Positions 1 through 64,000 of a DNA stretch of 64,000 nucleotides are shown here, piece after piece. Source of the stretch: Rhodocollybia butyracea (Eukaryota > Basidiomycota > Agaricomycetes > Agaricales > Omphalotaceae); NCBI GenBank assembly GCA_015501585.1, contig JADNRY010000226.1, forward strand, positions 1 through 64,000, written 5' to 3'. The translations under genes were made by a program, and so were the position numbers. The notes beneath the pieces were generated by a model. That model was given only the letters and a program-made list of their open reading frames with translations. It had not been told where the DNA came from and made no database searches. How positions within the stretch are numbered: position 1 is the first letter of the stretch; each line of letters starts with the position of its first letter.

Positions 1-85
1 ACTGTGACATTGTTCTTGGGATTGAGTAAAAAAAATTGGTTTGGGCGCAATTCAGGGGTTTGTCAAATTTTTTTTTGAACCTTGC

Positions 86-320
86 TGTTGTAAATATCCG
101 GCGCAGGGACCAAAATAAGCCATGAGACAGAAGAGACTAGATTAGAGAACTATAGTACTAGCAAGGGTACTAGCCTCATAGACTGAGGCCTTATATATGG
201 GGTGACATTACTAAATATATCTAAGGGATTCCGGTACATATAAAGTATCATTAACCGGGTGAGTAGTAATGATTGATAACTATATCCGGAGTTGTAATAT
301 CCGATCGGCGAAACACAACA
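86..320. mobile_element. LTR-like repeat, related to the solo LTR at 10652-10863
   Basis: About 235 bp that starts TGTTGTAAATA and ends ACACAACA, the TG...CA ends usual for LTRs. It shares blocks with 10652-10863: the start followed by CGGCGCAGGGA, a middle GAGGCCTTATATA and a late TCCGGAGTTG. The 5 bp on each side (CTTGC and CTCGT) do not match, so this is either an old solo LTR or one LTR of an element whose other parts are lost or outside the window. No coding sequence in it. Confidence 0.6.
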
Positions 321-452
321 CTCGTCAGGGACTCCGATCCAGGCTTGCTACTCTTGGTCTGGATCATCTTGGGTTGAATGGCACTCCAACACCAATGTGA
401 AAGACTTCTTGCTTATTTGAGCTACGAATCCAAAAACATTTCAACCAGTATT

Positions 453-953
453 AAAGGGGTGCCCTGACCCTGAACCCGGGATATCGGGTCGGTCGGTCAG
501 TCAGTGAGGTCTTTGAAAAAATTTGACATCCATATTTCATACAGATATATGCATCCTGGAACTTATTTTAGAGGCCCAAAACATGCTAACCACAGATAAT
601 TAATGTTACAGTGACTATGTAGCCTTTAAAAGGGAGACAGGATTGGTCCTAACAGTACCCACTGAGTTACTAGTACTACCAGGTACTTTGAACTCGGCAA
701 ACTTCAGGACTGCCAGGGTTCCCACTGAAAGTTGAAGGTAAATAGCATCTATATGGTAGCCTGTAAGGTATGTACAATCAATATCTGGTATTTATAAGGT
801 GTAGGGATTCCTAGCTTTGACCTCCGAGGGAAAAAAAATTCCTAATATGGCAGTTTATATAAGCTTTTCGGTCGGTCGGTCTCCCTCACTGGGTCCTTAA
901 AAAAAAATTGACCCGAGGTTCAGGTAACGGGTTCACATCCAGGGCACCCCTTG
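453..953. mobile_element. hAT-type MITE, 501 bp
   Basis: The left end is AAAGGGGTGCCCTG and the right end, read on the other strand, is CAAGGGGTGCCCTG, so the terminal inverted repeats match at 13 of 14 bases. The 8-bp sequence CCAGTATT lies directly outside both ends (445-452 and 954-961). An 8-bp target duplication plus this kind of end is typical of the hAT superfamily. CGGTCGGTCGGT-like tracts lie just inside both ends in inverted orientation. There is no transposase frame, so it is non-autonomous. Confidence 0.85.
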
Positions 954-2111
954 CCAGTATTCATGTAGTACTCAGCCACAGCAAGGTATGTTTTGACCCT
1001 CATCACTGATCAGGTAAATCAAGCAAGACAAGTGACCTGTACAAAGATAGTCAGCTTGTATTTACTATTACCATGTTAACTAAGTGAAAGTGTGTGATAG
1101 TACATGGTCCGGCAGTCTTTTGGTAGTCAATGCACTGCCAGGGCATACTGCTGAGACCTGGCACCATCCTCAATGCCCAAATTCAACTCAGAAAGGGGTG
1201 TACTGATCAATACAAGTTCAATTGTCTTAAATTGCCTAAGTATGGGAAAATGCACGTTAACTTAAATGGAGAAAAAGTGGGACAAGTATAAGTTAAATTG
1301 CTCACACTGGCACTCCTGACCCGCACCTGAACCTTGGGCTCGGTTCGTGTCTGAACCCGGTGCAGAAGGTTCCTAAACGGACTCGTGACAATGCTACTGA
1401 CTAAGCCTGTCTTACTTAGCCCGTCTTACTTAGGGCCGACCTAGGGTCCAAAGGCTCATGAGGACGAATTAAAAGCTAATCAGCACTCATTCCCTTAGTG
1501 GAGTTACACTCCTTGGATCCGGCGATCGGCTCTTAGACCATGCCATATAATAAATCCTCCCTTCCTTCCCCGGTTGGCGTCACTGACTTCTGAGATCCTG
1601 GGCTACCAATGAGATGCTGGAGCTGAAACTCAGCCGCTTTTTCCATTTGGTGTTATGTGTGAATCGTCTGAATCTCGATTGAAATCCGACACCAAATTCC
1701 GAAATGCGGGGCCATCGATATGAGATGGTTTTAATATTGAAGCCGATATTATGATGAATAAGTAAGTCTTCTGAGATGATGGGCTATCGATAAGACTTTT
1801 TGAACCGGAACTTGGAATCCTGTTGGGCTATTGATCTGAAGGCTTGACTCCAATTTAAGGGATGCTTCTCATGCTCCATGGACATAAGTATTTGGGATCT
1901 TGTCCGCTTTCAATGTATCTAATATTAATCGGGTTTGCGACTCTTTCAATATATGGCCTACCTGCTTTTAAAACGTGTCTTCTCCTTCGAAAACATGCGG
2001 CGAACATGCGATCTAATGAAAAACTGAAAGAACGGATAACCATCTACGTCGACTTGTAAGAATGTACAAATACCCGGAATTGTCCACCCCAGTATCTCAC
2101 AGCACTCACCA
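954..2111. other. No gene recognised
   Basis: AT-rich sequence with frames shorter than 70 codons and no recognisable protein. A short direct repeat (CTGTCTTACTTAG, then CCGTCTTACTTAG) lies near 1408-1433. A stretch near 1310-1350 vaguely resembles the inner end of the MITE at 453-953, but no ends or target duplication are visible. Confidence 0.5.
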
Positions 2112-2760
2112 TGAAGGCAAACGTGAAGGGCAATAACCATCTTGCGTCAGGCGAATACGCAATTGTCAATGTCGTGTACTTAAACTGTCCGACTGTTGCA
2201 AAACCGAACGACGCGAACACTAGTCTGGTTGCTAGTCCATATCGCGACCGGAAGGTCTGTATCTATTGATTCCTTCGATTTTGTGAATGCCTGATTCAAG
2301 TTCCCATTTTTTCAGTGGAAGGTAACCCAGCTGCCTAACCGAACATATACGTTGGCAAATCATGACAATGGACGTTTCGCCGCCGCCCACGATCTCAGGC
2401 AGGATGCCATGCTTGGTTGCTCCGATACGGAATTCCAGTTTCGTATTACACCAGTACCAAGACAAAACAAGCAGTTCTTGTATGACCTGTTTTTTATGCC
2501 TGTCTTGTAGAACTGAATGGTCGCAAGGATATCAACAACTGGCCACCCCCGATTTTATTGGGGATTCGGTTCTGACTCTCAGACGGCAATTGTGAGTATG
2601 AATTATCAGCTAAGAGCCTTGCATCGGAGATGCCAGTTGATCTTGCTATCGGTAGGTTGAGCTTGATGATAATCCTGAGAATCGGAATAACTGGTGGACG
2701 TTTGAATCTGAGTCACCTTCAGTCGCTTCAGATATAATCCCAGGTTTGTCGAGTTCTAAC
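2112..2760 (+). pseudogene. Beta-trefoil-like protein fragment (ricin-B/mycocypin style)
   Basis: ATG at 2112 opens a frame with a pattern (GEYAIVNVVY, then TSLVASPY) seen in small basidiomycete beta-trefoil proteins such as ricin-B-like lectins and mycocypin-type protease inhibitors. A GT at about 2256 and a TTTTTTCAG acceptor near 2319 would join it to an exon with WKVTQLPNRTYTLANHDNGR, another trefoil-like strand pattern. Downstream the frame meets a stop near 2508, but a piece with NPENRNNWWTFE near 2665-2712, like the last trefoil strand, suggests more exons. The gene runs into degenerate tandem repeats. The fold assignment rests on pattern only, and I could not build a complete model, so it is listed as a probable fossil. 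It could also be a live gene with introns I did not resolve. Confidence 0.35.
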
Positions 2761-4490
2761 GCACAGGAGCTACCTCAGTCGGAGAAGGAGATGAACACGG
2801 AACATGTATGTGGATCCCAATATTTCGTCTACAGTTGATTTAAAACGGTCAATGCAGTTACCAGAAGCAGTTAATGATTCCCACCTTGTGAGTACGCAGG
2901 CTGCTTAAGTTTTGAGTACACCTAAGTTGATCTTTGTTCAGGTTAGTGCACGGGCATTCATATTGATGGAAGATATTTGTCGAATTCTAATGCATAGGAG
3001 CTACCTCAGTCACGTTCAGAAGCACCACCCATCCCAAACGGAGGAAATGAACACGGACAATGTACGTGGGTGGATCCCAGCGTGCCAGCTTGTAGAGTTC
3101 TAACACACTGGAACTACCTCAGTCAGGTCCAGACGTGCCACCCATCCGAACAGAGGAGGAGGTGAACCCGGAGTATGTACGTGGATCCCAGCATGCCAGC
3201 TTGCAGAGTTTTAACACACACATATATATAAGCTACCTCAGTCACGCCCAGATGTGCCACCTATCCAAGTGAACCCAGAACATGTACGTGCATCCCAGAA
3301 TTCCAGCTCCAGTTGACTCCAGCTGATTCAACACGACTACTACAGCTACGACGCACGGTTCCCCTCAGGCAACCAGAGTCACAGGAGGAACTCGAAGGTG
3401 AAGAAAGTTGGCAACGCAGTAGCATAGCATCAATTAGTGATCTCGGGTCACCTCAGCCACGTCCGGAAGTGCCACCCATCCAAATGGAGATGAACGAGGT
3501 AAAATTGCGGGAATTACGAGGATTGCCAGATATTCGTGGTGAAATTGGAACTGCCAGATATTCGTCAAATTCTAATGCACGAGAATCACCTCAGTCGCGT
3601 CCCGCAGGCCCACAAATGGGCACAAAGGAGGTGAAAACGCAGGTTACGTAGATCCCATTCCGGCTTCACTGGCTGATGTAACACGGTTACGACAGGCGGT
3701 TCCCTCCTGGGGAGACTTAGAGCAAGAATTAGAGGGCGAAGGTTGGCGACAAAGTGACATGGCTTCACGTGGTTTCTTTTGGAGAGATGCGTGTTCCGAC
3801 TGGCCGTTGGGTGGGCAGGAGTTCCAGTCCGTTGGAGTTATCAATTACTGGGGAACATCTGCGAGTGAGCATTCCGTAACCTTGAACGTCGTTGACTCTA
3901 ACATAAAATACTGCTAGGGCGGAATTTGTTTGTTTAATTTCTTCTTAGTGGTTCAATTTTGCCTGATCCCTGTACTCTAGCTCCCGGAAACACTGTCTTC
4001 GACAACTTACCTGACCGCTTTGCAGACATTCATATTAATGCCAGCAATTTGGCGAATTATCACGCACAGGAGTCGCCTCAACCACGTCCAGAAGTGTCAC
4101 CTATCCGAATGAGGATGAATGAGATGAAAATGCAACATGTACGTGGATCCCAGCGTGCCGGCTTCAAACTGATTTAACACACACTAACACAGTTACGACA
4201 AATCGCTCCCGGCCGCTGGCAAGAGGAGCTACAGCATGAATCAGGAAGAGAAGATTGGCCACAAAGCGACATGGCATCAGCTGGCTTTTTCGGAGACTTC
4301 GGAGACATGCTTGGTCCGAATAGCCGTCGAATGCAGGACAGGAGTCCTGGTTTGATGGAGTCACCATTTACGGGGAAACGTTCACTAGTGAGCATTCCGC
4401 AACCTTGAGCATCGTTGCCTCTGACAGAAATACTCCTAGGGCGGGATTTGTTTGTTTTAATTTCCTCTTATGGTTTTAAAACTTTGTCTG
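2760..4490 (+). repeat. Degenerate tandem repeats with coding-like units
   Basis: A motif of about 70-100 bp (CAGGAGCTACCTCAGTC, then a CCACCCATCC box, then ACGTGGATCCCAGC) recurs near 2765, 2996, 3113, 3228, 3445, 3587 and 4068. A longer unit of about 510-520 bp is duplicated as 3660-3970 and 4170-4490, with a diverged partial copy from about 3310. Read as protein the small unit gives SPQPRPEVPPIQMEMNE, open over 3313-3651 and 3959-4177. The long unit gives WRQSDMAS-like segments. Frame breaks and differing intervals show decay. It may be the expanded tail of the trefoil-like gene upstream. Confidence 0.6.
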
Positions 4491-4903
4491 ATGCTTTACT
4501 CGAGATCCTGGAAGCATTGTCAGTTCTTCTAATGACAATGTTAGCAATATCTGGGGCCGGGACGGGTCTGAAGCCCGCAGCCCAGGCGACTTGTGGGCCG
4601 AGCGCAGACCCGGGGCCATGCTCTCAAGATCCCCTTGGATGGCATCAAGGTGAAAAGTCTCGAAGGAGGGGCGCTAGAAGAAGGGCGCTAGAAGATTATC
4701 TACTAGTCTCCCCGGGGGAGACTCGTTATACACCGACAATTCATACAGATATGTGCATTGAACTTACATGTAACATAGCAGTAAATATGCTTACAAGGAA
4801 TATGTCCTGTTTAATTCTCCGTCTCGAAGTCGAGGTCTACTTCCACGGTACAGACAGTGATGTGCCCCCAATGTCCAGCCGGAGCGGGAATAGCCATCGC
4901 GAA
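4491..4903. other. No gene recognised
   Basis: An open stretch runs from about 4415 to 4918 on the plus strand, but its only usable early start is TTG, its composition changes abruptly midway, and it matches nothing I know. A CGCTAGAAGAAGGGCGCTAG tandem doublet lies near 4670-4690. Confidence 0.4.
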
Positions 4904-4939
4904 GGCAAAAGTGAATGATCATGATCATTTACTTTTGCC
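4904..4939. repeat. Near-perfect 36-bp palindrome
   Basis: The two 18-bp arms GGCAAAAGTGAATGATCA and GGCAAAAGTAAATGATCA (second read on the other strand) differ at one base and abut without a loop. CGGGAATA at about 4884 and its complement near 4961 extend the symmetry imperfectly outward. It could be the centre of a fold-back element or a chance cruciform. Confidence 0.6.
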
Positions 4940-5013
4940 CTCAGCCGTCTGTGATATTATTCCCGTTTAATAATGAGAACATTGAGAAGTATTAACCATC
5001 TTGGTCTCGCAGC

Positions 5014-5100
5014 GGACAAATCCGGATTTGAACCGGAGACCTTTCGGAAACATGTCTTTATAATGCAAAGCGAACGTGGTAACCCCAACACCATATGTTT
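5014..5100 (-). repeat. tRNA-Ala-like SINE head 1
   Basis: On the minus strand a B-box GGTTCAAATCC sits in a good T-arm and a TTTGCAT anticodon loop (anticodon TGC, Ala) precedes a TGGTGTTGGGGTTACCAC D-arm-like part. The acceptor arm does not pair well, and an extra stretch sits next to the anticodon. It reads as a tRNA-derived repeat rather than a working tRNA. Confidence 0.55.
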
Positions 5101-5320
5101 AATAAGATATTAAACCAGTGTAGTGCGTACCGGGTGTGCGGCCAGTGGAAATGCGCGAAACCAGTTCAAAGCGTTGAAATTTTACCTAGAGGTAGTTTTG
5201 ACGCCGACCACACATATCGTACATGTTGGAGCAGAGATTATATTCATGCCTCGGAGGCGGGACAACTTCCGTTTCCGTGCCAGACCTTGCGGGACCTTCA
5301 AGTAATTTTTACAAAATGGA

Positions 5321-5375
5321 AACCAGAGTTGAACCGGAGACATGGGAAGCGTGATAACCCCTACACCATATGGCC
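5321..5375 (-). repeat. tRNA-Ala-like SINE head 2, truncated
   Basis: It keeps a mutated B-box (GGTTCAACTC) and the D-arm side (TGGTGTAGGGGTTATCACGC) but lacks the anticodon region. The pair of heads about 300 bp apart is repeated in module copies B and C. Confidence 0.45.
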
Positions 5376-7374
5376 AATACCGTGTTATGGCATGTCGGCT
5401 GGATAGCCTGTTCTGGCCGCCAATGGAGATATGTTTTGCTACCGTTCTGCGGAGTACTGGAGAGGGAGAGTGAGAGAGTGACTAAAGGATAACAGTGTCC
5501 TTGATACCAGGCGTGCAGGTAGAAGTGCACCCTATGTATGCCAGCTGACCTCTATTTCCACATTGAATATTGACTGTGAACTCGGAAAGATGACCGTATA
5601 CACTGTGAATACTCATATGGGAGAACTTCGATTCCAGTCTTTTATGGGGTTTATAGGAGACATGGAGATACACGTACAGTAATCGGTGGCCATTCTCCAG
5701 GGTTGCAGATTCGACGAACTTTGATTTCTTATGAGTTAAGCCACATTCTTCTTCATGGTACTTCCTCCTTGGTGTACTCGGTTGCATAATACTTGAAAGT
5801 CCTAACGAAAGTCCTAACGATGCTAGATTTCTTCGGGAAGCTCATTCTAGGTCAATATGACACGACGTCGCGTCGAGGTTAGTAGAAGCACCTTTTACAT
5901 CGAAAACCAGACTAAGGATCAAGTGAACTTTGGATCGCGCATATTCATGAGCCCTATCTTGCGTGATAACGCTCAGATTTTTGGTGTGCAGTGCACCTTT
6001 CTTCACGTAGAATAAGTCTCTCTCGAGGAATCTTCTACCCCGTGACTGAAATAGACACAGTCGTTGTTTGAAATAGACTAAAAGAAGGTGGCCGAGCTTC
6101 AAAGAAGCGGGGATAATTAGAACGGGGAGGTGTAAGTAGAATCATTGAACCAACGGTGCCTGTTAGAACCTAGAATTCGTCCAATCGGGCCTCGGGATAT
6201 GAGTAACTACGTGGCTGTTTAGCGATGTGTGCTGCGGTAGGTGTAAAAGATCAAATTAGAGGTGAGGAGCATCGCCTTGAAGCTCAGAGGAGGAATGGAC
6301 TCTGATGAAAACAGTAACTTTAGGTGTGTGATGTGACTGCGTAAGTACTGGTCTTGGACGGCGAGAAGTATGTGATGAATCTTCGCCTAGGATATACGTG
6401 GTCACCGGTATTGACGCGGACGATGCGTATTTTCTTTCTTAGCTTCGGTCTACGCCAGTCTTGGCTTGACATTGTCCGTCAACGTACGCGCGCTAATGGG
6501 CAAAGGGCGAAACACGTTACGCGCAAGCTCCGTCTATTTGTTCGATTCATTAATTCCTTTATTTGCTACTACCATCTTGAAGCTTGAAGACCCAAGACCC
6601 GGTACCCATGGCCATAGATCTGCAATAGCTCGAGATGGAGAATGAGTCAGGAGCGCAGCTTCTAAGTCTACAGTTTATCATTCTTGATTCTTCTAGGCTG
6701 TGACTTGGACTATTGATTTGCCCCTGGAGCTTGAGAGCTTGAGAACTTGGACAAGAAACAAAAGTCGTGGCGTGAAGAAGAGTGACGCGGGCCTCGGTCA
6801 TCGGCGTATGAATTGAGTTTCGTGGGAATGCTCCATTTATAACTGATGTCGCTCACCATCTTCTATCCGGCAACTCCAACAAACTAGGAAGTGTCTTAGA
6901 ACGTTGTTGATACCGGCAAGCGCCCACAATCTGAAGCTCGCTATCTTCACAAATGGCTTATGGAGTTCTTTAGCTTTCCATCCAACGCTACGTTCTGGAA
7001 ACCGAAACGACATGATACCCAGCTCGTTGTGAATGACCATCTAGTCAAGCCCTCCAACCCTGTCATTGATTATCTTATTCGGTGAGTGCTCAAAATTGAT
7101 AAAGCTAAACTTTCATAACTAATGCATCATCCGAATCGTCTCTCACAGATGGTCCCGGAATAATAGCTGAATCGCTCGCGACACGTTCTCCGAAGCCCAA
7201 GTCCACGTCCTCAAGTCACTTACCTCAGTCTCATCATTCACATGCACACCTAAATCAAATCCGTTTTCCATCCAAAAAGCCATTTCCGTTTCCTCTCCTT
7301 CTCCGCCGCTAACGCCAATTCTCCTGGAACATTCTCGAATCCGATCTCATAGCACTCAAATCGCATTTTGCGTT

Positions 7375-7640
7375 GACACCGCCTCGATCTATTCCCTCGT
7401 GAACGCCCACTGCAATTTAAAGCCTGGTCTCGCCTGCTCACGAAAAAATGGCGCGTACACGAAACACGGGTGGCCACAACCCAGAGGAAGATGTGCGCAC
7501 GACGATGGAGCTTGTACAGGGAATATAGAGAGTTCAATGCCGATATGGATGGGTTGTTTGAGAGGGAGAGCTGTTAAGAGGTCGTCGTCTTGGGCTGCGG
7601 GCACCAATGGAGAGAAGATACGGGCTGCGACGATCTATCA
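7375..7640 (+). pseudogene. Fossil of an unidentified gene, copy 1
   Basis: Similar at the nucleotide level to about 29230-29530. One frame reads WRVHETRVATTQRKMCARR and then REFNADMDGLFERE; the partner at 29 kb keeps the FEEFKFKANMEGLFER equivalent. Preservation of the amino-acid pattern more than of the bases between copies suggests a former coding sequence. A stop directly after this piece and frame breaks in both copies argue that neither is active. I do not recognise the family. Confidence 0.4.
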
Positions 7641-7676
7641 TGGCAATCCTGGATGATTCATGGTAGTCGAGTCTCA

Positions 7677-8013
7677 TGAATTTTGCTGATGGCATTCTTG
7701 CTGGTGCCACCGCACCTCCGCCTCCGACAGAGCCTACGGCCGGACTTCTTCCCTCTACACTCTTCGAAACCCTACTACTTCCACACTATCTACTCGTCCC
7801 TCCCCTCCCATCCTGCCCTACTCGTATTCAACAGATACTCGGACCCTGGAGCTGAAAAAAAGAAAGGTAGCGTTCGAAGCGGTGATTCCGAAGGGATTGC
7901 CTACGGAGAAATTGGGTGAGAGTTAGCGATGGACGGGTGCGGATATGAGTTATTTGGAAGAGGCGGCGGAGCTTGTAAAGGTAGGGCTGTTGTTCTTAGG
8001 CGTGAAAGGGTAG
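7677..8013 (+). pseudogene. Fossil of a second unidentified gene, copy 1
   Basis: Homologous to 14043-14335. One frame contains KKRKVAFEAVIPKGLP, a TAG, then the end YLEEAAELVKVGLLFLGVKG and a stop. The copy at 14 kb keeps RKAAFKASIRKGLS without the TAG and ends in LAKRGLLFLGVKG. The conserved C-terminal pattern implies a real ancestral protein. I do not know its function. Both copies lie next to sequences tied to the seven-TM genes, so the block duplicated as a unit. Confidence 0.45.
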
Positions 8014-8754
8014 ATGGCCCTGTGGTGATGTGTGGCAGTCCTTTCGTAGACGTTTTGATTCTCCCTTTCATAATTCTATACAGGAAGGACTTGATATTCC
8101 TTGCTCAAGGTGGTCTGGACTGCCTTCTGGCTACATCCTTGTTTATGCTGTAAAGTGAATGCGGCAGTGTTGCAGCGAACTCTCCTCTATCGATACCCAT
8201 CGACAGACTAAGTTAGGACTATCATACGCTGTAATATTCCCCTTATTTCATTTTAATATCCTCTAGATTGACTTCATTATCTTACCTTTCCTTCCTTCCC
8301 GTAGCTACTGCGAGAAGGGCATCCGCTGGTATCGTCGTGACTTGTGCGTCTGGCATTTCGATCTTTCGCAATCTTCGCGGTGTGGTTTATCGTTTCTGCG
8401 TATGATTACTATGGGAGAGGTTGCGTCGCTGCTTTTGGGTAGGTGATTTTTGCTGCAATTCTCTTTCCGGGCTTTGACTGGGTCTCGGTCTTAGAAAATA
8501 CAATATGCTATGGGGTCACCACCATGTCATTGTCTGGTTCACAGCTCCGGCCTTCCTGAGCCCGCGTCGACGGCAAGTGCAGCCGCATTACTGGCATACA
8601 GCGCGCTACTCGGGAATCTTCAGCCACTTAAACGGCTTGTTTGGGAATAATAAGGTTCAATACCAGAATGGTGATTGGGGGCTTTGTGAGTACTGAAAAG
8701 AGTAACCGTCTACATTCGCCCGTCGTCAGTGTTCCTGTATTGCAGACTTGGATG
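8014..8754. other. Intergenic; fragment shared with 11960-12170
   Basis: No gene. From about 8480 to 8660 the sequence matches 12000-12160 (shared GCCGCATTACTGGCAT and GCTTGTTTGGGAATAAT), marking another part of the duplicated block around the seven-TM genes. Confidence 0.5.
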
Positions 8755-9612
8755 TGTTGTGATAGGCTCCTGAGGGTAAACAGACAGCAACGAGTGTATT
8801 TCCGGTTGTCCTCTCTGTGACGGTCAGAAGAGAGAGACAAACGGATGCAGAAGCATCCGCTGACTACAGTTTTGTACCTATGTAAGATTACGAGCTTGGA
8901 ATGACAAATCCCAAATCCAACATGCCCCCACAAGCGAAGTAATCTGTAACAATCATAACACAGTAAGCCTTCAAAAGAGTGAATCATGACATTCTCGTAG
9001 TCAGTGACTCAAAACAGTCTCAATAAGTTGTAGGTGTCCTCATAATCGGTCCTTGGCAACTCGGTCAGTTCTGGGCATCCTCATACTTGACCCTCGGCAA
9101 CTCAAATCAATCCTTGGTTGAGCGGTAGACATTCTCGTAGTCAACAACTTGAATCAAGGTAAATCCAGGAGTAGTAGGCGTTCTCGTAGCCAACAACTCG
9201 AATAGGGGTGTCCAATCATCAATGGACCTCGAAGGTATTTATAATGGTCTCCACAGACCAACGACGGTATCACAAGAATGTCGACATCCAGAAAATACGG
9301 CTGGATAATATTCAAGTGACAAGCAAGTGACGAGCAAGCGACGAGCATGATAGGAGCCTCATCAAGCAGAATAGGGGCTTCATCAAGCGCCCTTCAGCAG
9401 TGGTGTATTGTATACTAGCCCACCAGACAGCTAGGATCCGTTTGTGTTGTGATAGGCTCCTGAGGGTAAACAGACAGCAACAAGTGTATTTCCGGTTGTC
9501 CTCTCCGTGACGGTCAGAAGAGAGAGACAAACGGATGCAGAAGCATCCGCTGACTACAGTTTTGTACCTACGTAAGATTACGAGCTTGGAATGACAAATC
9601 CCAAATCCAACA
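8755..9612. mobile_element. Complete miniature LTR retrotransposon (TRIM), 858 bp
   Basis: Two direct 168-bp repeats (8755-8922 and 9445-9612) each start TGTTGTGATAGG and end AAATCCAACA, so they have TG...CA ends and a short TGTTG/CAACA inverted repeat. By eye they differ at three positions, all transitions. The 5-bp sequence GGATG flanks the whole unit on both sides (8750-8754 and 9613-9617), which is a target duplication. The 522-bp interior has no meaningful frame and carries degenerate CATTCTCGTAGTCA repeats. I see no convincing primer-binding site or polypurine tract. The size and lack of coding content fit a TRIM that depends on proteins from elsewhere. Confidence 0.88.
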
Positions 9613-9956
9613 GGATGAGCATCCGCAGGCGGGGGTGCTTCAGTGGCAACTCCCAAACAAAACACTGTACGATCGAGTCCGACAGCGATTCCTCCAATTT
9701 ATCTTGGTCGGGCTATTAATTCCGGGACACGGCATATATGCAGTGTATGGAAATGTACATACTGATCCTGACAACCATAAGTTCTACTGGGTACTTATAT
9801 GTACCGGGGCCTCGATGTCCCATCTCGGCATTCAAAATCGGTCACATTCAACAGCTCTCCTGAAGAAAGGAGATTTTTCCCGAGAACGAGGAACAGCAGG
9901 TCAGTATAAGAATGATGGTTTCCTGTTTTTCTCCAACAAACTAGGACACTTGGACC
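9613..9956. other. Upstream region of the seven-TM gene
   Basis: Short non-coding stretch between the TRIM and the start at 9957. No clear TATA or other box stands out. Confidence 0.4.
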
Positions 9957-11550
9957 ATGGATCGAATCGCAGTGGAAAGTTCAGCTCAGTTTGCTGAGAG
10001 CTATGGCATATATTTGATTTCAGTAATTCCCAAGATAGTAGTGCTGATGATTATATATGGTATGTTCCTCGTGAATTGTAATTTAAGTCAAGTTTCATGA
10101 CTTATTGGTTTCTCTTAGGCATCTTTGTGCTGGGAACATGCATCGCAATCAAGCCTCTGATGTATGTATTCAAATTCGGTCGAAGGTCATTTTTTCTGAT
10201 TTTTCTACACAGGACATCCGCCAGAAAACCCAAAATATCCTTGTTTATTTGCTTGATTTTGGTTTTTATCTCCTTTACTTGGAATATGATGGACATTACA
10301 ACGATGGGTTTTAACTCAATCCAAATATCTTGTGCAATTATTGCAGATCGAGATGAAGCGGTGTGTGAAATGGGGGCACCGAGCAATGGGTATGCTGTAG
10401 ATGTGTCAGGGTTCCAAAACAGTCCTGGAACAGTAAATGTAAGTAGCAAATTCCCAGTCATAGTGATGATTCAAATTTATTCATGGATGATCAGCTTCTC
10501 TTGAGTGATCTCATTGTGGTTTGGAGAGCATGGATTCTATTTCCACATAGTCGGCTTTGTAAAGCTACTCTTATTGCACTTATGGCTATTAACATAGGTG
10601 AGTATATATCATTTATCATTGTCATTATATCTCACCATCTCAATGGTTCAATGTTGTAAATACTCGGCGCAGGGAACTGAATAAGCTGTGAGGCTTGAGA
10701 GATAGAAGAGAACTGGATAACTACTGGTACTGGCCTCAGAGAAGGCCTTATATACTGTACATACTGTATAGTATTGCTAATACGATGAGTAAGGATACGG
10801 ACATATGAACATACCGATCCGGCTACCTAATCTCCGGAGTTGCCACATCGGCAATATACAACATTCAATGCTTTTTTTTTTGCCTGCTATATAGGCATCA
10901 ACGTTGTGGATTGTATTGCAGATGCATTGGCTTTCTACCCAACCACCCAGAACTTTGGTTTCATTGTCAATAACTTCACCATGTTTGACTGGATCTCAAT
11001 CGTTATTTCCTTGGCTATAAATGCGGTTGCAACGTTGTTGATTGGGTGGAAAGCATGGTGTGCTCTGTCTTTTTTTGCCATACACTCCGATTACTTATGA
11101 TCCGAGGAAGGAGTCATCACCGACTCCTGGCGCAGGGTGGAGTATACAAGAAAACATACATTCTCAAGGTTCTCTTCCTTTTGGTTGAATCTGGAATCAT
11201 TTTCTGTATTGCTCAGATTGCATACATTGTGGTTCTTTTTACTGCAAGTCCTAGCTTGCATATTGGAATCCATAATTTAAACACAGACTCGCACGAGAAC
11301 TATGTGACGGTGGATATCAAATCCCCAATTCAATTCCTTTCAGGAGGACCTGTGGGTCTCGATTTCGTAACTTTTACAATGATTTTAATACCTGTGAGTT
11401 TGCTTTCTTACTGACATGATTTCTTACTGATAGAAATAATTAATTATCATGCAGGTATTTTATCCAATTTCAGTGGCAATTCTGATCCATAATATACATT
11501 CACCTATAATAGAGACTTTACACTATAGTACGACTGAATCTTCTGCGTAA
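9957..11550 (+). CDS. Seven-TM membrane protein, fungal family of unknown function (copy 1)
   Basis: Seven exons fit by eye: 9957-10059, 10119-10161, 10213-10438, 10495-10597, 10895-11057, 11111-11393 and 11455-11550, with GT-AG introns throughout. They sum to 1017 nt in one frame, or 338 aa. The protein has about seven hydrophobic segments, including IYLISVIPKIVVLMIIY at the N-terminus, ISLFICLILVFISFTW, an LLLSDLIVVWRAW motif followed by a basic residue, and VLFLLVESGIIFCIAQIAYI. The layout and the LLSD.IVVWRAW signature match a large Agaricomycete family of plasma-membrane-like proteins with GPCR-like topology; no ligand or partner is known to me. It is paralogous to 12613-13874, with equivalent exon boundaries. 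Intron 4 is unusually long (297 nt) because a solo LTR sits in it; the splice sites remain intact. The start was chosen because it aligns with the paralogue's start. Confidence 0.8.
10652..10863. mobile_element. Solo LTR, 212 bp, in intron 4 of the seven-TM gene
   Basis: Starts TGTTGTAAATAC and ends ATATACAACA; the 5-bp TTCAA lies on both sides (10647-10651 and 10864-10868). It is related to 86-320. Without the LTR and one TTCAA the host intron would be 80 nt, close to its neighbours. It is an insertion tolerated inside an intron. Confidence 0.85.
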
Positions 11551-12612
11551 CACCCCCGGGCCCGTTGAACTAGGTACTTTGAAAAAAATGTAATTAGATA
11601 GGCGCTGTCTCCGACAGTGGAACGTAGTATGCTGTCCAGAAGTGAGATCTCATTGACGACTTGGACTTCTTCGTGTTTCATACTTGGCTTGGCTATGCAT
11701 TGCTACAAGGCTGAGAGTACTCTTCTTGATATATGCACTGAAACCTTTTTGGTGTTGCCTTAGTGTGCATGGCTGACTTCAATATTGTCTTTTGTCCCCT
11801 ATTGTAGGCAAATCTCTGGTAACTTTATACGTGCAGTTTAGTTCTTTCACCAACACCCGAGTTGCCCGAGTCTGGCTTTACATACCCAGCTAAGCGCTAA
11901 TAGGCAAAAGGCTTCAGAACATCAACTACGAACTACGAACTCCGTCGTACAACTACATTTGCGCATAAATAGATTCTTTTTCGGGTTCCAACTGGTTTTA
12001 GTCTTAGGCACATTGCTATTCCTGTCATTGTCTGATTGTCTGATTCAATACTCCAGACTCCCTGAACCCGACGCGTCGATGGTAAGTGCGGCCGCATTAC
12101 TGGCATGCAGTGTGTTGCTTAGGAATTTCAGTCACTTATACAGCTTGTTTGGGAATAATTATCTGCAGCAAGGCCACATAAGCGCCAAAATAGTGATCGC
12201 GGACCTTTGTGGGTCCTTAGAACAGTCACTGTCTGTCTGTCTGGACTATCATTGTCGCTGGTTACAAAGTGCTAACACCGCCTGTGTAATTCATATCTCA
12301 TCATTTACTACGGGAAGATCTCCGTTTCTTGTCCATTTATCTGACAACGTAAATCCAAGGTTCAGGCCATTACTCTCAACCATCTAATGAAGAAAAACGC
12401 GGACACAATGTCATGCTTCTGGTAGAGAAACTGCCAGAGGTACATATCAAGTAGGCTGTGCTCCTCCGACATCAATCCACCTCGCGATCCACATATATAA
12501 TAGCCCTAGTTTTGTGAACAGAACCTCAGAGGTTCCTGGTTTGTTCATAGCGGTTATACACTGTTTCGAGACGCTCCCAATTTCCTTCATTTTCATTGGC
12601 CTTCCTAAAGGA
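11551..12612. other. Spacer between the tandem seven-TM genes
   Basis: No intact gene. A 142-codon open stretch (11959-12387) overlaps the segment shared with 8480-8660, and I read it as fossil sequence. Hydrophobic residues in its first half may derive from an older gene of the neighbourhood. A GTG-initiated extension of the downstream gene (from 12514) was not used because the ATG at 12613 aligns with the paralogue. Confidence 0.5.
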
Positions 12613-13874
12613 ATGACTCCTGAAGAACAACAGGCAATATCTTTGTCTGCCGGAGAGGCAATCATCGGCGCCGTTGCTCTCATTCTCACTCTTACTAGCT
12701 ATGGTGCGTAAGCGGAAATCATAGTTAAACTCTAGTTTACAATCTACTGCTGGCAGGAGCCTTTATTCTAGGATACATCATTGCTGTTCAATCTCTAACT
12801 AAGTGTGTATTGTTTTACTTATTCAGTTTACAATCCATTAATGGTTGTGTTTTTGGTCTAGAAGAGGATCTTGGGGATGCCCAAAAATTATCCTTCTTGT
12901 CTGTTTAGTAACCATTATCATTTGCTTTACGTGGCAAGTATTCTATATTGGAGGACTATTTTTGACAGGCGATCGGTATACATTCATGCAAACGTCAGAA
13001 GAAGGATTCGATGCTCAAGCCCAGATTTCTGAAAAGAAAACTATGGTATGGCGGTATATGCCTGATTGGCCGGGTACAATCAATGTGATGATTTCCAAAC
13101 ACATACTACCTTACGTTCTGTGTTGACGTCTTTCCATAAATTCTTCCTTCCTTCCACACAGCTTCTTTTGAGTGATGGCATTGTAGTGTGGAGAGCATGG
13201 TGCTTGTTTCAACCACACAGATTCTGGAGGCTTGCTCTTCTTATGTTTATGATTGCCAACATCGGTGCGTAATGGGAGCTATCAGTGTAGGGTCTTTGTT
13301 TTAATTATGGTTGAAGGCATCAATATGGCAGATTGTATCTGGGCTGATGTGCAGTTAGGAACAGAGCTTCTGTCCAAAGCGTCCATTCTGGATTGGGTCT
13401 CGGCTGTGTTTTCCTTGGTGATTAATTTTGTTGCAATATCTTTGTTTGCCTACAAAGCTTGGTAGGGCATCATATTATTAATGTTCAGATGTGATTCACT
13501 CATTCCTGGGCTACAGGAGTTACCATCGATATATTGCAGAACTTGACGTGGGGCTGGCTCGGAAAGGATCACGAGTAGCGAGTATACTGATCCTATTGAT
13601 TGAGTCTGGCGCCATCTTTTGCACAATTCAGTCTATAACCACTATAATTGTCGTGCTAGATACATACGGCATTATAACTTTGCCGTGGCCTGAGGAGACT
13701 ATAATAACTATATCTGGGATTGCAGCTGTGGGTCTACTACCAATTCCTATTCAAGTTCTGTCCTTACTTGCAAGAGGCTGTATACTAGGTCTGCTATCCC
13801 ACCGGTGGAGAGAAGATAGTAATACGGACAGCAGTGATCGATCATGGCGATTTGGGGATGATCATGGGAGCTAG
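12613..13874 (+). CDS. Seven-TM membrane protein, fungal family of unknown function (copy 2)
   Basis: Six exons: 12613-12703, 12757-12802, 12862-13084, 13162-13264, 13317-13461 and 13517-13874, giving 966 nt in frame, or 321 aa. The exon layout mirrors copy 1 until the last exon. Shared motifs are LLLSDGIVVWRAWCLF, GINMADCIWAD, ILDWVSAVFSLVINFVAISL and SYHRYIAEL after the fifth intron. Six to seven hydrophobic segments are visible. The C-terminus differs from copy 1: after about 13780 the sequence (HRWREDSNTDSSDRSW) matches, at the DNA level, the fossil segments near 7605 and 29505, so the tail seems to have been replaced by unrelated duplicated DNA. A missed last intron is an alternative. 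Tandem arrangement on the same strand points to local duplication. Confidence 0.75.
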
Positions 13875-14042
13875 TACGTGTTTGAGGCGCAAGGACGATG
13901 GGAGGTTGTGAAGAACTTCGTGGACATGGTCGAGTTCCATGATTTTGTGCTCGTGTAGGACTGGCGGGTGTCTGAGGATGTGAGGGAAAAGTGTTCATGT
14001 TGGTTTTGTAATCATCATTTGCTGTTTGTAGGGTAACTGCTC

Positions 14043-14335
14043 GTGCTAATGCTTCTAATGGTGTCCCCGGTGGACCTCCGCACCTATGCTACAACTGCTC
14101 ACCTCCAAACCATCCACTCGTCGCTCTTTGCCCGTTCGGCATTATTCATATTCACCGGTCACTCAGATGTCGGAGTTGAACAAAAAGAAAGGCAGCATTC
14201 AAGGCGTCGATTCGGAAGGGATTGTCTGTGGGGCAATTGGGTGATGATGAGCGATGGACGGCTATGGATATAAGGGATTTGAAAGCGGCGGTAGAACTGG
14301 CAAAGAGAGGGCTGTTGTTCTTGGGTGTGAAAGGA
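14043..14335 (+). pseudogene. Fossil of the second unidentified gene, copy 2
   Basis: Partner of 7677-8013. One frame reads TKRKAAFKASIRKGLS, then DDERWTAMDIRDLKAAVELA, ending GLLFLGVKG and a stop. The upstream part (GGPPHLCYNC) has drifted from the 7.7-kb copy and is interrupted by a stop. Function unknown. Confidence 0.45.
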
Positions 14336-14359
14336 TAGATGTCCCAGGCGATGTGTGGT

Positions 14360-15500
14360 AGACCCCTACAGTATCTTCGTTCCTTTGAATGTGCCTGTTA
14401 AAATAGCTCCAATGGAAGTGTAGCAAGACGTGTGCGAGACTGGAGTCAAAGTACTTCATGCATTTAGTATGTATATTATTCGAAGTTTCCGATGACCAGC
14501 ACAGGGTAGTTGAAAAGCACAAGCAGATTAGAGCGTATTTGCAGCCGCTAAAAACGTTACATGTAACGGAGACGCCAATGAGACGAAACACATGACTTCA
14601 GTAGTTATTGTTGTGATAGCATTCAACAATTTTCCTTTTTTAGACATATCTGACCACTCTGGTCAGTTTGACGCAGGATGGTTCTTCCTTTTATGGGAAT
14701 ATCTGAGTGTGATGGTTATGGATCTTCCCTTTTTTGGAAATATCTCACGATCTCACAGAATTGTGTCGTGCCAGAACTTCCTTTTCTGGGAATACCTGGA
14801 TTATTTTTGAAAACAGCATTAAATGCGTAGCGAGTGCTTCAACACGTGATAAATGAGACGCTGGAGAGACAAATCCCGCTGCAAATACGCTCTATTCCAT
14901 GCGCGCAGATTTCTGAGGACTAGTTCCTGAGGCACTCTGTTCGGTATGAGGATTGAAGTTGATGATGCAATATTGATGATGCGATGACGCGTGGCGTGTA
15001 ACTCTAAGCGCTTAAATATCAACGTTTCAACTCTCAGAACAACGACCGCAAGAGCCAACCTCGCATCACAATCGATCCCGTTCTGCAGGCGCCTCTGTCA
15101 GTTCTGGTGTCTCTCTAGGCCCTACGATGACTGTTACAACTCTAATTTGCTCTCATCCACTTTTCTCATTGTACAGAAATGGTCATTACCTCAGCCGACG
15201 TGTTTCACGGGGTCTTTTAAATGATGACATTTCGCTTGAATTTCGGCGTACAGCGTAATTCAGCGTGTCAATGCATTGACAGGTTCCTTCGAGATGCACA
15301 TTATGCAGGCAGTAACTAAATTCCACTATCCTCTGATGTTTGACCTGACTAGTTGTAGGTGCCAGAGGGAACACCTGAATCTCTCCTTGCTAGAACCAAG
15401 TGGATAGTACCCCTATGTATCGATGAGACTCATCATTGGGTGTGATCATGGACATTGGGTGTTATCATGGATTGACTTCAGTATTTGACAGTATTCCAGA
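14360..15500. other. No gene recognised
   Basis: Near 14630-14805 a GGGAATATCTG-type box recurs three times at roughly 55-60 bp spacing, between pyrimidine-rich TTCCTTTT tracts. From about 15040 to 15190 the sequence resembles 38300-38440 (shared CTCATCCACTTTTCTCAT-like end and CAGAAATGGTCAT), so it belongs to the module family. Confidence 0.45.
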
Positions 15501-17690
15501 ATTACAATCTCGCTTTTATGTGGAACCAGTCAGTATGATTCTCGAAATGGTTTGATTCACTAACACACCTCTGCAGACTCTGCTGAGAATAATCAACCGC
15601 ATCTTTGCTTTCGTAATCAGTGACAAGTACCTGTAGCGTAGCACCCTGCATAGAACCTCTTGGATCTTTGTTCCAACCTCCGCTTTTGCTGAGGTCAAGA
15701 TGAAACGCTTGAGCATTGATAGTCCAGGTGTTGTTGACCAGGAATGTGGCAATTGCCACATTAAGTACCTCGAGAAGCTGCTTCGATTTCTGTTGACACC
15801 AAATTTGCACCTGGCAATACCGGCTCCTCGGTATTCACCAAACTCAGGCAACTCGTATTCCCAGATAACAAGCTCAAGTCACCGAAGACTATTCCCATCG
15901 TGCTTGTTCAAAACGAGGAGGTTGAGCATATGGGATGGCGCTTCAAGCATGTTGGCGTTCATTAATATCTCCCTATCCACTTCAGCCATGAGGGAGGTAG
16001 TGCACCCTCTGCTGACAATGACCCAGGGGAAAAGCTCGCAGTACGGCATGAGTGTGCCGTAGGTTGGAAGAGGGTGTGCGGTGATGGGGTTCCTGGAGGC
16101 CATTTGGGTTTCTTGCCAAAGGAGGAGGTAGTACGAGTATTGGTGGTACTGGCATCGATCCAGGACCGCACAGAGGGAGCGTGATGTCATAAAGCATTGG
16201 GGCGCGGAGCATTCCTGCTGGTGGCTTGAAGCACATGGGGCGGTACTGGAGGCGTAGTCTGGGTGACCAGAGGTGTGAGAGCTCTGAAGTACTTGAGATT
16301 GTGAACGCGAGGGGCAGGAGGGTACGGGATCGGTGGGTTTAGGGTGACGAGGGGTAACGAGGACATGTATCTTTGCAAAACAAAAAAAAGTGAATACAAT
16401 GAGTCAAAATCCAACTAAAACACTTACTGTATTGCAGTTGAGTTGTATCCACCATACGCCGGTCTGTGTACTTAAGTTAGAACTATGATAGGCGTCAGAT
16501 CTTCAAAGCTTCAGACCCAGTCAAAACCCGCACTGGGCTGATCTGGGCACTTGGCGGATATCTGATGAGGTCTGTGTTCATCTGGGTCCAGCTGGCCAAA
16601 TCCTGGGCAATTTTTTTTAAAATTCAGTTCATGTCATTCCTGAATCAATGGGTGGGAAATCTGTTTAGAACGGTCTCTAAGTTCAACATTCAACAGTACT
16701 TGGACTTCGAACTTGCTTCAAACACTTTTATCAAGCGGTGAACATGTGACATGATAAAGTTGAAAAAAAAATTCCATCGCTCTTTCATTTGCTCTTTCAT
16801 TCTCTTCCTGTTTACCATCATCTGCATATTGTCTGTTTTGAAGATGTATTATTCAACAACTCCTCAACCCACTTTGGACTATATAAACTTAAGAATGGAT
16901 TCATTGGGCTGGGTCATTCCCAAGGTGAGCTATCCTGCCTTTCCTTCAATGAATAATTTATTGAACTATTTTTTTTGATTAGCTCTTGTTGGCCTGTTGA
17001 TGTCGTTGTGTGCTGGTATGCCGCATACCATTGTTTTCATTAATTTCTGTGCATTCCAAAAGTGAGCTATCTCAACTTTTTCTTTTGAGCTGGTTAATTG
17101 ACCAATTCTTTTTAGCTGGCCTTCTCAATTTTCCCATGACTATTGTATCTAGCGCTCGTAACTGCGCCCTCGTATTGCCTTTGTACAGGTGCAACCCAAA
17201 TCAGTAGTTTGATGCATATGTAGTTACTAGTTTGTATGTCATAGTTGATAACTCTAATATGATTTACTCAGACTATCCCAGATGGACCCAGATGAGAACA
17301 GCCTAGAGTAATAGTAATGTCACATTGTATTTTGTACAGTTCAGGCCAGATGAACTCATATTATCCCAGAGGAACGCAGTTATATACAATACTAAATTTT
17401 CACTCTCTGTACGGTTCTTGCCAGATAAACACAGACAAGAACAGCCTGTATGGCTGATATCTGGAATTTCTGGGAAAACAGCTGATCTCAGATGATCACA
17501 GCTGGAACACAACTTTTACTATATCATCTCGGCTCAACCCAGTGCAGGTTTTCACTGGGCTTCAGAACCGACCTGGAACGCGGATGGGCAGAAAAGGTGA
17601 CGCTGCGATTCCCGACTTCTCTCATTAAAATTTGCAGGTCAAAGTCTCGTCTCCTCTGTTGTTGCACCATATTCAAATGACTTGCATTTG
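15500..17690 (-). pseudogene. Degenerate gene, possibly DUF6699-like, split by a hAT-like element
   Basis: Reading leftward, 17690-17560 (ATGGTGCAACAACAGAGG) matches the start of the related copy at 38540-38640. The match resumes at about 16420 with TTGACTCATTGTATTC, then a CAAAG acceptor and PRVHNLKYFRALTPLV, like HVRNLKHLEALTGCVL at 38.7 kb. Between them lies the element at 16516-17559. Further on come LYDITLPLCGP and, in another frame, YGTLMPYCELFPWVIVSRG. The latter resembles the central strand pattern of the fungal DUF6699 domain, but that assignment is weak. Stops and frame changes throughout show that it is dead. Partners lie at 28369-28790 and 38540-38935. Confidence 0.4.
16516..17559. 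mobile_element. hAT-like non-autonomous element, 1044 bp
   Basis: The left end CCCAGTCAAAACCCGCACTG and the right end, read on the other strand, CCCAGTGAAAACCTGCACTG, differ at two of 20 bases and the match continues further in. CTTCAGA flanks both ends (8 bp as GCTTCAGA, depending on whether the last G belongs to the element), which suits hAT target duplications. Short CCAGATGAAC/CAGATAAAC-like motifs cluster inside both ends, as expected for subterminal transposase sites. No transposase frame remains; the longest frame (16751-16978) is AT-rich and not recognisable. Confidence 0.8.
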
Positions 17691-18505
17691 GCGCATTCGG
17701 AGATCATGGAGCCGACGTACTGCGTATTCTCGTCGCAGTGGTAGGATAGGTATGAAGAGGAACGTCACTACCTAGGGTACGTTATGTATTAGACACTTTG
17801 AAGGTCCACTTCAGGTATCTAGTATGTAGAAACCCATTTGAAGGGAGATACACTATGTTTTAAGAGGCTACATTACTGTGCAAGGATGCATCGTTGACCC
17901 ACAAACTCAAAATCAATCAAATTGATTTACCTAGATTGATTTAGGCTTGCCAGATCTAAAGTCTATTCAATTAATACTACCTACTACAAAAAGTCCTATA
18001 CAGGGATATACAAGACAGGATTAAAATAGATAAAGAGAGACAAATGAGGGCAAGCATAATGCGAACCCATATCCGTTTAAAGTAAGAGAATCGAAGCACT
18101 GGTTCCCTGGAACGAACTACAGAGTGAAACTAGACGATTAGTGATGAATTAGGCGCCGGGGATCAAAGTGGCCCGGCGCCGGCAGTAAAAGAAAGGCGGG
18201 GCGCGTCCTAGCGACATGCCTATAATAAAATTTATTCGGACCGACCTACGGGACGGTCCACATGTATACAAGTACCCGGTAGGACCCGGGAGGAGAAGAG
18301 AAAAGGGGAGATACGGAACGACGCCGCAAACTTGAACCGCGGGACGGACGGACCGCCCGGCGCTTAAAGCGCATCAAAGTCGAACCACTCATCGGGAATG
18401 CATCGTTCTTCCCTCCCCTCCGTTACTTATTAAATAAAAGGTGTAGAAAAGGTGTAATATGGGTAGAGGACCCATGAGACAATGATATAGAGCCCTGGGG
18501 ACAGT
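17691..18505. other. Non-coding; GC-rich remnant with a short coding-like tail
   Basis: No complete gene. At about 18367-18410 on the minus strand a frame ends RCIPDEWFDFDAL and a stop, after a GC-rich block (18140-18360). It looks like the last residues of a protein, possibly from a retroelement, cut off upstream by stops. An AATCAATCAAATTGATTTA near-palindrome lies at about 17912. Confidence 0.35.
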
Positions 18506-19180
18506 GTAGGAACCAGGAGAACACTTACAAGCTCACTTATGGCTTAAAAGGGCAACATGAGATTTATCATCTTGGCTCTTGGCAAGCCAAGAGCATCTTA
18601 CCAACCCATGGTACCTTAATTAAGAAAATTTCAAGGACCTAGGAGTATAAAAAGGCAAGGAAATGAAGAGAAAAGCATTCTTTCTTACCCCCACCAGGTG
18701 TAGCAGCTCCTTATCAGGCTACTACTAAAAGATTGAATTGATATAAAGACTGGGATTTACAGAGAGAAATTGACAAGCAATTGAACTTGAGTAAAGAGAC
18801 AGAAAGAGATTCAGTGTGAACTGAGTGCAGAGAAGTTAAGACAAAGACTTAGAAAGGACTTTGAATATTATTTTCAAACCACAGTTAGGCTGCAGTCAGA
18901 GCTCTGTCTGAGTTATAGGGACACCCTCTGGTCAGTTGTGACTTGTGTTAATTTGTGATTTTACCAAGGGACTTAGGAATAGTATTTGTTTGACAGCTCA
19001 GAGCTTGGGGATCAGCTTAAATAAGTCTGTACTTTGAAAGGGAAGGCACTTAGTGAAATAACACTCAGTGTAGCAAGGAAGCACTTGAATAGATTGAAGT
19101 TTTAAATAAATATTATTTGGCTGAACTAAAAACCCGAACTGAGTAATAAGTTGTGTGTGTGTTTGGTGTGGTTGTGTAAG
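18506..19180 (+). mobile_element. Possible LTR of a retroelement
   Basis: Begins TGTAGGAACCAGG directly after GGGGACAG, has a TATA-like GTATAAAAAGG at about 18646 and no coding content, as in LTRs. The right end is not defined and no target duplication is visible. It could also be the upstream region of a lost gene. Confidence 0.3.
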
Positions 19181-19220
19181 CCATTTCTAAGTTCACCCCA
19201 GTTTAGACCTCTCAGCATGC

Positions 19221-19463
19221 TCAGCACGTTTTCCATTGGCCAATGGACAAAGGCAGGACACAGAACCCAGGAGATTCTCCTTCATTCTCTGAGTTCTCTT
19301 GAATCTTTGCCGCTAAAGCATTCATCAGAGTGGATGTCATCTGCACACTCCCTTTGATAAGGGCATCAGAACTAATTGAGTTAATGTCGGTATCTCTGAT
19401 CTGTCTTGTTCCCGCTGCTGCTGCCAGATGAATAGGCTGGATCTCATCTACTGTAATGATCAT
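19221..19463 (-). CDS. Possible exon, unidentified protein
   Basis: An 80-codon frame with ordinary protein composition, including IQPIHLAAAAGTRQIRD and SSDALIKGSVQMTSTLMNAL. A TCATTACAG acceptor precedes the VDEIQP part. It lies 190 bp downstream, in the direction of transcription, of the end of the TPR gene and could be a further exon of it or a fragment of something else. I do not recognise it. Confidence 0.25.
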   Translation of the reverse strand: MIITVDEIQPIHLAAAAGTRQIRDTDINSISSDALIKGSVQMTSTLMNALAAKIQENSENEGESPGFCVLPLSIGQWKTC

Positions 19464-19655
19464 GGAATCAAGTGGAATAATTTGAAGGACTCAAACCATA
19501 AATTTTTGTCTACTACTGTTACCCTAGTCAGGGTTTGGACAACGTCGCTGTGTGGATCCATGCTACAATTTTTGGTTCAGCACTGATGCACCCTGAATTT
19601 TACCGGATAAAGACTGGTGATTTGGGGCCTGCTTTTGGGGGAGCTTCTGGGGGCC

Positions 19656-22600
19656 TTATTCTACTGAGTCTCCAGTGTCGACCTTTTTGTGTAGAACATC
19701 GAAGTCGTTGGCCACTATTGCCATTTGCTTCCTGGCATCATCTCTTTCCACTTTGAGCGCCAGCACTTGGGATTGAAGGTTATCAGAGACTGCAAGTTGG
19801 TTGAGAAAACTTGTGTTTAATTTTCGAGTCGCCATAGCTAGAGCACTGGCATCATGGATATCTCTCAAAGACGTTAGCTGCGATACTTGCTCATTGGCAG
19901 CATGGAGATCTTGTGTAAGGCGATCGAGTGTGACAGAGATATCCCGGACTTCATTGATGATACCTAGCGTCGCATTAGGGTCCTCCTGCTGAGTCCCATC
20001 GACATGTGACGTTAATGCAGCCAGTATATCCATCCGTCGCCCAGCCATCATTTTGTATCGTGTTTTGATTTCTGTCTGCTGTAACTCCAATTTGTGCAAC
20101 TCGGCTGGAATGTCATTGTCAACGGTTTCAAGATGTAGCAAACGTATGGCAGATGCCTCTGCACACTGTTTGATGGCGCGAGATACAATGGCCTGGAGTT
20201 GCGAGGAAGTGAAAGTCTGCTTTGCGGTGTCCATTGTATAACCTCTCCATCTCGGTGTTGGTGTTGTAAACCGAAGGGAGTGTGGGGCACCGATGCAGTG
20301 CGGAACAATTTTGAGGGACCTGCAGCATTGCTGTTGATCGACGAGTGGGGTGGTCGACTACGTCCACGTCGACCAAAGCTTGAGCTTAATTGTTGTGACG
20401 ACTCAGCTGGACTACTTGGAAGAGTGTTAGGGCTCGCAATGTGCGAACCTGATGTAGGTTTCTCACTGTGACCTTGAGACTGCTCAAATACATGGGAATA
20501 GTAAGGCGGAGGGGAACCCAGCGAATATGGAGCCCCCAGTTCCGTCTTTGCGGACCCTGCCGATCCTGGGGATTTAGACTGTTGCTGTTTATGATGGAGA
20601 GGAAGAGGTGGCGGTGGCTGTAGTGGTGGCACAGCGGATATTTCATTGGTAGCTGATACAGGCATCCCTGAGCGAAGCAAATCTCGAGACAAGAACGCAT
20701 CACGGACTGTAAGTGAACTATTGGAGTCCAGCTGGAGTAGGCCCAGCGGTTGACCTGTTGGACTAGGAAGAGAGGTGGGGAATTCGCCGAAATTATGGGC
20801 AAAGGACGGGGGAGAAGGTGGTAATGCAGGATGCCTCCTCACACCGAGTGACATTTGAGAACCATTACTGTTTACGAGATCATTTTGCTTAACGGATTGA
20901 AGCGGACTGGTCAATGATGGTGAACGCTCGTCCTCAAAAGTTGGGAAATTTTGGGTAACCCAAGGAGATGGGTAAGCCAGCCTGTGGTCAGACAGCTCTT
21001 TGTCCTTATCTGAAGGGTCGTGCTTCCCAATGACTTTGTTTGAGAGTACCCCCAACTTCTCAGCACTTCCAAAATTTCCAAGTTCTTCATACCTGGAGGA
21101 AAAGCTAGGCATAGAGGTTGGTCCATCAGGGTGGTACTCCCCAATGACTTCCATCTGGTGTACAAGCATCTCCTCTCCCAACTTCTCAGCAATTTCCAAT
21201 TTTCCATGTGCACGATATGTAGAGGCAAGATTGGCCATGGAGATCAATGTATCGGGGTGGTGCTCCCAATGACTTTCATCAGGAGTACAAGCACCTCCTC
21301 TCCCAATTTTTCAGCACTTTCCAACTTTCCATGAGCACAATATATAGAGGCAAGGCTAGCCATGGAAGCCAATGTATCAGGGTGGTTCTCTCCAATCACT
21401 TTCTTCCGGAGCACAAGCACCTCCTCTTCCAAATTTTCAGCACTTTCCCACTTTCCAAGTGCATGATATGTGGAGGCAAGGTTGTGCATGGATATTAATG
21501 TATCAGGGTGGTGCTCCCCAATGACTTGCCTGGAGAGCACAAGCACCTCCTCTCCCATCTTTTCAGCGCTTTCAAAGTTTCCAAGTCCATGATATGTAGA
21601 GGCAAGGTTGGCCATGGATGCCAATTTATTAAGGTGCTGCTCCCCAAGAGGTTTATTCAGCTGCGGAGTCCCATTGGTATTTTCTATGCCCAAAATTTGT
21701 GTGATTCCAATAGTGTTTGTAGGTTCTTTTCTTGAATCCTGCTCGGACTTCGCCCCATGATGCTTGAAGGTCAGTAATGACTGGGATTGGATGCCCTGAA
21801 ATTGTGCATTGAAGCGTTCCACAAGGTCATGCGCATTGGGAAATTCTGTGTCTGACTATACCAAGGTGAGTACTCCTTTGTCTAAACCCTAACACTCAAA
21901 CATGTGGGGCCTTCAATGGATTACTCACCTTTTGCAACAGACTCTCCCACTGTCTATCATGTGTCATGATAAAATCAATGTTGTTCTACACAAGGATCAG
22001 TGACCATAACTCATAGCTTAAGCAATTGTATTAAGGTACCGTGCTGTTGTAGAAATACTGATGAATAGTAGTTGATGGATGCGGAAACTGTTAATTCTCT
22101 AGTTTCAGTTTCAATTCATGCCAAACTGGATGACACATCATACCTTTTGTCTGGGAGGTAGTAACCTCCACTTCAAATGCTCTGATGTCATCTCTTTTGT
22201 TGGCATCACAATAGGCTCTGAGGTGTCTATTTTCTGTCCACTGTTAACTTCTACTGTGGTGCCAATACCTTGTTGAAGTGGCGTTCTTTTACTAATCCAA
22301 AATCCACGGAAAAACACAGTCTCCTTCTTCTGGTGTTCTGAGTTGGTAGCATGGTTAGTTGGACTTGCCAGACTGCTTTGTAACTTGTAGGCTGTATTGT
22401 TTAAACCTGGTGATTGCTTGGATCTGAAGGTGATGTTCACCTGGCTGGTATCTGCATTTGTGAAAACAGTCATGAAGCAGCAGCTACATTTATGGCAGCC
22501 AGTGATCACGCCCAGCTCTGGTGGGTTCACTTCCGAGAGTACCCTTCTGGTGTTCTGATACCACATTTGTAGATTTTCTCGAATATAGGGATCAATAGCA

Positions 22601-23373
22601 TCCTCGATATGACGATCTAACTGTTGAAGTATGGTGCCTCTAGGGACAATGAGTAAAGCACCATCAGGTTGCCTGCTTGTGAACCGAAGTCCGCATTCAG
22701 ATGGCTCGTCATAATCACAGCTACTTGTAATCTCATCAGTATGCTTAACCACGATGTATAATTAATCCATATGTACGAACCGAGCATTGTCATCATGTCC
22801 TAAGTGATGGACATAAAGGTTTTCAGGGCTTTGATCATTGGCTGCAAGCCTTGTTGAATACGAGATATATTGACCGTGCTGCAATCCTGGGCTATCATAA
22901 TCGGAGGGCTCAATTGCTTGATTGAAAGGTTTAAAACCTTCAGGAGCAAATCGATTGCGTTCACTATTTTCGGGAAGGAAAATATTAAACAGATAGTCAT
23001 AACCACCTTCCTCATTCAAGGTAATGACATCACCAACTAGCAAACCTTCTTCATAGAAGAGAGCGGAAGCATTTCTGGTAGTAGGACTTGAGTTCCAGAA
23101 GGGGATCCCATACCCTAGCATAAGAAGCAGTTTTGAATAGGGCACACTCTGGTGCTCTGGGTGAGATAACTGGGCGGCAAGAATTGAAGGCGGGACACTG
23201 GTAGGCTGTAAACCAGGTGAGGCAGAAGAGGAAGAATTAGAGTTTGGTTCATCATGGTTAGACTGTTGTGTGGCAGAATGGGGAGGCAAGGGAACCGCTG
23301 AATGTATATGAATCTCTCTTGCAGCATAAAACCCGCTCTGAGCAAAATGAACAGCATTTGCATCGGGGAACAT
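19656..23373 (-). pseudogene. N-terminal domain + TPR + coiled-coil protein, frameshifted
   Basis: Exons read on the minus strand: 23373-22777, 22743-22144, 22087-22040, 21985-21929, then 21855 leftward. The first two carry an Agaricomycete N-terminal region (GYGIPFWNSS, then EEGGYDYLFNIFLP, then LGVITGCHK). THDRQWESLL follows, then five kinesin-light-chain-like TPRs (consensus SMANLASTY...AEKLGEEVLVL...VIGEHHPDT). A Pro/Ser-rich linker comes next and a coiled coil ends it (MDTAKQTFTSSQ to DTGDSVE). A run of C at 21265-21267 is one base short compared with the other repeat units, breaking the frame in repeat 3-4. A second break falls near 20233, where the coiled-coil part continues in another frame; its ATG could also start a separate protein. 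The first junction needs a 33-nt intron or crosses a TAA. The role may be like other STAND-associated TPR proteins, but no NTPase domain is present. Confidence 0.6.
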
Positions 23374-23498
23374 CAAACTATTCAATAAACTGGTTAAATT
23401 ATAATGCCACAGAAAATTAATTCAATGACCCATGTGCTCTTGAGGTTGGTTCGCTTGCATTTGGATCCCTCAGATTGAGATCACGGGGATTGGACCTA

Positions 23499-23684
23499 TT
23501 AAGTAGCCATTAACGCATACAAGAGACCTCGTGCAAAAGACATACCTGGTAGCTGTGGTATGTCGCCAAACAGGTATTCTGCTTGGCCGCTCTCTAGGTG
23601 ACTGTTCCGGCATGCACTGTATCTGATGTTTACGGGCACGCAGGCAGACAGCTGGCAGACAATCAACCAAGCAATCAACTTCAT
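23499..23684 (-). CDS. Possible small secreted peptide, first exon
   Basis: The frame starts with MKLIAWLIVCQLSACVP, a signal-peptide-like Lys plus hydrophobic stretch, followed by a polar part (SHLESGQAEYLFGDIPQLPG). A GTATGT donor follows LPG, and a TTAATAG acceptor near 23510 would give only eight more codons before TGA. It sits upstream of the TPR gene on the same strand. It may be a small secreted protein, a truncated gene or chance. Confidence 0.25.
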   Translation of the reverse strand: MKLIAWLIVCQLSACVPVNIRYSACRNSHLESGQAEYLFGDIPQLPGMSFARGLLYALMAT

Positions 23685-24198
23685 CCCTTTCTTATATACA
23701 CGAGGCAGTTATGAGACATGTGGTCAAGTTTATTCAATAGATGCCTGTGTACTATTAATGTCTGGAACATCATTTAAACCATATGTATATGGAGCATAAA
23801 AGGCTCTGCCCGGTCTGCCGGATCATATATCGGTCAGGTGTCAGATGCCGTGACCAAGCACGGCATATGTCCCGGAACCAAGCCGGAACGGGAAAAAAGG
23901 TACACAGTTCGTCCCCACCTCCATCCAGAACAGACTGACCCTCTTCAACTCTGAAAAAACCTTAATAAGCTCAGATGTGCAATGGTTTTTCAAGCAGAGC
24001 TGGCGTCTCAGATAGTGATGTCTGTTTCGTGCGACCTGTTGGCGACCTGACACCAAATCGGGTGTCAGGACATGCATGGCCACCCGGCACTTCGATGCCG
24101 ACTCACTGGCTAGCACTTTTTCTTCTTCTGTTCTCTCTATCGACCTTGTATCGAGTCAGCGACCACCTCAGTCATCTTGTTGCCATGTATCACCATTG

Positions 24199-24353
24199 CA
24201 GGACCTTGTATCAAGACTGACCAGCATCCCGGCAGTCTAGCTTTCATGTCTAAGCTTGCCTTGAACTATATGAAGATGGGAAGATACAAGGAGGCTGAGG
24301 CATTGCAGCATGAGATTGCACAAATCAAAGCTTTCAACCCAGCCGTAGTATGA
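24199..24353 (+). pseudogene. 3' fragment of an NB-ARC/TPR gene (duplicate of 34090-34227)
   Basis: The frame GSLAFMSKLALNYMKMGRY and then AEALQHEIAQIKAFNP with a stop repeats the last TPR and C-terminus of the gene ending at 34227. The homology starts abruptly at about 24210, so only the end of the gene is present. It continues through the 3' flank to 24731 and resumes at 25476. Confidence 0.75.
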
Positions 24354-24731
24354 TAGGATATCACTAGTAGGAGCAGGTTACCCTCAAAACTTAATAGATT
24401 AATTGTTAGTAAATTGACCATATTCTGACAAAACTTCTTTCTGTTCTGGTGCAGGGCGCCGCCTTCATTGGGGACCATCAACTTTTGGTCCTGATATACA
24501 TGTGTGAATGCTCAGGCTCAGGCTATATATGGATCGTGAGGTAGCCATTAAATAGTTCAAGGAGGTTACTAGTATTGGCAATATTCTTCCAACTTACATT
24601 ATCTTAGCAATTTTTAAGTAGTAAGTACGGACTTTCTGCAATAAGTATATTAGGGGAGAGTACAAAAAAGTTATTTTTTAGCAAGCAAATAAAATCAGAA
24701 CATCCACCCTACATCAGATATCGTAGTAAGC
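24354..24731 (+). repeat. Duplicated 3' flank of the NB-ARC/TPR gene
   Basis: Colinear with 34228-34622: shared GACCATCAACTTTTGGTC, ATATACATGTG, a GGCTCA hexanucleotide run (about two to three units here, four to five at 34387) and GTAAGTACGGACTTTCTGCA. The two copies are the arms of a segmental duplication. Confidence 0.75.
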
Positions 24732-25467
24732 GGGCTAGGTGATTTTGCCGTGCAGCCGGTGCGTGGTGCGTGCGGGTGCGTGCACGCACCTACTGATGCG
24801 TGTTGCACGGTGCGTGCAAATGTATATCACAGACTCAATTTTAACTCCAGACTCAGCAAGAAATATGTATTCGTCGGTAATATTAATGAGCTTGCGGCAG
24901 TTGACAAGGTCCTAAAGGTAATTCTACACAAATTTTATTAGGAATAGGACAGTCATTACACACTTCACGCAATACTCGCACGCACCCGGCATCACTTGCA
25001 CGCACTTGGCATCACTTGCACGGCACCACTTGCACGCACCCTCGAAATGATGCGAGGGTGCGTGCAGCTTGTGATGGCGGGTGCGTGCAAGTGATGGCAG
25101 GTGCGTGCAAATTGCAACCTGCACATACTTACTTGTCAGGTACGCATCTATACTCTTTCCTTACAAGTAGTACCTTATGTGCCCAGTGCAGGCCAATTTA
25201 TGTTTTACTATAATAATAGGTACTTAGAGGGATACTTACAATATATATATAGTACTATCTGCCTTGTAAGTATGGACCAGCTTCTTGGAGCTGAACAAAT
25301 GGTAATATTTACACTACTACTTCAAACAATGAAGTGTAATTGGTAGTCTGAGTAGCTCGGCCCGGCCAATATGCACGCACTTGCACGCACCACGCACCGC
25401 GTTTGCACGCATTGCACGCACCTAGCACGCACCACGCATGGGGTGCACGGCAAAATATATGTGCCGG
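24732..25467. mobile_element. DNA transposon-like insertion with GTGCGTGC subterminal repeats, 736 bp
   Basis: The left part ATTTTGCCGTGCA and the right part TGCACGGCAAAAT form an inverted repeat close to, but not at, the ends. The 8-bp TAGTAAGC lies on both sides (24724-24731 and 25468-25475). The empty site is preserved in the other arm near 34613-34622, where TAGTAAGC runs straight into AGACAAG. GTGCGTGC or GCACGCAC units are packed inside both ends, mostly in inverted orientation, and again near 24980-25120 around a hairpin with CTCGAAATGATGCGAG. An 8-bp duplication suggests hAT or a related class. No transposase frame is present. Confidence 0.85.
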
Positions 25468-25731
25468 TAGTAAGCAGACAAGTCCGGATTTGAAGTGTGA
25501 AATTTGAATGAGGGTTTTGTAACCCCTAAGTATGCGTCGGGGTCCGGGTCACCCGTTGAAGGCGTCATTAAACAATGAACAATGGGTCATGGATCATGTA
25601 TCTAACGTTCAAAGCAGAGAGATTCAGGCTTCGGAGGCAGGGACAAATCCAGTTGCCTCCGCGAGACTTTCCGGAACTCTACATAAATAAGTGAGAAAAT
25701 AGAAAGACTTTCCGCTATACTCTTCCAAAAT

Positions 25732-25815
25732 AGACAAACCCGGACTTGAACCGGAGGCCACCCGCCCGACGAAAGGAATGCAAAGCGAACGTGGTAACCC
25801 CTTCACTATATGCCC
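25732..25815 (-). repeat. tRNA-Ala-like SINE head 3
   Basis: B-box variant GGTTCAAGTCC, TTTGCATT anticodon-loop side and GGTTACCACG D-arm side on the minus strand. The anticodon stem is disturbed. Confidence 0.55.
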
Positions 25816-26014
25816 AACAACATATTATAGCATGTATGAGTGATCACTGATACCTTGTTCCATCGGCCAACGGCAACATGGACTCTACAGTTCTACGGGG
25901 TACTGGAGGGGGAGTGAGCGAGGAGACAGGAAAAATTCCGCTGCCTCTGCGAGACCTTGCGAGACCTTCGAGTGATTTTTTTTACAAAATGGAAAAAGCT
26001 CGCTCGTGAAACCA

Positions 26015-26097
26015 GGACAGCTCCGGATTTGAACCGGAGACCTTTCGCAGATGCAAACCAATGCATGGGAGCGTGTTAAACCCTAGACCATATGCCC
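26015..26097 (-). repeat. tRNA-Ala-like SINE head 4
   Basis: Intact B-box GGTTCAAATCC with a paired T-stem (TCCGG/CCGGA). The D-arm side reads TGGTCTAGGGTTTAACACG. Acceptor positions 6 and 7 do not pair. Confidence 0.55.
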
Positions 26098-28368
26098 GAT
26101 CCCATGTTATAGCATGTAGCAGTGATAGCCTGTTCCGACGGCTGATGGAACTGGAGAGAGCCACGAAAGTGTAATTGGTACTGGGTGTGCAGGTAGAAGT
26201 GCGCCCCTAATATGTATGCCAATTGGGCTCTGTTCCTTCTAATAGTCCGCATTGACTGTCTGGGAAAGGTGACCACGTACCATGCACATTGTGGGAGAAC
26301 TTCATTTCATGGGGTGTACAAGAGACATAGAGAACATACAGTAATCGGTGCCCATCTCCATTCGCCAAGTTTAGAACCGTTCGACGAAAGTTTGATTAAT
26401 TGATTTCTTATGAGTTAACCACTTTCTTCTTCATGGTATACTCGGTTGCACAATAGTTGAAAGTCCGAACGATGTTAGGTTTCTTCGGGCAGCCCATTCT
26501 AGGCCAATATGACGCGACGTCGCGTCGAAGCACCTTTTCCATCGAAAACTCAACTAAGGAGAAAGTGAACTTTGGATTGTGCATATTTTTAGTGTGCAGC
26601 GCATCCTTCTTCATGTAGAATAAGTATCTCTGGAGGAATCTTCCGCCTCGTGGCTGAAAGAGACGCGGTTGCTATTGTTTAAAATAGAGAAGGTGGCCGA
26701 ACTTCAATGAAGCGGGGATAAGAAGAGCGGGAGGTGTAAGTAGAATCAGAGGCGCAAGGGGAATCATTAAACCAATGCCTGTTAAAACCTAAGGTTCGTT
26801 CGAAACTCGGTACACGAGTAGCCACAGTGGTTATTCAGCGATGTGTGCTATGTTGGAAGCTGCGGGTCAACCAGAAGATCATCGCCTTGAAGCTCAGAGG
26901 AGGAACGGACAGTAATATTGTAATTCTAATGCGATTGCGAGATATACATCGTAAATCGAATCTGAAAGCTCTTGAACAGAAAGGGCTAGTCATCGTTATG
27001 CCGGAAATCGCCTATAGCTCTTAGGACGTATGTACTCACCGCGACTGACGCGGACGACGTGTTTCTTTCTTGAGCTGGCTATTAGGCTTGACGTTGCTGG
27101 CCATATATTTCTTAGCGACGCGCCCAGCTTGTTCTTCGCCCGAGTTTGTCCGTCTACATTCGCGCCCAGGTAAGTGATGGGCAAAGGGCTTTAGCGAAAC
27201 ACGTTACAGTGAGCTCCGTGTATTTGTTCGAGTCATTAATTTTATTTTGCTTGTTGGCTCGCTACCGTTTTGATTCTTGAAGCTTGAAGACCCAGTAGCC
27301 ATGGCCATGGCCAAAGATCTGCAGGTGGTGAACGAGTCAGGAGTTCAGCTTCTAGGCTTACTGTTTATCAATCGTCTGTATTCATTCGTGCCCCTGGAAC
27401 CCTCGAGGATTTGCAGAATTTGGACGAGAAGCGGAAGGGGTGGTGAGAAGAAGTATGGAGGTACATGTGTAATAGCAGACCTCATTTTTGGGTATGAATT
27501 GACCTTCGTGGGTACGGTGGTAACGTATGTGAACGTATGTGCGCTCCGAGTCCTACTAACGTGGCTATCTAGCGCTCTAAAATTGACCTTTCTTTACTGA
27601 CTTGATCTTTCTCATCGCAAGTATTTAGAGCTTTGCTGGTCCTTGGTACCGGTAAGTACCTAATCTAAGCTCGCTGTGTTCTCAAGTGACGTGGAATTCT
27701 TGTAGCTTAACTGTCCGTACATTCTGGAAACCAGTTCGCGAATTAATAGGACGACGCCCTTTCAGCTTCTCTCAAAACGACGCGCAACGACCCGACTTTT
27801 TCATTTTCTCTTCTTGACCATTAACTTTCAAAACACCTTGGGCTTTCAATGGCCTCTTATTTCCGCACTATTTTCGGCTTTGGCGCGCCTTCGCATCACA
27901 AACGAGCTCGTTCAGCATTCTCTTGGTCCGCGTGACGCGTAGCAGTCCCGCGCCTCCTCCTACCTCTGCCTCAACTCCCGCTCCCACATCCGCCAGCATC
28001 GCCCTCAACTTGTCCTAGTGCCGCCTCGGCTGTTCGTCCTCCTGCTCCCACCACGCGTGGCCATACCAGACGCACGAAGTATCCGCACCGACTCTGGCTT
28101 GCACAGAATACGTACTATTCCGTAGATGGTACGAGCTCTGTGCGGAATTCTGGGTCAGGCGAGGGTCCTTTCGGTTTTTTCAGTCTTTCGCTCCCTTTGG
28201 GAGGCCGTCGGGTGAAGCTGATAGTATATGATGGAGAGATTTGTTCTTCCCGCTCCAGAGAGCTACAACAACGAACAACATTGTAGTCAGAGCCAGACTC
28301 GCGGTAGAGGGTCCCGGTCAACGTTCAGCGGCAGGAAGACTGCATGTCATTAACGGGTTCTTCCCCAA

Positions 28369-28790
28369 TTGGCCGACTATTCCTCAGCATCATCATTGAA
28401 CTTGGCTTCCTCCCCATCCAACTACACCCATAGCTCCAGTGCCTCGTTCATCCCTCCTCCGGCTCCTCCGCCCACGAAAAGGCCTCGTCAACCCGGACAC
28501 ACACCCACAAAGCTCCACTTCCATTCCCTCTTCGCCCCCACCCGCAACGCCCCCACCCCCGCCGCAATTCTCTACGACGTCATTCTCCCTCCATCACGGA
28601 ACTCCGTGTGTTCCTGTATTGACACCAGCACCAACGCCTCCTCTTCTCCACTTCAAGCAAGAAACCCTCCAGCGATCCCGTCCCCACACACACCCTCTCC
28701 CAGCCCGCCACGGACCCCCAATGTATGGCTCCCCCAGGCTCTACTGCGAGCGTTTTCTGTAGGTTATCACTGCGCGTGACGGTTGTGCCT
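28369..28790 (+). pseudogene. Degenerate copy of the DUF6699-like gene
   Basis: Pro/Ser-rich coding-like sequence with ILYDVILPPS (compare LLYDITLPLC at 16.2 kb, minus) and, in another frame, PMYGSPRLYCERFL (compare YGTLMPYCELFPW). Several frame changes are needed, so it is dead. It lies in arm B of the duplication, and its partner is at 38540-38935. Confidence 0.4.
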
Positions 28791-29209
28791 CTAGTCCTAC
28801 ATCTAAAGATGACCGGGAGATAGCAATTTACTTGTGCTCCAATCTGAGTCTGTATGCACCTCGACCGAAATCCAAGGTCTACGGGAAAACTGAAACAATC
28901 ATCATAAGTCGCGCTCTGCCTCAGCTCAAAAGAAATTGGAGCCTTCGCTGGCAAGATCTTCCCCCAAGCTGCGTAAACGGAGCAACTCTTACCATATTCC
29001 TTCAATCTACGTGAATTTTTCACTCATATACCAATATGTAGCATATCTCCTATGACCTGGAATACCTGGAATATTAGCAGAGGTCTGAGGAAGACAAAGT
29101 CACGTAGACAAAAACCGACCTGGGGATATATTTGCATCGCCGAAGTTACAGGATATTAGATAGTACTCATGAGGGTCCGGCCATATTGAGTCGCCTTCGA
29201 GATCAAATG
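28791..29209. other. No gene recognised
   Basis: Short frames only. The stretch around 28800-29000 may still be the end of the degenerate gene just upstream. Confidence 0.35.
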
Positions 29210-29760
29210 AGCGAATTACAGAGAACTATACTGACGCCGCCCTGATCTATTCACACTCTCATGGCTGCCCACTGAAACCTGGTCTCGCCTGGCTCCCCGA
29301 AAAATGGTGCGCGTGTGAAACACAGATCGGGGAGAAGGTGTGCATGACGGGCCAGAGGAAGATGCATGCACAATGATGGTGCTTGTGGTGAGAATGGAAG
29401 GGTGTTTGAGGAGTTCAAGTTCAAGGCTAATATGGAAGGCTTGTTTGAGAGGATTGGGAAGCCATCTTGCAGTCGGGCCATCTTGGACTGCAAGCACCTG
29501 CGGAAAGAAGATACAGACTGCAGTGATCAATCGTGGTCAAGTTGTGGTAATCCGGGAACGCCGTTTCCAAGTGCTCCAACTCTATGCTTTCTGGCGTCTT
29601 TCTCTTTCTCCCATTTTCGCTTGGCCTCCCATTATCTCAGAGTCATTCTTTCCTACCTTCCGATCTCTTCCCTTGTTACTTTCTACTGCTTTCTCTGGAA
29701 TCATTTCGCTTACCGCCAAGTCATTGATGTATCTCTACCATTATCAACACTTCTAGTAGT
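29210..29760 (+). pseudogene. Fossil of an unidentified gene, copy 2
   Basis: Matches 7375-7640 (shared CTGGTCTCGCCTG, CCAGAGGAAGATG and the FKANMEGLFER reading). The piece near 29505 with GAAGATACAGACTGCAGTGATC resembles the tail of the second seven-TM gene near 13805. Frames are broken. Confidence 0.4.
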
Positions 29761-30443
29761 GGTAGTATATATCTCGGCCTGATTCTTGTTCTTGTTCCCT
29801 TGTTGTTCCCCGTCTTATGCGAAGCCAAAGAGTCGTGAAATATTGATTCATAAAAGGAAGTTTGATACTACTATTGAGACGATCAAGTCAGTATTGATAA
29901 AAGCAGTTCAGCATTGGCAATAGCGGTAACGAACTTAACCGGGAACTCGGCGCGTGAGAGGGCGGTGATACTAACAGTACTTGTGGTGCCAGTAAAACGA
30001 GTGATATGTTCTAGAGCAGCAGTCAGGCTAGATTGTGAGTCAATACATATAATATAACGTACATAGTTGACAATCGATGAAGCTAGCTGGATTTAAACAA
30101 CCGAGCGACCGGTTGGTAATAGCCGCCTATCAGAATCTTATCGCCTATTTATTTATGTACATAATGTTCTCTTTCCAAAATCTCAATCGTGATTCCGTCA
30201 CGGTATTCAGCTGATTAACTCAGACTGCGGATTTAATATAACTGTCACATGTTGCCGCCACGATGCATGTTTAAACGACCATCCTTCTTGAACTACGACC
30301 ACCATATTCATCAAAGCCGAAGTACATCCAGCAGAGTTCTTTGTCTAACCATCAAGGACAAGAAAGCTGTCAGTTAACAAATCTTGATTTGATTGCTACG
30401 CTGCTAACTTTGTACAGCAGTTTGCTCCACTGCCTAGTAGAAC
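29761..30443. other. No gene recognised
   Basis: AT-rich spacer upstream of the NB-ARC/TPR gene. A possible leader exon or promoter lies here, but I see no clear box. Confidence 0.4.
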
Positions 30444-33400
30444 ATGTTTGCACATGCATCCCATTTTGGAATTGAGGCGTCTACTTTTATTAACGTTGGA
30501 CGAGATTATGTAGTCAACATCGGAGGAGCACAGACCCCTGTTCGGCCCGAATTAGGTATTGATAATGTCCTATGCTGTCCCCCTCCCAGCAAGGACTTTG
30601 TGGGCAGAGAATCCATTCTACAAAAACTATTCAAGTTTTTTGTAGCTCCAGTTGTATCCATTACATGTGAAAAACCCGAGATGATGGAGGATATAGTTAC
30701 TAGAGTCAAGGGATGGTCAGGGTATGTTTGTAGACCACTTCTGAGAGGAATTTTCATTGACATCGCTTAGCTTTTCCTTTGTAAAATGGGATGCGAGCTC
30801 TGAGGATGGTCTTGAGAATGGGTTAGATGAATGGAACTCAGTGGTGGGCCGCACTCCGAAGAATACTCTCCTCATGTTGGAGAGCGCAGACCCATCACTT
30901 GAACTGGATTCCTACATTCCTTACTCCTTGCAAACTCCTGTTCTCATTTTAAGTATGAGCAGTAGGATCTCAGCTTTTGCCTCAAATCCTGGCTGTATCT
31001 TCATGCCACCCGCATCCATGAATAAACCAGCCTACCGGAAATTCCTTGATGATGTTAGAAGGGCCTTTGTCTGTGGGCAACGCATTGTTCCACTTGTAGC
31101 AAGAGGTGGAACAGGCAAAACACAAGTTGCTCGGAAGTTTGTTCAGGAATATGGATGGAGGTAGGTGGACATGTGGCATATTATTTTTTATTTAAGCTCA
31201 TCTGTTGCTAGGTTCTCGCATCACTGGGTTGTTGATGCATCTTCTAAGTTCTGAGTCCACACTTGTTGCCAATTTCAAAATACTTGGAAATGCTGCTAAC
31301 ATCGGTAATGAAGTTCAGGACATCTGCCAGTTCTTGAAGAATCAGAGGGAGGAATGGCTCCTGATATTTGACAACGCGGATCATGGTGTAAATCTTGTCA
31401 AATATATCCCACAGTGCAATCATGGCAACTTTATCATTACAAGCCGTGATAAAGATGTCCACCAGCTGTCATCTGATAGATCCTTTGGGGATATCACAGA
31501 TCTTAGTGTAGATGAGGCCATCAAGCTTCTTCTCAAGTCTGCCAGTCAGGAAGATACAAAAGATACCCACCTGGCCATAGTACATGCTCTGGGTTGCCAG
31601 GCCTTGGCAATTGCCACTGCTGGGACTTATGTCTCCCAACACCCCACATGTCAACTTAAAGACTATCTAAAAGTCTTCAATCAAAAGCATGATGCATTAC
31701 TTAAGTATCCATTGAGGACTGTGGACAGATATGAGAGGACAATTCTGGCTGCATTTTACCTTTCTTTTGATTTTTTGTCCCCGCCCACACAGGCCTTCAT
31801 GCAAATGTGTTCATTTTTCCATCACTTTAGCATTCCTGTTGACATATTCTATCGTGGAATATCCTTTACTAAGGACAAAGATGAGATACTCCCTGGTGAA
31901 GAGGAATCTGTGAATTTGATTGCAGAGAAGTTGATATCCTTTGTGGGCAAGTTTTCTACCAATCTTGAGGTAGATGCAAGTATCAATGAACTTGCCAAGC
32001 TGTCTCTAACGGCTTACAATCCAGCTAATCAATCACTTTCCTTTCATCCTGTTGTTCACCACTGTGCACAACAGACAATAGGCAAAGATAATCCGGCTCA
32101 TACAGCTACACTCCTGTTGGCTCATGCAACGCCTGGGTACGGGGTCTCTGGTGATGATTATAACTTTCAACGGCAGCTTTTTCCACATGCACATCACCTG
32201 TTTCAGGATAGGACTAGTTTTCCAGGAGTGTTTATAAGTCTAAAGTTGTCATATATCTTTAAGCAGAAGGGTCATTGGTCCATTGTTGAGAGGTTGGAAA
32301 GACAAGTTTTGCAAAGCCAGAAGACTGCCCTTGGAGAGCAACATCCTGCCACTCTGACTTCAATGTCCAACCTTGCCTTAACATATTGTTGTTTGGGAAG
32401 ATACAATGAAGCTGAAATATTGGGGAAGGAGGTGGTACAGGTCCGCAAAGCTGTGCATGGAGACCAACACCCTCACACTTTGATATCCATGTCCAACCTT
32501 GCCTCGACATATTCTAGTTTAGGAAGATACAATGAAGCTGAAGCATTGGGGAAGGAGGTGATACAAGTCTGCAGAACTGTACTTGTGAGTGTGGGCCACT
32601 GCGCCAAGCGCATGGCAGGTACGAGTCCTGTAAAACACTAGTTATAAAACCTTGAACGGAAAAATCAGTATCACTGGCGAAAGATAAAAAGCTAAAGAGC
32701 GGGCAACTATTAAATGCCATGTGGCAGGAAAGAGTGCACTGCACCAAGAATTTGCAGATCAGAGGCGATAAGACGTGCAACTGGAACGGCAAGAATCAGA
32801 ATAAATCAAAGAGCATCACATGCCAAACGCTTTGACATTCCCAAATATGGTGAAACGACTCTCCCTAATTTGGACAAGATCAACCCTAATCGGGACAAAG
32901 TTCCCACGCGAAACCGGCCATAAGGACGAGCCTTCATTACATTCAGGACTCGTAACTTGGAGACCAGCATCTTCACACTTTGACTTCCATGTCCAACCTT
33001 GCCTTGACATATTCTAGCTTGGGAAGATACAGTGAAGCTGAAAGATTGGGGAAGGAGGTGGTACAAGTCTGCAAAACTGTACTTGGAGACCAGCATCCAG
33101 GCACTTTGACTTCCATGTCCAACCTTGCCTTGACATATTCTAGCTTGGGAAGATACAATGAAGCTGAAGTATTGGGCAAGGAGGTGGTACAAGCCTGCAA
33201 AACTATACTTGGAGACCAGCATCCCAACACTTTAACTTCCATGTCTAACCTTTCCTTGACATATTCTAACTTGGGAAGATACAATAAAGCTGAAGTATTA
33301 GGGAAGGAGGTGCTACAAATCCGCAAAACTGTGCTTGGAGACCAGCACCCAGACACTTTGACTTCTATGTCCAACCTTGTCTTGACATTCTATCATTTGC

Positions 33401-34227
33401 GAAGATACAATGAAGCTGAAGTAATGGGAAAGGAGGTGCTACAAATCCGCAAAACTGTGCTTGGACCCCAACATCCTCGCACTTTAACTTCCATGTCCAT
33501 CCTTGCCTCAAACTATTCCCAGCTGGGAAAATACAATGAAGCTGAAGTAATGGGAAAGGAGGTGCTACAAATCCGCAAAACTGTGCTTGGACCCCAACAT
33601 CCTCACACTTTAACTTCCATGTCCATCCTTGCCTCAAACTATTCCCAGCTGGGAAAATACAGCGAAGCTGAACTATTAGAGAAAGAGGTAATGCAAACCC
33701 GCAAAACTGTGCTTGGAGACCAGCATCCTAACACTTTAATTTCCATGTCCAATCTTGCCTTGACATATCATCATTTGCGAAGGTACAATGAAGCTGAAGT
33801 ATTGGGGAAGGAGGTTGTACAAATCCGCAAAACTGTGCTTGGAGCCCAGCACCCTGACACTTTGACTTCCATGTCCAACCTTGCCTCAATATATTCTAGC
33901 TTGGAAAGACATGATGAAGCTGAAGTATTGGGCAAGGAAGTGGTACAAGTACGCAAAACCGTGCTTGGAGCCCAGCATCCTCAGACCTTGACTTCCATGT
34001 CCATCCTTGCCTCAAGCTATTCCCTGCGGGGCAAATGCAATGAAGCTGAAGCATTGGAGAAGGAGTTGGTACAAATATCCAAAACTGTGCTTGGAGACCA
34101 GCATCCCGGCACCCTAGCTTTCATGTCCAAGCTTGCGTTGAACTATATCAAGATGGGAAGATTCAAGGAAGCTGAGGCATTGCAGCATGAGATTGCACCA
34201 ATCAAATCTTTAAACCCAACTGTATGA
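30444..34227 (+). pseudogene. NB-ARC/TPR STAND (NLR-like) gene, disrupted
   Basis: Exons 30444-30721, 30771-31160 and 31212 onward. The N-terminus (MFAHASHFGIEASTFINV, then CPPPSKDFVGRES) is typical of Agaricomycete STAND proteins. Exon 2 ends in a P-loop, GGTGKT, near residue 205. Then come Walker B (WLLIFDNADH), an RNBS-B-like GNFIITSRD and a GLPL-like LGCQALAIA. The C-terminal half is thirteen 42-residue kinesin-light-chain-like TPRs (HPxTLTSMSNLALTYSSLGR pattern). Such proteins are thought to sense ligands through the repeats and switch on effectors, as in NLRs. Two lesions are visible. An extra T at 31249-31250 shifts the frame right after WVVDASSKF and leads to TGA. A 369-bp insertion at 32586 interrupts TPR 3. 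Neither is removed by a plausible intron. The frame after the insertion is clean to the stop at 34225. Loss may be recent, or one lesion could be a sequence error. Confidence 0.7.
32586..32954. mobile_element. 369-bp insertion in the TPR region, 5-bp target duplication
   Basis: Sequence foreign to the TPR array between two copies of ACTTG (32581-32585 and 32955-32959); joining them restores an uninterrupted repeat unit (VLGDQH). An inverted pair TACGAGTCCTG (32620-32630) and CAGGACTCGTA (32944-32954) bounds the inner 335 bp, leaving 34 bp outside on the left. So either the element has one internal inverted end, or a TA-type MITE is nested next to another fragment. It creates an in-frame stop near 32639. 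Confidence 0.75.
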
Positions 34228-34622
34228 TAGGATACTAGGTTGATATTAGGATATGATTAGTGATTACACTTAAAACAAATTGACCATACTCTGACAAAAC
34301 TGTCTTTCTATTCTGGTGCAGGGCACCGCCTCCAGCGGGGACCATCAACTTTTGGTCTTGATATACATGTAACATGTGTGAATGCTCAGGCTCAGGCTCA
34401 GGCTCAGGCTGTATATGGATTGTGAGGTAGTAGCCATTAGTTCAAGGAGGTTACTACTATCAATGTTCTTCCAACGTACATTATCATGGCAATTTTCAGT
34501 AGTAAGTACGGACTTTCTGCAATAAGCATAGTATTAAGGGGGAGTACAGAAAGTTCCTTTATAGCAGGCAAATAAAATCAGAACAGCCACTCTACACTCT
34601 ATACTGAATATCATAGTAAGCA
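34228..34622 (+). repeat. 3' flank of the NB-ARC/TPR gene (arm C)
   Basis: Homologous to 24354-24731. It has an expanded GGCTCA hexanucleotide run at about 34387-34412 and the uninterrupted TAGTAAGC-AGACAAG junction at 34613-34627. Confidence 0.7.
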
Positions 34623-35439
34623 GACAAGTCTGTATTTGAAGCGTGAATGAGTGTTCTTTCATGTAAAATGAATGGGGACGACCTCTAGTATAAAAGTTCA
34701 AAGTGTTAAGGTAAAGGGGTAAGTGAGGATGGCAATGCGCTAAGAGACTTCGTATTCCAACTAATCACAGCCGATGCAAAGCAGCAGAGTTTTTTCTTCT
34801 TGTTGAGAACGGACCGCCGGTCCGACGACGGTTGTTTCGGGCTCAAGTAGCACCACCGGCATGATACCCGCCACCCCGTGTCTTACTGTATTTGTTATTA
34901 CTTTACTATTTATATTGACTACCGTACTTCCAATAAAGGGATCGTTTGCGCCCCCCGTTTCCGCGCCCCCTAAATTCTGTCTGATAAGCTTTTGCTTATT
35001 ATCGCTTCTGGACCTATCGCTCACACTTCTGTTTGTGGCCGGCGGGCCAAAAATGATGTCATCATCGTTAGGTGGAAGTGGACAAATCCGGATTTGAACC
35101 GGAGACCTTTCGCAATGATACTTGGAACTACTACATGCAAAGCGAACGTGATAACCCCTACACCATATGCCCAATGACATACTTTCACATGCGGGGGCAT
35201 TGGTAGCCTGTTCCGACGGCCGATGCTAGCTGGGTATATTAGGGGAGAGAACAATGAAAGGATAATAGTGTAGTAGTGGAGTCTCGTAGAAATACATAAA
35301 TTCAAAAGGTCAGAAATTTAACTTAGTAGTTTGTCATGGGCGTGCCCTGCCACCATTTCACCTAGCACCTTTGACACCGTGTGGCACCGGTCATCATCAG
35401 GGATGCTCAAAGTATGGGCCACTCTATTAGCATTTGCGT
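34623..35439. other. Stretch present in arm C but not in arm B
   Basis: About 0.75 kb between the two homologous blocks has no partner in arm B apart from a tRNA-like head at 35080-35172. The GGACCGCCGGTCC palindrome lies near 34809. Ends and target duplications were not found, so insertion in C and deletion in B are both possible. Confidence 0.4.
35080..35172 (-). repeat. tRNA-Ala-like sequence with intron-like stretch (head 5)
   Basis: Best preserved of the family. Acceptor GGGCATA/TTTGTCC pairs at six of seven (with one G-T). The anticodon stem TTCGC/GCGAA is perfect, the loop is TTTGCAT with anticodon TGC (Ala), an intron-like stretch of about 19 nt lies next to it, and the T-arm TCCGG-TTCAAAT-CCGGA is perfect. 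It could be a weak tRNA gene or the founder-like copy of the SINE heads. Confidence 0.5.
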
Positions 35440-35594
35440 CCGGGGCCGGGTGATGGATTATGTCTCCAACGTTCAAAGCAAAAAGATTTAGGCTTCGGAG
35501 GCAGGGACAAATTCTAGTACCTCCGCGAGGCTTCCGGGACTCTGGATAAATAAGCGAGAAAATAGAAAATCTTTCCGCCATACTCTTCCAAAAT

Positions 35595-35678
35595 AGACAA
35601 ACTCAGACTTGAACCGGAGGTCATTCGTTCCACGAAAGGAATGCAAAGCGAACGTGGTAACCCCTTCACCATATGCCC
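35595..35678 (-). repeat. tRNA-Ala-like SINE head 6
   Basis: Partner of head 3 (25732-25815): same B-box variant GGTTCAAGTC and same disturbed anticodon region. Confidence 0.55.
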
Positions 35679-35883
35679 AGCAACATATTATTGCTTGTAT
35701 GAGTGATCACTGACATCTTGTTCCATCGGCCAATGGCGACATGGATTCTACATTTCTGTGGGGTACATACTGGAGAGGGAGAGAGCAAGGTGACAGGAAA
35801 AATTCCGCTGCCTCTGCGAGACCTTGCGAGACCTCCAAGCGATTTTTTTTCACAAAATGGAAAAAGCTCGCTCGTGAAACCAC

Positions 35884-35967
35884 GGACAGCTCCGGATTTG
35901 AACCGGAGACCTTTCGCAGGTGCAAAGCCATGCATGGGGAGCGTGATAACCCCTAGACCATATGCCC
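35884..35967 (-). repeat. tRNA-Ala-like SINE head 7
   Basis: Partner of head 4 (26015-26097). Intact B-box, D-arm side TGGTCTAGGGGTTATCACG, T-arm fully paired. Acceptor positions 6 and 7 are unpaired. Confidence 0.55.
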
Positions 35968-37462
35968 ACTACCATGTTATTGTATGTAGCAGTGATAGCC
36001 TGTTCCGACGGCTGATGGAACTGTAGAGGGAGAGAGCCACGAAAGTGTAGCTGGTACCAGATGTGCAGGTAGAAGTGCGCCCCTAATATGTATGCCAATT
36101 GGGCTCTGTTCCTTCTAATAGTCCGCATTGACTGTCTGGGAAAGATGACCATGTACCATGCGTATTGCAGGAGAACTTCATTTCATGGGGCGTACAAGAG
36201 ACATAGAGAGAAAGAAAGAACATACAGTAATCGGTGCCCATCTCCATTCGCCAAGTTTAGAACTGTTCGATGAAGTTTGATCAATTGATTTCTTACGAGT
36301 TACCCACTTTCTTCTTCATGGTATACTCGGTTGCACAATAGTTGAAGGTCCGAACAATGTTAGGTTTCTTCGGGAAGCCCATTCTAGGCCGATATGACGC
36401 GACGTCGCGTCGAAGCACCTTTTCCATCGAAAACTCAACTAAGGAGAAAGTGAACTTTGGATTGCGCATATTTTTTTAGTGTGCAGCGCATCCTTCTTCA
36501 TGTAGAATAAGTATCTCTGGGGGAATCTTCCGCCTCGTGGCTGAAAGAGACGCGGTTTGCTATTGTTTGAAATAGAGAAGGTGGCCGGACTTCAATGAAG
36601 CGGGGATAAGAAGAGCGGGAGGTGTAAGTAGAATCATTGAACCAGTGCCTGTTAGAACCTAGGATTTGTTCGAGACTTGGTACACGAGTAGCTACAATGC
36701 TCTACAGTGGCTATTCAGCGATGTGTGTTGTACTATGAGATATAAAAGATCAGAATCAGTAGTGAAGCCGCAAGTGAAGAGCATCGCCTTGAAACTCATT
36801 GGATGAACGGACTCTGAAGAGAAAGTAATTTGAGGTGTAACGCGACTGCAAGATATCTATCGAAAATCAGATCGTAAGTACTTCTCTTCGACATCGAGAA
36901 AGTGCCTGGGCTAGTCATCATTGCACCGCCAATCCAGGATTTGCACCATCTAATAGGATGTACGTGTTCACCGCTACTGACGCGGACGACGCATCTCTTT
37001 CTTGGCTTCCGTCTACGCGTGTTCTTGGCCGGCTTGATCATTGTCTGTCTACGTACGTGCCCAGCTAAGCGCTGATGGGCGCGAACACGTTACACGCAAG
37101 CTCCGTGTATTTGTTTCGAGTCATTTAGTTTTATTTTGTTTCTTGATTTGCTACTACCGTCTCGAAGTTTGCTTGAAGACCCGGTACAAGATCTGCAACT
37201 CGAGGTGCCATGAGTCAGGAGTTTTGCTCCGACCGCCCTAGCTTCCAGGTTTGACGTTTAAACGTTTACTGTTTATCAATCTTCTGTATTGACTTGTGGC
37301 CCTGGAACTCTCGAGGATCTGCAGAATTTGGATGAAAAGAAAAACTTGTGGCGAGAAGAATGACGCGGGCCTCGGGAAGTCGGCCTTTGTGGGTGGTTAC
37401 GGCATGAATTGACTTTCGTGGGTACAGTGAATAAAGTATGTGCGCTCCGAGATTTAGGGTTA

Positions 37463-38092
37463 GTCCTGCAACTTTTTCAGGGTGAAAAATTCAGACGTCA
37501 AAATATTTCGAATGAGCGGAGCGCTCGGGACGGAACACATGATACTACAGTAACAGATGACAATATGTGACTAACATCGTTACTCGTCGTTATATCTCTT
37601 ATTTCTTGCAATCTGGTACTTATTTTAAGTTGTTTTTATGATTTTTTGGCATGTTTTGAACTCTAAGCTGCGTACAAATGGAATCAGGAATGCCATGGCC
37701 CAGTTTTCACTGCTATCTGTACTCCTAGGCTCAGGGCATAGAACTGTGTAGTCAGGTCTGTGTGCACAAGAAGAAAGATACGACAGGGCATAGAACTGTG
37801 TAGTCAGGTCTGTGTGCACAAGAAGAAAGATACGAGGTCATACTAAGGATAAAATGTAGCCAAAAGAATACACATGATATAGAAGAGTATTTTCTTTCAT
37901 TTTCTCCTGTTCTGTGCTCTTTATTATACCTTTGCACCTCCCTAATTCATAGTAATTGCATGATCCTACACGACGTGACAAAAGGTGACAACAAGGTCAT
38001 TCTATTGCGCCATCATACGACCGTAGCGCCTTGTAGCGCCGGCCAAAGATATTTTGATGCCCGAAATTTTCGCCCTGAAAAAGTTGCAGGAC
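37463..38092. mobile_element. MITE with long TIRs and TA target (Tc1/mariner-like), 630 bp
   Basis: The ends GTCCTGCAACTTTTTCAGGG and its complement are identical for 20 bp, and the inverted repeat continues with few mismatches for about 50 bp (to TCAAAATAT). TA flanks both sides (37461-37462 and 38093-38094). Module copy B lacks it near 27550. No transposase frame. Confidence 0.88.
37733..37836. repeat. 52-bp tandem duplication inside the MITE
   Basis: GGGCATAGAACTGTGTAGTC and the following 32 bp occur twice back to back (about 37733-37784 and 37785-37836) with no difference seen. Confidence 0.8.
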
Positions 38093-38539
38093 TAAGCCTT
38101 ATAACCGACGTGGCTAACTAGCGCTCTAGAATTTACCTTTCTTCATTGGCTTGGCTATCTTCTCAAGTGACGTGGAATTCTTATAGCTTAACTGTTCAAA
38201 TGTTCATACTGGAAACCAGCTCACGAATTAATACAATGACCTTTCAAAATGACGCGCCAACGACGCGACTTTCTCTTCATATTTCCGCAACATTTTTGGC
38301 TTTGGCCCGACCTCGCATCACACTCGAGCCCGCCCAGCAAGTGCCTCAACCAGTTCCGGCGTTTCCCTTGGCCTACCACCAGCGACTCCAATTTGCTCTT
38401 ATCCACGTTTTCTCATCGTACAGAAATGGTCATACCTCTGGCTCTCCCTCTTCATACCTATCCTACCATTTCAGACCAGAACAGGCAGTACGTCGACTCC
38501 TGGAGTTCCCACTATCCCGTCGACTGCACCGAACACAAA

Positions 38540-38935
38540 CCATTTGAATATGATACAGCAACAACAGAGGAGACGAGAAGTTGGGAATCGGAGCGCCAGT
38601 TTTTTCTGCCATCTGCATTCCAGGTCCATTCCGAGGTTCACTAGATTATTACGATTCTTACTCATTGTATTCATTTTTCTTTTGCGCAGATACACATCCT
38701 CGTCGCCCCTCTCAGCCTACTCCATGTCCTCCTTCCGCTCACGTTCGCAATCTCAAGCACCTCGAAGCTCTCACAGGTTGTGTTCTGCCTCTGCTCACCC
38801 ACACTCCGCCTCCAGTACCGCCCGTATGCTGAAAGGTAGCATGACGCATGTGTCCAGGGTAATATCGGCGTGGATACAGATATTCGTCACGGACGACAGT
38901 CCAACAAGCGCAGATCCAAGTCTGTTCCGACTCTG
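38540..38935 (+). pseudogene. Degenerate copy of the DUF6699-like gene
   Basis: Starts near ATGATACAGCAACAACAGAG as at 17.68 kb (minus). A TTTTGCGCAG acceptor at about 38689 is followed by HVRNLKHLEALTGCVL, like the 16.3-kb copy. Frames break soon after. It serves as the empty-site reference for the element at 16516-17559. Confidence 0.4.
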
Positions 38936-40300
38936 ATCAGTGATTCTGGACCTCTTCCTCCTCCTACCTCTTTACCACTCCCACTCATCCATTTCGCATA
39001 CATACATTTTTCGAATCCCTCTACTCTCTGATCTGCTTTTCTATACATACTCATAGATACATAAGCATATACTTGCCATTTGCATGACCTGCACGACTCT
39101 AGATCTTGTTAACATACATTGCTTTGACATCGCTTTTGACTAACTCTGACTACGCTATATATTTTTGGCTATCTGTTAGGCTATAGCCTATATGTAATAT
39201 ATGTTTGTATATACATATATGCGGTCTAGACCGCTTGCGCTTCAACTGTTCAATAAGTGATCCCAGAGTAATCCCACACCCCTCTTTTTTATACATACAT
39301 TGTCACGCTCCATACTTATTTTAGTACAAGCTTATTAGACCCGTGACTACGTCACGGAGAGAAAGGAGGATGGTGGTCTGGTGGTATTGAGCCTGGAATA
39401 CCTGGGTTCTGATATGCAACACACATTGCGCCGTATGTGTAGAATGCATGGATGAACCCAGTCCACTGAGCACTCTGCTGTTGCAGCAAAATTTGCTGGA
39501 AATTTTGAATAAGTAAAAGATGAGCATGCTTACATAGTTAGTCCAGAAGGGTTCACTTGCTGATGAGAGAACCATGACTGAGAGATAGCAGCCAAATGGT
39601 ACTGTGACGTTATTGACCTGGCAGAGACTCACAAAATATTCAACTGCTTAAGCAATGATCATAGCTACGGAGGAGCTCCAAAAGCAGGCACTCAAGGGTT
39701 GAAGTATTTCAATCTATGATAATGGGACATGGGTTGCTGATATGTCAAGGAGACCAAAAACAACTTGAAACTTGGGAATGAGTATAGCTAGTGCATGTGG
39801 GGATCCAGGATACCTACAGGTAACCTATGGAAGGAACAGCTTCTGTATCCATATATGAGATATGAGCCAGATAGAACTCATACTCATGCTCATACTATGG
39901 TCTAGAACCACATTGAGTTGCTACAGATTGCTGTGTGGAAAATCATGGAAAGAGGGATTCAAAACTTGGAAGGTGTGTCATGCCACTGCTGGCACATTCT
40001 TTCATTGTGTGTTGTTGCTGAATTATCCTTATGTTATTACTTGTATGAGACTCTCCACCATCTATGGAAAGTCTATTGACTTTCAAACCTCTCTCAGTTC
40101 AGAGTTGTACACACATTTAACTGAGATGCTCCTTTCTTCCCAATTTCCATACTTATCTTGCTCAGAATACAATTATCTACAGTAATTTCCAGCTAACCGT
40201 TTACAGGGAATGGGTTTTTGGTAGGTTTTCTCATTATGTTACAGAGCCACTGTATGGCATTGGCAAATGCAGTTCTACCGGCAGCTGCTGTGCAGCTAGA
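38936..40300. other. No gene recognised
   Basis: A perfect 14-bp palindrome GCGGTCTAGACCGC lies at about 39221, next to alternating AT tracts. A 107-codon frame at 39862-40185 has a cysteine-rich, low-plausibility composition, and I do not call it a gene. Confidence 0.45.
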
Positions 40301-40301
40301 A

Positions 40302-40590
40302 CTGATTAGATACTGTATAATTACGACTGTATGCTCCCGGGGGTCAAGGCGTTACACGTTGTTTTTTGACAAACAACATGCTCAGGGCCCGCCGTTATGC
40401 GTTACGCATAACGCTAGATGCACAAATGAATAGGGGGCCAAAGGCCCGCCGCCAAGATTTGTGACATTTCGAGCAATAGCATACTCGAACCCTCCCGTTA
40501 CACGTTACAGATTGCAAAATCCCCATGCTCGGGGGTCCTGTTACGCGTTATGGGAGCATCCGGTCGTAAATATATAGTAGATTAATGCTG
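40302..40590. mobile_element. Fold-back/MITE-like element with imperfect long TIRs
   Basis: ATGCTCCC (40331-40338) and GGGAGCAT (40552-40559) form an inverted pair. Outward of them TTACGAC and GTCGTAA pair as well, and the match continues imperfectly to CAGCTA/TAGCTG, giving arms of about 45 bp. The inside is rich in CGTTACACGTT and CGTTATGCGTTACGC motifs. No target duplication was found, so the ends are approximate. Confidence 0.6.
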
Positions 40591-41690
40591 TAGCTGGAAT
40601 CTGTTAATACTTATAGTAACATTAAAAAAAGAAAGATTAGCATAGGTAGCACTTGTAAAAGAGAGGGCGGATAGAGGCTTGGATAGAGAAGCATGTATGA
40701 TGTAACCAATAGGCCGGCTGCGGCTTATACACAGCTAGCCCAATCTATTAAACTGGGTAGAACCCAGAGCCGCTGGCGCCCAGCGTTACTGTTTTGATGC
40801 TAAGGGTCAAAATGAGCAACAGAACTGGGGATCAAATCAGTCCCAGGAAGCAAACGGATCGTCTCTGGCCCCACTCACTGTTTCAACTTGGGTTCAATCA
40901 AAGATGCACCCCGGTATAGCTTTCCGAATCTTTCAAATATTTTTCCGGTTATTCCCGATTTTTTATTCCGAGTATCCCGATCGTTCAGAACCAAATAAAC
41001 ATTATATTGCACACTATAGCTACGCTATCTGTACTTGCCTAGTACTACATACGTTGCATCACGCTAGATAAAATATCCATAATACAGAAACAATGACCTG
41101 AAGAAAATAGACTTACCGTGCTGAAGTAAAAACTAGCGAAAAAACCTACCTCTCTTGAATACAACGGTGAGTATGAGATTTGAGCGCTGTTGAACAAAAG
41201 GGAAGCGTTGAGAGATTGAGATTGTTGAGTATCTTGAACAGCTTTGAGGGTCTTGAATGGCTTGTGAATATTGCTAAGTTGTTATGAGAAGTTGCTCTTG
41301 AATATCTTGCCAACATTCGAAGCTTTCGTGGCTTGACAATGTTGAGTGAGAGGCTTGCAGTATTGATATCTGAGATCTTGAGTGTTTGCTGGGTTAAAAT
41401 CTTGCTCAGCTTGAAGATGAACGTTGAAGTTGAAGAAAGAAAGCAACGAACCAACACGTGCATGCACTGCTTCGTCATCTCGTGGTTGTTTTTGCTTCCG
41501 TCTTACGCGCTGGCGATCGCGACTGGACCTTTAACGGTTTCCGGTTAAGTCTTCAAGAACAATAAGCTGATTTCTAGTGATTAAAAAAGGACTAAGCAGA
41601 ATATACATTGCAACAATATCTCCAGCTTGTAAGTGGTGTCACTTGAGTAAAAGTTGTACTAAAGAGAAACACATAACAGTCTACGATCTA
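40591..41690. other. No gene recognised; left margin of the TET/JBP block
   Basis: From about 41150 to 41420 there are many TCTTGAA/CTTGAG-like words. Frames on the minus strand (41146-41478) look compositional rather than coding. I looked for an end inverted to the region near 51500-51760 and found none. Confidence 0.4.
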
Positions 41691-41915
41691 CGCGTAATCT
41701 AAGAGACTGTCCATGCGCTGATCAGCTATACATGCGGTTGTAGGGCTTGCGCCGTTGGTAGGTGAGCTGGTCTGAGCACCCACAGCGCTTGTAGACATGG
41801 GCATCTCCTGCAGAGCCGAGCTGTCAAATCCAGCTTCATCGAGACGCCGGCATTCGTTGATGAATCTATTCCAATGGTCAGACTCCTGTCAATAACTCAA
41901 GATGAATCAAATCGC

Positions 41916-43235
41916 TCACTCTTTCCACTTCATGTCTGTCATCTTCTTTCCTAACGTCTCTAGCTTCTCTAAAAACCACTTGTCCAGGACACTCCAGAAG
42001 TCTTGACCTTTGGGCACACGGCCCGCCGTTGCAGGCTTTATCTTGCGCTTCTTCATCCCAGCAGCAGGCTGACTGAACTCATCATCGTTGTCCGGTTCAC
42101 CTTCTTCATCAACCCATACAGCATTCGGGTTCTGGTGGATGAAGTGCCGCTGCAATGAAAATCATTAATCGAAACACAAAGTGCTCAGTTTACAGGAACA
42201 TACCAAAAGTATATTCCTATTGACGATAAGTTCACGGTTGTAAGCAGGACCTCCGGCACGCAGGTAAATACGGTTCATGTGGCTGGTGAATTTGACAACA
42301 CTGAGGCCTTTACCCATCCCATCGTGAAGCTACAAGTAAACAATTAGCCCTGTGGACAGGCCCAATGATCAGGTATCTCTCACATGCTGGCGCAGTCCAT
42401 TTTGTACTGAGGAGCTTTGCTTTATGGTGACTCGTTCTAAGACCTTCTCATACGCAGGAACCCCAAAGATGTTGTCGAAGCCATACTGAGTGGCGTTTTT
42501 CTTTATATCGTCCTAAAAATCGGTGAGCATAGGTTATATGACTTCACGGTGGGTCACATACAAAGGTGTCTGCGCTCAAGTCTTGATAGCAGGTGCGCAA
42601 AGGATCATAGATCAAATCCTGAACGATGGCACGGACAGTTTTCTGGAAACCACTTCTTGAGCATCGAGGTGAACGTTATGGGGAATAACTCACATTTTGG
42701 TTAGGAGTCAACGCGAATGTCTGCTCTAGCCTGATTTGCAAGTCTCGGAGCATCCTCCGAAGGGTCTCAGTGTTGTTTTGGTCTTCGACGATTTTTGGGT
42801 TGTTGTACATCTCAAAATGAATTGACATTTCATAGAGCTTTACAAGCAGGTCAGGCTTGGTGATACCCCCGTCGACTGCAGCAAACTATGCGGGGTCATG
42901 AGCAAGTAAAAACGCAAGGACACTAAGCAACGTACTTTGGCCATAACGTGTAGTTTTTTCCTTTGATTCTCTGTCAACTTGTGTTCTAGGGCAAGGTTGT
43001 CGATGAAGAGAGGCTTGACAATAGGAGTTGTGTCAAAGGAAGTTGGTGATCCAGAGACAGCCGGCGGTGACTCAGTGCTATGGTAGGGAAGAATAGGAGC
43101 CGACGATGGTGTATACGGGCTAGAACCTCCTGTCTGACCTGACGGCGACGGGGTATAAGGCATATAGGAGCCTGACGACGGTGCGTAGGGTGTGTGTGGT
43201 GGGAAGCGTTGGACAGGAAAGTCATCGTCGGCCAT
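41916..43235 (-). CDS. 353-aa protein of the TET/JBP-linked block, unknown function
   Basis: Six exons: 43235-42936, 42885-42694, 42642-42562, 42512-42384, 42329-42204 and 42149-41916. They sum to 1062 nt in one frame with GT-AG junctions. The N-terminus is a Pro/Ser/Tyr-rich linker (TPYAPSSGSYMPYTP). It is followed by a helical part (LEHKLTENQRKKLHVMAK) and a middle part with TVRAIVQDLIYDP. The end is basic (GMKKRKIKPATAGRVPKG, a possible nuclear localisation signal) and Trp-containing (DFWSVLDKWFLEKLE). After the stop, a further open piece (DHWNRFINECRRLDEAGFDS, to about 41688) follows a CAG acceptor, but the frame does not join cleanly, so the last exon or a frame error is unresolved. The gene is divergent from the coiled-coil gene at 43484. 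I suspect a DNA-binding or accessory factor, from context only. Confidence 0.65.
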
Positions 43236-43483
43236 GCTGAAAGCTGGTGAATTTTGTTGGGTAGGTTCTGACGGGCTGTCCCCATATTTTTGAGCCTTTT
43301 ATATGGATTTGGGAGTAACGTGCCAGCGTCGCGAAAAACGCGCTGTTGAACGTTAAACAAAGAAGATTCTCGTGCTCTGAACGTGACCACCAGACGGGTA
43401 TAAAACCTGAAGGTCTCGCATTTTGAAAGCCCCATCCACTCCACGGTTTAGCTGTTAACGCTTCAGTTTTTTTTTGCTCTTCA
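43236..43483. promoter_or_regulatory. Divergent promoter between the two small genes
   Basis: A 248-bp gap separates the starts of the minus-strand gene (43235) and the plus-strand gene (43484). A pyrimidine-rich tract (CAGTTTTTTTTTGCTCTTC) lies just before the plus-strand ATG, as is common near fungal transcription starts. No clear TATA. Confidence 0.45.
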
Positions 43484-44311
43484 ATGTCGAATAGTTATCA
43501 AACTGTATGTGCCTTGCCCATTAAAGATGCTAGCAGCATTCTAATCTTTTCATCTGACAGCCCTGCTCGATAACGCCTCTCTGTACCATCGGTGGCAACA
43601 AAAATACCTTCACAATCTACGAGGATGTTGTTCAGACCCCAGCCCCTAACAAACGGAAGCGTACCAATGTTGAGGGCCAGCTACCAACACCTCCGTCGGC
43701 CTCGACTTTGACCTCAATTAGCAGCTCTGTTAGCTCGCCCTTATGGTATGTTAGTTCTTCTCCATGTTACCAATATGGGTATTGACCACCCTTAAAGGGA
43801 GTCTGAGGAAACGAAGTTGAAAGAGACACAGCATCGGTTGGCACAAACACAGTCTGAGCTCAAGGTGATGAAATATGCGTACAAGTTGCTCATGTGCAGA
43901 GGCAGTCCTGCTCAGGCAAAGGAGCTCAAAGACAAGGTACGCGAGTTGGAGACCCGGCTTGCAGCAAAAGAGGAGGATATACAGAACTTAGAGGGGAACA
44001 ATGAAGCTTTGCAGGCTTCAATCGACTTCAGCTACCAGGATAACACCTGGCGCAACGAGGAGCTGCGCCATGTGCAGAAGTTGCTTGCAGAGACCCGTGA
44101 AGAGTTGGCCAGCGCTAGGGCGGCCCTTTCGATGTCCTCACGGCTTGCCTTTCTTCTCATCTCGCCTGCATTTCAACACATCGGAAACCCAGGGCATAAT
44201 CAGGAAGGAAGGAAGGAAGGAAGGAAGTTTCAGGAAAGATTGGAAGAGGCGATTAGTGGTTTGGAAGCTATGAGTAGGGAGCAGGAGGAGGCAGCTGTCA
44301 CCAGTGAATAA
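43484..44311 (+). CDS. 239-aa coiled-coil protein of the TET/JBP-linked block
   Basis: Three exons, 43484-43504, 43561-43745 and 43798-44311, sum to 720 nt. The N-terminus reads MSNSYQTPCSITPLCTIGGN. A basic NKRKRTN cluster (possible nuclear signal) and a Ser/Thr/Pro linker follow. From about residue 73 the protein is strongly helical with heptad-like spacing (KDKVRELETRLAAKEED, then LRHVQKLLAETREEL), predicting a coiled coil. A GGAA tetranucleotide run at 44203-44224 encodes QEGRKEGRK and may be unstable. Divergent from the gene at 41916-43235 and convergent with the dioxygenase gene, 185 bp away. The pairing suggests a partner protein that dimerises; function unknown. Confidence 0.7.
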
Positions 44312-44496
44312 CTCTGAAAATACTCTTTATACTGTGAACGTATATCTCTCTATCGAATGTCCAGATCTTTCTATGATTTTCTACATTGAACATGTAAGCG
44401 CTGTGTACAATTAAAAATATCGATGCTTTTACAAAGGAATGTAAGAACATAAGGTTTATTGGGATCGAAACTGAAGCTACGTAATCCTGCTATGCT

Positions 44497-46309
44497 CTAG
44501 TTACCCTTCCAACGACCTGCTTGAATATCCGCCCATTTAGAGAACATATGAAGACCGCTTTCCCATTTCCCTCGTCGTTCAGCGTTGCGTTTTGAGCGTT
44601 GAGATGCAGTAGCCCGGAGGTCGAAGTCAACATCGCTTTGGAACCCATTTTCAACCCAACGGAACAACCCAGCTGACGAGTATTGGATGAATGAATAATG
44701 TTCTTCCCCAGGTGCAATAGGGACGTTGGAGTGCACAAGCAGGGCGGAAGGAATGAGAATGGTGGACCCCGGAGGGAAACGTATAAATAAGCCAAGATCC
44801 CACAGGATGAGGTGTCCCCCAAGCGTGTGGTCAAAGTTGCCGAGTGCAGTGATAGAGCACCAACCAAAACAAAGATTGGCTGCGTCTACATGGGGGAAAG
44901 TGACGGAGAAGGGGCCAAAGTTGATTGTGCATGCAGCCCATGCGTTGTTTTTGAAGAGACGGTGAAGGTTTGGATTCCAGTCGAAGAGTTTGTCCAATGT
45001 AGCCTTGCAGTAGGCATAGCACTGGTACGCATACGCCATAAAAAGGCCTAGGGCACGCGTCAGAGCCAGCAAAAAACTAAGTACAAGTAAGAAACTCACA
45101 GTTGGCATAGCCTGATATCCGTGCGAAACAATTGAGACTTAGGAGAGCGAACATTATGTTGAAGTCTGCTGGACTGGTTTGCCTCAGGTTACCCGGTTCC
45201 TAAAATGCGAAGTTAGCTGGGGGTATGCTCAGAGAGTTGAAGCCTCACTTTCGAACCTCCGCCGAAACTGACTCCGAAAGCAACAGCAGGACAGTCCGCA
45301 CGACGGTGGTTGGCTTGCTTTTCACTGAATGTAAGGTCCGCTCGAGCCTGACGAATAGCTTTGGTAGCCGTATCGTTTACTGCCTCAAGCCACTTAGTAT
45401 CTTGCGGATGGCTACCGACAACGCCAGAAACAATGCCGTCAGAGTCGAGAAGCGCATACGTTTGGCTAAGGTTGAAGGTGAGAAAGAGAAACAAACAAAA
45501 GATCGGAAAAAACACGCACCCAGGCTCCGCGACAAACTCTACCAGCCCCTCTGCCTCCAGCTCTGCAACCGAGGAATGCACACGTGAAAACTGCTGCTTC
45601 TTGCCTGTATATCCACCCGAACCAATCGCCGCATCCTCTGACAGTGAAAAAACCTCAGAGGGGAGGGAAGCTGATGCTGCAAGACATTGCTGAGCATGTT
45701 CAGAGATCTCTCGGTGCTGCCCTTCCTGGTTCTTTGCTGCACAATCCAGTTTTCGCTTTTGGCGATTCTTGGCATCCTTCAAGGCGCTTTTTTCCTTCTT
45801 GGTGCGATGGGGGCCTACACTGGCCTGTGGAACGGATGAGGGAGCTGGTTGGAATGAGGACGGAGGTTCGGGTATAAGGTCGAGGACAAATTGATACGGT
45901 GACGCATCACCCAAGCTGCCATGGCTAGGGACCGGTTTGTTATCAACCTCGGGGTTGTCCTGAAGGTTGTCGGATCGTTCGGCGTCCTCCTGTGCACGTA
46001 GCTGAGCCACAACCCGGTCTTTGAGGTGAAACGGCCGTCGCGTTCGTACAGATTCCATGGCCTGAGCTTTAATGCCATTGACACCCCATGGAGAATATGA
46101 GCGTCCGCTTTGCGTTACTGGAAAAACGCAGGTGAGAAGAAGTTTTTGAAAAAGCACAAAAGAAGCGGAACGGGCTCAGAAACGTCGACAATCGAAGGCT
46201 GCCTGCAGTTTGGCTCCTAAGTTGGACCCTCCCTGCTAGCTCCACCAACGACTTTGACAAGGGAGCAAGGAGAATACAGCAGGGCAAACAAAACAGAAAG
46301 CTTACCCAT
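44497..46309 (-). CDS. TET/JBP-like 2OG-Fe(II) dioxygenase
   Basis: Five exons: 46309-46306, 46117-45520, 45465-45249, 45199-45100 and 45047-44497. They total 1470 nt in frame, or 489 aa; a 4-nt first exon (ATGG) is followed by a 188-nt intron. Residues 1 to about 150 are basic and low-complexity (KKEKSALKDAKNRQKRK). The C-terminal third is the double-stranded beta-helix: FPHVDAANLCFGW gives the HxD pair (His359, Asp361), and GSTILIPSALLVHSNV gives the distal His412. This strand order (GGHLILWDLG, FPPGSTILIPSALLVHSN, HYSFIQY, GLFRWVENGF) is that of the fungal TET/JBP family, which oxidises 5-methylcytosine in DNA with Fe(II), 2-oxoglutarate and O2 in the nucleus. At His423 I expect Arg, the 2OG ligand of relatives (ERYSF type). 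The codon is CAT, one transition from CGT. Activity may be lost. The start has a good context (CACAGCCATGG). Confidence 0.8.
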
Positions 46310-46488
46310 GGCTGTGATCACCGATAAGGGATACCGTTGAAAGGTTGCGGTGGTTGATTCAGAAGAGAGCAACATTATAAAGGGTCGTGCTCATGATCAC
46401 CTGATGTGACAACGCGTATTCCTTATGACTTAACCGCAATGGGTGCATTTTGAACACGAAAGGTTGCACTGTCCCCGGCTTCTTCTTC
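46310..46488. other. Short spacer between the dioxygenase and the transposase-like gene
   Basis: A gap of 179 bp holds the dioxygenase promoter and the 3' end of the gene upstream of it. Such tight packing of same-strand genes is unusual in this otherwise gene-poor window and suits a mobile unit. Confidence 0.5.
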
Positions 46489-49400
46489 CTAAGGAGCTCC
46501 TCGAGTTGGTGTTTGCGGATGAGATCCTTGACCTGTGAGCTGGTCTATTGAAAACGGCCCTTGGTCGAAGTAATGAGGTCCTGTCGGCGTGTGTTCCACA
46601 AAATGAGCCGATGGGCTCACTGTGTAAGGATGCGAATGATCTTGTGCAGCACCATTGTGCAGGGAGTGATGGCTGTGTGCGTTGGAAACGAGTGAGCTTC
46701 TGGCTGAGATGTGTGGTGCTGAGTGAAACGAAATGGGCGATGGAAATGTATGGCCGTAATAAAGGGAATGACCGGGAAAGTCCATAGTTGGATTTTCCCT
46801 GTCTTGCGGAGCACTAAGCGACGGTGCAAGGAGCTGAACAGGATCACCCGAAGTGAACATAGGGGCTCCCGAACCAGCAATCGGCTGCGGAGAATGGATG
46901 TGGGATTGGGTTTCCTGAGGCTGAGCGAAATTGTATGGAGATGGATGGGACATGTTTGAGTAGGGGCTGTGGCGAGGTAAGGGTTGTGTGCGATAGGAAG
47001 AGGGCGGTCGTCCGGAGGATGTGCCTTGATGGAAAAGTGGGGCTGGTGTGTGCGAGCTGGAAAGAAGAGTTGATTTGGAACGAGCTGTGGGTCGGGTTGT
47101 CAAGTATACAGACGGGTTGGGAGCGGCTTGATGTGAGGGTACCAGAGGGGATTGCGCTCGGGAACCTGATGAAATCGGCAAAGAAGCTGGCTTTGAGACT
47201 TTGGCTTTGGGGTTTTCCGCATCCCATTCACGAACTGCACTGGCTTGGAGGATATGATCGGAAACCAAAGGCTGGGCTGCAATTCGGAAGCGCTGAACAT
47301 ATTTGGCATCTCGCATTTGCGCTGTGTTCAGTACAAGATCCTGGACATTTCCCCGATGGTTAATACGGCCTTTGAGATGAACTGTTTGTTCTTGCTCTTG
47401 TCGGACAGCTAGATCATGTTCAATGGTGCATGGGTTACGGGAGCAATCGTGCTGGGTATTGACTGTACAAAGTAGCTTCTACTCCTCTGGTAAGTGGCGG
47501 GATAAAAAAAACAAGCAGATAAAAATGTACTTCAGGTTCAACTAAATGGAAGCTGTTCGAGGAGAGTAGACGAGGCATCCCATGTACAGATACTTGTGGT
47601 CCAACCTTGTGACCTTCCAATAGTACAGCATCTGCGGTCTTGTGTGCTGTATCAGGGCGATAGCGCCATAAGACCTCCTTCACCTGAGCAATCTCAACTC
47701 CATCAACTGCGTTCCCAGATTCAATGTTCTGGCAAGCAACATAGCTTCCCGGCATACACTTGTCAAGATTCTCCAGCACCAGATCTTTAGCGCGATGGAA
47801 TGTTGCATTTGATTTCTCGTCAGCCTCAAAAATAGGAGACATGGGGACGTGTCTACCAGAGAAAGTGTTTTGCCATTTTTGTGCAGTCGTACTGCTGTCT
47901 AAAGTACAAGTACCTGTTGGGAATAAGTATGTGAGAAACGAGGGTATGGATACAAATTTACCAGGAGAGGCAGTAAAAGTAGGAGGAACGAGACCCAAAT
48001 AATGCCCGATAGTACTCAATGAGTGGTCAACCAACTCGACAGTGCTGGGACCAGCCTTCATGAGATGGTCAGGATCAAAAACCCCAAAGCGATAATACCG
48101 TTGATTCACGGTCACTCTATCCGTTTGAGGAAGACAAGTATCAAGGAACTTCTGGTCACCCTCAGGATCAACAGGGATCTTGTCTCGGTCTAAGAAGAGT
48201 GCGCCACTAAGCATGTGGCGAAGACGGTTTTGTTTCGCAAATGCGATGGCGATATCGCGAGACGGAGCTTGTCGGTTGGAGTGAACACTCTGCGCGCGGA
48301 TAACAGCGTTGAAGGACTCAAAACCTTCAGTAGCAAAAAGCATGGCAGGACCGAAACGGCGGATGTGTTCTGGAAGGTGAACGAGGATATGAAATTTAGG
48401 TTTGTTGAACCAGCGAATAGTCCAATGTCCTACGCAGAGGAGAAAGTGCTGTATTTCGTTCTCTAACGTTGTCTAGTGAAGTAGAGTCAGAATATATATT
48501 AGATTTGCATGCAGTAGGGACGTTACCAGGTATGACTTCAGCTCTAAAATTTCAGGTTGCCATATCAAAGGTATGAGCTTTGACAGTGCAACCCACGTCG
48601 CATAGCAATCTGCAGAGACAAAGTCCTTCAAGATAAAAGGAGCTACCTGAGCCACCTTTCGGAAATCAGAGCCTGTGAGAGAACCGTAATGGTTGACAAG
48701 CGTGGCCCCAGCAAGCTTGGAATCCAGGCCTAACCCGTCAACGTCAAGAGAGGACAGGCGAATGATCAACTCCTTTTGCTTCTCTGGGTTTTTCTTGATT
48801 TGATTCTCAATGGCATCGCGCCAGAGATACTTTACAAATCCAAGTAAAATCACATGAAGTATCTCCACCGGCGTGTCGGAATGAGGATCCAAGCCTGTAT
48901 GTAGAGTATCAGTAAATGAGCATGAACATAGGAGTAACGAGTCACCTCGAAGTCTCCATACAGGGCTCATGGTGTCAGGAGGCAGATCAGAAATGATCTT
49001 TGCGGTTATATTAGAGACTCCGCGTCATCGTTTGTATGAGTCAAGTAGTCGTTCAATGAAGAAGTTCTGGAAGGTGTCTTTGATGCCGGTTACGGTTCGC
49101 ATCTCCTTGATTTTTGAGCCCAATCCCGGACTCTGAGCTGTTAGAAATTGTGTCTTGAGGATCTGGATGCTTTCGGCCTTGACTCTCGGGGTTCCGGGCT
49201 GAAAGTCAATCAGATGGATATAAGCCATGCGAAACAATTCTGCCACCTTGACAAAAGCCTTGACACGTTCAGTCATTGCTGCCAACCCCTCTTTAAACTT
49301 CCGACGCCCTTTTCCAGTCTTCTTATCTGGCGTGGAGTTGCCCGAACCTATAGAGTTGATATCGGAATCTTCATCAGTGTTATCAGGCTCAGCTTGTGTG

Positions 49401-51483
49401 TGAAGTGAACGGCCAGCTGAATCTTCCGCTTTTGAGTCTTTCCCTTTCACTCCACATACTCGACAAAAGAATTTCCCCCACAAACCAATGTGACATGCAA
49501 ACTCGCTTTGCATGGGGTTATCACCGAGAAGCGCAAGAACGCATGGGATTAACAAGACCTTTGACTCGGTAACACAATCCCAAGCCCATATCCCATGTTC
49601 CTGTGCATCACTTCAAGAGAATATGTGAACAAGCTGGAAAAGAAGAAGTAAACAACCCAAACCTCATCTGATCTGAAATGCCATCCAACATTTCAAGAGG
49701 GGGCGCGATATTTGATGTAGACAAAAAATGAATATTATACTCCTTTGACGATTCAGCACGTGGAAGACCAGCGGCAGTGAATAAGAAGCTGTTGTGCTTG
49801 TTCCACTTTTTGGAAGTGTTGCCTGAAGTGTCGTCGCAGTAAAGCCAGATTGGAAAGGAGAGACAGGGAGCACCGTTAGCGCGTTCACGCCAGGGGTTCC
49901 CCAAGACTGGATTGGTCAGCTTCCAGTTTTCAACGGTATGCGGTGTGGTTGATATATCGATAGAATCTATTTCATTGTGAGTGCTATCAGCGTGTTTGAG
50001 AGAAAATAATAATACCTTCAATGTTTGAGACATTCTCAAAGCCAGGATAAGAAGCAGTGTCCGAAAGAAGCTGAGGAAAGTTTTTTAGGAGCTCTTCCTC
50101 TCCAACGGTGATCTCTCCACCTCCTTGTACAACTCTCCATGATTTTCGAACTCCTTCCCTGACGACTTCTTCCATAGCCCAGCATCGCACGTAATGGCGC
50201 GGACCATGCATGAACCAGCGGTGAGGCATACATATCTTTCCACTGCGAAGCATAGCCGGCTCAAAAATATAGTAGTCTACACTACCAACGCGCAGCATTG
50301 GCCCCATTTCATCATCCGGTATCTCATGTAGCCAGTGTGCGAATTGACGTGCCTCTGAGAGGTTTTGATCTACCGCTTCAGGATAGAATGAAAGATGCGG
50401 GCGTACTCGAGGGTTTGCCATTTCCTGCAAGTATGTGAGCGGTTAAAATTTTACAAGATTAGAAATCCAGACCTGCGAGATAATATCGGCTAAGCTATTG
50501 GTGTAGTATGTATGTCCAAGAGCTCCTTTGTACTTGATTGTCTGAATGCCATAGAGTGTCTGTAATTTTTTATCAACCTCGTTCATCTTTTTAACTGAAG
50601 GAGTATCATCAACCCCGGATACTTTGAGCATCCATAGAAAGAGGTCCAGCTGTCGTGTAGAAAATACCGAGCGAGGAAGATGCATGAGGATGTCAATGGT
50701 ACACTCCTTAGATTAGAATAAAAATCAGCCCGGAAGATAGTATACAGGAAGTTAATGCTTTACCGTTCTGTTGTTCCAAGGAAACCATTCACGCGACCTG
50801 GAATCCGTAGTGCGAGGGCGTTTGTGATTGAGTCCGTTTGGATTGAATGCATCGTCTCCTTTGGGGGTTTGAAGTTAGCAGGGTGAATGCATGGTTATCC
50901 TTGTACCTACCTCTACTCTCATTGACCTTGCTTAAATCCTCAGTTTCTGAATCAGATCCATCTGAAGCCTCATTGGGAGGCTCCTCATCTGAGTCAATGT
51001 TATCAGGCCCATACTCATACACTCCAAGCATGTAATCGCTGAGAGCTTGTATTTCCTCAGCTTGACGAGACCCCGAAAATTGAGGATCCATTTCGTCCAG
51101 CTGATCCCAGTTATATGACTGTAAAGGCTGATAGGCTGGCATAGAAATTTCAGGGAAAGAGTCCAGTGCAGGTAAGTTTTGCAGTGCAGCTGCGGGATCG
51201 TTACTGAGATAGGCCAGGAGACGTGTGGATACAAGGTCTGAAGCAGAATCGATGGGAACTGCTGGAGCAGGATGATTGAGACGCTGATGTGTACTGAGCT
51301 TATCGATATGCTTGGACGAAATAGCATGACGCCTGGCATTGCTGACTTTCTGATCACTGACGCGACAGACCTTGCACTCTACGCGCCATTCTCGCGATTT
51401 ATTGAAGGTTACGCGCCAGACAGCTAGATGAACTTATATTTAGCATCAATGCCGACATCGTCAAGGAAATCAAAGGCTTGCAT
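46489..51483 (-). pseudogene. Transposase-like gene with C2H2-like N-terminus, degraded
   Basis: Ten exons: 51483-50911, 50858-50764, 50706-50473, 50424-50016, 49966-49663, 49610-48946, 48894-48527, 48472-47962, 47913-47531 and 47478-46489. The N-terminus has a Cys pair and later His (WRVECKVCRVSDQKV, then ARRHAISSKH), like one C2H2 finger. Then come WFPWNNRTECTIDILMHL, PIWLYCDDTSGN, HGIWAWDCVTES, a CRVCGVKG motif, DTPVEILHVILLGFVKYLW and GFESFNAVIRAQSVHSNRQA. These segments belong to a multicopy Agaricomycete family often found beside TET/JBP genes. I take it for a DNA-transposase class, but cannot name the superfamily or point to the catalytic triad. Lesions are an in-frame TGA at 49025-49027 and a frame break near 51425 that separates the likely start (MQAFDFLDDVGIDAKYKFI) from the finger. 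The Pro/Ser/His-rich C-terminus is open to the stop at 46489. Confidence 0.65.
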
Positions 51484-51808
51484 TCATCCTCGAAACCTTC
51501 AGGCTTTATTGAGACACGCCGTGACATCACAACTTAATTTGGAAGGAGGGCGGCTGAGTGAGCGCAGGGGATTTCGTCCCAGGTGCAGCCAAGTGGTTGC
51601 TGCAGTCTGAAACCAATAAAATTTGCATTCTAGTACTATTTACGCTGTTTGAAACCTGGTTTGAAATTTTTGAAAAAAAGGCCCAAAATTAAACTGATGC
51701 GCGGCACTGCGGCCGGCGGATAAACCTAGCGCATCTGAGCGTCTGGCCGTGTAGTCAAAGAAGAATGTCGGTGACTCCGAATCGACTTCGAAGCACCAAA
51801 AACGCTAA

Positions 51809-51898
51809 TGACCCCGACCCGGATTGAACGGATGACCTTGAGGAAACGCTGCTACACGGATACTGGAATCTCACGCTCTACCGCTGAGCTACGGGGTC
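51809..51898 (-). tRNA. tRNA-Trp (CCA) with intron
   Basis: The acceptor stem GACCCCG/CGGGGTC pairs at all seven positions, the D-stem is GCTC/GAGC, the anticodon loop starts TTCCAG with anticodon CCA (51864-51866), and the T-arm is ATCCG-TTCAATC-CGGGT. A is the discriminator. An intron of about 18 nt follows position 37, as in many fungal tRNA-Trp genes. The anticodon stem TGAGA/CCTCA has one A-C mismatch next to the loop. A and B boxes (TAGCTCAGCGG and GTTCAATCC) are intact. Confidence 0.93.
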
Positions 51899-51899
51899 A

Positions 51900-53097
51900 C
51901 TTAGGCCATTATGAGAATAGCTATTGGTAACAGCAGGAGTTGGATATCGTTGTGCCACTTCGATGCCTTGGTTCGTTTTCAGTCAGCGGAACAGAAAAAA
52001 AACGAAACAAATTCCCACCGAGCGCGAGTCCAAACGCCGACCATCCAACCCGATGCTATTCAATGCTGCCTTCATTTATTGTGTGCTCCGGAGCGATACT
52101 CCTTCTTTTCTCGCGTCCTCTGATACCCTCTTGCATCTTTTATCTGCTCCAGCCGTAAGCTGATATTGTTATCCATAACCAAAATCGCCTCTAGTAATCC
52201 TACATTTCGCTTCAAAGGCGTCATGAGATCTCATACTATACTCCGAGTCGAGTCGAGGAGCTTCAGGCCAGGCCTAGTCGTGTGCGAGTCGAGACTCAAT
52301 ATCAATATTCAATGTCCCAAAGGCATGCTATTATGCGCTCAGTAGTTGCCCCAGCCTGCTGCCGCGTGGGCTTCTAAAGCTCTCGCTAGCCTCACTTACC
52401 TGGAATTCCATTAACTTTTGCTAATTGCAAGTAGAATTACTGCAGGGCATTGAAACTTCAAGCTTCAAGGGTTACCAAAGGCTCATCATGCATCAACGAA
52501 CCATTCGCGATAAGAGATGCAGTTCAAAAGTCAAGATGCCGTTTTTGCAGTACGACTTGTTCAAGCAGACGGAGGAGTGGCCTGTGGTTCCTTCATCTAT
52601 CATTCGGTTGCTCAAGCGCTCAACGTTCAAGCTTCAAGGCTCTGTTTTACAAATCTACTCCTTCCATACCAAGCGTAATGTATGCTATCGTCCTTCGGCG
52701 TGGACCGCTTGAGGTTTCGAGCATCTCACGTCAAACACGTACCGAAAGGATTTCTTTTTCCCCTTTTTCTCGTCCTTGCGTTTGTCCAACAAAGATGGCT
52801 TCTGTTGAGTGAACACTGGGTAAGGACGGAAAAGCAGTTCATGATTTAACAGTTCCATATCGAGCCACTTGATGGATGAATAACGACAACATGGTGATGA
52901 GGCAAGTTCAAGCTAGAGCTTTGGGAACCGCACTGCGACAAGAAAAAAATCAAGATAGAACAAGTTACAATGTTACTAATGATACATGCTACACAAGTAC
53001 ACAAGACAAGGTGATGATACAATGATTAGGAGTATGATATAGAGTTAAGGGGAGTTATTGTTCCGGACATGTTGAAATCGTTAGCGAAACTTGTCAA
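51900..53097. other. No gene recognised
   Basis: Only frames below about 120 codons, overlapping in several phases, without recognisable motifs. It includes the 3' flank of the BTG/TOB-like gene. Confidence 0.45.
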
Positions 53098-54141
53098 CTA
53101 AGCACGGACACGGCGCCAGTTGGAAGAATCAGGTCCAAGCATAACAGCTCCGGCGCGTTTCCTCGAGGTCCGTCTGAGGGATTCGCGAGTAGGAGCAGGT
53201 GTCGTAGTGGGGACCTGTCTAACAGCACCAGCACTGCTCGAGGGCTCAACCTTTCCAAGCATGACCCCACCAGTCATCACACCCGTCTGACCACCCTGGT
53301 AAGTGTAGCGACAGATGGAATCCTTGCTCTTGTCAACGGCGACAGGTGCGAGACGACGCTGAGGGCGCGAAAGTAGGTGATGGGAAGGGATCGAGTCGGT
53401 ATTGATAACATCAGAGTCACCCTTGGCGGACGCCATTCGGCAAGGAGGGACGTAGACAGAAGTCTTTTTGGGCACTGTAGGAAGATCACAGGACGCAGAG
53501 ATGGGTGACGAAGAAGTGGATGATACCGAAGTCATGGATTCGTCTGATGAAGCTTCTGAAAAACCAGTCGACGAGGTAGTGGACTCGGTGTCCGAATCAC
53601 TCTCGGAAATAGTGTCGTCGTCATCGGTTTGCGTAGGGAAGGAAATAAGTGTAGGAAGGGCAATAGGCAAGGACTCAGGCGCTGCGGAAGCGCGCTCGCG
53701 AACAGCTAGCATGTCTCGTAATTTCGAGAGCATAGGTTTGGCCACTCCAGTTTTGGTCTTTGAGATCGATGGAACCTGGACAGGATCTTCAGACCACAAA
53801 GTGATAGGCTCTCCGAACTCTCCAATACGAAGTGTCAAGCTCCCTTCCATGACGAAGATATACATGACTTGATTTCCCAGTGCACGAATCCATTCAGGCC
53901 ACGCAATTCCGGCCTGTAAACAGGCCGCGTATATGGGAGTTGGAGGAAGACAAGCCGGAGAGAGAAGAAGGGTAAATGGAGAAACAGGCTGGTGTATACA
54001 CACAAGGTTGGCATGTAAGAATGATTGGAGCTGGGCGATAGCTTGTGCAGGGTAAACTACCGCCAACGGACGCGTCAAGAGCATTACAAGCTGGGAAAGC
54101 GTGGCAGATTCGGAGGAGTTGAACATGGGCGAAATGGGCAT
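53098..54141 (-). CDS. BTG/TOB (anti-proliferative) domain protein
   Basis: Single-exon 347-aa frame starting at ATG 54141. Residues 14 to about 125 show the BTG/TOB layout: a helical start (LSQLVMLLTRPLAVVYPAQA), then TLLLSPACLPPTPIYAACLQ, corresponding to the Box A side. AGIAWPEWIRALGNQVMY and SLTLRIGEFGEPITLW follow, corresponding to the Box B side, where animal BTG proteins have the LTLWVDPxEVSYRIGE order. BTG/TOB proteins bind the Caf1 deadenylase of the CCR4-NOT complex and dampen mRNA stability and proliferation. The rest is acidic and Ser-rich (DDDDTISESDSDTESTTSS), then basic, with RYTYQGGQTGVMTGGVMLG. It is divergent from the F-box gene with a 446-bp gap. The family call rests on pattern recall and should be tested with a profile search. 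Confidence 0.6.
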   Translation of the reverse strand: MPISPMFNSSESATLSQLVMLLTRPLAVVYPAQAIAQLQSFLHANLVCIHQPVSPFTLLLSPACLPPTPIYAACLQAGIAWPEWIRALGNQVMYIFVMEGSLTLRIGEFGEPITLWSEDPVQVPSISKTKTGVAKPMLSKLRDMLAVRERASAAPESLPIALPTLISFPTQTDDDDTISESDSDTESTTSSTGFSEASSDESMTSVSSTSSSPISASCDLPTVPKKTSVYVPPCRMASAKGDSDVINTDSIPSHHLLSRPQRRLAPVAVDKSKDSICRYTYQGGQTGVMTGGVMLGKVEPSSSAGAVRQVPTTTPAPTRESLRRTSRKRAGAVMLGPDSSNWRRVRA

Positions 54142-54587
54142 CGTCTAGTAAGCGTAGAAAAGTTGGGAACGTAGATAATATCGCTCTGCGATGTAAAAGG
54201 TCGTAATTGGAGAGTCTACGAGACAAAAACATCATTAAAACCGCCGAACAGTGGAGACATAACACACATACCGAAGAGATGTAAAAGAGACTTGCAGTTA
54301 TGGATACACAAGAGAGATGGGCTGGAGCAAAGCAAACGAAATTGGACTATACACCGAAGAGATGTAGACTGAGGTTTCCATGTCCGTACCCCTTGCTTTT
54401 ATACGCATTAGAAGAACAATGCTGGCGAGAACAATGAGTGTCAACGCACAATGGGCGCTTCTTGTGATCAAGATGACCACGTGAGAGTGGGCGCTAAAAT
54501 ACTTTGCGCCTGTCTTTTTTTGTTGGTAAGCAATTCACCTTGATTTGTACGTCTTTTCGCAACCAACTTGACCAACTTGAAGAACAG
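54142..54587. promoter_or_regulatory. Divergent promoter of the BTG-like and F-box genes
   Basis: Non-coding gap between two start codons. A copy of part of it (CTTTTATACGCATTAG.AGAACAATGCTG) recurs at about 56350-56385, upstream of the second F-box gene, so the promoter region was duplicated together with the gene. Confidence 0.5.
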
Positions 54588-56291
54588 ATGAACTCCAGGG
54601 GCGATTCCGAACGTCACTGTCGAAAATGCAAAGTGGGGTCTCCCACTCCTCGTGTCTCACCCGACACCATAACTTCTATGCGGAAATATCTGCGCCTCGA
54701 AGGAGCTATATCTGATTACCAAACGAAGGACGTAGTCCGGACTCTGGATGACATTCAAAGTGACATAGCCGATTATTCCACTGAAATATCGCGTCTCGAA
54801 GCGCGAATTCTGACATTAAATGTCAAACGCAACTTTCTTGAGCATTATGCAGAGCCAGTGGGTCTTTCAATTCTAGCTCCCATTCGCAAACTCCCCAGTG
54901 AAATTCTCTCTGAGATCTTCGCTCAATGCGGCTCGTATGGCAACTCTATTGCTCGGAAAAAGTCCTTTGATATGTCGAGGCAACCTGCATGGGCTGTGAG
55001 CAGTACGTGCTCAAGATGGAGGCGTATAGCGCTTTCTTGCAAGCCGCTTTGGTCCAATATCCGCCTTGATCTACACGGCACTCATGTGGCTTCCTCCAAA
55101 GCGGAATATTTTGCTGTTCTCGCATTAAATAGATGTCTCCATCTGTCCCATCCTCATCCGCTGACTCTAAGGACAAAGAGTTCTCTATCTGACGTGACAC
55201 AGACCGGGATGTCTTTGGTACGGTCTTTGATTCTACATGCTGATAGATGGCAAGATCTCACCATCGTCAACAATGAATCCCAAGTAGAGGTCCTTCCTCC
55301 TGACATACGGTCGTCGATTCAACTCCCCGCTCTACAAACACTCAGTATTGAAACCCCTCATACCATGCTGGGTCTACAAGCATTTGAGCGCGCGCCAAAG
55401 CTTCGACATTTCACGCTGGATGGAAGACTACCGAACCCTCCGGTTCCATTCCCATGGAGCCAACTCACGAGCATCAATTTCCAGTATTTCCATGGCCCTG
55501 TATTTGCTGCGCTCGGTGCATGTAGCAACCTCAAATCTCTGACCATAAACGCAGATCATTCGGAACGTGATTCTCCTTCCAGGAACTCTACTTCACTGCC
55601 CGTCAAGCTACCCAGTCTGCGATATTTGGAGATCGCTGCAGCAGGGAATGCGACCACGGTAGACTATGATAGCCTCACATTGATTTTCACCTCTCTCACC
55701 CTTCCCTCCCTTGCCGAGCTTATGGTCTACAACTACGACAATGATCGATTCCTTGGCAAATGGCCACAGCGCGATTTTGAAACTTTCGTTCGTCGCTCAC
55801 AGTGTGAGATTACTTCACTACATCTGGACGAGATGCCCTTATCGGATACCCAGGCACTCAGTTTGCTTAGGGCTCTGCCTACTATCTGCACGTTGACAAT
55901 TGAAGACTCGCGACTTATGCTGAAGAATGATAAACAGGTGACGATCACGTCGACGTTGGTTGAAGCTCTTGGTGTCTTCAACGGGATCAGGAATCCGTTT
56001 GAGACGCGAGGCGTAGAGGTGCTGCTTCCGAACCTTGAATCTCTGGTATTGCGGTCTCGAAGCACACCTTCCACCGATTTGCTAGATGATAAAATTCTAG
56101 TAGATATGATCAAATCCCGATGGGTACCGGATACAACATTCGCCTCGATAGCCAAAGTGAAGTGTTTAAAATCTTGTTCAATTACGTACGTCTCTGGTGA
56201 ACGGAAGATAGATAGTTCAGCCGAGAAAACTCTGGATTGCTTGGTAGATGATGGCCTACAATTTTCTTGGGAGCGGGAGAAATGTAGTTGA
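54588..56291 (+). CDS. F-box protein (copy 1, intact)
   Basis: 567 aa in one exon. I chose ATG 54588 because it aligns with the paralogue's start; the open frame upstream begins only with TTG. Residues 10-15 form a small Cys pair (HCRKCK). A helical stretch at about 50-88 (LDDIQSDIADYSTEISRLEA) is the coiled region that precedes the F-box in many Agaricomycete proteins. The F-box lies at about 97-145 (LAPIRKLPSEILSEIFAQCG, then CSRWRRIALSCKPLW). The rest has leucine-rich-repeat-like segments (LPSLRYLEIAA, LTLPSLAELMVYN, ITSLHLDEMPL). F-box proteins bind Skp1 through the F-box and present substrates to the SCF ubiquitin ligase; the substrate is unknown. Confidence 0.88.
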   Translation: MNSRGDSERHCRKCKVGSPTPRVSPDTITSMRKYLRLEGAISDYQTKDVVRTLDDIQSDIADYSTEISRLEARILTLNVKRNFLEHYAEPVGLSILAPIRKLPSEILSEIFAQCGSYGNSIARKKSFDMSRQPAWAVSSTCSRWRRIALSCKPLWSNIRLDLHGTHVASSKAEYFAVLALNRCLHLSHPHPLTLRTKSSLSDVTQTGMSLVRSLILHADRWQDLTIVNNESQVEVLPPDIRSSIQLPALQTLSIETPHTMLGLQAFERAPKLRHFTLDGRLPNPPVPFPWSQLTSINFQYFHGPVFAALGACSNLKSLTINADHSERDSPSRNSTSLPVKLPSLRYLEIAAAGNATTVDYDSLTLIFTSLTLPSLAELMVYNYDNDRFLGKWPQRDFETFVRRSQCEITSLHLDEMPLSDTQALSLLRALPTICTLTIEDSRLMLKNDKQVTITSTLVEALGVFNGIRNPFETRGVEVLLPNLESLVLRSRSTPSTDLLDDKILVDMIKSRWVPDTTFASIAKVKCLKSCSITYVSGERKIDSSAEKTLDCLVDDGLQFSWEREKCS

Positions 56292-56649
56292 GGGAATAGG
56301 AGCCGTTACTCATGCCTACTTTGTACGGTATTTCCAACCTTTTCCTATCATGCTTTTATACGCATTAGTAGAACAATGCTGACGAGAACCAGTAAAACTG
56401 GCATTTTACTTTACATCACTTTTATATTACTTGTTCTCCAGCCTGGTTCATCAGGGTTTCATAGCGATAGAGATCAACTGGCGAACTTATAAGTAAACAA
56501 TGGGCGCTTCTTCGTGTTTTTTTTGTCAATGAGTTTGAGCGCTTATACTAAATACAGACTCGAACTACCATTGTCCTTGGTGAACATATTCCTTTAAAGC
56601 AAGCACTTTGCGTTGGTTGTATGTCTTTTGCAACTAACTCGAAAAATAG

Positions 56650-58735
56650 ATGGACTCCAGTGACAATTGCAAACATCTATGTCAAAAATGCAAAGAGGAG
56701 CCTCTCACTCGTGTCTCAGCCGACTCCATAACCTCCATGCGAGAATATCTACGCCTCGAAGGAGCTACATCTGATCATCAAGCTAACGATGTAGTCAGGA
56801 CTTTGGATGACATTCAAAGCGACATGGACAATTATTCCACCGAAATATGGCGCCTTGAAGCCCGAATTCTGTCGTTAAATGTCAAACGCAACTTTCTCGA
56901 GCATTTTGCTAAACCAGTCTGTGATTCAGTTCTAGCACCCATAAGAAAGCTACACAGTGAAATACTATATGAGATATTCACTCACTGTGGTTCGTACGGC
57001 AACACTATTGCTTGGAAAGAGTCTTTTGATATGTCAAGGCAACCCGCATGGGCTGTGAGTAGTACGTGCTCAAGATGGAGAGGTATAGCGCTTTCTTGTA
57101 AGCCACTCTGGTCCAATATTTGCCTTGATCTACAAGATTCCCGTTCGATTACCTCCGAAGCAGAAACGTTTGCTATTTTCGCATTAGATAGATGTCTTCA
57201 TCTGTCCCATCCTCGTCCACTGACCCTAAAGACAGTTAGTCTTTGGTTTGACGTGACGCAGACTGGGATGTCTTTAGTACGGTCTCTGATTCTACATGCT
57301 GATAGATGGCAAGATTTCACCGTCGTCAACAATGAATCCCAAGCACAGATTCTACCTTCTGACACCTGGTCGTCGATCCAACTCCCCGCTCTACAAATAC
57401 TCAGTATCAAAACCTCTCATACCATGTTGGGCCTACAAGCATTTGAGCGTGCGCCGAAGCTTCGACATTTCACACTGATAGGAATATTACCGGACCCTCT
57501 GGTTCCATTCCCATGGAGCCAACTCACGAGCATCGATTTCCAGTTTTTCCATGGGCCTGTATTTGCTGCACTTGATGCATGTAGCATGTAGGAATTTGGA
57601 CTGGAATATTTGCAAGTGCCTCCGTGTACAAACCTGAACTGACTCATATGGACTGGAGTCGTAATGTGTCAATATTGCATTGACTCATTTGTAGTACATA
57701 GTTACTGTGCATTGAGTCATTGACTGTGCATGACTGTGCAATGATTCTAAATGACTCATAATGACTTGCCTGGACTTATAGCAAGTCAATTCCCTTATAT
57801 AGTGTAGTATACAGTTGTATAGTATATAAGTACCTAGTTTTATGGAATGAGACCCCATCGGGTTGTTGACCCAGGGCTTTACCCATCTCTACCCTCTGGT
57901 GTGCTTTTGTCCCCACATTTGGAGGATGAGCGTAGCTTGTATCTGAATTTTCCCCCTTTTACAACAACATAGCAACCTCGAATCTCTGACCATCTCCGCA
58001 AATCATTACCAACGTATTTCTCCTTCCGCAGGCTCAGCTTCACTGCCCATCAACCTGCCCAGTCTGCGATATTTGGAGATCGCCGCAGAAGGGGATGTGA
58101 CCACGGTAGACTATGACAGCCTCTCATTGATTTTCACCTCCCTCACTCTTCCCTCCCTCACTGAGCTTATGATCCACAACTATGGCGATGAGCGATTCAT
58201 TGGCAAATGGCCGCAGCGCGATTTTGAAACATTTGTTCGTCGCTCACAGTGTGAGATCACTTCGCTAAATCTAGACGAGATGCCCTTATCAGATACCCAG
58301 GCACTCAGTTTGCTTAGGGCTCTGCCTACTATCTGCACATTGATAATCGAAGACTCGCGCCTGATGCTGAAGGACACCAATCAGTTGACGATTACGTCAA
58401 CGCTGGTTAAAGCTCTTGGTGTCTTCAATGGGACCCGGAGTCTGTTTGAGGCTCGACACGTAGAAGTGCTGCTTCCAAACCTTGAAAATCTGGTATTGCG
58501 GTCTCTAAGCATCCAACCCAACGCTTCCACTGGTATGCTGGATGATAAAATTCTCGCAGACATGATCAAATCCCGATGGGTACCTGATACGACATTCGCC
58601 TCAATATCCAAAGTGAAGTGTTTAAAATCTTGTTTTATCACATACCTGTCCGCCGGACGGGAGATGGATAGTTCAGCTGAGGAAAGTCTGGAATGCTTGG
58701 TAGATGGTGGACTAGAATTTTCGTGGAAGCAGTAA
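56650..58735 (+). pseudogene. F-box protein (copy 2), interrupted by a solo LTR
   Basis: Tandem paralogue of the gene at 54588, starting MDSSDNCKHLCQKCKEE with the same helical part, F-box (LAPIRKLHSEILYEIFTHCG) and LRR-like region. The frame is open from 56650 to the LTR at 57587, where the inserted DNA supplies a TAG after ALDACSM. Beyond the LTR the homologous frame resumes (SNLESLTI, then LPSLRYLEIAAEGD) and is open to the stop at 58733. Taking out the LTR and one target copy would leave the frame continuous, so the LTR is the only lesion I see and the inactivation is probably recent. A truncated F-box protein of 313 aa might still be made. Confidence 0.85.
57587..57969. mobile_element. 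Solo LTR, 383 bp, with 5-bp target duplication
   Basis: Starts TGTAGGAATTTGG and ends TTACAACAACA, with TAGCA on both sides (57582-57586 and 57970-57974). The intact paralogue has a single TAGCA at this place. TATA-like CTTATATAGTG lies at about 57793. TG...CA ends, size and 5-bp duplication fit a copia- or gypsy-type solo LTR left by LTR-LTR recombination. Confidence 0.93.
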
Positions 58736-58739
58736 CAAT

Positions 58740-60189
58740 GTAGAGTATTTCCATCACTAAATCTCGAGAGTTATCATATTTGATTATGATCTGGAGAACT
58801 CACTGGCGGTCAGCCGTAACCGAGATAATGTCCTGATAATGGTGCTAAGCATTTCACAATTGATTATAATGCATTAAACGCTTAGCCCAAATTCGAAAAT
58901 GATTACTGTCATATTATCAAAAGATGATAACTATGTCCTTCATTTGCCATACATGCATCACCCTTCTGTCTGCATTGTAGTGAGTAAAAATACTTATACT
59001 GCATCGTAACGGGAGAGAATATTTATATGTGATTGAACAAATTATCAGGTTAGAGCTGGCAGGCAGCTTTTTCTGGTCACTTTCGTCGCATTATTAACTG
59101 GTAACCATCCATGAATTCAATTGAGCAGTAACACATTTTATTCCAAACGATACATATAAGTTAATTACTACTACTATAGTAGGTATATGGGGACATAACG
59201 AGAGGGCTAAAGTACGAGGCTGCAGTGCTTGAATTTTGAAATCAACTTGAATAACCTTGAGCCGTATTGGCTTGGAGCAGCGAAAGAAAACATTGAGGGA
59301 ACTGCATTGGATTGCTCAGCAGTCTGGGTTGTAGTCGTGACTAGCATGGAATGAGCTTCGAGTAAATTTTGAGGTGAGTTATGACCTGAGCTTGGGTATC
59401 TTGAGTTGACTTGACAGAAGTTAGAACCGTTGACAGTAAAGTGGGGAAGAAAGATGTAAACGCGTAAAAGCATTTAACCCAGTTTAAATACCATTTTGTG
59501 TGGGTAATAATCGACGCAGTTGCTATTACCCGTGAGGGTCAAGAGGGAACAACAAGCTACAACGAGTACAGCTAGTACAAGCGACTGACAAGCAGATCTT
59601 GATGCATATAAGATGAGTTGTCCCTGCTGTGGAGCACTGTACCCTGTAAGGCGGAGCCGAGTATGATACAATGACCATTATTGTACTAAAAGACTGTAGC
59701 ATTTTATAGCACCGTATAATCATGGCGCAGAAGCTCTTAAACTTACTCGTGCTCATCATTCATGACCATGCTCATACTGCGTCTAGGTCAAAGTCATAGG
59801 AGCCTGAGCTCTAGGTGGTTTCGGGCTGTGACAGCCTAATGGTCGGCTCACCGTTTGATCGTAAGGGTTGGTTTGAGTTTCGAATCAAAGGGCGGCATGC
59901 TTGTGGCGAAGAAAGCGATACTTTTACTTACCGGAAAGGAGGCTACTAGAGGTGAATCTACTATGAAGAATGAAGGATTCAGGCAAGTGAATCATTTCGC
60001 GAGTAAAAAGGTTAACAAGTTCGAGTTGCGAAGTTCTTAGAATCCCCCCTTAGTAGTACTCAAACTTTATGAATATTACTATGTCATGACGAGGAAAATA
60101 CATATGATTACATTACCCAGAAGACATTCCTCAGCGTTGGAGAGAGATACAAGGACGACATAATGAGGATATGAATCTCATATAGCAAG

Positions 60190-60190
<1 letters not shown>
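58740..60190. other. No gene recognised
   Basis: AT-rich, with short frames only. Around 58830-58930 GATAAT/ATTATC words occur in both orientations. It ends at the poly-T that marks the LINE. Confidence 0.45.

Positions 60191-60193
<3 letters not shown>

Positions 60194-60217
<24 letters not shown>
60194..60217 (-). other. Poly-A tail of the LINE
   Basis: An uninterrupted run of 24 T on the plus strand. It marks the 3' junction of the insertion. Confidence 0.9.
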
Positions 60218-60220
<3 letters not shown>

Positions 60221-60583
60221 CATATTTATTCGCATTTGCGCGATGGCGTATGGTAGCGAGTATACGTACATTAAGCACTACTAAGAAAACGGGACTGTCG
60301 CGATAGGTGTTTCTGCCTGCAACGATAAGTTCCAAAGGAACAGGGCGAGAGCGTGCTCTCTGCCAGATTACGCACTGGTCGGCGGTAAGTAAGTGTCCGT
60401 GCGTTGTGGTGGATCAGTAAAGTAAGGTAAGTAATGTATATAAGAGTATGGAGAGAGTATAGAAAAGGAACAGAGAATTGTGAGAGAAGTGAAAGAAATA
60501 TGAGTGAGATGTGAGAGAGAAGGGAATGAAAGAGAAATTGGATACTAGTCAAGGGAGGTGGATGGATCAAGAGATGTGAGAGG

Positions 60584-63500
60584 CTACTCGTCCTCCTCTT
60601 CTGGTAGCTCTGGAAGATCTCCGTAAATGTGATGGAAGCGCTTGGTCTCATCAACGTAGAGGAAAAGGTGCCGTAGGAGTTTGGGTGATGCGAGGAGGGA
60701 GCTCACATTCCAGTGCTTCCTGCTGACGATCTGTCGTAAGCGGCGCCTTGCCTCCTGGTGTGCTGAGCACTGGAAGAGGTAGTGGAATACTGTTTCGGGG
60801 TGTCGGTGGCAGCATGGACATGTAGGCGAGTCGGCTCGTTTGATGCGATAAAGGTGTTTTTGTAGAGGGATGTGCCCGGTGCGGAGCTGGGTAAGGATAG
60901 TGAGAAGCTTGCGGGGTAAGTGTCGGGATAGCTTCCAATAGTTCCGGCTAGCCTTTGTGGCTGGTGCTGGGTCGATGTCCTTGAACCTCGCGTATCGGGG
61001 TGACTTTTTCCATAAGTCATCGTGTTGCTTTTCGAGTTTGCGGCGGAATACCCGGACAGCGGCAGTGCGACTGCGAGGCAGACGATGGTGTAATTGCTCT
61101 GGTAGCAGCCTCCTGTTACTGGATCGTCCAGCTGCTGCCTTCTTCGCCTCTTGGTCGGCTCGCTCATTTCCTTCTATTCCTTTATGACTCGGCACCCATG
61201 ATATCTTTATTTGTATTTCTGGAAAAGCGGCACGGAGTTGGGTGAGTAGAGAGTGGAAGATGTCGAGGATGTAATGGGAGGAGTTAGTGGAGGATGTGTC
61301 AGTTGCCGTGATCGCGGCGGTGTTATCGGCCCATATTGAAAGCTCCCGAATTGATTGTTCCCGTGACGCCAAGTGTAATCCTATGACCATGCCAACCAAC
61401 TCTCCTTCGTATACTTCGTGATCGTCTTCATGTCCCAGCCTATACCTCGCTGCTGCTATCTCTTCGCCATCTCTGAAAAGCACGGCGGATGCCCCGACAT
61501 GCTTTTTGTATCCTGAGCCGTCCGTAAAGACTTTTACATCTGCTTTATCCTCGTCTACCATCCTCAGCGCCTCTTTTTCGTCTTCGCAAATTTGGACTAT
61601 CAAACCAGGATCCCAGTTCGCTGTGTATCGGACCGCCTTTCGTTTTTCCATTGCCCTTGGTTTCAGCCCGTAGGAGCCCATCAGATCGTGTAGAGGAGAG
61701 AAGTGCCTGGATCGTTTGGCATATCGAGCTGCATTTGTAACTCGCTCGGCAAGGGGGTGAGAGTCAGGAAGTGTGGTAAGTCTTGTTGCTGCTCTTTGTC
61801 GCTGTCGCTCGATTTCTAACGGCATAGGTAGGAGGGCCGCGTGGATATCTAGAATGTTGGTAGCTGTCGTAGTCATTGCACCTGTAATCAGTCGCGCCGC
61901 TTGGCGCTGGATAGAAATGAGATGTCGTGTCACCGCCATCTGCCTACCTCTCTTCCAAGTCTGTGGGACTAATACCACGTCTGCTGCATACAGCATCCGC
62001 GGCAGGGCTTTAGCTTTATAAAGCTGGCGTATGTGGCTCGCCACCATACCTCCTTTACTTCTCGCTAGCCGCCGGAACTGTACTAACCATTCGGTTCCCC
62101 TTTTAACCATCAGGGCATGATGTTCCTTCCATCTCAGGCCGCCGTCCATTAAGGCTCCCAAGAACCTTGAAGAGTTCTTTGGCTTCACTAGCTCGCCTGC
62201 TATCTCTATGCCCGGCCCTACTAGCACACTCGTTTTTTGCTTGGTGTTGGTGTTGGGGGTGGGTCGCCTGCGTCGGGTAAAGTCAGTGAGTTGGAACTTG
62301 TCTACTCTGAATGAGCAATTGTGGGATTGTGCCCACTGGAGTATACCATCCTGACGCGTCATTAAATCCTGTAGTTGCTCATGTGCCTCCTCCACAGTTC
62401 TGGCCCATTTCAGTGCTGCGATGTCATCCATGAAACCGAAACCCTCTTCACTGTTCTCCCTTTTGAAAAGTCGCAGTAACCCTGCCGCGTAGAGGACATA
62501 GCCTAAGCCTGAGAACGGGTCTCCTTGGTCCTCACCACCCAGTACGTCAAAAATATCTGATATATAATCGTCGAAACTTACGCGTGTTTTGCGTTTAGCG
62601 TACCGTCGCTGCAGCCATTCAACAATCTCTGCTGGTACTCCCATCATTCGAAGCTCATGGTAGAGCATGTCAAGGTCAACGCTTGGGAAGGCACCCTTCA
62701 CGTCCATGAACAGGGCAGAAACTACATACCCTTCACGCCAGAGTTGTTTGATTCGGTCGACCATTAGATGGATTGAGTCTGTAGTTGACCGTCCAGGTCT
62801 CGCTCCGAACTGCATTCCTGGCAGTAGGTTCCGTATTTCGGCTTCGCATGATATCTCGTCAACCGTGCAACTGTTTGTGTTGCGGCCGTGGTGATGCGAG
62901 AGCGTGATTGGACGATGAGCTCCAGGTTGGCGATAATCTGGCTTACCCGGCTTCCTCAAGATGATAGTCTCTGTTGTGGACCAGTCCTCTGGATAGATGT
63001 GAAGAGTGGATGTGGCCCGATATATTGGACCGAGGTATGGGACGAGGATGTCAATGCAGGCCTTGAATAGATCGTTTGGAAAGGTGCCGATGCGGGTAGC
63101 CTTTCCATTCTTCATGCGCCGTATGCGTTTGATGATTAGTCGGTTGGTTGGGAGCTGAAACTGCCAAGCCGAGGGCGGATATGTTAGATTGGGTGGGACA
63201 TTTGAAGTTGAAGGTGGTGAAGGAAAGAAAGCTGTCCTGAAGATTTCAGCTTTTTCGTTGTTGACACTGACGCGTCTCTCTGTTCCGCTAGGATCTCGAG
63301 TGACTAGATCTGGGATCCGGGAGTGTCCTCCATCGTTGGGCCCGGCTTCCGTTAACTTACCAACATCCCACATTGTACTTGGCGTCGCTTGTTCCAGGTA
63401 TTCGATCCACTTTTCTGTCTTTGCTTGCCTGACTTCTGCAGCAAATGTTTGGCGTATGCGGCGGTATTCTTCATGGACCGGGTGTTCGGGGTCAAGCTGT

Positions 63501-64000
63501 TTCCGATATGATTTGTTGCCTAGGTTGTTCCGGATGCGCCGCATATTTGTGAGGTTTGTGTTCCACCACCGACGTTGTTGTGGGTGCCGTTTGATCAGTG
63601 GGACTCGCTCTTCCACGACTTCTCCAATTACACCATCTATCTCCTCGAGTTTGGACCAAAACTGCTGTATGTGCTCTATTTCACTGGGTTTGTCAAGTTC
63701 CTTTACTCTTTCATCAAGGTGTTTCCTGAATTCTTCCCAGTTGACTCTTCTCCAGTTTCTCCGTTCGCGTGGGTCTGCGACACCGGTCTGTAAGTCGAAT
63801 GTTGTTGTGATTGGAAAATGGTCGGTTTTGACTGGTTGTGTAGCTGGGCTGGCGTCGCATTGTATGACATGACCCATTAGACCACTGGTGCAGAATACGT
63901 TGTCGACTCTGGTATAGTTGCCTGTCGAGAAGGAACGTAGAGTTGGTATGAACTCTGGGAGGGCCATGCGCATGGAGTGAACTGCAAGTAACGTGATGAG
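60584..64000 (-). CDS. LINE ORF2-like protein: endonuclease end, reverse transcriptase, RNase H
   Basis: Open without interruption from the window edge to the stop at 60584 (at least 1138 codons), so the N-terminus is missing. The edge part (NYTRVDNVFCTSGL, then VKTDHFPI) is the end of an apurinic-type EEP endonuclease. The reverse transcriptase follows, with RPITLS, GARPGRSTTDSIHL, the catalytic LFMDVKGAF (near 62700) and FMDD (62423-62434). RNase H has VFTDGSG (61513-61530), an EGEL and a WADNTAA segment, and WVPSHKGIEGNERAD. The end carries a Cys/His knuckle (CPCCHRHPETVFHYLFQC, near 60800). This order is known from fungal LINEs of the Tad/I-like group. The intact frame suggests a young copy. 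The protein nicks target DNA and copies its RNA there. Confidence 0.9.
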   Translation of the reverse strand, partial: LITLLAVHSMRMALPEFIPTLRSFSTGNYTRVDNVFCTSGLMGHVIQCDASPATQPVKTDHFPITTTFDLQTGVADPRERRNWRRVNWEEFRKHLDERVKELDKPSEIEHIQQFWSKLEEIDGVIGEVVEERVPLIKRHPQQRRWWNTNLTNMRRIRNNLGNKSYRKQLDPEHPVHEEYRRIRQTFAAEVRQAKTEKWIEYLEQATPSTMWDVGKLTEAGPNDGGHSRIPDLVTRDPSGTERRVSVNNEKAEIFRTAFFPSPPSTSNVPPNLTYPPSAWQFQLPTNRLIIKRIRRMKNGKATRIGTFPNDLFKACIDILVPYLGPIYRATSTLHIYPEDWSTTETIILRKPGKPDYRQPGAHRPITLSHHHGRNTNSCTVDEISCEAEIRNLLPGMQFGARPGRSTTDSIHLMVDRIKQLWREGYVVSALFMDVKGAFPSVDLDMLYHELRMMGVPAEIVEWLQRRYAKRKTRVSFDDYISDIFDVLGGEDQGDPFSGLGYVLYAAGLLRLFKRENSEEGFGFMDDIAALKWARTVEEAHEQLQDLMTRQDGILQWAQSHNCSFRVDKFQLTDFTRRRRPTPNTNTKQKTSVLVGPGIEIAGELVKPKNSSRFLGALMDGGLRWKEHHALMVKRGTEWLVQFRRLARSKGGMVASHIRQLYKAKALPRMLYAADVVLVPQTWKRGRQMAVTRHLISIQRQAARLITGAMTTTATNILDIHAALLPMPLEIERQRQRAATRLTTLPDSHPLAERVTNAARYAKRSRHFSPLHDLMGSYGLKPRAMEKRKAVRYTANWDPGLIVQICEDEKEALRMVDEDKADVKVFTDGSGYKKHVGASAVLFRDGEEIAAARYRLGHEDDHEVYEGELVGMVIGLHLASREQSIRELSIWADNTAAITATDTSSTNSSHYILDIFHSLLTQLRAAFPEIQIKISWVPSHKGIEGNERADQEAKKAAAGRSSNRRLLPEQLHHRLPRSRTAAVRVFRRKLEKQHDDLWKKSPRYARFKDIDPAPATKASRNYWKLSRHLPRKLLTILTQLRTGHIPLQKHLYRIKRADSPTCPCCHRHPETVFHYLFQCSAHQEARRRLRQIVSRKHWNVSSLLASPKLLRHLFLYVDETKRFHHIYGDLPELPEEEDE

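What the first reader, a model, noticed from the sequence alone, without database searches (positions are those of the whole stretch)
41688..51483. Composite mobile-element candidate: TET/JBP dioxygenase with transposase-like gene and two accessory genes
Four multi-exon genes are packed with gaps of 179-248 bp in an otherwise gene-poor window. The dioxygenase shows the HxD...H ligands and strand order of fungal TET/JBP. The long gene shows family segments I know as multicopy in Agaricomycetes (EILHVILLGFVKYLW, SVHSNRQAPSRDIA). It is established that Agaricomycete TET/JBP genes are expanded and linked to DNA transposons, notably the KDZ class. This transposase-like protein has no KDZ signature that I recognise, and the two small genes (a TENQRKKLHVMAK protein and a KRKR coiled-coil protein) may be undescribed accessory factors. 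A DNA-modification enzyme travelling with a transposase could guard the element against methylation silencing.
Basis: partly seen in the sequence, partly recalled or inferred. Interest (0 to 1): 0.82.

Follow-up and report, generated by a model that had tools for sequence, protein, structure and literature searches.

The report
Mushroom jumping gene carrying TET enzyme
This is a real 11-kb jumping gene of a mushroom that carries, besides a RAG1-like cutting enzyme and two unknown proteins, an enzyme of the TET family that may remove the methylation marks used to silence such elements; the general kind was already known, this version appears to be a new variant.

The parts
40730..51751 (.). the whole transposon (11,022 bp); ends CACAGCTAGCC / CACGGCCAGAC read inwards, 8 of 11 bases alike
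   Evidence: sharp borders shared with copies on C1206, C561, C535, C473
40728..40729 (.). left TA of the target duplication
   Evidence: single TA at three inspected empty sites of sister insertions
51752..51753 (.). right TA of the target duplication
41688..43235 (-). gene A (TENQRKKL protein, 411 aa in the public model), unknown accessory protein with KKRK patch
   Evidence: no Pfam match
43484..44311 (+). gene B (KRKR patch and coiled coil, 239 aa), unknown accessory protein
44497..46058 (-). gene C, TET/JBP-type dioxygenase (468 aa in my model)
44497..46246 (-). stretch shared with integrase-type elements: TET gene plus about 190 bp upstream, about 72-74% DNA identity over most of it
44698..44700 (-). 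codon of the TET where the near-invariant Arg (39 of 40 relatives) is His in this copy
46489..51483 (-). gene D, RAG1-like transposase with a C2H2/BED-like N-terminal motif (start uncertain)
49025..49027 (-). in-frame TGA in gene D of this copy; not present in the C1206 copy

Best explanation
A cut-and-paste DNA transposon of the CACTA/EnSpm-Plavaka-Transib-RAG1 (CMCT) clade that inserts at TA and carries three further genes. D recognises the ends and excises and inserts the element (inferred from fold, motifs and insertion structure). The TET enzyme most likely oxidises 5-methylcytosine that the host puts on the element, easing silencing of the element or of its relatives (inferred). A and B, both with basic nuclear-signal-like patches, are most likely DNA-binding or assembly partners of the transposase (inferred, weakest step). 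Shown: borders, TA duplication, empty sites, recurrence, folds of close relatives of C and D, purifying selection on the TET catalytic exon, CpG-type decay. The window copy itself looks dead.
For: Borders and TA at 17 of 18 ends of nine elements. Empty sites with one TA: C2/C1065, C535/C171, C1206/C323. Same order of four genes in window, C1206, C2, C592, C772; A, TET, D in the same order on C827 and C17. D motifs, RAG1 fold. TET fold: CcTET E 2.2e-10, NgTET1, CMD1, TET2; 17 of 40 relatives match Pfam Tet_JBP, best 3.6e-7. Catalytic exon dN/dS 0.05 and 0.07 against integrase-element TETs. 278 of 377 substitutions between element copies are CpG to TpG/CpA, against 15 of 66 in flanks.
Against: TET-less or TET-deleted copies are among the most alike: C561-C535 0.13%, C1005-C2 0.32%, so TET is not needed in cis. 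TET-bearing pairs carry CpG scars as much as TET-less ones (36/50, 51/67, 77/104 against 6/11). Methylation, TET activity, transposition and the roles of A and B were not measured. The models are of relatives (P0001, P0122), not of the window proteins. dS in the dN/dS test is near saturation (1.06 and 1.98).
Confidence: 0.62

Rival explanations
1. TET is a passenger that is handed between transposons and is kept because it acts genome-wide (for the host or for all elements alike), not for the element that carries it.
For: At least 116 TET-like matches in this genome, beside four kinds of transposase gene (D, integrase, Plavaka, KDZ); TET-less sister copies; no lesser CpG scarring of TET-bearing copies. 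Kojima suggests non-targeted action for the AG type.
Against: TET keeps its place between B and D in two divergent families; strong purifying selection on the catalytic exon, which would fit either reading.
Confidence: 0.25
2. The TET product marks elements with oxidised cytosine that represses them or tunes their copy number (self-regulation) instead of freeing them.
For: A study of Laccaria and Coprinopsis discusses oxidised mC on transposons as an added suppression and autoregulation mechanism (PMC8889193, passages).
Against: No data on this genome.
Confidence: 0.1
3. Four neighbouring host genes, not one mobile unit.
For: None after testing; the left flank of the window copy is odd (a repeat to 40724).
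Against: Shared sharp borders, TA duplication and three empty sites.
Confidence: 0.02
4. A TET-bearing Plavaka or KDZ transposon, as already described.
For: Plavaka shares the CMCT motifs with D; TET+ Plavaka and KDZ exist in Agaricomycetes.
Against: No Plavaka (PF18759) or KDZ (PF18758) match at any of the D elements among 138 and 144 matches (capped searches); ends are CACA..CGTG, not CATCA..TGATG or TGT..ACA; duplication 2 bp, not 7-8 bp.
Confidence: 0.04

Closest known systems
TET+ EnSpm transposons of Agaricales and rusts (Kojima 2025, PMC12730594)
   Same: CMCT-type transposase, CAC..GTG ends, TET gene inside the element
   Different: reported duplication is 3 bp, here 2-bp TA; reported Agaricales EnSpm TETs are of the HxE (PE) type, here HxD. 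Sequences of those families could not be compared (supplement not open)
ESTA transposons (Kojima 2025)
   Same: TA duplications, RAG1-like transposase, TET gene
   Different: reported from rusts only; kinship of the transposases not testable here
TET+ PlavakaB (Kojima 2025; Iyer 2014 recalled)
   Same: shared D, D, C2C, H3H, E motifs; TET; 2-3 bp duplication
   Different: no Pfam Plavaka match, other ends, profile of D does not reach Plavaka ORFs of this genome while it reaches a tnp2 ORF
RAG1 / Transib
   Different: 10-14% identity; other cargo and, for D, a long stretch (about 129-270) before the catalytic core
CcTET of Coprinopsis cinerea
   Same: fold (Foldseek E 2.2e-10) and HxD..H ligands
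   Different: about 14% identity; a profile of the family found no TET in the PDB by sequence

Membership tests
[quoted passage not shown]
   CDDTSGN, GDNP, FCRxC, KFHxxxHxxxH, LFATExFES conserved
CMCT clade (EnSpm, Plavaka, ESTA, Transib, RAG1) | CA..TG ends and 2-5 bp duplication | tested here: met
   CACA..CGTG and TA
CMCT clade (EnSpm, Plavaka, ESTA, Transib, RAG1) | RAG1/Transib-like fold | tested here: met
EnSpm/CACTA | 3-bp duplication as in fungal EnSpm of Kojima 2025 | tested here: not met
   2-bp TA; note that a CACTA relative with 2-bp repeats is known (SmTRC1, PMC1636069 passages)
EnSpm/CACTA | tnp2 (Transposase_21) domain | tested here: inconclusive
   4 of 39 relatives match, best E 0.0015; D profile hits a tnp2 ORF of this genome at 1.3e-5
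ESTA | TA duplication | tested here: met
ESTA | transposase in the ESTA branch of the tree | not testable with these tools
   ESTA sequences are in a supplement that could not be opened
Plavaka | Plavaka transposase domain PF18759 | tested here: not met
   no match for D or relatives; 138 matches elsewhere in the genome, none in the D elements
Plavaka | ends CATCA..TGATG or TGT..ACA | tested here: not met
KDZ | KDZ domain PF18758 and 7-8 bp duplication | tested here: not met
hAT | hAT transposase domain and 5-8 bp duplication | tested here: not met
   no hAT family in the Pfam scans; 2-bp TA
TET/JBP dioxygenase | double-stranded beta-helix fold nearest to TET enzymes, with HxD...H | tested here: met
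   Pfam Tet_JBP in 17 of 40 relatives, but not in the window protein itself
TET/JBP dioxygenase | oxidation of 5mC | not testable with these tools
   needs an assay
PE-type TET (Kojima 2025) | HxE in place of HxD | tested here: not met
   HVD in the window; 38 of 40 relatives have D, 2 have N
AG-type TET (Kojima 2025) | residues matching CcTET Gly331 and Asp337 | tested here: inconclusive
   no residue-level CcTET alignment obtained; counted without gaps from the HxD, the window has Asn and Cys there
BAH domain in D | BAH fold | tested here: inconclusive

The most novel reading that the evidence does not exclude
A TA-targeting, RAG1-like transposase family of mushrooms that holds a BAH-like chromatin-reader domain in front of its catalytic core and, in one sub-lineage, travels with a TET-type eraser and two dedicated partner proteins: a mobile reader-plus-eraser kit against silencing, whose TET module is handed between transposon classes with unrelated recombinases (RAG1-like and integrase-type) inside one genome.
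Probability: 0.2. Interest if true: 0.75.

Novelty: new variant of a known kind. Interest (0 to 1): 0.52.

Why it matters
It is a complete TET-bearing element with exact ends, empty sites, TET-plus and TET-minus sister copies and a CpG-decay record in one genome, so the untested claim that transposon TETs defeat methylation can be tested by comparing sister copies. It also shows a TET gene shared between a RAG1-like and an integrase-type element, and a RAG1-like transposase family spread over mushrooms that the Pfam library does not cover above cut-off.

Tried and rejected
KDZ, Plavaka and hAT assignments were tested and rejected (membership test). Sequence profiles of TET and D against the PDB found nothing meaningful; fold comparison did. 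A residue-level CcTET alignment was sought without success. The BAH-like stretch of D got no support from sequence and stays tentative. Remains of TET between B and D of C561: none convincing. A liking for tRNA genes (a tRNA lies about 55 bp right of the right TA) was looked for in 17 fetched loci with ARAGORN: two predictions, neither near an end; but ARAGORN also missed the tRNA that Rfam finds in the window, so this control is weak. The number of D copies in the genome is unknown, because that search did not complete. Literature searches for this element: (listings only); no listed title or abstract start describes it, but matching is literal ('TET/JBP' cannot be searched as such) and most subscription papers are absent.

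Full report
What is there. The four genes of the finding are present and splice at GT-AG introns of 48-57 bp, except one of 34 bp in my model of A that the public model replaces. A (minus 41688-43235) and B (plus 43484-44311) diverge; TET (minus 44497-46058) and the transposase-like D (minus 46489-51483) follow. Public models P0241 (A) and P0121 (D) agree except at the last intron of A and the ends of D. D has an in-frame TGA at 49025-49027; P0121 leaves that stretch out.

Host.

Borders. Copies on C561, C535 and C473 share sharp ends with each other, and the window shares its left end with C1206 and its right end with the C561 group. The element is 40730-51751, ends CACA.../...CGTG with imperfect inverted repeats, between two TA. 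Of nine elements with both ends seen (window, C1206, C561, C535, C473, C2, C592, C772, C1005), 17 of 18 ends abut TA; the left end of C592 does not. Joined flanks of six insertions were searched in the genome. Three uninterrupted sites were inspected and show a single TA: C2 at C1065 (98.6%), C535 at C171 (93.5%), C1206 at C323 (99.5%). C561 (71-80% at four places) and C473 (90% on C589, 85% on C605) also gave matches running across the junction, in repeats, which I did not inspect; the window junction gave none. The window shares its right flank with C1206 (no substitution in 2020 bases), but its left flank, to about 40724, is a repeat also found on C113, C147, C9 and C331, so its own empty site is shown only through C1206. 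Why the left flank differs is unexplained.

Recurrence. Among the fetched loci, A-, B+, C-, D- occur in this order in the window, C1206, C2, C592 and C772; C717 has A, B and C with no D match; C561 and C535 have A, B, D and no TET; C1005 has A and D, B and TET being deleted relative to C2; C473 has A and a piece of D; C520 has A, B, D and a weak TET match (36%) in the other orientation. On C827 and C17, A, TET and D lie in the same order, B not detected. Five further A matches (C827:517615, C682, C1165, C1042, C539) were not followed up. A and D share a contig length, hence probably a contig, in Lentinula novae-zelandiae (10,256: P0246, P0134) and Dendrothele bispora (365,067: P0244, P0224). 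A was found in 7 proteins, D in 668 (both searches reach only relatives sharing short words), so the four-gene form looks like a sub-lineage of a wide transposase family.

TET. The model of P0001, a TET from the integrase-type element on C545, 83% identical to the window's (pLDDT 92), matches CcTET, NgTET1, CMD1 and TET2. The HxD..H ligands are kept; the near-invariant Arg of an RxS motif (39 of 40; its role in 2-oxoglutarate binding is recalled) is His in the window copy, while C1206 has an Arg-to-His change at another place. The type is not PE (HxE); AG could not be decided.

Exchange of the TET gene. The nearest TETs (C545, C716, C1183; about 86% in the catalytic exon) lie elsewhere: C545 and C716 show no A, B or D nearby, C1183 is not among the A or B matches. 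There the neighbour is an integrase gene (PF24764, E 4.1e-22, for C545; the same protein by eye on C1183; C716 is 99.7% to C545). C628 also has such a TET, surroundings not fetched. DNA similarity to the window is confined to 44497-46246. In a tree of 24 TET rows the window and C1206 group with these three (98/96), apart from the TETs of the second family of D elements. Transfer direction is not settled. dN/dS of the catalytic exon is 0.05 and 0.07 across this split, with dS near saturation.

Methylation scars. Between element copies 278 of 377 substitutions are CpG to TpG or CpA (window-C1206 36/50, C561-C535 6/11, C2-C592 51/67, C2-C772 77/104, C2-C1005 18/23, C2-C717 90/122); in flank comparisons 15 of 66 (8/21, 6/40, 1/5; the window-C1206 flank has no substitution) (Fisher p 5e-15, not strictly valid since four pairs share C2). 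The C545-C716 pair, a different element (3 of 6), is not in the 377. The simplest cause is deamination of methylated CpG; methylation itself was not seen, and TET-bearing pairs are no less scarred than the TET-less pair.

Mechanism. Shown: a TA-inserting DNA transposon with four genes, seen filled and empty. Inferred: D cuts and joins like its RAG1/Transib relatives; TET oxidises host methylation; A and B assist. TET is not needed in cis, since a TET-less pair and a TET-deleted copy are among the most alike copies (0.13% and 0.32%); they may have used proteins of relatives.

Known context. Kojima 2025 (PMC12730594; outline and abstract, parts 1-4 of 7, sections 26 and 34) describes TET genes in 11 transposon lineages, in Agaricomycotina in Kyakuja, Zisupton, EnSpm, Plavaka and Helitron2, and proposes escape from silencing. 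Iyer 2014 is not held and is only recalled. So the kind is known. New, as far as could be compared, are the pairing of an HxD TET with a TA-inserting, CAC..GTG, RAG1-like element, genes A and B, and the sharing of the TET with an integrase-type element. The Repbase consensus sequences behind that paper could not be opened and may hold a relative.

Noticed in passing
L025 (C545), L026 (C716), L054 (C1183): Another element type with an integrase gene (PF24764) carries a TET about 86% identical in the catalytic exon to the window's, plus a further unknown gene downstream.
   Followed up: partly
L053 (C533:10900-12200), with Plavaka at C533:4417-5496: TET genes lie about 3-8 kb from Plavaka matches on 13 contigs. 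The one read (C533) is of the HxD type, whereas Kojima reports HxE for Plavaka TETs.
   Followed up: partly
L052 (C762:22800-24400): TET genes also lie near KDZ matches (C762, C972, C938, C583, C442, C74, C837, C905); the one read is HxD.
   Followed up: partly
window 40480-40724: The left flank of the window element is a repeat found at 96-99% on C113, C147, C9 and C331, ending 5 bp before the element end.
   Followed up: no
window 46195-46246: A 52-bp block upstream of the TET gene is 88% conserved in the integrase-type elements, more than the gene itself: possible promoter or binding site.
   Followed up: no
window 51809-51898 minus: A tRNA gene (Rfam, 48.3 bits) lies about 55 bp right of the element; ARAGORN does not report it.
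   Followed up: partly
window 52976-54486: A stretch 84% alike to an inverted copy on the far side of the C1206 element (C1206:2517-4081).
   Followed up: no
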